Shown here: positions 1 to 36,206 of the stretch, one piece after another
How positions within the stretch are numbered: the first letter of the stretch is position 1
How the letters are laid out: each line of letters opens with the position of its first letter
Assembly: GCA_946636615.1 (NCBI GenBank)
Contig: CAMPBE010000011.1
Coordinates: 1 to 36,206 of the forward strand
DNA: 36,206 bases
Origin: an uncultured bacterium
GTDB lineage: Bacteria; Cyanobacteriota; Vampirovibrionia; Gastranaerophilales; Gastranaerophilaceae
Direction: 5' to 3'
Program-made: the position numbers and the translations under genes
Notes under the pieces: generated by a model
The model's input: the letters and a program-made list of their open reading frames with translations, nothing else
Told to the model about the DNA's origin: nothing
Database searches by the model: none

Positions 1-29
1 ATTGTGTTTCCTGATATATGGAGGAGATT

Positions 30-239
30 ATGGAAAAAGCAGGATACAATATTACTGAAAAAGAATTTAAGCAGGTAAGCAAGTGGGCTGAAAATGTTTA
101 TAACATAGCCGTTATCGTTGATTATTTCGTCAGTAATCAACCTGAAATAGAAGAATGTTATAACCTCGCACCCGTAATAAAAAATTTAAGAGATAATGCA
201 GATTTATTAAATGCATTTTTTATTGATAATGAAAAATGA
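30..239 (+). CDS. Hypothetical small protein (69 aa)
   Basis: Unrecognised 69-residue, acidic, probably cytoplasmic and helical protein with no signal peptide or membrane segment. The ATG at 30 is chosen over an in-frame ATG at 18 because GGAGGAG at 20-26 lies just upstream of it; the ATG at 18 would overlap that ribosome-binding site. It is the only gene left of the repeat-rich stretch and tRNA-Ser, so it may be cargo of an integrated element rather than core genome (inference from position). The true promoter and upstream neighbours lie outside the window. Confidence 0.6.
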   Translation: MEKAGYNITEKEFKQVSKWAENVYNIAVIVDYFVSNQPEIEECYNLAPVIKNLRDNADLLNAFFIDNEK

Positions 240-260
240 TTTTTTTATTTTCACATCGCC

Positions 261-463
261 GTAAAATATCAAACTAACCGTAAACTATCAAACTGCCGAA
301 AAGTATTGAAAATAAAGTGAAAGTACGAGCAGTTAAAATGCAGATAAAGTGCAAGAAAGATTAGTTTGATATTTTTTAAATCAACCTGCTTCCGACCGTC
401 AAAAGCCCTACAACGAGCGGACTTTGCAAAAAATTATCAAACTAACCATCTCTGTCAAACTGA
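261..463. repeat. Cluster of TATCAAACTRACC-type motifs
   Basis: Copies on the + strand are at 267-280, 286-298, 435-447 and, more diverged (TGTCAAACTGA), 453-463; an inverted copy is at 361-371. The first two sit in a tandem repeat of about 19 bp, each preceded by GTAAAA or GTAAAC. The arrangement of short direct and inverted sites around a central conserved block next to a tRNA gene resembles arm-type binding sites of a tyrosine recombinase. The copies are seen; the function is inference. A motif of the same type recurs inverted at 36089-36102. Confidence 0.5.
388..425. repeat. Conserved block, inverted partner of 36119-36149
   Basis: CTTCCGACC-GTC-AAAAGCCCTACAACGAGCG at 389-419 matches the reverse complement of 36119-36149 at 28 of 31 positions, including 19 identical bases in a row. 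Inside it, 406-425 (CCCTACAACGAGCGGACTTT) is repeated directly at 478-497 with 17 of 20 identities. The whole stretch 240-597 holds no convincing gene; these repeats are what it contains. It may be the end of a mobile element integrated at tRNA-Ser. Confidence 0.55.
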
Positions 464-477
464 TTGTCTTACTACAC

Positions 478-497
478 CCCTATAAATAGCGGACTTT
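478..497. repeat. Second direct copy of the AGCGGACTTT block
   Basis: CCCTATAAATAGCGGACTTT differs at 3 of 20 positions from 406-425, 72 bp upstream. Downstream, ATGGACA also occurs twice in quick succession (about 565-584). It belongs to the repeat-rich stretch on the 3' side of tRNA-Ser. Confidence 0.45.
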
Positions 498-597
498 ATA
501 AAATAAAACCATCAAATTTTATGAACCGCACCAACTCGATAAATACAATAATTCAACAACAACTAATGGACACAGAATGGACATGGTACTCAATAAG

Positions 598-629
598 AAA
601 AGCCCGAACTTTAATATTTACGGGCTTTT
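598..629 (-). terminator. Intrinsic terminator of tRNA-Ser
   Basis: The inverted repeat AAAAGCCCG / CGGGCTTTT (598-606 with 621-629) lies 8 nt past the 3' end of tRNA-Ser on the minus strand and is followed by a U-rich end in that direction. The stem is symmetric and could also stop transcription coming from the left. Confidence 0.75.
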
Positions 630-636
630 TAAGATT

Positions 637-723
637 AGGAGGAGGTGGGATTCGAACCCACGGTACGCGTGAACGTACGACAGTTTTCAAGACTGCTCCA
701 ATCAACCGCTCTGGCACTCCTCC
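637..723 (-). tRNA. tRNA-Ser(UGA)
   Basis: A full cloverleaf folds on the minus strand: acceptor GGAGGAG/CTCCTCC (723-717 and 644-638), D-arm CCA/TGG, anticodon loop CTTGAAA with anticodon TGA, a long class II variable arm built on CGTACG and its partner, and T-arm GTGGG-TTCGAAT-CCCAC. The 3' CCA is not encoded. The base after the acceptor stem (637) gives discriminator U, whereas G is usual for bacterial tRNA-Ser; this could be a lineage trait. The 3' end faces the repeat-rich stretch at 240-597. Confidence 0.96.
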
Positions 724-743
724 AGTCAATTGGACGTACATTT

Positions 744-771
744 ATAATACTTGATAAATACTCTTTGTCAA
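744..771 (-). promoter_or_regulatory. Promoter of tRNA-Ser
   Basis: On the minus strand, TTGACA (771-766) and TATTAT (749-744) are separated by 16 bp and end about 20 bp before the tRNA 5' end. This is a near-consensus housekeeping promoter. Confidence 0.8.
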
Positions 772-782
772 GTGTGATTTAG

Positions 783-1952
783 CTATTTATTTTTTCTGAG
801 ATTAGAGATAAAGTGCTCTAAACGGTTTATTGCCATTTTTAAATTATCCATTGAATATGCATACGATATTCTTAAATACCCTTCTCCGCTTTCTCCGAAT
901 GCAGTTCCCGGCACTACTGCAACTCGTTCTTCCTCAAGAAATTTTAATGCAAATTCTTCCGATGTCAGATTGAATTCTTTGATACATGGAAAAACGTAAA
1001 ATGCACCGTTTGGTTCAAAACAGTCAAGTCCCATTTCTTCAAATCTTTTAAGCAAAAATCTTCTTCTTTGGTTGTAAGATTTTCGCATCATATCAATATC
1101 TTCATAACCGTTTTTTAATGCTTCTATTGCCGCATATTGGCTTGTTGTCGGGGCGCACATTATTGCAAATTGATGAATTTTTGTCATTTGTTTTATTATA
1201 GGCTCAGGTGCGCAGACATATCCGAGTCGCCAGCCTGTCATTGCATATGCTTTAGAAAAACCGTTGATTAATATTGTTCTTTCCTGCATTCCATCCAAAG
1301 ATGCTATAGAAACGTGATTTCCATTATAAGTCAATTCGCCGTATATCTCATCAGACATTACAAGAATATTATGTTTTTTTATAACATTGGCAATTTCCTC
1401 AAGGTCTTTTTTACCCATAATTGCACCTGTAGGATTGTTGGGATAAGGTAATATCAATACCTTTGTTTTGTCTGTAATTGCATTTTCCAATTCTTGTACT
1501 GTCAGACGAAAGTCATTCTCTGCTTTCAAATTTATAATAACAGGTTTTGCTCCTGCCAAAACAGCGCAGGGTTCATATGAAACATATGAAGGCTGAGGAA
1601 TAATAACCTCATCACCTTGATTAATAATAGCTCTTAGTCCTATATCTATAGCTTCCGAACCACCAACTGTTACAAGAATTTCTTTCATCGGGTTGTAAGA
1701 AATATTTTGAGTTCTTTTTAAATAATTAGATATTTCTTCTCTAAGTGATTTTAAACCGGCATTTGAGGTATAAAATGTTTTTCCCTTTTCTAAGGCATAA
1801 ATACCTTCTTCTCTGATATGCCAAGGTGTTTCAAAGTCAGGTTCACCAACACCTAAGGAAATAGCATCTTTCATTTCACTGACTATATCAAAAAATTTTC
1901 TTATTCCGGATGGCTTTATATTTTCAACAGTTTTGGATAATTCATAGTTCAT
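783..1952 (-). CDS. PLP-dependent class I/II aminotransferase
   Basis: Fold-type I aminotransferase of 389 residues, normal for the AspC/PatA-like subfamily, using an amino acid and a 2-oxo acid in the cytoplasm. Visible landmarks are GEPDF (36-40), PNNPTG (171-176) with the PLP-contacting Asn, DEIYGEL (201-207) with Asp201 and Tyr204, the Schiff-base lysine K234 in SKAYAMTGWRLGY, and R361 in YLRISYA, the carboxylate-binding arginine. The start overlaps the stop of the upstream Lrp/AsnC gene by 4 bp (ATGA), so the two are probably translationally coupled and the regulator may sense the enzyme's substrate. Substrate (aspartate, aromatic or branched-chain) cannot be told from sequence alone. 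Confidence 0.93.
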   Translation of the reverse strand: MNYELSKTVENIKPSGIRKFFDIVSEMKDAISLGVGEPDFETPWHIREEGIYALEKGKTFYTSNAGLKSLREEISNYLKRTQNISYNPMKEILVTVGGSEAIDIGLRAIINQGDEVIIPQPSYVSYEPCAVLAGAKPVIINLKAENDFRLTVQELENAITDKTKVLILPYPNNPTGAIMGKKDLEEIANVIKKHNILVMSDEIYGELTYNGNHVSIASLDGMQERTILINGFSKAYAMTGWRLGYVCAPEPIIKQMTKIHQFAIMCAPTTSQYAAIEALKNGYEDIDMMRKSYNQRRRFLLKRFEEMGLDCFEPNGAFYVFPCIKEFNLTSEEFALKFLEEERVAVVPGTAFGESGEGYLRISYAYSMDNLKMAINRLEHFISNLRKNK

Positions 1953-2434
1953 GGTGTAATAATTTCTCTAACTTCTTCTTCATTTCCTTTATTCACGATA
2001 GTTCCGTGATCTTTGTATTTTTTCAGTATAAAATGTGTTGATGTACTCAAAACCCTGTCTAATGTAGATAATTTGTCGGATACAAAATTCGAAATTTCTT
2101 TCAATGATTTTTCTTCCAAAGTTATAAGTAAATCAAAACCTCCTGATATTAAGTATACTGATTTGACTTCAGGGTAGTTATATAATCTTTCTGCAATTTT
2201 ATCAAATCCTTGCCCTCTTTGCGGGGTTACTTTTACTTCAATTAGAGCATTAACTTTTTCTAAAGATGTTTTTTCCCAATTGATAAGTGTGTGATAACCG
2301 CAAATTATTCCTTCTTTTTCAAGTGCTGAGATTTCATTTGCAACATCAATTTCTTTTTGACCAAGCATTGCAGATAAGTCTTTTAAACCTATTCTGCTGT
2401 TTTTTTCTATGATTGATAATAATTCTTCGCGCAT
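1949..2434 (-). CDS. Lrp/AsnC family transcriptional regulator
   Basis: 161-residue feast/famine regulator. The N-terminal winged HTH (about 1-50, LLSIIEKNSRIGLKDLSAML then EISALEKEGIICGY) binds DNA. The RAM/ACT-like domain (about 65-140, ALIEVKVTPQRG... VYLISGGFDLLITLEEKS) usually binds an amino acid and drives oligomerisation. The ribosome-binding site GGAGAG precedes the ATG. The gene ends inside the aminotransferase start, a typical regulator-enzyme pair, which suggests local control of amino acid metabolism. It follows fliR on the same strand with a 63-bp gap and may have its own promoter there. Confidence 0.93.
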   Translation of the reverse strand: MREELLSIIEKNSRIGLKDLSAMLGQKEIDVANEISALEKEGIICGYHTLINWEKTSLEKVNALIEVKVTPQRGQGFDKIAERLYNYPEVKSVYLISGGFDLLITLEEKSLKEISNFVSDKLSTLDRVLSTSTHFILKKYKDHGTIVNKGNEEEVREIITP

Positions 2435-2442
2435 AATTCTCT

Positions 2443-2454
2443 CCTTATCTAAGG
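2443..2454 (-). promoter_or_regulatory. Small palindrome over the Lrp gene ribosome-binding site
   Basis: CCTTA-GA-TAAGG is a perfect 5-bp inverted repeat whose second arm runs into the GGAG ribosome-binding site of the Lrp/AsnC gene. It could be an autoregulatory operator or a weak RNA hairpin; it is short enough to be chance. Confidence 0.3.
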
Positions 2455-2497
2455 ATATAATATTTTATTTTTTATGGCAATTTGTTAATTCAAAATT

Positions 2498-3277
2498 TTA
2501 TATTATGTTTGAATATGATAGGAAGTAATCTGTAATTACGTTAATAAGCATAGGCAAAATCCATACCATAATTGCAGCTCCGAGTACCGGTTTAAACAAA
2601 AAACTTAATTGAAATACGTTTACTTGCGGTGCTGTTTTGGAAATTACACCTAAAATAATATCTTGTCCAAGTGTTGCAAGGAGAATGGGAGATGCTATTT
2701 GTAAACCCATAAATAGTACATTAGAGGACATTTTTATAAGATAATCCATATTAACAAGTTGAGCAAGCGGAATAGTTGTTGCATCAAGAGGAAAAATTTC
2801 AATACTGTGGACTAGTGCAGATATTAGCCAATATACACCGCCAAGTTGAATAAATATAATTAATCCAAGAAATTGAAAACATTTTCCTACAATTGATACC
2901 TGTGAAGATGTTGTTGGATCCAACACCATAGCGGAAGACAAACCCATTTGCATATTTACCATATCACCGCCGGCATCTATTGCTAGTAGTATTAATTGTG
3001 CGACATAACCAAGCATTGCGCCAACAACCATATTCAAAAGTATTGATAAAACAAATGATTCCTTAATTATTGTTACATCAGGTTTTACAACCGTTGTTAA
3101 AATTATGGTCATAAGTAATGCGAGTGCTATTTTTATCATACCTGGCATTTCTTTTCTGTTAAATACAGGCGCCATTCTGAAAAAACCAAGTAATCTGGCA
3201 AATATAAAAATCCCTGCGGCCAAATAAGCATTCAATGTAGGAAAAAGCTTCATCAATTCTGCTATAAATTGATCCAT
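2498..3277 (-). CDS. fliR: Flagellar export gate protein FliR
   Basis: 259-residue, highly hydrophobic inner-membrane protein with the FliR pattern: an N-terminal helix, FARLLGFFRMAPVFNRKEMPGMIKIALA near 27-55, LLAIDAGGDMVNMQMGLSSAMVLDP around 96-120, and a C-terminal ISKTAPQVNVFQLSFLFKP block around 212-230. FliR joins FliP and FliQ in the core export gate that secretes rod, hook and filament subunits. Length matches the family. Its start shares one base with the stop of the upstream secreted protein (TAATG), so it is likely translationally coupled. Last flagellar gene of the operon here; flhB and flhA are not next to it. Confidence 0.95.
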   Translation of the reverse strand: MDQFIAELMKLFPTLNAYLAAGIFIFARLLGFFRMAPVFNRKEMPGMIKIALALLMTIILTTVVKPDVTIIKESFVLSILLNMVVGAMLGYVAQLILLAIDAGGDMVNMQMGLSSAMVLDPTTSSQVSIVGKCFQFLGLIIFIQLGGVYWLISALVHSIEIFPLDATTIPLAQLVNMDYLIKMSSNVLFMGLQIASPILLATLGQDIILGVISKTAPQVNVFQLSFLFKPVLGAAIMVWILPMLINVITDYFLSYSNII

Positions 3278-3630
3278 TATTTTTCCTCCCTGAGTGTTGG
3301 TTTAAAAGGTTCATCTAAAAAATCTAATGCATAAATGCTAATCTCGTCATTTTCTGAAAATATTGTCTCTTTCTCATCTACTTCAATTTTTATATTTATA
3401 GTATTATCTAAAGTTTCAATGACAATTTCCGTACTGCCTTCGCTTTTAGACTTTACAATCATTGTATTTTTATTGTTATCGATTGTTAAAAACGGCAGAA
3501 CTGAAACTATATTTTCATCTTTTGAATAAACATTTTTTACAGGTTTTTCGGACATAATAATATAATCTTCGAAGCCATATGCCTGAAGAGAACTAAATAA
3601 TATTAATAGTATAGGAATTATTTTTTTCAT
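3277..3630 (-). CDS. Secreted protein resembling the CpaC/secretin N-terminal domain, inside the flagellar operon
   Basis: 117 residues with a clear signal peptide (MKKIIPILLILFSSLQAYG, cleavage near 19-20), so the mature part should be periplasmic. About residues 26-83 follow the pattern of the pilus-formation protein N-terminal domain found at the start of CpaC/RcpA-type secretins: a KPVKNVYSKDENIVSV block, a TMIVKSKSEGSTEIVIE block with Gly-Ser-Thr, then alternating hydrophobic strands ending INIKIEV. There is no secretin ring domain; an acidic tail follows. The gene lies between fliQ and fliR with one-base TAATG overlaps on both sides, so it is co-translated with the export gate. This is not a standard flagellar gene. 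The domain call is from pattern, not a database hit. Confidence 0.7.
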   Translation of the reverse strand: MKKIIPILLILFSSLQAYGFEDYIIMSEKPVKNVYSKDENIVSVLPFLTIDNNKNTMIVKSKSEGSTEIVIETLDNTINIKIEVDEKETIFSENDEISIYALDFLDEPFKPTLREEK

Positions 3631-4118
3631 TATCTGCCCAATATTTTATTTGTTTCAACAAAATCAGGTTTTGGCATAGGAGTTCTTGAACTCGGTATAT
3701 ATTTTGTTTTTTCTTGCTGATCAATAAACGGTACTTTACCGGGGTTCTTCATAATATCATTTATTTCTGATTGATTTTTAAATCTGTCCTGCATTTCTCT
3801 TTCAAAAGGTGAAGTATATTTATAATAATTTGCTGGTAAAACAAAAGAGTCATTTTTTGAAACATTATTAAAAGCAATCGCCATACCGTCTATTACAAAT
3901 CCTTTTAGCAAATTTATAAATCCTATTCCACCTATGACAATAACCAAAAATACTCCTAAAATTTTAGGCGCAGCTGCAATTGTCTGTTCTTGCACTTGAG
4001 TTACAGCTTGTAAGATACCGACAACAAGACCTATACCAGCAGCCACAAGTACACACGGCATAGATATTGCAAGCATTAATAAAAATCCTTTAGCTAAATA
4101 TTCTGTTAAAATTTCCAT
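3630..4118 (-). CDS. fliQ: Flagellar export gate protein FliQ with an extended C-terminus
   Basis: Residues 1-88 are a complete FliQ: two membrane helices, the SMPCVLVAAGIGLVVGILQA stretch and the signature QAVTQVQEQTIAAAPKILGV (37-56). FliQ works with FliP and FliR in the export gate. Family members are normally about 89 residues, but this one continues in frame for a further 74 hydrophilic residues, including EREMQDRFKNQSEINDIMKN and a proline-rich end (SSRTPMPKPDF). No frameshift or stop suggests a fusion error. After two helices the tail would be on the same side as the N-terminus. The stop overlaps the next gene by one base. Confidence 0.92.
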   Translation of the reverse strand: MEILTEYLAKGFLLMLAISMPCVLVAAGIGLVVGILQAVTQVQEQTIAAAPKILGVFLVIVIGGIGFINLLKGFVIDGMAIAFNNVSKNDSFVLPANYYKYTSPFEREMQDRFKNQSEINDIMKNPGKVPFIDQQEKTKYIPSSRTPMPKPDFVETNKILGR

Positions 4119-4139
4119 TCTGGGCCCTCTCTTTTTTCA

Positions 4140-4781
4140 TCAATTGTAGCTTGACACAAGTCCTTGAACAATCAGTGCCCAACCGTCAACTGCTATAAAG
4201 ATTAAGAGTTTAAACGGTAATGAAATGATTGTTGGTGATAACATAAACATACCTAAAGCAAGTAATATATTTGCAACAACAAGGTCTAAAACAATAAATG
4301 GTACAAATATTATAAATCCGATTTCAAAAGATGTTTTTAATTCACTCACAATAAATGCCGGAGCTACTTGCCAAACGGTTAACTCCTCGGGATTTTCAGG
4401 TGCTGAACCTTTTGATAATTCTACAAAAAATGCCAAATCATTTTCCCTTGTTTGCTTTAACATAAATTCTTTAAGCGGTTTTGAACCTTCATTTATTGCT
4501 TCAATAATATTTTGATTTTTTTGATATGGTATAGAGCCAAGGTCATACATTTTCTGAAAAGTTCCACCCATTGTGTAGAATGTTAAAATCATTGATAATC
4601 CAATTATTACTATTGATGGCGGTACTTGTTGAGTACCCATTGCGGTTTTTAACATTGAGAAGACTATTACAAATCTCAAGAAACTTGTCATACAGCAAAA
4701 TACTAACGGTAATAATGAAAAAACCGTCATGATTATTAACATTTGTATTACAGGATTCATATCTTTTAAAACTGCATCCAT
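4140..4781 (-). CDS. fliP: Flagellar export gate protein FliP
   Basis: 213-residue membrane protein. It carries the FliP/SctR signature CCMTSFLRFVIVFSMLKTAM (about 29-48) followed by GTQQVPPSIVIIGLSMILTF, and the C-terminal block VWQVAPAFIVSELKTSFEIGF then FIVLDLVVANILLALGMFML. It forms the central ring of the export gate with FliQ and FliR. The start is M-D-A-V close to the first membrane helix; there is no cleavable signal peptide of the kind found in enterobacterial FliP. The gap to fliQ is 21 bp. Confidence 0.95.
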   Translation of the reverse strand: MDAVLKDMNPVIQMLIIMTVFSLLPLVFCCMTSFLRFVIVFSMLKTAMGTQQVPPSIVIIGLSMILTFYTMGGTFQKMYDLGSIPYQKNQNIIEAINEGSKPLKEFMLKQTRENDLAFFVELSKGSAPENPEELTVWQVAPAFIVSELKTSFEIGFIIFVPFIVLDLVVANILLALGMFMLSPTIISLPFKLLIFIAVDGWALIVQGLVSSYN

Positions 4782-4811
4782 TTTATCCCTTCCAAGTCTG
4801 TTTTTTATTAA

Positions 4812-5186
4812 CTATATGTTATTTACTATATTTTTAAAAACTTTTTTTGAAGTTTTTATATTGTTATTTCTTGCAGAAAAATCTACTATTAAAGGTAGTT
4901 CTTCTACAGAAGAATTATTTTCTTTTATTGAATGTTGTTCGTTTCCGTTAAGTTTAGAAATAAGATTGGTTCTTTCCGCATCTGAGGCAACCAAAAATCT
5001 CTCATTTCCGGCTCTCACAACATATAAATTTTTTCTTGGAGCAAGATTTATACAATCTTCCACATTTAAGAATTTTGATTTTGAAGTTCCGCTATAGGTG
5101 AACTTTTTATATGTAACAATAGCAAGAAATATTATTCCTATCATTGCTGCTGTATATACGACAAATCCAATTAAATATCCGCCCAT
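4812..5186 (-). CDS. fliO: FliO-like flagellar assembly protein
   Basis: 124 residues: one N-terminal membrane helix (about 4-24, YLIGFVVYTAAMIGIIFLAI), then a short cytoplasmic domain with CINLAPRKNLYVVRAGNERFL, the beta-rich FliO pattern (leucine/proline, R-x-x-L-Y-V-V, G-x-E-R-F-L). FliO helps assemble or stabilise the FliP ring. Position directly upstream of fliP and downstream of a FliM/FliN-type gene is the classical FliN-FliO-FliP-FliQ-FliR order. The C-terminal 50 residues are polar and unconserved. FliO is poorly conserved in general, so the call rests on domain pattern plus context. Confidence 0.85.
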   Translation of the reverse strand: MGGYLIGFVVYTAAMIGIIFLAIVTYKKFTYSGTSKSKFLNVEDCINLAPRKNLYVVRAGNERFLVASDAERTNLISKLNGNEQHSIKENNSSVEELPLIVDFSARNNNIKTSKKVFKNIVNNI

Positions 5187-5188
5187 CT

Positions 5189-6376
5189 TTATATGTCCTC
5201 ATCTTCCAATTCAAAATCACTATAATCAAATTCTTCTTCTTCGTTTGAAGTTTCCCCTTCCTCTGTCGGTTGGTTTTCTTCATAATGTTCTTCAAATTGT
5301 TCGTTGTTTTCTTCGAATTCCTGAGAATTTTCTTCGGTTTGATTATCTTCTGAAGATATTGCAGTATTGCCTCCTGCTATAACTTCATTAATTTTTACTC
5401 CATATCTGTCATTGACAATAACGAGTTCTCCTTTGGCTATAGGTTTGTCTTCAACACTTAGAGTTACTTTGTTGTCATATATAGAGGTTAAATCGACAAC
5501 CAAACCTTCTTCTATTCTTTTAAGTTCTCCGAGAGTTATTCTTACTGTATCAAATTGAGCATTCATCTCAACTTCAATGCTATCCCAAAGGTTTGTATTT
5601 TCTGTCATTTCTTCATCTCCTTCGTTATTGTCAAAAGGTATAACTAATCCAAGGTTTGGATTTAGGTTTACATCTTTTTCAAAATCATTAAATTTTAATA
5701 TCATATGATGTGTGTCACTGTTGTCAAAAACGACAATGTCATCAATATCGATATTTTTGATATCAATAAGCTTAAATTTTGTTGTACCGACTTTTAATCC
5801 AACATCAACAAGGCTTGACGCAAAGTCCATATCTTTGAAAACTTCCTTTGAAGTATCTACAATGTCCGGTTTTAAAAGGATTTCCGGTAGAGTTACTATA
5901 AACTTTCCGATTGAGCCTTTATCAATATCTTTCAGTATAAAGGTTAAATGTATAACATCAAAATTCGTTCTCTTAAGTGTTGGTGGAGCAGGTTCGAGAA
6001 ACTGTGTTAATGAATTATACATATAATCATTAAAAGCCGTAATAACTTTTGCTTCCAAATCTGTTAATTTGTTTAAATTAAATTTTCCGTTAGCTTTTCC
6101 TAAAGCTTTATCGAGTATTATGCTAATTGTTTTTTCGGAAAATCTAAAAAACATGTCATGTTGTTTATCTATACGTACTTTAGTTACAAAGTATGCATCT
6201 TTATCCATTAATGTATTGATATTCTTGCTTATTCCAAGAAGAATAAATTGAAATCCGGGCAGAAAAAAATCGTCGCTTATTTGTTGAATAATTGGCGGAT
6301 ATGTACGTGAAAACCAATTGTACATTGTGTACAATTCGGTATAATCTTTAGTATTCATTACATTTTGCTTTGACAT
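5189..6376 (-). CDS. FliM/FliN-family motor switch protein with two SpoA domains
   Basis: About 395 residues. The N-terminal half (to about 190) resembles a degenerate CheC/FliM-like middle domain. Next comes a SpoA-like domain (about 196-257 from the longest start: SLVDVGLKVGTTKFKLIDIK... DDIVVFDN), then a clear second SpoA/FliN domain (about 273-344: VEMNAQFDTVRITLGELKRI, EGLVVDLTS, GELVIVNDRYGVKINEVI), and a strongly acidic tail (about 352-404). Two SpoA domains in one chain is the SctQ layout of type III secretion and is unusual for a flagellar C-ring protein. The start at 6376 is preferred because AGGA lies 7 nt upstream; 6394 and 6403 are in-frame alternatives. First gene of the fliO-P-Q-R operon. 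Confidence 0.85.
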   Translation of the reverse strand: MSKQNVMNTKDYTELYTMYNWFSRTYPPIIQQISDDFFLPGFQFILLGISKNINTLMDKDAYFVTKVRIDKQHDMFFRFSEKTISIILDKALGKANGKFNLNKLTDLEAKVITAFNDYMYNSLTQFLEPAPPTLKRTNFDVIHLTFILKDIDKGSIGKFIVTLPEILLKPDIVDTSKEVFKDMDFASSLVDVGLKVGTTKFKLIDIKNIDIDDIVVFDNSDTHHMILKFNDFEKDVNLNPNLGLVIPFDNNEGDEEMTENTNLWDSIEVEMNAQFDTVRITLGELKRIEEGLVVDLTSIYDNKVTLSVEDKPIAKGELVIVNDRYGVKINEVIAGGNTAISSEDNQTEENSQEFEENNEQFEEHYEENQPTEEGETSNEEEEFDYSDFELEDEDI

Positions 6377-6506
6377 ATCCTTATCCTGCCCCATAAATAC
6401 CATAGACTATTGTCTTAATCTTCACATCAATCATTTAATGGATATTTATAAAAAAGCAATCTGTTCTTATTCATTTATTTATTTTTACTTTACATATTTT
6501 AACTTA

Positions 6507-6535
6507 TTTACACTTATCACTTATGGTTGTATTAT
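6507..6535 (+). promoter_or_regulatory. Probable promoter of murA
   Basis: TTTACA (6507-6512) and TATTAT (6530-6535) with a 17-bp spacer, about 39 bp before the murA start. The 197-bp space between the divergent flagellar operon and murA (6377-6573) holds no other gene; the flagellar promoter on the minus strand is not clear. Confidence 0.6.
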
Positions 6536-6573
6536 TATAGTAGCAGGTAAAATTTCTATATAGGTATGAAAAA

Positions 6574-7896
6574 TTGACAGACAAATATTATATAAAAGGC
6601 GGTACCCCTTTAAAAGGTGAAGTTTCAATAGGCGGAGCAAAAAATTCGGTTTTAAAATTAATGGCTGCCGCTCTCTTGGCAAAAGGAGAAACCAAGATAT
6701 ACAATGTTCCCGATTTAACTGATGTTGAGATAATGCTTAGCGTTATTGCTCAATTAGGTGCTAAAACGTCGTATGATAAGGGAGAAAAATCGGTTACTAT
6801 AGATGCCACAGATTTGACTAGCGTAACAGCCAAATATGAATTAGTAAGCAAAATGAGGGCATCATTTATAGTTCTTGGCGCATTGGTTTCAAGATGTCGT
6901 GAAGCTGTTGTGGCACTTCCCGGCGGTTGTGCAATCGGTGAACGTCGTGTAGATTTCCATATTAGAGGGTTGGAAGCGCTTGGTGCGAAAATAAAAATCG
7001 AAAACGGATATGTACATACAAAAGCTCCAAAATTGACAGGTACTGATATTTATCTTGATATACCGTCAGTTGGTGCAACCGAAAACCTTATGCTTGCATC
7101 AATTTTAGCAGAAGGTTCTACAAAAATTCAAAATGCAGCTCAAGAACCGGAAATTGTTGATTTGGCAAATTTCTTAAATACTATGGGTGCTGATGTTAAC
7201 GGTGCGGGTACTTCTGAAATTGTTATTAATGGGGTGAAACAAGAAAATTTACATCCTATAGAATACACTACAATACCGGATAGAATTGAAGCCGGAACTT
7301 TTATGTCAGCAATTATTGCAACAAAAGGTAAGGCTATTATAAAAGGAGTTTTTCCTGCTCATTTGACATTTTATACAGATAAGTTATTAAAAATGGGTGC
7401 AAATATAAAACTTATTGAGCCAAATTCTTTAGAAGTTTCATGTAAAAACAGATTGAATTCTATTAACTTTGTGACCCAGCCGTATCCTGGCTTTCCTACA
7501 GATTTGCAATCAATGGCAATGACACTTTTGACTTGCGCAAACGGTGTCGGAATAATTACAGAAAGTTTGTATGAGAACAGATTTATGCAAGTTCCTGAAC
7601 TTCGCAGAATGGGGGCGGATATTCATCAAGACAGAAACCATGCAATAGTAAAGGGAGTTAAAAAATTAACAGGAACAACATTGGCAGCAAGCGATTTGCG
7701 TGCAGGTGCTTCTTTGGTTGTTGCTGCTTTAATGGCAGAAGGAAATTCCGTAATTGAAAATCTACATCATATAGATAGAGGATACGAAAATTTTGAAAGT
7801 AAGTTAAGATTACTAGGAGGTAAAATAGAGAGAAAGTCAGAAGATGTAATTTCTCTTGTTGAACCAAAAATTAACCTAACGGAGGGCTTGCTCTAA
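6574..7896 (+). CDS. murA: UDP-N-acetylglucosamine 1-carboxyvinyltransferase
   Basis: 440 residues, cytoplasmic; adds enolpyruvate from PEP to UDP-GlcNAc, the first committed step of peptidoglycan synthesis. K23-N24 in GGAKNSVLK, the catalytic cysteine C119 in LPGGCAIGERRVDFH (the fosfomycin target position), and YPGFPTDLQSMAM containing the conserved Asp are all present. The usual RPVDLH is RRVDFH here. The start is TTG at 6574, since the ATG at 6566 opens only a three-codon frame (ATGAAAAATTGA) whose stop overlaps this TTG. Its stop shares one base with the next gene. Confidence 0.97.
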   Translation: MTDKYYIKGGTPLKGEVSIGGAKNSVLKLMAAALLAKGETKIYNVPDLTDVEIMLSVIAQLGAKTSYDKGEKSVTIDATDLTSVTAKYELVSKMRASFIVLGALVSRCREAVVALPGGCAIGERRVDFHIRGLEALGAKIKIENGYVHTKAPKLTGTDIYLDIPSVGATENLMLASILAEGSTKIQNAAQEPEIVDLANFLNTMGADVNGAGTSEIVINGVKQENLHPIEYTTIPDRIEAGTFMSAIIATKGKAIIKGVFPAHLTFYTDKLLKMGANIKLIEPNSLEVSCKNRLNSINFVTQPYPGFPTDLQSMAMTLLTCANGVGIITESLYENRFMQVPELRRMGADIHQDRNHAIVKGVKKLTGTTLAASDLRAGASLVVAALMAEGNSVIENLHHIDRGYENFESKLRLLGGKIERKSEDVISLVEPKINLTEGLL

Positions 7897-8240
7897 TGTC
7901 ACCTGCATATAAACGCTGGTATGATTATGATCCATTGCTTTTGGAAGTTATTGAGCTTTTGAAAAATTATCAAACAGAATTGAGAGCTCAAGCAGAAATA
8001 TTTTTGCAAAAGATTGAGGAAAAAGTTTCTAAAGAAACTATAGATAAATTTTATGCTATGGTAAAACCCGTAAATGCAAATAACCGTTGGTATGATAAAG
8101 ATCCTATTATTTCTAAAACAGTTGAAATTTTGAGAATAGTACCCCCAGAAGCTCAAAAAATTTGTGCACAAAACTTTATAAGAACTCTTAAAGAAATGGG
8201 AATTGAGTATAAGAGTCCTAATAATACTGAAGGTAAATAA
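7896..8240 (+). CDS. Hypothetical protein with a duplicated RWYDxDP module
   Basis: 114 residues, not recognised. The protein is an internal duplication with a period near 57 residues: RWYDYDPLLLEVIELLK (7-23) and RWYDKDPIISKTVEILR (64-80), each followed by a helical stretch. No signal peptide or membrane segment, so it should be cytoplasmic and mostly helical. The start overlaps the murA stop by one base (TAATG), implying translational coupling and a possible role alongside cell-wall synthesis. A terminator follows immediately, closing a two-gene operon. Confidence 0.8.
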   Translation: MSPAYKRWYDYDPLLLEVIELLKNYQTELRAQAEIFLQKIEEKVSKETIDKFYAMVKPVNANNRWYDKDPIISKTVEILRIVPPEAQKICAQNFIRTLKEMGIEYKSPNNTEGK

Positions 8241-8266
8241 AAACGAAGTTTAAGACTTCGTTTTTT
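8241..8266 (+). terminator. Intrinsic terminator of the murA operon
   Basis: The AAACGAAGT / ACTTCGTTT stem (8241-8249 with 8255-8263) with a 5-nt loop runs into TTTTTT. It begins directly after the stop codon of the duplicated-motif gene. Confidence 0.88.
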
Positions 8267-8446
8267 CATATGAATACGTAATTGTAAAGTAATGTAAAGT
8301 TAACTTTATTTGTTTAAAACCTACGGTATACAGTGCTTTTCGCCATATAAGTATATATTTAGTATATAAAATTTAGCACTTTTTTAAATCTTTTTGTTTT
8401 TATAAAAGTATAGCATTGAATATTTAAATAGAGAAAAGGAGAATAC

Positions 8447-8635
8447 ATGGCACGAGTACTTATTTCTATGCCTGAAGAATTTTTAGAAAAAATTGATCAG
8501 GTTGCAGATGGTGAAAACCGTTCACGCAGCGAGTTGATTAGGGAAGCTCTAAGGACTTACATTTACAAGCAACGGGTTCGAGAATCAACAGCTTCAGCAA
8601 GGAATGCTGAATTATTAGAATCATTATTAGAGTAA
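8447..8635 (+). CDS. Ribbon-helix-helix (CopG/Arc-type) DNA-binding protein
   Basis: 62 residues. An N-terminal beta strand (ARVLISMP) followed by two helices (EEFLEKIDQVADG, SRSELIREALRTYIYKQ) with the SRSE turn is the ribbon-helix-helix fold; it would act as a dimer on DNA. A good ribosome-binding site (AAAAGGAG) precedes the ATG. It stands alone, with its own terminator and no toxin gene next to it, so it is more likely a stand-alone regulator than an antitoxin. The R3H ATPase follows 262 bp downstream. The 180-bp upstream gap (8267-8446) contains no other gene. Confidence 0.85.
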   Translation: MARVLISMPEEFLEKIDQVADGENRSRSELIREALRTYIYKQRVRESTASARNAELLESLLE

Positions 8636-8636
8636 T

Positions 8637-8663
8637 AAAAAGACCGCAATATGCGGTCTTTTT
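8637..8663 (+). terminator. Intrinsic terminator after the ribbon-helix-helix gene
   Basis: The AAAAAGACCGCA / TGCGGTCTTTTT stem (8637-8648 with 8652-8663) has a 3-nt loop and a U tract. The stem is perfect and nearly symmetric. Confidence 0.9.
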
Positions 8664-8763
8664 ATATGCATAAATTCTTAAAAAAGTGTATAAAAAGCGA
8701 TATTAAGATATGTAAAAATACTACAGATGTAATACTTTTCATCGATGTTTTTATTGTTAAAAG

Positions 8764-8772
8764 TGGTATAAT
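8764..8772 (+). promoter_or_regulatory. Extended -10 promoter upstream of the R3H ATPase
   Basis: TGGTATAAT (8764-8772) is an extended -10 element with no good -35. It predicts a leader of roughly 120 nt before the ATG at 8898. Two further TATAAT boxes (8867-8872 and 8876-8881) lie close to the gene, with TTGCCA at 8846, and could drive a short-leader transcript instead. Confidence 0.5.
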
Positions 8773-8897
8773 GTACATGAGAGGCCAATAAGAATAACTA
8801 AAATCTCTCAAAAGAGAACATTTGAAAATAGAATTTCTTCACAAATTGCCAATAATCCACTGATATTATAATATATATAATAGAAAGGCGGAAGAAA

Positions 8898-10523
8898 ATG
8901 AGCAGCCTGCAATTTCAAAACGATTTAGACAGATTGACCGAGGTTTTACCGGAAAAGGTCAAGAGATACATCTCTTATGAGAAAATGGAAGATGTTATAG
9001 AGATTGTTTTGGATATTGGGAGAACTCCTGAAATTCGACATTCGGGAGGGAAAATAGATTATTTGGGCGACGAGTTTGTTGAAGAAGAAGATATAAATTA
9101 TATTACCGCCCGCATTCAAGAATTTACTTCGGATAACCGATCAGGAATCCCCGGAACACTCCATAGAATTAGTGCAATAAGAAACCGTCAAGGAAAAATT
9201 ATAGGTCTCACTTGCAGAATTGGTAGAGTTGTTACGGGGACAATTGCTTGTATAAAGGATATTTGTATGATGAACAAGAGTATCCTTTTCTTAGGTCGTC
9301 CTGGGGTTGGTAAAACTACAAAATTAAGAGAAATTTCAAGATTAGTAGCTGATGAATTAGGAAAACGTGTTGTAATTGTAGATACATCAAACGAAATTGC
9401 AGGTGACGGTGATACTCCTCATCCGGCTATAGGTCATGCTAGACGTATGCAGGTTACCCAACCTGAGTATCAAAAAGATATTATGATTGAAGCGGTTGAA
9501 AATCATACGCCTGAGGTAATTGTTGTTGATGAAATTGGTACGGAAGCTGAAGCACAGGCTGCTCGTACAATTGCGGAACGTGGGGTTATGTTGATTGCAA
9601 CCGCTCACGGTAACAGTCTTGAAAATTTGATCAAAAATCCCACATTATCAGATTTGGTTGGGGGAATTCAGTCTGTAACATTAGGTGATGATGAGGCAAA
9701 ACGCAGAGCTTCTCAAAAAACAGTTTTAGAGCGAGAAAAACAACCGACTTTTGATGTTGTAATAGAGATTTTGGACAGAAATACGCTTGCGGTTTATAAA
9801 GATACTGCTGAGGCTGTTGATTATATTCTGAGAGGTTGGCCAATTAGACCTGAGATTAGAAAAGTTGACAAAACATATGATGCACCACAAGATACTGAGT
9901 TAAAAGAAGAACCTAAAATAGCTGATATTCCTCAAGAAATTAATAAATTGGAAAAAAAAATCGAGCCTACGGATAGCTTAAAATTTAGTTTTTCTCGTCA
10001 AAAGTATGTTGAAGAAGTGAAGAACTTCAAAAAGATTTATTTATATGCTGTTTCACGTACTATTGTTGAAAAAGTTATAGAGCGATTAGATTTGAATGCT
10101 GAAATTACACGTAGTATTGAAGATGCTGATATTGTAATTGCGCATAAAAACTTTGCAAAGGGCGGAGCAAAAGTTTTGAGTACCGCTAACGATTACAGAT
10201 TACAAATATTCTACGTTAAAACAAATTCAATGGCTCAAATACAAAAAGTTTTGAAAGAAGCACTTGATATTGTTGAAACATCCCAAACACTTTTTGGATA
10301 TTATGATGATGCAGAGCGTGCTCTTGATGAAGCTAAAGCTGCGATTAACAAAATTTTGGCAGGTGCGGAACATGTTGAGCTTTCACCACAAAACCAGCAC
10401 ATAAGAAAATTACAACATGAGCTTGTTGAGCAGCATAATATGATGAGTAAATCTGTCGGTGAGGGTGAAAATCGTCACTTGCGAATTGTCGGCGGAACTG
10501 ATTTTGATAAAAAGATTGGTTAA
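8898..10523 (+). CDS. Ycf45-like AAA ATPase with C-terminal R3H nucleic-acid-binding domain
   Basis: 541 residues. The N-terminal half is a SpoIIIAA/Ycf45-type P-loop ATPase: Walker A GRPGVGKTT (133-141), Walker B VIVVDEIG (207-214) with D211-E212, and a TAHG sensor-like motif (235-238). A low-complexity linker near 310-360 leads to a domain containing AVSRTIVEKVIERLDLNAEITR, and then an R3H domain at the end (about 506-538) with R-K-L-Q-H and SKSVGEGENRHLRI. This architecture is known from cyanobacteria and plastid genomes (ycf45), where the proteins are annotated as single-stranded nucleic acid-binding; the cellular role is unsettled. Ribosome-binding site AAAGGCGGA. Monocistronic between two terminators. 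Confidence 0.88.
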   Translation: MSSLQFQNDLDRLTEVLPEKVKRYISYEKMEDVIEIVLDIGRTPEIRHSGGKIDYLGDEFVEEEDINYITARIQEFTSDNRSGIPGTLHRISAIRNRQGKIIGLTCRIGRVVTGTIACIKDICMMNKSILFLGRPGVGKTTKLREISRLVADELGKRVVIVDTSNEIAGDGDTPHPAIGHARRMQVTQPEYQKDIMIEAVENHTPEVIVVDEIGTEAEAQAARTIAERGVMLIATAHGNSLENLIKNPTLSDLVGGIQSVTLGDDEAKRRASQKTVLEREKQPTFDVVIEILDRNTLAVYKDTAEAVDYILRGWPIRPEIRKVDKTYDAPQDTELKEEPKIADIPQEINKLEKKIEPTDSLKFSFSRQKYVEEVKNFKKIYLYAVSRTIVEKVIERLDLNAEITRSIEDADIVIAHKNFAKGGAKVLSTANDYRLQIFYVKTNSMAQIQKVLKEALDIVETSQTLFGYYDDAERALDEAKAAINKILAGAEHVELSPQNQHIRKLQHELVEQHNMMSKSVGEGENRHLRIVGGTDFDKKIG

Positions 10524-10544
10524 TGCATAAATTATTAAACAATA

Positions 10545-10576
10545 AAAAAGACAGACCATTTGTGATCTGTCTTTTT
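10545..10576. terminator. Bidirectional terminator between the R3H ATPase and ppdK
   Basis: The AAAAAGACAGA / TCTGTCTTTTT stem (10545-10555 with 10566-10576) sits between convergent genes and has A and T tracts on both sides, so it can serve both strands. Confidence 0.88.
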
Positions 10577-10594
10577 ATTTATTAACAACTTAAT

Positions 10595-13255
10595 TTATAC
10601 AAGTGCTAATTTTTTAGATTCGATAGCTGCTTGAGCTGCTGCCAATCTTGCTTGAGGCACTCTGTATGGTGAGCAAGATACGTAGTTCAATCCGATTTTG
10701 TGAGCATATTTTACTGAATCAGGATCGCCACCGTGTTCACCGCAAATACCGCCAACAAGTGATGAATTAACTTCTCTGCCTTCATTAATTGACATTTCGA
10801 TTAATCTTCCTACACCGTTGAAATCAAGAGTTACAAACGGGTTCCAAGGCAAGATTTTTTGTTCTACATAGTTTTTCAAGAATTTGCCTTCAGCATCATC
10901 TCTTGAATAACCGAATGTCATTTGAGTCAAGTCATTTGTACCATATGAGAAGAATTCAGCTTCTTTTGCAACTTCTTTTGCTGTTAATGCAGCACGAGGA
11001 ATTTCAATCATTGTACCGAATTTGTAATCAATTCTGATACCTTTTTCATTCATTACTTGTTCTGCAACAGCAACTAATGTTGCTTTAGCTGTTTTAAGTT
11101 CGTTGATGTGGCCGATTAGAGGAATCATAATCCATGGTTGGATTTTAGCTCCTTCCTTAGCCAAATCGCAACATGCTTCGAAGATTGCTCTAACTTGCAT
11201 TTCATTGATTTCAGGATAAGTTAAACCTAGACGGCAACCACGTAATCCCATCATCGGGTTAGATTCTGACAAGTTTTCAACAATTTCAAGCATTTTTTCA
11301 TCTTCTGCATAATCTTGACCTAATGCTTTTTTAGTTGCAACTTTTTCAACTAATTCTATCTTAGAAGGCAAGAATTCATGAAGCGGCGGATCTAACAAAC
11401 GAACTGTTAGAGGTTTGTCACCCAATGCTTTGAACATTGCATAGAAATCTGAATATTGCATTGGCAACAAGTGAGAAAGAGCTTCTTTTCTTGCTTCTGT
11501 AGTTCCAGCAATAATCATTTTTTGTACCCAAGGTAGTCTGTCAGGATCCATAAACATATGTTCAGTTCTGCAAAGACCAACACCTTCAGCACCGAATTTT
11601 ATAGCATTTTCGATATCTTTTGGAGTATCAGCGTTAGCTTCTACTTTCAAAGTTTTAGTTTCGTTAACCCAGCCGAAGAAAGTTTCGAAGTCAGCATCAA
11701 TACCTGCTTCAACAAGCTCGATAGCACCTTCCATAACTTCACCTGTACCACCGTCAAGAGAAATAACGTCATCTTTGTGGAATACAGTACCATCAGCACA
11801 AGTAATTGTTTCGTTAGCCAAGTCGATTTTCAAATCTTCACAACCTGAAACGCATGGTTTACCCATACCTTTTGCAACAACTGCTGCGTGAGAAGTTGCG
11901 CCGCCTCTCAATGTCAATACACCTTGAGAAACTGCCATACCGTGAATATCATCCGGGCAAGTTTCAATTCTTACCAAGATAACTTTTTCACCTGCTTCGC
12001 CGCGACGAGCTGCTTCTTCGGTATCAAATACGATTTTACCGACTGCAGCACCCGGAGATGCGTTTACACCTTTTGAAACTTTGTGTGAATGTTTAACTTT
12101 ATCAGGGTTGAAGCAAGGTAGCAATACCTGATATACAGAGTATGGATCAACTTGCATAATTGCTTCGTCTTTAGTAATAATACCTTCGTTATACATATCA
12201 ACGGCAATTTTGATAGCAGCTTTTGCAGTTCTTTTACCGTTTCTTGTTTGAAGAATCCATAATTTACCACGTTCAACTGTGAATTCCATATCCTGAACAT
12301 CGTGGTAACCTTTTTCAAGTTGTTTTGCGATGTTTACATATTGTTCGTAAATGTCAGGCATGTCTGTTTCAAGTTCAGATATTTGTTTTGGAGTTCTGAT
12401 ACCTGCAACAACGTCTTCACCTTGAGCATTTACAAGATATTCACCGTAGAATTTGTTTTCACCTGTAGCAGGGTTACGAGTAAACGAAACACCTGTTGCA
12501 CAATCGTTACCCATGTTACCGAATACCATTGTTTGAACGTTTACTGCTGTACCAAAGTTGTGGTCAATTTTGTTCATGTTTCTGTAAGCAACGGCACGAG
12601 GAATGTTCCAAGATCTAAATACTGCCTCAATAGCTTCTTGAAGTTGTACATATGGATCTTGAGGAAATTCTTTACCTGTAACTTCTTTGATAGTTGCTTT
12701 ATAGATAGGAATAAGTGATTTCCAACCTTCTGCTGAAACGTCAGTATCAGAAGTTACACCTTCTCTGGCTTTAACTTTTTCAACTTCTGATTCAAAATAT
12801 TTTTGTCTGTCCATTTCCCAAGCAACAGAACCAAACATAGTTAAAAATCTTCTATATGAATCGTAGCAGAAACGGGGGTTATTAGTTAATTTAACCATAG
12901 CTTCAACTGTTTCATCGTTCAAGCCCAAGTTCAAAATAGTTTCCATCATACCAGGCATAGAAACTCTTGCACCTGATCTTACTGAAACCAATAATGGATT
13001 TGTTGTATCGCCGAATTTTTTGCCTGCTTGTTCTTCAACATCTTTCAAGGCGTATTTAACTTCATCCATCAAACCTGCAGGCATTGTGTTGCCATGATTG
13101 ATGTAATCCATACATGTTGCAGTTGTTATGGTTAATCCCGGAGGTACGGGTAACCCAAGGTTAGTCATTTCAGCAAGGTTAGCACCTTTTCCGCCCAATT
13201 CTGCGCGCATATGTGCGTTACCTTCTCTGAATAACCATACACGTTTTTCTGTCAT
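10595..13255 (-). CDS. ppdK: Pyruvate, phosphate dikinase
   Basis: Interconverts pyruvate + ATP + Pi and PEP + AMP + PPi in the cytoplasm. The start at 13255 (MTEKRVWLFREG) gives 886 residues, normal for PPDK; GGAG lies 8 nt upstream. A frame open 30 codons further upstream is unlikely to be translated. N-terminal ATP-grasp domain: GGKGANLAEM (21-30) and SVRSGARVSMPGMMET (91-106). Central phosphohistidine domain: GGATSHAAVV with catalytic H456. The C-terminal PEP/pyruvate TIM barrel includes GLCRTEHMF, MMGLRGCRLG and GGICGEHGGDPDSV. No PPDK regulatory protein is adjacent. It may work in pyrophosphate-linked glycolysis or gluconeogenesis. Confidence 0.98.
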   Translation of the reverse strand: MTEKRVWLFREGNAHMRAELGGKGANLAEMTNLGLPVPPGLTITTATCMDYINHGNTMPAGLMDEVKYALKDVEEQAGKKFGDTTNPLLVSVRSGARVSMPGMMETILNLGLNDETVEAMVKLTNNPRFCYDSYRRFLTMFGSVAWEMDRQKYFESEVEKVKAREGVTSDTDVSAEGWKSLIPIYKATIKEVTGKEFPQDPYVQLQEAIEAVFRSWNIPRAVAYRNMNKIDHNFGTAVNVQTMVFGNMGNDCATGVSFTRNPATGENKFYGEYLVNAQGEDVVAGIRTPKQISELETDMPDIYEQYVNIAKQLEKGYHDVQDMEFTVERGKLWILQTRNGKRTAKAAIKIAVDMYNEGIITKDEAIMQVDPYSVYQVLLPCFNPDKVKHSHKVSKGVNASPGAAVGKIVFDTEEAARRGEAGEKVILVRIETCPDDIHGMAVSQGVLTLRGGATSHAAVVAKGMGKPCVSGCEDLKIDLANETITCADGTVFHKDDVISLDGGTGEVMEGAIELVEAGIDADFETFFGWVNETKTLKVEANADTPKDIENAIKFGAEGVGLCRTEHMFMDPDRLPWVQKMIIAGTTEARKEALSHLLPMQYSDFYAMFKALGDKPLTVRLLDPPLHEFLPSKIELVEKVATKKALGQDYAEDEKMLEIVENLSESNPMMGLRGCRLGLTYPEINEMQVRAIFEACCDLAKEGAKIQPWIMIPLIGHINELKTAKATLVAVAEQVMNEKGIRIDYKFGTMIEIPRAALTAKEVAKEAEFFSYGTNDLTQMTFGYSRDDAEGKFLKNYVEQKILPWNPFVTLDFNGVGRLIEMSINEGREVNSSLVGGICGEHGGDPDSVKYAHKIGLNYVSCSPYRVPQARLAAAQAAIESKKLALV

Positions 13256-13305
13256 AGTCATTTCTCCTTTTTTTACAAAATAATTATCATCATTTTTGTA
13301 ACAAG

Positions 13306-13314
13306 ATTGTACCA
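13306..13314 (-). promoter_or_regulatory. Extended -10 promoter of ppdK
   Basis: On the minus strand TGGTACAAT (13314-13306) is an extended -10 element about 50 bp before the ppdK ATG. No strong -35 is visible at the usual spacing. Confidence 0.5.
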
Positions 13315-13364
13315 TGAACATGTTGTTTTTATTACAAATTTTCAAAAATATTATTTATGCACAT

Positions 13365-13586
13365 TTATTTTTTAAAAATATTTTTGTCTTTTAAATCTTT
13401 GCGATTAACGACAAGACCGCATTTTGTGCAAGCCAAAGTTTCTTCACTGCTGTCTATGGGTAAGAAAATATGTTCACAAGTTTCTGAATTTTCAATATCT
13501 TCTTGCCCAAAAGGGTCGTATTTCTTTAGGGGTTCATATTTTTTGTTTGGGTTTATCCATTTTACGATAAGTTCTATAAGATACAT
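13365..13586 (-). CDS. Small zinc-ribbon-like hypothetical protein
   Basis: 73 residues, not recognised. C37-x-H39 and C53-x2-C56 (CEH... CTKCG) form a plausible zinc-binding site in the C-terminal half; the N-terminus is a short amphipathic or hydrophobic stretch (MYLIELIVKWI). It starts 2 nt after the stop of the cytidine deaminase gene on the same strand, so the two are in one operon, possibly running on toward ppdK. Confidence 0.7.
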   Translation of the reverse strand: MYLIELIVKWINPNKKYEPLKKYDPFGQEDIENSETCEHIFLPIDSSEETLACTKCGLVVNRKDLKDKNIFKK

Positions 13587-13588
13587 AA

Positions 13589-13972
13589 TTACAAATTAAA
13601 TGTTTCAGGTAGAAGTTCTTCCAACGTATAAATTTTTATTTTGTCATTGATTTTAACGATTACATCAAGTCCGTTTTTGCTTTTAAATTCGTTTAAAACT
13701 TGTCTGCAAGCTCCGCAAGGAGTACAATTATCCATGTTTGGAGAATAAATTGCAACAGCTCTGATTTTTAATTCACCGTTAACAATAGCATTTCCAACAG
13801 CATTACGTTCTGCACAAATCGTCATACCGTAACTTGAGTTTTCAAAATTGCAGCCGACATATGTATTGCCGCTTTCAGCCAAAACACAAGCCCCTACTTT
13901 AAATTTTGAATAGGGCGCATATGCTTTGCTTGAAGCTTCTTTTGCCTTTTTTATCATTTCTTCGTATGTCAT
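13589..13972 (-). CDS. cdd: Cytidine deaminase
   Basis: 127 residues, the size of the homotetrameric class. Hydrolytically deaminates cytidine and deoxycytidine in pyrimidine salvage. C53-A-E55 in TICAERNAVGNA and P-C86-G-A-C89-R in CTPCGACRQVL give the three zinc cysteines and the catalytic glutamate; FKVGACV and GCNFENSSYG form the substrate site. First gene of a short minus-strand operon with the zinc-ribbon-like protein. Confidence 0.96.
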   Translation of the reverse strand: MTYEEMIKKAKEASSKAYAPYSKFKVGACVLAESGNTYVGCNFENSSYGMTICAERNAVGNAIVNGELKIRAVAIYSPNMDNCTPCGACRQVLNEFKSKNGLDVIVKINDKIKIYTLEELLPETFNL

Positions 13973-14027
13973 ATTTTAAATTTATACTTTTTTTTAAGGT
14001 TTGAAATCGGTTAATTATATGAGATTG

Positions 14028-14036
14028 TGTTATAAT
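14028..14036 (+). promoter_or_regulatory. Extended -10 promoter abutting the start codon at 14043
   Basis: TGTTATAAT at 14028-14036 is a consensus extended -10 element. Only 6 nt separate it from the ATG at 14043 and there is no ribosome-binding site, so the transcript should begin at or very near the start codon (leaderless mRNA). Confidence 0.6.
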
Positions 14037-14042
14037 ATATTT

Positions 14043-14840
14043 ATGAAAATTTTAGTAAAATTGTTTTTAATATTTATGTTTCTTATTTTACCCGTTGGTG
14101 CTACAGGCTTTGATGTTTTGGTTTTGCCTGTTGAAATTTTTCAAACTAAAGAAAATTATTATGGGTTTGAAGAAGTATCAGAGGTAGTGGCAAATGATAT
14201 TATAAGTAATTTTAACAAATCAAAAGGAAAGGTTAAATCTCCTGATTTATACGAAGTTCGTGCAAAATTGAGCGATGATCCCAAAGCCAGACAAATAATT
14301 CAAGGCGCACTAGATAATTATAGAAACAATAATAAAATAAATTATGATGTTTTTAAAATTGTAGGAAATGCTTTTAATTGTAGTTCAGTTCTTATAGTTT
14401 CATCTTCTGCAGTAACAAATAAAAACTCTTTAAAACGAAGTATATGGGAAGTTTTGGAGATTTCAACAGAATTTAATGCAACATATCCATATAGAATGGA
14501 AACATCAGTTGTATTGTTGGATATTACAAACAATTCGGTTATGTGGAGTAATAATTATTCATACAAATTAGGCGCAAATGATAATATTTTCGCTGCAAAA
14601 AATTATGCTCAAGCAAATGGTGAATATGAAAAGATAAAGTTGTATTCTTCCACAGTTGTTGCACCATCAGCTTCGCAAAACATTATTTTGAGATTTTATC
14701 CAAAATCAATAAAACCTGTTGAAACAAAAATACAGGATACAGGTGGAGCATTGAGGTATGATAGCAGATATATACCTGAGCCCCCAAAAGAAAAAACTGA
14801 TGATGTCCCGTATACCGGTGATTTGTTGTACGATTTTTAA
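14043..14840 (+). CDS. Secreted or periplasmic hypothetical protein
   Basis: 265 residues from the ATG at 14043; an in-frame start at 14001 would add 14 residues ahead of the signal peptide and is unlikely. The signal peptide is MKILVKLFLIFMFLILPVGATG, cleaved near 20-22. The mature part begins FDVLVLPVEIFQTKENYYGF and contains SEVVANDIISNFNKS and CSSVLIVSSSAVTN, reminiscent of CsgG/TolB-like periplasmic domains that assemble at the envelope, but the resemblance is weak. The C-terminus is proline-rich (EPPKEKTDD). The 3' end overlaps the convergent gene by 4 bp. Probably leaderless. Confidence 0.72.
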   Translation: MKILVKLFLIFMFLILPVGATGFDVLVLPVEIFQTKENYYGFEEVSEVVANDIISNFNKSKGKVKSPDLYEVRAKLSDDPKARQIIQGALDNYRNNNKINYDVFKIVGNAFNCSSVLIVSSSAVTNKNSLKRSIWEVLEISTEFNATYPYRMETSVVLLDITNNSVMWSNNYSYKLGANDNIFAAKNYAQANGEYEKIKLYSSTVVAPSASQNIILRFYPKSIKPVETKIQDTGGALRYDSRYIPEPPKEKTDDVPYTGDLLYDF

Positions 14841-15151
14841 TATTTTTGATTCATATTATCAAAATTATTTTGATTTTGCGTATTTTGCTGTTGATTATTC
14901 ATTCTGTCTATACTGTTTTGCAGGTTGTTGTGAACATCATCTCTCATTTGTTGATGAATGTTGTTTTGATTAGGGTCATATTGAACATTTGAAGTTGCAC
15001 CCCTTTCTTCATTTATGAGTGGTCTTATTTCAATTTGTGCAGGTGTTCTTGCATATGAAACGTTTTTTAATTCAGCAATTAATTTTTTCGCATCTAAAAA
15101 CGCAAAAAAACTTATGATAACTATTGTTAAAAAAATTAATAATTTTTTCAC
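14837..15151 (-). CDS. Signal-anchored Gln/Asn-rich hypothetical protein
   Basis: 104 residues, starting at GTG (15151) with GGAG 6 nt upstream. One N-terminal hydrophobic helix (MKKLLIFLTIVIISFFAFLD) acts as signal anchor or uncleaved signal. Residues 50-104 are extremely rich in Asn and Gln (NSIDRMNNQQQNTQNQNNFD), a low-complexity, disordered extracytoplasmic tail. Family not recognised. Convergent with, and overlapping by 4 bp, the secreted protein gene before it. Confidence 0.65.
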   Translation of the reverse strand: MKKLLIFLTIVIISFFAFLDAKKLIAELKNVSYARTPAQIEIRPLINEERGATSNVQYDPNQNNIHQQMRDDVHNNLQNSIDRMNNQQQNTQNQNNFDNMNQKY

Positions 15152-15224
15152 GACTTTCTCCTTGATAATAATTTTATAAGGCTTTATTTATTTATAAATT
15201 ACACAAAGGTTTATATTTAATAAC

Positions 15225-15253
15225 TTGCATTCATATGATTGAAATGATAAAAT
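15225..15253 (+). promoter_or_regulatory. Promoter of the zinc-ribbon/radical SAM operon
   Basis: TTGCAT (15225-15230), 17-bp spacer, TAAAAT (15248-15253), about 27 bp before the ATG at 15280. Confidence 0.7.
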
Positions 15254-15279
15254 GTATTTGAAAAAAGAGGGGAAATTTT

Positions 15280-15450
15280 ATGGCAAGATTAATAAGACCA
15301 ACTTGGGCTGTTAGATGTGTTCAGTCAGGATGTAAGACATTGTTTGAAGTCGCAAAATTGGAAGAAGGAAAACAACAGGAAGTTGTATGTCCTAACTGCG
15401 GTGAACACTACGTTTATCCGATTTATGACGATAGTGAAGAACAAAATTAA
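15280..15450 (+). CDS. Zinc-ribbon mini-protein (56 aa)
   Basis: The reading frame encodes MARLIRPTWAVRCVQSGCKT and continues to EEQN, 56 residues, below many gene-calling length cut-offs. C13-x4-C18 and C37-P-N-C40-G make a four-cysteine zinc ribbon, the second half (VVCPNCGEHYVYP) being classical. GAGGGG lies 7 nt before the ATG, and the upstream promoter is good. The next gene, a radical SAM enzyme, starts 2 nt after its stop, so the two are one operon. It could be a nucleic-acid-binding accessory protein; function unknown. Confidence 0.82.
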   Translation: MARLIRPTWAVRCVQSGCKTLFEVAKLEEGKQQEVVCPNCGEHYVYPIYDDSEEQN

Positions 15451-15452
15451 TC

Positions 15453-16382
15453 ATGTTTAATGGTACAGACAAGCGCTACAATCAATTCAGCGCTTATTTG
15501 AAAAATAAATTCGGTGTTAAGGTTTATAAAATAACTCTTGATGCCGGTTTTTCGTGTCCAAATCGTGACGGAACAATTTCTTCGGGCGGTTGTATTTTTT
15601 GTGATGATGGCGGAAGCTATGCGCAAACATATTCAAATCTTTTGCCGCTTGATGAACAATTACAAGAGGGTATGAAACTCCAAAGAGAAAGATTTAAGGC
15701 AAAAAAATTTATGTCCTATTTTCAGGCTTTTTCAAATACATACAAACCTGTAAGTGAGCTTGAAAAAATTTATAATTCTGCATTAAACCATCCTGATATA
15801 GTTGGAATTTCAATAGGTACAAGACCTGATTGTGTTGATGATGAAAAAATAAAATTAATTTCGTCATATACAAAAGATTATGAGACTTGGCTTGAATATG
15901 GGCTTCAGTCAATTCATGATAAGACATTAAAACGTATTAACAGAGGGCATGATTATGAGTGCTTTTTAAGAGCATATGAAAAGGCTAAAAGTGCAGGTAT
16001 AAAAGTTTGTGCTCATGTAATTTTAGGTATGTGGGAAACTCATGAAGAAATGATGCAGACAGCAAAAGAACTTGCAAGAATAGGGATTGACGGAGTAAAA
16101 CTCCATCAATTTAGTGCTCTTAAAGGTACAGAGTTGGCTAAAATGTACGAAAGAGGGGAAATAGAATTTGAATCAGAAGACGAGTATGTGAGTCTTTTAT
16201 GCGATTTCCTTGAATACTTACCAAAAGAAACTACAATTCATCGTCTTGCAGGAAACGGTCTTGTTTCTGAAAATATTGCGCCCCTTTGGCTAGGCAAAAA
16301 ATGGGAATGTCTGAATAAACTTGATAAGGAATTTATTAAGAGAAATTCATATCAGGGATGTAAATTTGTTTACACCGAATAA
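15453..16382 (+). CDS. TIGR01212-family radical SAM protein (YhcC/YtqA-like)
   Basis: 309 residues. GFSCPNRDGTISSGGCIFC (about 29-47) is the family variant of the radical SAM cluster motif, with cysteines in C-PNRDGTISSGG-C-IF-C, binding a 4Fe-4S cluster and SAM. SIGTRPDCVD, TWLEYGLQSIHD and AHVILGMWETHEEMM are further family blocks. Members include E. coli YhcC and Bacillus YtqA; the Bacillus protein has been linked to tRNA wobble-uridine modification (MnmL), as I recall, but the role of this homologue is not settled by sequence. Second gene after the zinc-ribbon mini-protein. Confidence 0.9.
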   Translation: MFNGTDKRYNQFSAYLKNKFGVKVYKITLDAGFSCPNRDGTISSGGCIFCDDGGSYAQTYSNLLPLDEQLQEGMKLQRERFKAKKFMSYFQAFSNTYKPVSELEKIYNSALNHPDIVGISIGTRPDCVDDEKIKLISSYTKDYETWLEYGLQSIHDKTLKRINRGHDYECFLRAYEKAKSAGIKVCAHVILGMWETHEEMMQTAKELARIGIDGVKLHQFSALKGTELAKMYERGEIEFESEDEYVSLLCDFLEYLPKETTIHRLAGNGLVSENIAPLWLGKKWECLNKLDKEFIKRNSYQGCKFVYTE

Positions 16383-16493
16383 TGTGTGTGAGATAATATT
16401 TAAGTTAATGTAACAAATGTTTACAAAAAATTGAAACTCTAGCAAAAATTTTTCTTTACACTTGTTAGGTTAGTAGATAAAACGGAGAAAACT

Positions 16494-17180
16494 ATGTTAA
16501 CTGTTCAACCTACAATAACTTCTCAAAAGACGACATTTGGTCACAGAAGAAATCAAAGACGCTTATCACCGGAAGAAATTCAAGCTATAAAAGAACAGCG
16601 TGAATATGAAAAAAATTATGATGAATTATTTGACCAAAAAGAAGAGTTTTTAGATTTGGCAAATAGTGAAGAATTTAAATTACCAAAACCGGCTAAAAAA
16701 ATATTAGAAGGCGGTGCAGTAATTACTACCGGACTTTTAGGCGGTATGGCTACAGGTTGGGGAGCTAAAAAATCTATTCAAGGATTTGCAAAGTTGAATA
16801 AAAGTGCTGCTATGACTAGTGTTAAAAAACATGCTAATGCAACAAATGAATTTTTGAAAACTTCTGCAAAAACCTTTAAAAAAGAATTTTTAAAATCTGA
16901 TGCATATAAAATGCCTGCAAATGCTATTAAAAAACAATATAAAAAATTTGCAAAAACAAAAATAGGAAAACCAATTTCTGAATTCTTTGAATCTATAGGC
17001 AATGGTATTAGTACATTGTTTAAAGATTTGATTTCAGGAATAAAACATTTGTACAGAAAAGCAAAAGGTATTGATAAAGATAAAGTTGAAAAAATAACCG
17101 TAAATACTGCAGGTGTTTCTGGTGGTATTGCATCCGGTGTTACTGCAATTAAAGAAAAACAAGAGGCTACGGAAGAATAA
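16494..17180 (+). CDS. Lysine-rich hypothetical protein with glycine-zipper segments
   Basis: 228 residues, not recognised, strongly basic. N-terminus MLTVQPTITSQKTTFGHRRN is Thr/Gln-rich and ends in TTFG. An acidic/basic helical region follows, then a glycine-rich hydrophobic stretch (about 70-90, GGAVITTGLLGGMATGWGA), a long Lys/Ala/Phe amphipathic region, and a second glycine-rich segment near the end (TAGVSGGIASGVTAI). This could insert in or lie on a membrane. GGAG precedes the ATG. The stop overlaps the next gene by one base; the two products share the same overall plan. Confidence 0.72.
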   Translation: MLTVQPTITSQKTTFGHRRNQRRLSPEEIQAIKEQREYEKNYDELFDQKEEFLDLANSEEFKLPKPAKKILEGGAVITTGLLGGMATGWGAKKSIQGFAKLNKSAAMTSVKKHANATNEFLKTSAKTFKKEFLKSDAYKMPANAIKKQYKKFAKTKIGKPISEFFESIGNGISTLFKDLISGIKHLYRKAKGIDKDKVEKITVNTAGVSGGIASGVTAIKEKQEATEE

Positions 17181-17665
17181 TGGTTGTTTCTTTAGGCACA
17201 GTTCAGCAAATTTCATTTACTTCTTCTGAGCAAGATAAAAAACGTGATGCGGAAAAGAAAGTTGTAACAGGCGGTGGTGCTGTTGCTGCTACTGCGACTG
17301 CAACACGTGCAAAAGCTGCCAAATCCGGGTTCGACATGTTTGCATCTTCAAAAGAAGTCGCAAGAGGTATGAAAAATGTTACCGGCACTGCAAAAACTGT
17401 TAATCAAACCGTAAAACAAACTACATCCCTTTGGGGTAAAGTTTGTGAAAATGCAAGGTGGGCTAAAGATGCTATTTTGAATTGGGGCAGCAAGTTTAAA
17501 AATATGAAAATGATAAAACCATTAATTGAAAGTAAATTATTTAGAGGCTGTGCTGGTGCATTAGGTTATGGTTTTGGACTTGTAACTTTGATTTCAGGAT
17601 GTTCTGATATTGCAAAGGTAGCTTCTGATGCTGCTCAGGGACATCTTTTAGATAAAGAAGCTTAA
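17180..17665 (+). CDS. Hypothetical protein, partner of the preceding gene
   Basis: 161 residues, not recognised. It opens with MVVSLGTVQQISFTSSEQDK, again a Gln/Ser/Thr-rich leader ending in a Phe-centred motif (ISFTSS). A glycine/alanine segment (GGGAVAATATATRAKAA, about 31-47), a basic helix, and a C-terminal glycine-rich hydrophobic segment (CAGALGYGFGLVTLISGCSD) follow. The start shares one base with the previous stop (TAATG), so it is translationally coupled. Probably functions together with its neighbour; membrane association is inferred from the hydrophobic glycine-rich stretches. Confidence 0.72.
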   Translation: MVVSLGTVQQISFTSSEQDKKRDAEKKVVTGGGAVAATATATRAKAAKSGFDMFASSKEVARGMKNVTGTAKTVNQTVKQTTSLWGKVCENARWAKDAILNWGSKFKNMKMIKPLIESKLFRGCAGALGYGFGLVTLISGCSDIAKVASDAAQGHLLDKEA

Positions 17666-17669
17666 TTAA

Positions 17670-17698
17670 TTGTAAAATATACAAAATCGTGCTAAGCT
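17670..17698 (+). promoter_or_regulatory. Candidate promoter abutting folP
   Basis: TTGTAA (17670-17675), 17-bp spacer, TAAGCT (17693-17698), then 6 nt to the ATG at 17705. The boxes are only fair matches, but the spacing equals that of other candidate leaderless starts in this window. Confidence 0.4.
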
Positions 17699-17704
17699 TT
17701 GGCT

Positions 17705-18841
17705 ATGCACGATTTTATTGTAAGAGAAATTAAAAACGCTGATGTATCTGCAGAGATTAAAAAAATAGGATTTGACAAATCTTATGTACATAGAGCTGCT
17801 GAAAAATTTGAGTATAAAAATATAAAAATTTATAATTTAACTTCGGCTCAAGCGAATATAATAAAACAGACGGCAATATCTGTTGGAGCTGATTGCGCAA
17901 CACATCGAGAAGTTATCACAGGGAAAGCCGAAATTTCCAATTGTATTTTGGGTGGTAGTATTTCTGAGATAAAAAAAGTTGCGGAAAAGTTAAAACTTCA
18001 ACCGTTCGGACTTAAGGAACTTGGGGAAAAGGTGCTTACTTTTGCAAGTTGTAAAAAAGAGCAGGGTGAGAGGTGTAAACTTGTTGGAATATTAAACCTT
18101 ACTGACAATTCTTTTTCTGACGGAGGAATGTTCAACGATTTTGAAAGTGCTAAAAATCATCTTGAAAAAATGATAAAAGATGGTGCAAATATTATAGATA
18201 TTGGTGCAGAATCAACAAAGCCTTATTCTTCTCCTGTTTCTGATGATGAACAATTAAAGAAGCTTATACCAATTATTGAATTTGCAAAAGATAAAATTAA
18301 ATTAAGTATAGATACACGCAGTGCAAAAGTTGCAGAAAAATGTTTACAAGCTGGAGCATATATGATTAATGATGTGTCGGGTTTTGATTATGACAAAGAT
18401 ATGGTTAATATCATTGCAAAATATAATTGTCCTGTGGTTATTCAGCATTCAAAAGGTACACCTGAAAATATGCAGGATTCTCCAAAATATGAGGATGTAA
18501 TTGAAGAAATATATTTGAATTTAAAAAAGAAATGTGATTATGCAAAATCTAAAGGTATCGAAAATATAATTGTAGATCCGGGTATTGGTTTTGGAAAAAC
18601 TCGTGAAAATAATTTTGAGATAATTAAGAGAATTGAGGAGTTTAAGAGTCTTGGATATCCTGTGATGTTGGGTGTTTCGAGAAAAAGTTTTTTACAAATT
18701 GAAGACATAGCAGAACGTGATATTTATACAACAGCAATAAATGCGCTAGCTATTGAAAGAAATGTCGATTATATTCGTGTTCACAATGTAAAAATGCATA
18801 GGGCACTTGTTGATTTGATGAAAATGTTTGTGGTAGAATAA
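17705..18841 (+). CDS. folP: Dihydropteroate synthase with N-terminal extension
   Basis: 378 residues; condenses p-aminobenzoate with 6-hydroxymethyl-dihydropterin diphosphate in folate synthesis. The catalytic TIM barrel begins near residue 123: GILNLTDNSFSDGG, IIDIGAESTKP, LSIDTRSAKVAEKC, MINDVSGFD, VIQHSKGTPENMQ, NIIVDPGIGFGKT, GVSRKSF and a closing RVHNV. The usual enzyme is about 270-280 residues; here some 120 residues precede the barrel, including GADCATHREVITGKAEISNC and KKVAEKLKLQPFGLKELGEK. Extended forms exist in some bacteria and the extension's role is unclear. ATG 17705 is preferred to the in-frame TTG at 17699. Confidence 0.95.
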   Translation: MHDFIVREIKNADVSAEIKKIGFDKSYVHRAAEKFEYKNIKIYNLTSAQANIIKQTAISVGADCATHREVITGKAEISNCILGGSISEIKKVAEKLKLQPFGLKELGEKVLTFASCKKEQGERCKLVGILNLTDNSFSDGGMFNDFESAKNHLEKMIKDGANIIDIGAESTKPYSSPVSDDEQLKKLIPIIEFAKDKIKLSIDTRSAKVAEKCLQAGAYMINDVSGFDYDKDMVNIIAKYNCPVVIQHSKGTPENMQDSPKYEDVIEEIYLNLKKKCDYAKSKGIENIIVDPGIGFGKTRENNFEIIKRIEEFKSLGYPVMLGVSRKSFLQIEDIAERDIYTTAINALAIERNVDYIRVHNVKMHRALVDLMKMFVVE

Positions 18842-18853
18842 TATAGTGTTATT

Positions 18854-18923
18854 GTCATTCTGAGGCGATAAAATTTTGAGATTCTTCGCTACGCTCAGAA
18901 TGACGTATGAGCCGAAGAATCTC
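18854..18923. repeat. Interleaved palindromic repeat, copy 1
   Basis: Four 11-nt blocks occur in the order A-B-A'-B': GTCATTCTGAG (18854-18864), GAGATTCTTCG (18878-18888), CTCAGAATGAC (18894-18904), CGAAGAATCTC (18913-18923). A pairs with A' and B with B', but the pairs interlock, so an RNA copy would form either a pseudoknot or one of two exclusive hairpins. It fills the gap between folP and gatB. The GTCATTCTGAG...GAAGAATCTC string resembles a dispersed repeat seen in many bacterial genomes. Confidence 0.85.
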
Positions 18924-18943
18924 AAAAACCGGAGAGATAATTT

Positions 18944-20386
18944 ATGGAAGATTTAAGAGATAAATATGAAGTAGTAATCGGTTTGGAAGTTCATGCACAG
19001 TTAAAAACCAAATCAAAAATATTTGCACCGGATGGAAATGAATTCGGACATGAGCCTAATACTGAAACTAGCCCTATTACTTTAGGAATGCCCGGGGTTT
19101 TGCCGGTTCTTAATAAAGAAGTTGTTAATATGGGTATATTGACAGGTTTGGCTTTAAATTGCGAAATTCCTGAAAGATGTAAATTTGACAGAAAACAATA
19201 TTTTTATCCTGATCTTCCGAAAGGATATCAAATTTCTCAATATGATGAACCGATTTGTGTTAATGGATATCTTGATATTAAAGGTAAGAGAATTGGTATC
19301 ACACGTGCGCATTTGGAAGAAGATGCAGGAAAACTCGTTCACGCAGGTGCTGATGGAATTGCAGGATCAAGTTATTCTCTTGTAGACTTGAACAGAGCCG
19401 GTACTCCGCTTTTGGAAATTGTATCAGAACCTGATATGAGAAGTTCTGAAGAAGCTCGTAATTATATGGAAGAATTGAGAAATATTGTTCGCTATATAGG
19501 TGTTTGCGACGGTAACCTTGAAGAAGGCTCTATGAGATGTGATGCAAATATTTCTATTATGCCGAAAGGTTCTAAAACTTTTGGTACTCGTGCTGAAATT
19601 AAAAATGTAAATAGTTTTTCAGCTTTGCAAAGAGCTATAGAATACGAAATTGACAGACAAATTGAAATTGTTGAAGATGGCGGCGAAGTTGTTCAGGAAA
19701 CAAGATTGTGGGACGACAACTCAAGAGAAACAAAATCTATGAGAGGTAAAGAAGATGCTCACGATTACAGATATTTCCCTGAACCGGATTTAATGCCTTT
19801 AAAAATTTCAAGAGAATGGGTACAACAAATTAAAGATAAAATGCCTGAATTGCCTCAACAAAAACGTGAAAGATATATGTCTCTAGGCTTGAGCGAATAT
19901 GATGCATCAGTTATTGTTGAACAAATGGGATTAGCATTATTCTTTGATAAAGTTCTTGAATTGGGTGCATCTCCAAAAATTGCTGTAAACTTTATTATGG
20001 GTGAAATTGCTGCATATTTGAAAGAAGAAAAATTAGAAATTTCTGATACAAAATTGACTCCTGAAAATCTTGCGGAATTGATTGCATTAATTGAAAAGAA
20101 CACGATTTCCAATAATATCGGTAAACAAATTATTATTGATATGATGAAAGACGGAACAAAAGCTTCTAAGATTGTAGAAGACAGAGGATTAAGTCAAATC
20201 TCTGATGAAGGTGCAATAAAAGAAATTGTACAAAAAGTAGTGGATGCAAATCCTCAGCAAGTCGAAGCTTATAGAGGCGGAAAAGTTCAACTTTTGGGAT
20301 TCTTTGTAGGACAAGTAATGAAAGAGACCAAAGGCAGAGCTAATCCAAAATCGGTTAACGATATTCTGAAAGAAATATTGGGTTAA
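18944..20386 (+). CDS. gatB: Aspartyl/glutamyl-tRNA(Asn/Gln) amidotransferase subunit B
   Basis: 480 residues, normal length. GatB is the kinase and tRNA-recognising subunit of GatCAB, which converts Glu-tRNA(Gln) or Asp-tRNA(Asn) to the amidated forms. Diagnostic blocks: VIGLEVHAQLKTKSKIF (11-27), LGMPGVLPVLN, KFDRKQYFYPDLPKGYQISQ, RAHLEEDAGKLVH, DLNRAGTPLLEIVSEPD, GSMRCDANIS, EIKNVNSF, and RYFPEPDLMPL. The C-terminal YqeY-like tail domain is intact. GGAG lies 9 nt before the ATG. gatA and gatC are not adjacent. It fits with gltX in the same window serving as a non-discriminating GluRS. Confidence 0.98.
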   Translation: MEDLRDKYEVVIGLEVHAQLKTKSKIFAPDGNEFGHEPNTETSPITLGMPGVLPVLNKEVVNMGILTGLALNCEIPERCKFDRKQYFYPDLPKGYQISQYDEPICVNGYLDIKGKRIGITRAHLEEDAGKLVHAGADGIAGSSYSLVDLNRAGTPLLEIVSEPDMRSSEEARNYMEELRNIVRYIGVCDGNLEEGSMRCDANISIMPKGSKTFGTRAEIKNVNSFSALQRAIEYEIDRQIEIVEDGGEVVQETRLWDDNSRETKSMRGKEDAHDYRYFPEPDLMPLKISREWVQQIKDKMPELPQQKRERYMSLGLSEYDASVIVEQMGLALFFDKVLELGASPKIAVNFIMGEIAAYLKEEKLEISDTKLTPENLAELIALIEKNTISNNIGKQIIIDMMKDGTKASKIVEDRGLSQISDEGAIKEIVQKVVDANPQQVEAYRGGKVQLLGFFVGQVMKETKGRANPKSVNDILKEILG

Positions 20387-20392
20387 TTTTAT

Positions 20393-20460
20393 GTCATTCT
20401 GAGGCAGATTTTATGAGATTCTTCGCTGCGCTCAGAATGACGTATAAACCGAAGAATCTC
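20393..20460. repeat. Interleaved palindromic repeat, copy 2
   Basis: Same A-B-A'-B' layout as 18854-18923 and same orientation: GTCATTCTGAG (20393-20403), GAGATTCTTCG (20415-20425), CTCAGAATGAC (20431-20441), CGAAGAATCTC (20450-20460). The four blocks are identical between copies while the spacers differ in sequence and length. It starts 7 bp after the gatB stop and ends 11 bp before the next start codon. Confidence 0.85.
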
Positions 20461-20471
20461 ATATTGTTAAT

Positions 20472-21536
20472 ATGTTATTTTTTAAACAAAATAAAAAATA
20501 CAGTATGGAAACAGAGATACTTGAACAGAGTAATGTTCTTGATAATCTTTTGTGTACACATGTAAATGACAATAATTATATTTTATTTGATATTCCGACA
20601 GATATAGAAAAAGTCGTTTTGGTTGCAAGCGGTTCTTCCTACCATTGTGCAAGATATGCTGCAGATTTGTTCGGAAATGTTGCTAACATTGAAGCAAGGG
20701 CTATTTATTCAAGCGAATTTTTGCTAAAATCAACAGTCCCGCATGAAAGTTCTATACTGTACGTATTTATAACTCAATCAGGTGAAACCTCGGATACAAA
20801 TTCTGCGCTTCAAAAAGCAAAAGAACTTGGAATGCGGACTCTTTGTATTACTAACAAAAAGGGGTCATCAATATGGGAGGGCTCAGATTTTCAAATTGAC
20901 TGTCATGCCGGAGAAGAAAAAAGCATTGCTGCTACTAAATCTTTAACAACTCAAATGCTTTGCTGTACGTTGCTTGTTCTAAAATATGCTGCACACAAAG
21001 GAATTGATATCTCTCATTATATTGATGAATTAAAAACTTTATCAAATTTTGTAGAAGAAACTTACAAACTTTATCCAAAAATTAAAAAAGCTGCAGCATT
21101 TTTGTCAAAATATAAGAATATCGTTGTTGCTGCCGATGGAATATCTTATGCAATTGCTAAGGAAGCTGCTTTAAAGATCAAAGAAACATCTTATATAAAC
21201 GTTTATTCAAGCATTTTAGGCGAATTTATGCACGGGCATGTAGCGGTTTTGAATAGTAAACAGGCATTGATATATATTTCTATTTCGGAAATGAATTATA
21301 CTGCCATAAAAAATTTAAACAAAATAAAAGAAGAATATAATCCGCCAATTTGCATTATCGGTTGTTCAAACGAAAAAATTAAATCTAGATTTAACATTGA
21401 TATTTCTTGCGAAAGTTCTATAGTTAAGTCTTTTTGCATAGTTGTAATAATTCAATTATTAGCATTGGAAATTGCAAAGAAACTTGGTAGAAATGTCGAT
21501 AAACCGCATGGATTGCATAAGGTTGTAAAGATATAA
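20472..21536 (+). CDS. GlmS-isomerase-like double SIS protein
   Basis: 354 residues with two sugar isomerase (SIS) domains and no N-terminal glutaminase. SIS 1: VASGSSYHCARYAADLFG, TQSGETSDTNSALQKAKE, EKSIAATKSLTTQML; SIS 2: GISYAIAKEAALKIKETSYI, GEFMHGHVAVLNSK; C-terminal LALEIAKKLGRNVDKPHGL parallels the GlmS tail. Such glutaminase-less proteins include NagB-II-type glucosamine-6-phosphate deaminases and fructosamine deglycases, so an amino-sugar phosphate isomerase or deaminase is likely. The start could be 20472 or the ATG at 20505 (METEILEQ, like the GlmS domain border). No ribosome-binding site is seen at either. Confidence 0.82.
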   Translation: MLFFKQNKKYSMETEILEQSNVLDNLLCTHVNDNNYILFDIPTDIEKVVLVASGSSYHCARYAADLFGNVANIEARAIYSSEFLLKSTVPHESSILYVFITQSGETSDTNSALQKAKELGMRTLCITNKKGSSIWEGSDFQIDCHAGEEKSIAATKSLTTQMLCCTLLVLKYAAHKGIDISHYIDELKTLSNFVEETYKLYPKIKKAAAFLSKYKNIVVAADGISYAIAKEAALKIKETSYINVYSSILGEFMHGHVAVLNSKQALIYISISEMNYTAIKNLNKIKEEYNPPICIIGCSNEKIKSRFNIDISCESSIVKSFCIVVIIQLLALEIAKKLGRNVDKPHGLHKVVKI

Positions 21537-21537
21537 T

Positions 21538-22785
21538 TTATATTTTTGACGGAATGTTATTGCTAATAAGCATTTTTTGTATGATATTTTTTGCAGCTTG
21601 TAGTTGCGGATCTTTATTGTTCTTAACGTCCTTAATATTAAGTTTTACCTCAATATCCGGATTAATTCCTTTTTTATTGATATCAGTACCTTTTGGAGTT
21701 AGATATTTGGCTACTGTGATATTTAAGCCTGTTTCGTTAGGCATAGGGATAATTTTTTGTACCATACCTTTCCCATAAGTCGTTGTTCCTAATAGTTTAG
21801 CTTTATTATAATCCTTGAGTGCTCCTGACAGAATTTCGCTGGCACTTGCTGAGCCTCCGTCAATTAATACAACAGTAGGTTTTTCTATAAGATATTCAGT
21901 GTCTTGTGCGTTAATATCGTACTTACTACCGTTTCTTCCAACAATACTTACAATTTTGCCCGTTGGTATAAACAGATTTGCTATAAATACAGCATTAGGT
22001 AGCAATCCTCCGGTATTGCCACGCAAGTCAAGTATTAGTCCTTGCGTGTCTTTTGTTTTTTCTAAGGCTTCTAAAAATTCATTGGGCGTTGAAGATCCTA
22101 TAAAGCTGGAGATTTGTATATAACCAATATTTCTGTCAACAACAGAACTTTTGACGGTTCTTATCTTGATTTCTTTTCTGATTATTCTTTTCGTAAGTTT
22201 ATTGTTGTTTCTAAGTATAGTTATATTAACAAAGGTATTTTCAGGACCTTTTACAAGTTTTGCAACTTCAGATAAAGATAAACCGTTAACTTCTTTGCCG
22301 TCAATTGAAAATATTATGTCATCAGGCAATAAATTTGCGAATTGCGCCGGTGTACCTTCCATGACATTTACAATGTGAATTTTGCCTGCCACAGATGAGA
22401 TATTTACGCCTATCCCCGTAATTTTTGAATTAATAGAATTGTTTTGTTCAGAATATTCCGATTTATCCATAAACCTTGAATATGGATCATCTAGGCTTGC
22501 CAACATCGTATCTATTGCAACTTTTGCATCTGCTTCGTTTTTAATTTTACCTCTGTAGTGATCTCGCCATCTGTACCAATTCTGGGTGTTTAAGTTTGAA
22601 TCATAATAATTGTCGCGAATTGTTTTCCAAGTTGTGTCAAAAAGCCTTTGTGAAGAAAGTTGTGTATAATCAATCATATCATCAGTGTCAGAAATCTCTA
22701 CATTGTCAACATTAAGTATAAGTTTGTTTAATGTAATCAAAGCTGAAATTATAAAAATGATTATGATAATATTATTTTTCTTCAT
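21538..22785 (-). CDS. ctpA: C-terminal processing peptidase, S41 family
   Basis: 415 residues from the ATG at 22785 (MKKNNIIIIIFIISALITL), chosen because it begins the signal anchor and lies just after a promoter; an upstream in-frame start would add 27 residues. An N-terminal anchor places the enzyme in the periplasm. The PDZ domain (about 120-200) includes GIGVNISSVAGKI and VMEGTPAQFANLLPDDIIFS. The protease core has LDLRGNTGG (252-260), catalytic S314 in DGGSASASE and K339 in TTYGKGMVQ, a 25-residue spacing matching other Ctp enzymes. It trims or degrades envelope proteins. Convergent with the SIS gene, stops 1 bp apart. Confidence 0.94.
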   Translation of the reverse strand: MKKNNIIIIIFIISALITLNKLILNVDNVEISDTDDMIDYTQLSSQRLFDTTWKTIRDNYYDSNLNTQNWYRWRDHYRGKIKNEADAKVAIDTMLASLDDPYSRFMDKSEYSEQNNSINSKITGIGVNISSVAGKIHIVNVMEGTPAQFANLLPDDIIFSIDGKEVNGLSLSEVAKLVKGPENTFVNITILRNNNKLTKRIIRKEIKIRTVKSSVVDRNIGYIQISSFIGSSTPNEFLEALEKTKDTQGLILDLRGNTGGLLPNAVFIANLFIPTGKIVSIVGRNGSKYDINAQDTEYLIEKPTVVLIDGGSASASEILSGALKDYNKAKLLGTTTYGKGMVQKIIPMPNETGLNITVAKYLTPKGTDINKKGINPDIEVKLNIKDVKNNKDPQLQAAKNIIQKMLISNNIPSKI

Positions 22786-22791
22786 AAAAAT

Positions 22792-22820
22792 ATTTAACAT
22801 CAATAAATTTGTATAATCAA
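22792..22820 (-). promoter_or_regulatory. Promoter abutting ctpA
   Basis: On the minus strand TTGATT (22820-22815), 17-bp spacer, TTAAAT (22797-22792), then 6 nt to the ATG at 22785. No ribosome-binding site is present, so the message should be leaderless or nearly so. Confidence 0.55.
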
Positions 22821-23066
22821 TATACTTTTTTAGTAGGTGTATTGTATAAGAAGAATGGGGGAGCAAAATTCCCCCAAAGAATTGTTACTTTGATTTTTGT
22901 TTATTTAGTTTATTAAGGTAAATGTATTTTTATAATCTTAAAAACAATTCAATATGCTTAAAATATCTTAATAAAGTTACATTAAAAATTATGTACTTAC
23001 AACTATAATAGTGTATATATAAATATTTGTCAACCTTTTAACTTAAAAAAATATATAATGTATTTT

Positions 23067-23285
23067 ATGAAATACACAAATGCAAATGAAATTGTAAAAA
23101 CACTTTTGATGAAAGAGAACATTACAATTACCAGACTTGCACAAATGCTTTCAGAAAAAGGTAAAAAATATTATCAGCAAACTCTATCAGCAAAATTACT
23201 TAAAGGTACATTAAAAGTAAATGAGCTAATAGAGATTTGTAGAATATTAAAATATGAAATCAATTTTAAAAAATACGAGCTATAA
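23067..23285 (+). CDS. Small HTH (XRE-like) DNA-binding protein
   Basis: 72 residues from the ATG at 23067 (an in-frame ATG at 23058 overlaps the -10 box). NANEIVKTLLMKENITITRLAQML... YYQQTLSAKLLKGTLKVNELIEICRILKYEI has the helix spacing of a cI/Cro-like HTH: a first helix, TRLAQML as helix 2, and QQTLSAKLLKG as a recognition helix. TATAAT at 23054-23059 lies 7 nt before the start with no ribosome-binding site. The 3' end overlaps the convergent HExxH gene by 6 bp. The preceding 22867-23053 is AT-rich and holds only a small G5/C5 hairpin (22857-22875). Confidence 0.72.
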   Translation: MKYTNANEIVKTLLMKENITITRLAQMLSEKGKKYYQQTLSAKLLKGTLKVNELIEICRILKYEINFKKYEL

Positions 23286-23984
23286 GCTTTCAAATCCTGG
23301 TGAAGTTGACGGAAGATTTTTATAGCCTTCATTTGATATAACTGTTTTCTTTATATATTTATCAGAATATCCGCCACGTATAAATAGTTTTCTTAGTGTG
23401 TTTTCTCTGACAACAAGAGGATGCAGCTCATCGTTGCTATCAGGGTATAATTTGCGTATTTCATACCATACTGCGGCTTCCATTGTCCAAGCATATGTTT
23501 CTTCAGCTAAAGAGTTGTATTCGTCTTGATGCAAAGCTTCATGTGATAATAATGCAGCTAAAGCCCCAGGAGGTGCATCTTTATGTCTTGGATTAATATA
23601 TATGTATAATTGTTTATTCTTTTTCCAACCAAGTGCATCAAAATTTGCATAATCAGGATTTATTGTGCCTAAATCCTTAAATTCAATTTTTATAGGTCTA
23701 CCAGATAAGTTATTTCCTAAGATTGCATTACGTGAAAATTCGCCATTTGTTCCTTTGAGCATATCCAAAGCGACATAAATTATTTCTTCTTTACCTGTAG
23801 GTTTGTATATTGATGTAATTTGTTTAACATATTGAGATGTGTATTTGTCGGGGTAATTTTTGGGCATCTCAATAAGCTCTTCTTGCTTTTTAGCTGCTAA
23901 TGTAGGAAGCTGTATAGCAAAAATAAGTGCTGTTACTAATAATACATTTTTTAATCTTTTCCAATCCAAAATATTCTCTCCCAT
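23280..23984 (-). CDS. Secreted HExxH-motif protein (putative metallopeptidase)
   Basis: 234 residues. A signal peptide (LKNVLLVTALIFAIQLPTLA, cleaved near 30-31) sends it to the envelope. The zinc motif is H148-E149-A-L-H152 in LLSHEALHQDEYNSLAEETY; acidic residues after it (E155, E161, E162) may give the third ligand. Downstream AWTMEAAVWYEIRKLYPDS is helical. No known peptidase family is recognised, and activity is an inference from the motif. A consensus promoter and a perfect palindrome lie directly before the ATG, so expression is probably regulated. Its 3' end overlaps the convergent small HTH gene. Confidence 0.75.
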   Translation of the reverse strand: MGENILDWKRLKNVLLVTALIFAIQLPTLAAKKQEELIEMPKNYPDKYTSQYVKQITSIYKPTGKEEIIYVALDMLKGTNGEFSRNAILGNNLSGRPIKIEFKDLGTINPDYANFDALGWKKNKQLYIYINPRHKDAPPGALAALLSHEALHQDEYNSLAEETYAWTMEAAVWYEIRKLYPDSNDELHPLVVRENTLRKLFIRGGYSDKYIKKTVISNEGYKNLPSTSPGFESL

Positions 23985-24007
23985 AATATTACTCTTGTAG
24001 TAATATT
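23985..24007 (-). promoter_or_regulatory. Perfect palindrome abutting the HExxH gene start
   Basis: AATATTACT-CTTGT-AGTAATATT: two perfect 9-nt arms around a 5-nt centre, overlapping the -10 box and ending at the base before the ATG. As DNA it is a good operator candidate; as RNA a stem-loop would hold the AAGAG ribosome-binding site in or near its loop. Confidence 0.6.
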
Positions 24008-24032
24008 ATAATTATTTTAATTTTTTCGTCAA
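24005..24032 (-). promoter_or_regulatory. Promoter of the HExxH gene
   Basis: On the minus strand TTGACG (24032-24027), 16-bp spacer, TATAAT (24010-24005). It overlaps the last codons of the upstream TPR gene, giving the HExxH gene its own transcript. Confidence 0.75.
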
Positions 24033-25606
24033 ATTTTATTTTTTCTGTTTATAGATGCAAGTCTTTGATATTCAACCCTGTATTCAGTTGCACCTGAAAT
24101 GCTTTCAGCTTCTTTCATATAGTCAAGAGCCGTTTTGTAATCTTCTTTTGCTTGATAGATTTCACTCATTTTTGCATAATATATAGGATTTTCTACATCA
24201 TATATAATTGCTCTTTTTATGCATTCTATTGCTTCGTCATAGTCTTTTTCTTCAAATCTTACAAGCCCGAGATAATAATACCCACCTGAAAAATTCATAT
24301 CTAATGAAATAGCGTTTTGGGCGTAATCTTTTGTTTTTTCTAAATCCCCCTTTTCAAAAGCTGCCCTTGCACCTATGACGTATGCTGATATGTAGTTTTC
24401 ATTATCTTTTAGTACTTTTTCTATTATATTTATAGCTTCATCATATTTTTTTTCTGCAATTAGAATTTCTGCCATTTGGCATTTATAATTAAGGCTGTTA
24501 GGAGTTCTTGCGATTACTTCTGTTATGGCTTTTTCAGCTTTGTCAAACATAGAAAGTTCGGTATAAACTTTTGCAAGTGAAACAAGCGTAAAATTATCAT
24601 TATTGTTATTTTTTATATTTGTTTCGAGTTCATTTTTAGCACCTAAATAATCTTTTTTTTCAAACTTGAGTAAAGCATTTATAACATGAGCAGGAGCATA
24701 ATTTGGATTGTTTTCAAGTATATAATCGATTTCATTTTGTGCTTTGTCAAAACTTTTTTGTTCAAAATACATATAAGCAAGCGAGTATCTATAGCCGTTA
24801 TTTTCAGGCTCTAATCTTATTGCTTGAAGATATGATGTGGCAGCTTCTTTTATCCAGCCGTTGTAAAAATATGCATTTGCTAAATTATATATGTATATAG
24901 CATTATTTTTATCTTTGTTTGAAGCTTTTGAGAAAAGTTTTATGGCTTCAATAAATTTTAAATCTTCTAATGCAAAAAGTCCGAGATAATTTAATATTTC
25001 AGGATTTTCTGTAGTTGTTGAGAAAGAATTAAAAATTTGTTTTGATTTTTCAAATTCACTTTTATCAAAATATATTTTTCCAAGTAATACAAGAGCATCT
25101 TCATTTTCAGGATTAATATCTAAAACTTGTTCAAGTTTAGTTTGAGCTTTTTCTTGAAGTCTGTTGTCGTAATATGCTTTTGCTATTTGGTATAATACTT
25201 TGTCATCTTTTTGTTCCGATATGTCATAATCTTTTATCTTTTCAACATCACCTTTTTGGGATAAAAGCCTAATTAAATTGATTAAATTTTCTTTATCTTG
25301 TTTAATTTTATATATTTTTTCGGCAATACTAAATGCTTTTTCCAAATCGCTCGAAAAAGAGTAAATTTTTAATGCTAATTGTAGTGTTTCAATATGGTTT
25401 TCATTAATTGATAAAACTTTTTCTATATAATGTAGTGCTCTCGGAAAATTATTTAAAAGAAAATATAATTCACCAAGTTGATACAGTATTTCTATATTAT
25501 CGCTTTCAATTTCCAAAGCTTTATATAGCAGTTCAATAGCCTGCTTATAACTGTTTTGTGATTTTAATTCAAATGCTTGTTTTATCAGATCTAAAGTTTC
25601 TTGCAT
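24029..25606 (-). CDS. Tetratricopeptide-repeat protein
   Basis: 525 residues made almost wholly of about 14 TPR units, with repeated patterns such as AIELLYKALEIESDNIEILY, ALVLLGKIYFDKSEFEKSKQ, AATSYLQAIRLEPENNGYRY, AINIIEKVLKDNENYISAYV and AIECIKRAIIYDVENPIYYA. It lacks a signal peptide and enzymatic domain, so it is a cytoplasmic protein-protein scaffold; partner unknown. It starts 2 nt after the stop of the FtsB-like gene on the same strand, so the two are co-transcribed, which hints at a role in division or envelope biogenesis. Confidence 0.92.
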   Translation of the reverse strand: MQETLDLIKQAFELKSQNSYKQAIELLYKALEIESDNIEILYQLGELYFLLNNFPRALHYIEKVLSINENHIETLQLALKIYSFSSDLEKAFSIAEKIYKIKQDKENLINLIRLLSQKGDVEKIKDYDISEQKDDKVLYQIAKAYYDNRLQEKAQTKLEQVLDINPENEDALVLLGKIYFDKSEFEKSKQIFNSFSTTTENPEILNYLGLFALEDLKFIEAIKLFSKASNKDKNNAIYIYNLANAYFYNGWIKEAATSYLQAIRLEPENNGYRYSLAYMYFEQKSFDKAQNEIDYILENNPNYAPAHVINALLKFEKKDYLGAKNELETNIKNNNNDNFTLVSLAKVYTELSMFDKAEKAITEVIARTPNSLNYKCQMAEILIAEKKYDEAINIIEKVLKDNENYISAYVIGARAAFEKGDLEKTKDYAQNAISLDMNFSGGYYYLGLVRFEEKDYDEAIECIKRAIIYDVENPIYYAKMSEIYQAKEDYKTALDYMKEAESISGATEYRVEYQRLASINRKNKI

Positions 25607-25608
25607 AA

Positions 25609-25992
25609 TTATTTCTTTTTGTTATGTTTTTTCGATTTTTTAGTTTTTTGAGTTGTTTGTTGCGGTTGATTAATCAGTATTAAAACTTCATCTTCTCCTG
25701 CCATTTTTAGATTGTTTCTTGCTATGCCTTCAAGATTTGGCATTGAAGAAAAGTATTTTATATTTTGTTTTAAATCCTGATTCCGAGCTTCTGCAGTATC
25801 TCTGATTTTTGTTAAGGTAGATATTTTTGCTCTATATGCTATTGTTTTAGAAATATTTAATATTGCACCGAAACCAATTTGAATAAGACAAAACAGCAAA
25901 ACTATAGTCAAAAATGAATAATAAAATCCTGTTTTTGTTTTGTTCTTGTGATCAATGTTTTCTTCTTGGTTTATTTCAGCGTTTTCAGACAT
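25609..25992 (-). CDS. FtsB/DivIC-like septum formation protein
   Basis: 127 residues from the ATG at 25992 (AGAGG 4 nt upstream); longer in-frame starts would run into the preceding gene. Short acidic cytoplasmic N-terminus, one membrane helix (about 28-50, FYYSFLTIVLLFCLIQIGFGAI), a coiled coil, then the FtsB/DivIC signature (MPNLEGIARNNLKMAGEDEVLILI). The tail is lysine-rich. FtsB-type proteins link early and late divisome parts with FtsL and FtsQ. It is the first gene of an operon with the TPR protein and has its own strong promoter. Confidence 0.82.
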   Translation of the reverse strand: MSENAEINQEENIDHKNKTKTGFYYSFLTIVLLFCLIQIGFGAILNISKTIAYRAKISTLTKIRDTAEARNQDLKQNIKYFSSMPNLEGIARNNLKMAGEDEVLILINQPQQTTQKTKKSKKHNKKK

Positions 25993-26008
25993 AATACCTC
26001 TTGCTAAG

Positions 26009-26037
26009 ATTATAAACAAAATTAATTGTTTGGACAA
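26009..26037 (-). promoter_or_regulatory. Promoter of the FtsB-like/TPR operon
   Basis: On the minus strand TTGTCC (26037-26032), 17-bp spacer, TATAAT (26014-26009), 16 bp before the ATG at 25992. Confidence 0.78.
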
Positions 26038-26053
26038 TATTATTTTTAAAATT

Positions 26054-26935
26054 TTACAATTTGAATTGAGTTGAAAAACTGAATTGTGTAGACGTATCTT
26101 CTGTTTCTGCGTTATATGTTTGTTTTGCTCCGAACTCAAAAAACATTCTGTCATCTTTTGGTCCAAAAGGATTTACGGAAAATATAAATTTGGAAGATTG
26201 TCTTCTTCTTGTTACATCTGCACTAAGTACGTTTTTTAGTGACATATAATTATTGAATCTAAATTCAGGTGTAATTGATATTGTATTGTAATCTTGCGCA
26301 TAGGTTGTGTTTAATGATTTTGTAATTGATGAGCTTAGTGCAAATTTCTTTCTTTCGTACTTTGTAAATAATCCTGTTTCAGCTTCAAGCATTGCTATGT
26401 TATCTACTTCATTATTATATTGTGCACCTATAGTAAAATTACCAACTTTAGATGATGCATTTATACTGTTTGGAGCTATAAGATATTCTTCATTAATGTA
26501 TTTTAGAGTAGGTTTGGCTGTTGGAACTCCAAAATTTAGACTTTGTGTTGATGCAATTTTTTGAGGTGTTTTTATATTTAAGACGAATTCATCGTTATCA
26601 TCTTTAAGATGTATTGTATTTGCATCTTCTATGTATTGAGTATATCCCTTTAATGTTGTTGCACTTAAGACCACTTCATCTTCACAGGGTTCTTGCTCTA
26701 ATACAATTTCTTTTTCCTTTTTTTTGAATTGAGAAGGGTTTATATAAGCATCTTCAGGAGCATCTTTTTCTTCTTGTTCAATTACAGGACTGTTATCATC
26801 AGGAATAGCGTATATAAAAATATTTTGCAGCTTTAATTTTCCGCCTGATGTTTCAGGAACCATTTTTTTAGGAGCCGAAAACGCACAGTGGGGTATTGTT
26901 ATTAAAAATAACACTAAGAATAAAGCTTTCTTCAT
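26054..26935 (-). CDS. Probable outer-membrane or surface beta-barrel protein
   Basis: 293 residues. Signal peptide MKKALFLVLFLITIPHCAFS ends near 20. Residues about 50-90 are acidic and low-complexity; from about 125 on there are alternating hydrophobic/polar strands with aromatic ends (NFTIGAQYNNEV, FALSSSITKSL, ISITPEFRFNNYMSL, KFIFSVNPFGP, MFFEFGAKQTYN, TQFSFSTQFKL). Such strands, ending at the C-terminus, are typical of a small outer-membrane beta-barrel, supporting a diderm host. Family not recognised. It sits upstream of the FtsB-like gene on the same strand, and a strong promoter with no leader precedes it. Confidence 0.72.
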   Translation of the reverse strand: MKKALFLVLFLITIPHCAFSAPKKMVPETSGGKLKLQNIFIYAIPDDNSPVIEQEEKDAPEDAYINPSQFKKKEKEIVLEQEPCEDEVVLSATTLKGYTQYIEDANTIHLKDDNDEFVLNIKTPQKIASTQSLNFGVPTAKPTLKYINEEYLIAPNSINASSKVGNFTIGAQYNNEVDNIAMLEAETGLFTKYERKKFALSSSITKSLNTTYAQDYNTISITPEFRFNNYMSLKNVLSADVTRRRQSSKFIFSVNPFGPKDDRMFFEFGAKQTYNAETEDTSTQFSFSTQFKL

Positions 26936-26941
26936 AATACC

Positions 26942-26969
26942 ATTTTAGAACAATATGTATCATAGTCAA
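26942..26969 (-). promoter_or_regulatory. Promoter abutting the beta-barrel gene
   Basis: On the minus strand TTGACT (26969-26964), 16-bp spacer, TAAAAT (26947-26942), then 6 nt to the ATG at 26935. This is the clearest leaderless-type promoter in the window. Confidence 0.7.
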
Positions 26970-27030
26970 ACTATATAAATATCTTAACTTGAAAATAAAT
27001 TTTGTGCGTGATATCCTTTTTGTGCTGAAA

Positions 27031-27036
27031 TATAAT
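27031..27036 (+). promoter_or_regulatory. -10 box of gltX
   Basis: TATAAT 19 bp before the gltX ATG; the -35 region is weak. AGGAAGGA at 27042-27049 is the ribosome-binding site, so this gene has a normal short leader. Confidence 0.5.
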
Positions 27037-27055
27037 AACATAGGAAGGAAATAAT

Positions 27056-28525
27056 ATGACAGAAGTTCGAGTTAGAATTGCTCCGTCACCAAGCGGGAAT
27101 TTACACGTTGGTACTGCTAGAACAGCACTGTTTAACTATTTATTTGCGAAGAAAAATAACGGAAAATTTGTTTTAAGAATTGAAGATACTGATGCCGAAA
27201 GAACAAGTCAGGCATATATAGACAACATTTTTGACAGTTTGAAAGCATTAGGCTTAAATTGGGATGAAGGTCCTGATGTAGGCGGTCCTTATGGCCCTTA
27301 TACTCAGTCAGAAAGATTTGATATTTATCCTAAATATGTTCAACAGCTTTTGGATTCAGGGTTTGCTTATGAATGCTTTTGTACTCCAGAAGAATTGGAA
27401 GCTGAAAAAGAATTGGCTCAACAAAACAAAAAGCCTTATGTTTATTCTAAAAAATGCGAAAATTTGACTGAAGAAGAAAAAGCAAAATTGAGAGCCGAAG
27501 GCAGAAAACCTGCAATAAGATTTAATATTGCAAAAGCTCAAAAGGCTTTTCATGATTCTTCAATGTTACATTTTGATGACCTTGTAAAAGGTGATTTGCA
27601 TGTTGATACAAATCTTTTGGGTGATTTTGTTATTATGAAATCAAACGGAGCGCCAACTTACAACTTTGCAGTTGTAATTGATGATATGTTGATGAAAATT
27701 TCACACGTAATAAGAGGTGAAGATCATATTTCTAACACATTCAAACAAATTTTGATATTCGAAGCTTTAGGTGCAGAAGTTCCAAGATTTGGACATTTAG
27801 GTATGATTCTTGCTCCTGACAGAAGCAAGCTCTCAAAACGTCATGGTGCAACTGCAGTTTCTGAATTTGTTGAAAAAGGTTATTTAACAAATGCGTTGAT
27901 TAACTTTGTTGCACTTTTAGGATGGTCACCTTCTGACGGTCAAGAGATTAAAACTGTTGATGAAATTGCTCAAGATTTTAGAATTGGTGAAATTTCATCG
28001 TCTAATTCAATTTTTGAATACGATAAATTGAATTGGATGAACAGTCATTATATAAAAATGCTACCAATTGAAGAATTGAAAGAAAGATTAAAACCATATT
28101 TGACAAAATATGATTTATCATCATTGACGGATGCGCAATATACTCGCATGGTTGAAGTTACAAGAGAACCATTGACATTACTTTCTGATATAACAGATGC
28201 TGTACCTTATTTCTTTGGTGAAGATGTTGAGATTGATGAAAGAGCAAGAGAAACTCTTGATACAGAAACAGCTCAGGATGTTTTGAAAACATTTACAGAA
28301 CAATCCGCTGATTGGGAATGGACTGAAGAAAATCTTCACGAAAAATTAGAAGCCTTTAGAGGCTTTTATAAAGAAAAAGGAATTAAACCAAAAGTTACAA
28401 TGTGGGCTATAAGAGCCGCAGTAACAGGAAGGCTTTGCGGTGCTGATATGACTGCAATTCTTGCAATATTGGGCAAAGAGCGTTCAATGAAACGTATAAA
28501 AGCAGCAATGAAACAAACTGTTTAA
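27056..28525 (+). CDS. gltX: Glutamyl-tRNA synthetase
   Basis: 489 residues, class I synthetase, charges tRNA(Glu) with glutamate in the cytoplasm. The HIGH motif appears as HVGT in PSGNLHVGTARTALFNYLFA (12-31) and KMSKS as KLSKR (258-262, DRSKLSKRHGA). ALGLNWDEGPDVGGPYGPYT, VIRGEDHISNTFKQ and the C-terminal anticodon-binding region are intact. With GatB encoded nearby and no GlnRS in the window, it may also misacylate tRNA(Gln) for the GatCAB route (inference). Good ribosome-binding site; a terminator follows. Confidence 0.98.
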   Translation: MTEVRVRIAPSPSGNLHVGTARTALFNYLFAKKNNGKFVLRIEDTDAERTSQAYIDNIFDSLKALGLNWDEGPDVGGPYGPYTQSERFDIYPKYVQQLLDSGFAYECFCTPEELEAEKELAQQNKKPYVYSKKCENLTEEEKAKLRAEGRKPAIRFNIAKAQKAFHDSSMLHFDDLVKGDLHVDTNLLGDFVIMKSNGAPTYNFAVVIDDMLMKISHVIRGEDHISNTFKQILIFEALGAEVPRFGHLGMILAPDRSKLSKRHGATAVSEFVEKGYLTNALINFVALLGWSPSDGQEIKTVDEIAQDFRIGEISSSNSIFEYDKLNWMNSHYIKMLPIEELKERLKPYLTKYDLSSLTDAQYTRMVEVTREPLTLLSDITDAVPYFFGEDVEIDERARETLDTETAQDVLKTFTEQSADWEWTEENLHEKLEAFRGFYKEKGIKPKVTMWAIRAAVTGRLCGADMTAILAILGKERSMKRIKAAMKQTV

Positions 28526-28532
28526 TTCATAT

Positions 28533-28562
28533 AAAAGGCCGATATATCAATCGGTCTTTTTT
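28533..28562 (+). terminator. Intrinsic terminator of gltX
   Basis: The AAAAGGCCGAT / ATCGGTCTTTT stem (28533-28543 with 28550-28560; one G-U pair) is followed by a U tract. Confidence 0.85.
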
Positions 28563-28573
28563 AATAAAAAATA

Positions 28574-28611
28574 AATAATCGGGTTAATTATAAAAAATTA
28601 ACCCGATTATT
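28574..28611 (-). terminator. Long perfect hairpin, probable terminator of the HU gene
   Basis: Perfect 16-bp inverted repeat AATAATCGGGTTAATT (28574-28589) with 28596-28611 and a 6-nt loop. On the minus strand it lies 32 nt past the HU stop and is followed by a T-rich tract, so it most likely terminates HU transcription; with the gltX terminator it insulates the convergent genes. Confidence 0.8.
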
Positions 28612-28643
28612 TTATAACCTATTTCTCAAAAAAGGCTACCGAA

Positions 28644-28916
28644 CTATTTTACAAGTTCTTTGAATTTTTTACCAGCTGAAAATGCAGGAACTGTTTTTGC
28701 CGCAATTTTCAATGGAGCACCTGTTTGAGGATTTCTGCCTGTTCTAGCTGCTCTTTTGCGTGGTTCAAATGTTCCGAAACCAACTAAAGTTACTTTTTTA
28801 CCTTTAGAAACTGTTTTTTCAATTGTTTCTAATGTTGCAGCGATAATATCGCCTGTAGCTTTTTGAGAAACTTTTGCTTTTTTAGATACTTCTTTTACCA
28901 ATTCTTCTTTGTTCAT
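28644..28916 (-). CDS. hup: DNA-binding protein HU
   Basis: 90 residues, standard HU length. Helical N-terminus (MNKEELVKEVSKKAKVSQKA), the VTLVGFGTFEPRKRAARTGRNPQTG arm region and the PAFSAGKKFKELVK end are all canonical. A dimeric nucleoid protein that bends DNA. GGAGG lies 6 nt before the ATG, and a strong promoter about 70 bp upstream indicates high expression. Confidence 0.97.
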   Translation of the reverse strand: MNKEELVKEVSKKAKVSQKATGDIIAATLETIEKTVSKGKKVTLVGFGTFEPRKRAARTGRNPQTGAPLKIAAKTVPAFSAGKKFKELVK

Positions 28917-28988
28917 TATGAACCTCCTTTTACTTAAACATACAGTTTGAAACCATTTTCTGCATGCCCTTCTTCTATCGACGTGTAT

Positions 28989-29016
28989 ATTATAACATTT
29001 TATTTGAATTTAGCAA
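28989..29016 (-). promoter_or_regulatory. Promoter of the HU gene
   Basis: On the minus strand TTGCTA (29016-29011), 16-bp spacer, TATAAT (28994-28989), leaving a leader of about 65 nt. The 312-bp gap between HU and the sigma factor gene (28917-29228) contains this promoter and the divergent sigma promoter; no gene is seen in between. Confidence 0.78.
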
Positions 29017-29180
29017 GTGTTTTTGGAAAATTTTTTTTAGAAATCTTTAATATCACTTATTCTTGTAAATGTATGATTAGTAAAACACCTGATATTTCAG
29101 ATAGTTTAGCAATTAGCCTTATATAATATTTACCAAACTTTTCGCAAATACATTGCAAATAATATTATTATGTAAATTAT

Positions 29181-29208
29181 ATGACACTATAATTTATTAT
29201 GGTATAAT
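29181..29208 (+). promoter_or_regulatory. Promoter of the sigma factor gene
   Basis: ATGACA (29181-29186), 16-bp spacer, extended TGGTATAAT with the -10 at 29203-29208; 20 bp before the GTG at 29229. Confidence 0.65.
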
Positions 29209-29228
29209 TTTTCTATAGGAGAGTGATT

Positions 29229-30014
29229 GTGGATAGCCCAAAATCAATTGGTGAACTCGATAGTTTAATTGCCGCATATAAACAATGTAAAGATGAAAGA
29301 AAAAAACATCTTATTCATTTGCAGATTCTTGAAATTTCAATGGAATATGTAAAAAAAGTTGCAAGCGGCATATCTGCGCAATCAGGAATTCCTAATGAAG
29401 ATTTAGTTCAGGTTGGTTCTATTGGCTTGATAAAAGCTATAGAACTTTTTGATTCCAGAAAGCCTGCGAAATTTAAAACATATGCAGGATATTTAATAAG
29501 AGGGGAAATAAAGCATTATTTGCGTGATAAAGCCTCAATAATTCGTGCTCCAAGAGAATTGCAAGAATTGGTTTCAAAAATTAGTTTAGCAATAAAAGAG
29601 TTGAAATCAGAAGGCTTTGATGAACCCACTGAGGATCAAATTGCTGAATTAACCGGTATTGATGTGGAAAAGGTTCAAGATGTTTTGGATTTAGAGCTGT
29701 CTATTAGTACTTTATCATTAGATCAAACTATATCTTCATCAAACGATGAAGATGAGATGACACTTGTTGATAAGATACCAGCAGGTGATTATCAGGAATT
29801 TTTAACATCTTATGAAAATAAAATTATGTTGGCTTCAGCAATAAACAAATTGCCTGATGAGCTACGTGAAATTATAGAATTAAGTTATTACCATGATTTA
29901 AATCAGAGAGAAATAGCAGAAAAGAAAAATATATCTCAAATGCAAGTTTCAAGAAGATTAAAGAAAGCCATTAACAAGTTGTATGAAATTATAAAATATA
30001 AGGAAGAAGAATAA
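29229..30014 (+). CDS. Group 3 RNA polymerase sigma factor (SigF/FliA-like)
   Basis: 261 residues. Region 2 holds EDLVQVGSIGLIKAIELFD and KFKTYAGYLIRGEIKHYLRDKASIIRAPREL, the RGEIxHYLRDK form typical of cyanobacterial SigF and Bacillus SigB/SigF. Region 3 is DEPTEDQIAELTGIDVEKVQ; region 4.2 HTH is LNQREIAEKKNISQMQVSRRLKKAINKL. GTG at 29229 is chosen because AGGAGA at 29217-29222 abuts the alternative GTG at 29223. Cyanobacterial SigF drives type IV pilus and motility genes; here the next gene, 1 nt away, is the prepilin peptidase, in line with such a role. Confidence 0.9.
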   Translation: MDSPKSIGELDSLIAAYKQCKDERKKHLIHLQILEISMEYVKKVASGISAQSGIPNEDLVQVGSIGLIKAIELFDSRKPAKFKTYAGYLIRGEIKHYLRDKASIIRAPRELQELVSKISLAIKELKSEGFDEPTEDQIAELTGIDVEKVQDVLDLELSISTLSLDQTISSSNDEDEMTLVDKIPAGDYQEFLTSYENKIMLASAINKLPDELREIIELSYYHDLNQREIAEKKNISQMQVSRRLKKAINKLYEIIKYKEEE

Positions 30015-30015
30015 A

Positions 30016-31020
30016 ATGAGTTTAGTAATTGCGATTATTTCAATAATTTTTATCGTTGGATTATGTATTGGTAGTTTTTTGAATGTTGTAATATTGAGAG
30101 CTTTGAGTGAAGAATCTATTGTTTTCCCTGCTTCTAAGTGCCCAAAATGTCAACATAAATTAAAATGGTGGCATAATATTCCTGTTTTGTCGTACATCTT
30201 TTTGAGAGGAAAATGTGCTTTTTGTAAAGAACACATTAGTATTCAATATCCTATTATTGAACTTTTAACAGGTATAGTATTTACATTAATATTTTTAAAA
30301 TACGGTTTTAGAATTGATACATTATTTATGTGGGTTATTTCGTCAATGCTAATTGTTTTGGCGGGCACCGATATAAGAGAAAAAGTTGTATTTGATATTC
30401 ATGCTTATATTTTAATAGGTACTGCAATTCTGTATGCAATTTATATGACAGGTTTTTCTATATATCAGATGCATCAGTTGATGCCCGGATATCATTTGCC
30501 CAAAATGTCATTTTTCTTTAATCCTTTTACAAATGCAGTTCTTGGAGCTATCGTAGGAGCTTTAATAATGGAAGTTTGTGCAAGGATTGGATATTTGATT
30601 GCCGGTACAAGAGCTTTTGGAGAGGGTGATACTTTAATTGCAGCAGGTTTAGGTGCGATGTTTGGATGGTATCAGTTCTTGTTTGTATTAATTTTAAGTA
30701 TAGTAATTCAGGTATTGATATTTTTACCTGTTTTCATAAAGGGACTATTTGTTAATAAAGAATGGAAAACTCTTTCTATATTTTTAACTTTTGCCCTCTT
30801 TGCTATTCTGTTTTATGTATTGCAATTTTTCAATGTGTTAGAAAATAGCATTCTTTATGCAATATGTGCAATAGTTTTGGCGATAATTGGTATTGTTACT
30901 TGTGTATTTATCTTGAAAGGATTGAGGGAACATCCTGAAAACAGAACTTATCTACCGTTTGGACCGGCAATGGTTGCGGCAGCATTTTTAATGATGTTTT
31001 TACAAATGACTTTGGTCTAA
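30016..31020 (+). CDS. pilD: Prepilin peptidase/N-methyltransferase
   Basis: 334 residues, polytopic membrane aspartic protease of family A24 that cleaves prepilin leader peptides and methylates the new N-terminus. The methyltransferase part has C42-P-K-C45 and C67-A-F-C70 around WWHNIPVLSYIFLRG; SIQYPIIELLTG follows. The protease aspartates are D119 in AGTDIREKVV and D205 in GEGDTLIAAGLG. It is longer than usual (about 250-290) because of extra helices at the C-terminus. Co-transcribed with the SigF-type sigma factor. No pilin or pilB/C genes are in the window. The stop overlaps the convergent ruvA by 4 bp. Confidence 0.95.
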   Translation: MSLVIAIISIIFIVGLCIGSFLNVVILRALSEESIVFPASKCPKCQHKLKWWHNIPVLSYIFLRGKCAFCKEHISIQYPIIELLTGIVFTLIFLKYGFRIDTLFMWVISSMLIVLAGTDIREKVVFDIHAYILIGTAILYAIYMTGFSIYQMHQLMPGYHLPKMSFFFNPFTNAVLGAIVGALIMEVCARIGYLIAGTRAFGEGDTLIAAGLGAMFGWYQFLFVLILSIVIQVLIFLPVFIKGLFVNKEWKTLSIFLTFALFAILFYVLQFFNVLENSILYAICAIVLAIIGIVTCVFILKGLREHPENRTYLPFGPAMVAAAFLMMFLQMTLV

Positions 31021-31628
31021 ACAGAAAGAAGTCTTAAAGATTCTTTTAAAATATCTTCAGCAGAAGCGGTTTTATCAAGTTTGGTAACCGCTTTTGTTAT
31101 AGAGTCTTGAATTTCTTTTCTTTCATAACCTAGAGAGACCAAAACCGTTTGAGCATCTTCTATGGCTTGATTATTAACAGGAGTTATAGAAGATACTTTA
31201 ATTGGTTCTTTTGTTTGATAGTTCATTAATTTATCTTTAAGCTCAAGAATAATTTTTTGTGCAAGTTTAGGTCCGACTCCTTTTGCTCTCGTCAATTCTT
31301 TGTGGTCTCCGTCAATAACAAAACCAATAAGTTCTGAAGATTCAAATTCATCGAGCAATGTAAGTGCCATTTTTGAGCCAACTCCTGATACAGATGTCAA
31401 AATATTAAAAATATCTCTGTCTTCTCTTTTTAAAAATCCGCAAAGGCTCATTTTATCTTCTCGGTGTAGCAAAACCGTATAAACCTTTATCTCACCTTCA
31501 TTTGCATTAGCGTAATCTCTTGTTGTTACTTCCAGCAAATAACCAATACCTCCCGTTTCTACAGTCAAAAAAGTTCCTTTTGTTGAATTGGTCTTGTTTG
31601 TTAATAAGCCTTTTATATAGTCGTACAT
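31017..31628 (-). CDS. ruvA: Holliday junction DNA helicase subunit RuvA
   Basis: 203 residues. OB-fold domain I (YDYIKGLLTNK... GGIGYLLEVT, HREDKMSLCGF), helix-hairpin-helix domain II (RDIFNILTSVSGVGSKMAL then TRAKGVGPKLAQKIILELKDK) and a C-terminal UBA-like domain III (AQTVLVSLGYERKEIQDSI). RuvA tetramers bind Holliday junctions and load RuvB. ruvB and ruvC are not adjacent. GGGGAA precedes the ATG. Lies 20 bp downstream of dnaA on the same strand. Confidence 0.97.
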   Translation of the reverse strand: MYDYIKGLLTNKTNSTKGTFLTVETGGIGYLLEVTTRDYANANEGEIKVYTVLLHREDKMSLCGFLKREDRDIFNILTSVSGVGSKMALTLLDEFESSELIGFVIDGDHKELTRAKGVGPKLAQKIILELKDKLMNYQTKEPIKVSSITPVNNQAIEDAQTVLVSLGYERKEIQDSITKAVTKLDKTASAEDILKESLRLLSV

Positions 31629-31648
31629 AATTTCCCCAAATCTTTAAA

Positions 31649-33031
31649 TTATTTTATTATCATTTTTCTTATTTCATTTATTGAATTTTCGAGCTCTTTA
31701 TTTGTTTTGATTTCGTTTTTCACTTTGTCATAAGAATATAGCATTGTTGTATGTTTTTTTTGAAAATAATCTGCAATAGCTTCAAAACTTTTTTGAGTAA
31801 TTTCTCTTGCGACATAAACAGCAACCTGTCTTGCTGAAGAAACTCTTTGATTTCTTGCGGAACTTAAGAAGTCCGAAATCGAAACTCCATAATATTCACC
31901 AACTGCTTTAGCTGTATCTGCAATAGTTATTTGTTTTTTTATATCATCGCATTTTAGGACTTTTTTTGCAAAATCCAAAGTTAAGTCGATTTTTTCAATA
32001 TCTGCGTATGCGCTTACTTTGTTGAATGCACCTTCCAATTCTCTGACATTGTTTACAAAATTTTTTGCTATATATTCAAAAACTTCAAATTCAGCATTCA
32101 CTCCTGCCATTTCTGCAAGATTTTTTAGTATTGCAACCCTTGTTTCAAAGTCAGGTGGTGTAATATCAACCATCAAACCCATTTCAAAACGTGTTCTCAA
32201 TCTGTCAGGGAGAGTCGGAATATCTTTTGGCAATCTGTCAGATGTAATCACAATTTGCTTGTTATTATTATGCAAACTGTCAAAGGTATGGAATATTTCT
32301 TCCATGGTAAAAGTTTTGCTTTCTAAAAATTGAATATCATCGATCAACAAAACATCTACGTTTCTGTATTTTTGGCGAAATTTATCCATTCTGTTTGTTT
32401 TGTCGTTGCCTCCGGTTTGAAGATTTTTAATTAATTCATTAAAATATTCTTCTGTTTTTATATATTTAACTTTTAATTTAGGTTTGTTAAATATGATGTA
32501 ATGACCGATTGCTTGCATAAGATGAGTTTTGCCTAAGCCTGAAGCACCATATATAAACAGCGGATTGTATTTTTTGGCAGGATTTTGGGCAACTGTCATT
32601 GCTGCTGCATGCGCAAAACGGCTGTTTTCTCCAACTACAAAATTTGAAAATTTATATTTCAAATTAAGATTTGCAGAAGATTGCATTTGTGCAAGATTGT
32701 CAAGCAGCTTTTCTTCTTCTGATTTTTCTGTGATTTTTTTTAAGTTGGCTAGTTCTTTGCGTTTCTCTTTTTGATAGCGTTTTGCAAAATCTTCATCATA
32801 TATTACGGTATAACTTATATTTTTATTGCAAGCATTTTTTAATGCTTTAAGCATTTTTGCATCATGTTGGGATTTTATTAATTGCGGAGCAAGTGCATGT
32901 GGAGTTATTAAATTTAAAATATTCCCATCAAAAGATACAGCTTTCAATGGCTCTATCCACATGTTAAACGTAGCCGGAACTGTAGTTTTAAGTTCTTCTT
33001 TTGCTATACTCCAAATTTCATTAAAATCCAT
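31649..33031 (-). CDS. dnaA: Chromosomal replication initiator DnaA
   Basis: 460 residues; ATP-dependent origin-binding initiator. Domain I is at 1-75, a short linker follows, then the AAA+ domain: Walker A GASGLGKT (162-169), Walker B VDVLLIDDIQFL (225-236), RLRTRFEMGL as the arginine-finger region. The domain IV DNA-binding signature reads KKHTTMLYSYDKV, where DHTT is usual. TAAGAT (33043-33038) lies 6 nt before the ATG without a ribosome-binding site, in the same layout as other candidate leaderless genes here. No dnaN or gyrase gene and no obvious cluster of DnaA boxes is next to it, so an origin at this locus is not supported. Confidence 0.97.
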   Translation of the reverse strand: MDFNEIWSIAKEELKTTVPATFNMWIEPLKAVSFDGNILNLITPHALAPQLIKSQHDAKMLKALKNACNKNISYTVIYDEDFAKRYQKEKRKELANLKKITEKSEEEKLLDNLAQMQSSANLNLKYKFSNFVVGENSRFAHAAAMTVAQNPAKKYNPLFIYGASGLGKTHLMQAIGHYIIFNKPKLKVKYIKTEEYFNELIKNLQTGGNDKTNRMDKFRQKYRNVDVLLIDDIQFLESKTFTMEEIFHTFDSLHNNNKQIVITSDRLPKDIPTLPDRLRTRFEMGLMVDITPPDFETRVAILKNLAEMAGVNAEFEVFEYIAKNFVNNVRELEGAFNKVSAYADIEKIDLTLDFAKKVLKCDDIKKQITIADTAKAVGEYYGVSISDFLSSARNQRVSSARQVAVYVAREITQKSFEAIADYFQKKHTTMLYSYDKVKNEIKTNKELENSINEIRKMIIK

Positions 33032-33043
33032 AACTAAATCTTA

Positions 33044-33796
33044 CTACAAAAATAATTCATACAATACAACTGCGCAAGAAACAGACAGATTAAGGGATTC
33101 AACATTATCTGACATCTCTATTTTTACTTGTTTTGTTGAAAATTTAATAAGTTCATCAGATAAACCATCTGCTTCGGAACCAAACATTACAAGTGCAGGA
33201 AATGTCGTCTTATAATTTTTTAAATAATTTTTTGCTCTTGGTAAGGTTGCAATTTTTTCAAATTTATAAAAATGTTTTTGTAATTCATTAAATTCTTTGA
33301 TATATACAACAGGAATTTTCCACAAATTGCCAACAGCAGAGCGAACACATTTTGGATTATACATATCCGCACATTCTTTTCCATATAAGACAACAGCATC
33401 AGCTCCAAAGGCAACTGATGTTCTGAGTATGGTTCCTAAATTTCCTAAATCTTTTATGTTTTCCAAAAGGACAACTTTTTTGCAGGTTGATAAATCTTTG
33501 ATTGAACTGTTTTTCTTTTTTGCAATTGCAATAATATCAGGTGCAGTATCTGTTGTGGAAATCTTTTTTAATACAGCTTCTGTTGTTAAAATGACTTTTT
33601 CTGAAGGTAAATTAAAATTTTGGAATTTATCTTTATCTACAAAAATATATTCAATATTTAATTTTGCACAGATTGCTTCTTCAATACATTTTTTGCCTTC
33701 CAATATAAATTTGTTTTCATTATCACGATATTTTTTTTGTTGAAGTTTTACGGCTTCTTTTACTAAATTGTTATTAATACTCGTAATTTCTTGCAT
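33044..33796 (-). CDS. SpoU/TrmH-family RNA 2'-O-methyltransferase
   Basis: 250 residues. The N-terminal substrate-binding domain (about 1-90, NNLVKEAVKLQQKKYRDNENKFILEGKKCIEEA) is followed by the SPOUT knot with motif 1 NLGTILRTSVAFGADAVV, motif 2 FGSEADGLSDELI and motif 3 SLNLSVSCAVVLYELF. The set is typical of RlmB/TsnR-like enzymes that methylate 23S rRNA; the exact site cannot be assigned. Its start overlaps the stop of the M24 peptidase gene by one base; dnaA begins 12 bp after it. Confidence 0.92.
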   Translation of the reverse strand: MQEITSINNNLVKEAVKLQQKKYRDNENKFILEGKKCIEEAICAKLNIEYIFVDKDKFQNFNLPSEKVILTTEAVLKKISTTDTAPDIIAIAKKKNSSIKDLSTCKKVVLLENIKDLGNLGTILRTSVAFGADAVVLYGKECADMYNPKCVRSAVGNLWKIPVVYIKEFNELQKHFYKFEKIATLPRAKNYLKNYKTTFPALVMFGSEADGLSDELIKFSTKQVKIEMSDNVESLNLSVSCAVVLYELFL

Positions 33797-35316
33797 TATA
33801 TTACCTCAAATTCTTTGAGCCATTCTTTTTCTTGTGAACTAAGCATATCATAATCAATAAGTTTTTTTTCATAATTCATATGTACAAAAGAGTGAATTTT
33901 ACCATTTTGCATATAACAAGAGTTTTCCAATCTTACACCAAAGTGTTTTTCGTTATATAATCCAGGCTCAATTGTAAAGCACATTCCATCTTTAATCTCA
34001 ACTTTTGCCATTTCGTTTTTGCTTAAATTTGGAGGATATTCGTGAACATTTATTCCAATTCCGTGTCCTAAGCCGTGATTAAATTCAAATCCTTCAATTA
34101 TATTTTTGGAATATATTTCTCTGGCTTTATTATCAATATCATAACCAACTAATTTATCAGATTTGTAGTTATATGCATTTAAAAACATTTTCAAAACAGT
34201 TGTGTAGACTTTCTTCTGTAAATCAGACGGTTCTCCTTTTACAAAAACTCTTGTTATATCTGTAGCCAAACCTTGCTCATAGTATGCTCCACAGTCTATC
34301 AATACAAGACTGCCATTTTTAATAATTTCATCTTTTGAGCATTTTGAGTAGTGTGCAAGAGCAGAGTTTTTATCTTTGGCAACTATTGATTTGAAGCTTA
34401 GACTTTTGGCACCGTATTTTCTAAATTCTTTTTCTAACTGCATTGCAATATCAAATTCACTTATATTATCGTTATTTTCGATATATTCACGAATAGCTCT
34501 GACGGCTTTATCCGTTCTTTCAAATGCAGATTTATAATGTTCAATTTCATCTTTAGTTTTTATTGATTTCATTAATTTAATAGGACTATCTTCAAGAATT
34601 TTCACTTTGTTACCAATTAAATTAAAATCGTATGCATTTATACTAGATTTATCTACAAAAATTTCACCGTTATAATTTTTAACAAAATCACTTATATCGT
34701 CCAAAAGTATAGCTTTGCCTTCAGAAATTATTGCTTTGCCCTTTATTTTGCTTGAATAATTTTCTGTGAAATCTCTAAGATTAAATAAATAAGAAACCTC
34801 TTCCAAATTAGTAATAAGAATTGTGTTTTTTATATCTTTAATTTTATTTTCAATATCATTACCTGCAACTGAAACAAAATTGTTATTTATTCTATTTGTA
34901 GGAAGATCAAGTGGGTCTTTGTCTAATAGTTTTATATTAATTCCTTTAGAGGTAATGTATTCTATTCTTTTTTGTGAATTTTTCTTAGAAAAAACTCCTA
35001 AAGTTTCACTATTTGGAATTTTCTTTATCATTTCATCCAAAAATGTCTGTCCTGTTTGAAGTTTTATGACTGTAATAAATTTATGATCAACTTCTAAGTC
35101 TGCCTGAATATGATACCTGCCGTCAACAAACAAAAATATTTTATCAGGAGTAACAAGTACATCGCCTGTCGAGCCGGAGAATCCTGTCAAATGATATCTT
35201 GAATTTTCTTGCAAGGGACAGTATTCTACTAAATATTTGTTAGTAGAATTAACGAGCAGGTAGTTTAACCCCTGCTCATCCATAAAATTTCTAACTTTTT
35301 TTATCTCATTAATCAT
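33796..35316 (-). CDS. M24 family Xaa-Pro aminopeptidase (aminopeptidase P-like)
   Basis: 506 residues, ATG at 35316 (GGA 7 nt upstream). The N-terminal creatinase-like domains (to about 255) include [33 protein letters not shown]. The pita-bread catalytic domain has the metal ligands: Asp in [12 protein letters not shown] and TDITRVF, His in [15 protein letters not shown], Glu in TIEPGLY and VRLENS. It removes N-terminal residues ahead of proline in the cytoplasm. It overlaps the parvulin gene by 8 bp upstream and the RNA methylase by 1 bp downstream, one operon. Confidence 0.93.
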
Positions 35317-35599
35317 CAATTATTCCGGTTAATTTGATTAAATGCCAACCAAATTGAGTTTCTACAGGATCAGAAACGTCTCCGATTTCTTTTAATGTAA
35401 AAGCAGCATCTTCAAAAGGTTTAACCATCATGCCACGACCGAAAAATCCTAAATCACCGCCATCATTTTTTGAAGGACAAAGTGAAACTTCTTGTGCAGC
35501 TTGGGCAAAATCTTTACCGGCTTTAATTTCGTTAAGTAATTTATCAGCTTCTTCTTTAGTTTTAACTAAAATATGGCTAGCTCTAATTTCATTTCTCAT
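35309..35599 (-). CDS. Parvulin-type peptidyl-prolyl isomerase
   Basis: 96 residues from the ATG at 35599 (GGAG 6 nt upstream); an in-frame start 15 codons earlier lacks a ribosome-binding site. Single-domain parvulin: [71 protein letters not shown]. No signal peptide, so a cytoplasmic PpiC-like foldase. First gene of the operon running to dnaA and perhaps ruvA. Confidence 0.92.
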
Positions 35600-35634
35600 A
35601 TAATTCTCCTTATTTTTTAATAGAATTTTAACAT

Positions 35635-35668
35635 AAAAAAACAACTTGTTAAAACAAGTTGTTTTTTT
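35635..35668 (-). terminator. Very strong intrinsic terminator
   Basis: A perfect 16-bp stem (35635-35650 with 35653-35668) with a 2-nt loop and A/T tracts on both sides. It lies upstream of the parvulin gene rather than after any protein gene, which is the main reason to suspect a small RNA ending here. Confidence 0.85.
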
Positions 35669-35788
35669 ATAATAATTCCTAACAAAAGAATAAGCCCATT
35701 GTATTTTAAACCAAACCTGCTTTAAGAAACCTCTTATCGCAACCCCGAAAAAGTGTCTGGATACAACAAGCTTACATTAATATGATAA
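35635..35788 (-). ncRNA. Candidate structured small RNA
   Basis: On the minus strand, a promoter candidate (TTCTCA 35822-35817, 16 bp, TATAAA 35800-35795) would start a transcript near 35788 that ends at the terminator 35635-35668, about 154 nt. Inside, GTAAGCTTGTTGTAT (35775-35761) pairs over 15 bp, with G-U pairs, to 35704-35690. Directly inside it CCAGAC (35760-35755) pairs with GTTTGG (35716-35711), and TAAGA-GGTT-TCTTA (35736-35723) forms an apical hairpin. No ORF covers it. The fold is not one I recognise (not SRP RNA or tmRNA; size would suit a 6S-like RNA but the motifs do not clearly match). Confidence 0.5.
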
Positions 35789-35898
35789 CTTTTTTTTATA
35801 GAATTTTCACCCTTCTTGAGAATAATTTTACTAAAATAATTAGCAAAAAATAATTAATGCTAAAGGATTAAATTTAAATATTGCAATTTTTTTTTGTT

Positions 35899-35904
35899 TA
35901 TAAT
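35899..35904 (+). promoter_or_regulatory. -10 box of tRNA-Gly
   Basis: TATAAT 15 bp before the tRNA 5' end; the -35 region is AT-rich without a clear match. Confidence 0.5.
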
Positions 35905-35919
35905 AGAGTATGTATATAT

Positions 35920-35992
35920 GCGGAAGTAACTCAATGGCTAGAGTCCCTGCCTTCCAAGCAGGTTGTTGCGAGTTCGAGTCTCGTCTTCCGCT
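35920..35992 (+). tRNA. tRNA-Gly(UCC)
   Basis: 73-nt cloverleaf: acceptor GCGGAAG/CTTCCGC, D-arm ACTC/GAGT, anticodon stem CCTGC/GCAGG with loop CTTCCAA (anticodon TCC), T-arm GCGAG-TTCGAGT-CTCGT, discriminator U as usual for tRNA-Gly. CCA is not encoded. A long inverted repeat follows without a gap. Confidence 0.97.
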
Positions 35993-36030
35993 ATTTATAG
36001 GAGGTTATCTTTTGGTAGCCTCCTATAAAT
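35993..36030 (+). terminator. 15-bp hairpin immediately after tRNA-Gly
   Basis: ATTTATAGGAGGTTA (35993-36007) pairs with 36016-36030 over 15 bp (one G-U), loop of 8 nt. It has no U tract, so it is either an atypical terminator, a tRNA 3'-processing structure, or part of an attachment site. Confidence 0.5.
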
Positions 36031-36118
36031 ATAGAAAGATAGAGCGAAAAATTAAATATAGCTGTAGTTAGACGAGTAGTACGGTTTTGTCAGTTTGACT
36101 ATTTTATTTTCTGAAACT

Positions 36119-36149
36119 CGCTCGTTGTAGGGCTTTTACTGGTCGGAAG
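36119..36149. repeat. Conserved block, inverted partner of 389-419
   Basis: CGCTCGTTGTAGGGCTTTT followed by ACTGGTCGGAAG is the reverse complement of 389-419 at 28 of 31 positions. A TGTCAAACTGA-type motif lies inverted nearby at 36089-36102, as on the left. The 214 bp after tRNA-Gly contain no ORF. Confidence 0.6.
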
Positions 36150-36172
36150 TGCAACTTTACCCCAAAAACCGA

Positions 36173-36200
36173 TTTACTCATATTTACTCATTATTTACTC
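36173..36200. repeat. Helically phased TTTACTCAT iterons
   Basis: TTTACTCAT at 36173-36181 and 36183-36191 and TTTACTC at 36194-36200 recur every 10-11 bp, about one DNA turn, at the very end of the window. Such phased short repeats are typical of protein-binding arrays, for example recombinase arm sites or replication iterons. Confidence 0.55.
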
Positions 36201-36206
36201 TCACCG

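Follow-up and report, generated by a model that had tools for sequence, protein, structure and literature searches.

A beta-sandwich domain of the VirB9-N/CpaC-N kind is otherwise known from the periplasmic rings of type IV secretion systems and secretin channels. In the type IV secretion core, it is the N-domain of VirB9/TrwF/CagX (PF03524, TIGR02781), proteins that also possess a C-terminal domain and are encoded with VirB7 and VirB10. In CpaC/RcpA secretins, the N-domain (PF13629, Pil_N) is joined to BON and secretin parts. The periplasmic side of the flagellar export gate has been studied in Salmonella, where a beta-cap made up of N-terminal strands from FliP and FliR keeps the channel closed until FliE has assembled (PMC12403130). 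The incomplete flagellar gene sets found in gut Melainabacteria have been attributed to a loss of flagella or to reduction of the genome (Di Rienzi 2013, PMC3787301; Soo 2014, PMC4040986), MEL.A1 having lost the filament, the cap, the hook-filament junction and the L and P rings (Di Rienzi, PMC3787301).

The window analysed here is a stretch of 36,206 nucleotides from a genome of the Gastranaerophilaceae. Its export genes are oriented on the minus strand in the order fliMN, fliO, fliP, fliQ, X, fliR. The first gene encodes a fused FliM/FliN-like C-ring protein of 404 aa (5189..6403; PF01052 in two stretches, 6.1e-19) and is followed by fliO (4812..5186; PF04347, 1.7e-07). The genes for FliP (4140..4781, 213 aa), FliQ (3630..4118, 162 aa; PF01313, 2.4e-17 over residues 6–74) and FliR (2498..3277, 259 aa; PF01311, 5.9e-53) are of a kind designated type B, and this FliR falls in a deep clade apart from type A. 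FliP scores 232 bits with TIGR01103 (fliP), above the cut-off, and 191.6 bits with TIGR01102 (yscR), below the cut-off; hence, the gate is FliP-type and not SctR-type.

The intact open reading frame of X (3277..3630, minus strand, 117 codons) lies between fliQ and fliR and is translationally coupled to both. The fliQ stop and the X start overlap by one base in a TAATG (3628..3632, minus strand), as do the X stop and the fliR start (3275..3279, minus strand); both appear as CATTA on the plus strand. A Shine-Dalgarno-like GGAGG of fliR (3285–3289) is located within the 3′ end of X. A secreted gene coupled in this way on both sides had been described in a sequence-only reading of this DNA, and its existence is confirmed. 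The encoded secreted protein begins with MKKIIPILLILFSSLQAYG-FED, by sequence a predicted Sec signal peptide (residues 1–19, 3574..3630, minus strand), which is conserved in 19 homologues. It is followed by a beta-sandwich domain of the VirB9-N/secretin-N kind, placed at residues 20–87 (3370..3573, minus strand) on the AlphaFold2 model, with VIA-align rows spanning residues 19–87/102. The tail carries the motif LDFLDEP at residues 102–108 (3307..3327, minus strand; family consensus LDxPP or LDxP).

Hereafter, X denotes the slot protein at the level of the genus and Y the slot protein at the level of the order Gastranaerophilales. The Y profile recovers X at the expected locus in the window genome (E 0.0076), in the relative G019 (3.9e-7) and in others, and the two profiles align in hhalign at 96%, part of the alignment being the signal peptide. 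Intermediate genera match both the X and Y profiles (e.g., L136 at 5e-28 and 4e-13). On the evidence of these profiles, X and Y are homologous. X relatives show weak to moderate matches to PF13629 (T2SS-T3SS_pil_N). The window protein reaches 12.6 bits (E 0.11), below the 23-bit gathering score, 11 of 19 genus members give sub-threshold matches (best E 0.0011) and the protein at the same slot in another genus (L158) scores 25.4 bits, above the cut-off. The secretin-N-like label of the earlier reading is thus borne out for the family and is weak for the window protein alone. Among order-level proteins, 11 of 15 match CagX PF03524 (best 9.4e-8) and 10 of 15 match VirB9 TIGR02781 of NCBIfam (best 4e-8); the best PF03524 score, 32.5 bits for L084, is just under the curated 34.2 bits. 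The window protein gave no match to CagX. The Y profile also picks up CpaC-type secretins of this lineage by their N-domain (about 1e-8), and a PDB sequence search returned no significant match.

The predicted structures agree with this picture to different degrees. The best structural matches of the window X model (mean pLDDT 84.6) are mixed Ig-like domains, VirB9 (Z 6.8, 2.2 Å, 67 residues) being tied with S-layer and phage Ig-like domains. With the Y model (mean pLDDT 73, core about 90), the four best Foldseek matches are all VirB9-type chains, from 1.6e-5. VIA-align places TrwF/VirB9 (8rt6_B) first (Z 11.0, 1.5 Å, 75 residues), about two Z units over the best unrelated row, and the next rows include further VirB9-type chains. 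Because the sequence and structure matches are mixed, the domain is named VirB9-N/secretin-N-like and is not filed as VirB9 or as a secretin. Unlike VirB9, the slot proteins of 117–201 aa have no C-terminal VirB9 domain and end in a short, low-confidence tail; they stay below the curated cut-offs for that family, and their genes belong to an export operon of the flagellum type and do not accompany VirB7/VirB10. Unlike the CpaC/RcpA secretins, X is a stand-alone domain without BON or secretin parts: PF00263 is present in the true CpaC-type protein of the lineage (L151) and was not found in X. Three other candidates were rejected. Acylphosphatase (NF010995, E 0.056) was a lone sub-threshold match, and the Ig-like domains Big_2/Big_13, which share the same general sandwich, matched weakly in 3–4 of 19 members and worse than Pil_N. 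Chagasin-type protease inhibitors (Z 8.0–8.6 in the structural list of Y) were regarded as a likeness of fold only; inspection by eye of the slot protein did not reveal the loop motifs of that family.

Flagellated families of the order possess two export sets, a canonical flagellar set A and a separate set B. In set A, FliP is about 255 aa long and has a signal peptide, FliQ is about 88 aa long and fliR is directly adjacent; none of the 17 canonical fliQ-fliR pairs contains a slot gene. Set B comprises a 213 aa FliP, a FliQ of about 160 aa, the fused FliMN, FliO and the slot and, similar to the flagellar export apparatus and basal body, FliE, FliF (the MS ring), FliH, FlhA and rod proteins. 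The FliR proteins of A and B form two deep clades, each with an SH-aLRT value of 100. In type B FliQ, about 75 aa are added at the C-terminus (MKNPGKxPFID ... PMPKPxFVETNKI), an extension conserved in 75 sequences and retained also in loci without X. Type B FliP has ~31 residues ahead of the TSF(T/L)R motif, compared to 69–94 in type A, and is devoid of the N-terminal signal-peptide and beta-cap segment of the latter. A search of 58 genomes found FliR, FlhA and FliF in 57, among them every one of the 35 of the window family. In the relative G045, FliI adjoins FlhA-B; no FliI was located in the genome of the window. A 348-aa protein at the position of FliG has no Pfam match, and FliG is therefore not claimed. 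A 492-aa protein (L100:4255-5733, G000:C37) matches only the cytoplasmic half of FlhA (profile 307–654); similar C-half-only FlhA proteins, about 480–510 aa in length, are found in nearly all searched genomes of the order. Two genomes of the genus (G018:C1:9149-10156 and G030:C39:2025-3029) additionally contain a frame of 612 aa in which the FHIPEP (FlhA) matches are split.

The window family, sampled in 35 genomes, has set B only; rod proteins, FliE and FliH are among the components it encodes. Flagellin (PF00669, present in 21 of 58 genomes overall), the P-ring protein FlgI and the stator MotB plug occur in most flagellated relatives, and none of the three was found in the 35 family genomes. 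The one secretin found adjoins PilB/PilC-like genes, though the type B machine might conceivably use it. A genome of another family (G047) is without flagellin, FlgI and the MotB plug, yet has set B and a slot protein. The slot gene tracks set B, with the flagellum present or not, so that the suggested test, whether the order fliQ-X-fliR is conserved in flagellated relatives and absent in non-motile ones, has an outcome other than the one anticipated. Set B differs from the flagellar apparatus in the fused FliMN, the long FliQ, the short FliP and the extra gene, and it coexists with a full canonical set in flagellated relatives. Unlike in the reading of Di Rienzi 2013 and Soo 2014, the partial set here is a separate one, kept beside the flagellar set.

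The distribution of X was studied in the genome of the window and 57 relatives. Among the 33 genomes of the genus, 19 have a homologue at the same fliQ-fliR slot; in the remaining 14, fliQ and fliR are 0–51 bases apart with no gene between them. In most other families of the order, the gap is 350–615 bases long (1443 in one locus) and is occupied by a secreted ORF of 117–201 aa, with none in family f7. Of the 18 complete type B loci from other families of the order, 15 have the slot occupied by a diverged protein. A scan of genome contigs for FliQ-B yielded 80 best loci, nearly all of which bear titles with Gastranaerophilales, Melainabacteria, Cyanobacteria or uncultured bacteria; they include Zag_221, Zag_111 and Candidatus Adamsella avium. 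Where both fliQ and fliR are found, the slot gene is present in 78 and absent in 24 of 102 loci (some genomes counted twice). In the published ACD20 gene list, fliP, fliQ and fliR are numbered 0006, 0007 and 0009 (PMC3787301), and the number skipped between fliQ and fliR fits a slot gene. FliQ-B profile matches of 1e-39 to 1e-49 were also obtained in families f9, f14 and f15 of the class, outside the order, with two matches per genome in most.

The dN/dS values of X are ~0.2–0.4 (median 0.38), and those of FliP/Q/R are 0.03–0.06. X is a real gene under purifying selection, constrained but fast-evolving; these values, the slot homologues within the genus and the related proteins in other families argue against a chance reading frame. 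With the set B intact, X is absent from the 14 genus genomes mentioned, two other genera of the family and family f7. Parsimony on the FliP+FliR tree requires at least six changes of the slot state, four of them forced by well-supported branches. Fast evolution and repeated loss indicate that X is not essential to the gate, and point to an accessory role rather than an obligate part of the channel. In some genera, the slot is occupied by other secreted proteins (L173:3496-3879, 127 aa, and L195:965-1384, 139 aa), ending in GNCRIEP or CTIQPYR, for which no similarity to X or any Pfam family was detected. A match with five stops (G021:C2) lies away from the export locus and was taken as chance.

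In the tail of X, Asp103 is invariant and Leu102 nearly invariant across 19 sequences. Of 73 distinct slot proteins, 37 have the LDxPP motif, which is rare elsewhere: overall, 53 of 1219 proteins contain it, the majority of the 53 being slot proteins. A motif of this type also occurs in two lytic transglycosylases encoded between flgC and fliE of set B (L105:1796-2413 and L109:12840-13511); a third B-cluster lytic transglycosylase (L110:14746-15324) is without it. The similar motif in X tails and two of three transglycosylases suggests, as a lead drawn from sequence, a docking site common to both.

On balance, we give modest preference to an explanation in which Gastranaerophilales have a second type III secretion machine ("type B"), of the flagellum type but without a filament, and X is one of its accessory subunits, a single-domain protein that is exported by Sec to the periplasm. 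The folded part is read as a beta-sandwich of the same kind as the N-domains of VirB9/CagX and of CpaC (Pil_N), and many relatives have in addition an LDxPP-type tail at the C-terminus. This identity and the membership of X in the type B system are assigned with considerable confidence, and the protein is, as had been anticipated, single-domain, periplasmic, gate-coupled, lineage-specific and outside known flagellar gene sets. X is probably made together with FliQ and FliR. Judging from the operon position and the compartment, it may bind the periplasmic face of the gate or the rod base and help to assemble or stabilise it, while the tail could dock at a site on a partner, perhaps one that is also used by the lytic transglycosylase of the B cluster. 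This gate/rod-base role is proposed tentatively, as a possibility nearly balanced by its alternatives.

Several other explanations have to be weighed. X might cap or plug the periplasmic gate in trans: it is all-beta and coupled to fliR, and type B FliP, with its short N-terminus and no signal peptide, is without the segment that contributes to the beta-cap, so that X could replace it. However, the same short FliP is found in type B loci that have no slot gene, and injectisome SctR proteins are short as well, which makes such a function unlikely. A periplasmic ring or bushing round the type B rod, replacing the missing P-ring, seems similarly improbable. The absence of FlgI from the family is in line with it, as is the VirB9-N fold of Y, given that VirB9 N-domains build the inner layer of the core complex in type IV systems. 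Against it, many genomes do without X although their B set is intact, and the slot proteins lack a VirB9 C-domain and have no known outer-membrane partner.

X could also be a passenger, i.e., an envelope protein of unrelated function that resides in the operon only for expression, as its fast evolution, recurrent loss and replacement by dissimilar secreted proteins might indicate. The retention of the slot across families, the overlap coupling on both sides, the purifying selection and the lack of a slot gene in flagellar set A oppose this, and we consider it slightly less probable still than a cap or a ring. A part of a lineage-specific flagellum, its basal body or the P/L-ring region, as first proposed from the flagellar-type families of the neighbouring genes, is highly improbable, since flagellin, FlgI and the MotB plug are missing from the genome and the family, the gene does not belong to the canonical flagellar set of flagellated relatives and the proposal is contradicted for this genome unless 35 genomes share an assembly gap.

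With X as the accessory subunit of the type B machine, Gastranaerophilales may have a previously unrecognised filament-less flagellum-type secretion system, separate from flagella, with a recruited gate-coupled VirB9/secretin-N module as its periplasmic part; we put this forward with reserve, a shade more cautiously than the gate/rod-base role. A literature search yielded nothing useful joining Gastranaerophilales with a type III secretion system, and titles and abstracts retrieved for VirB9 with FliQ and FliR contained nothing relevant. As far as could be found, no flagellum-type gate with a built-in VirB9-N/secretin-N module has been described. A hat-like structure at the inner membrane, linked to the core complex of the flagellum, is likewise periplasmic and tied to the export core, its protein being unidentified there (PMC9380563); a connection with X is only a lead.

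Set B may be older than Gastranaerophilales. If the proposed system is real, the "partial flagella" of non-motile gut Melainabacteria would be a separate conserved export machine and not a product of decay, and many animal gut genomes would carry this machine without a flagellum. The recruited VirB9/secretin-N module would connect type III machines structurally with those of the type IV/secretin kind, and X, one small protein with a conserved tail motif, would offer a handle on the cargo of the machine and on its crossing of the envelope.
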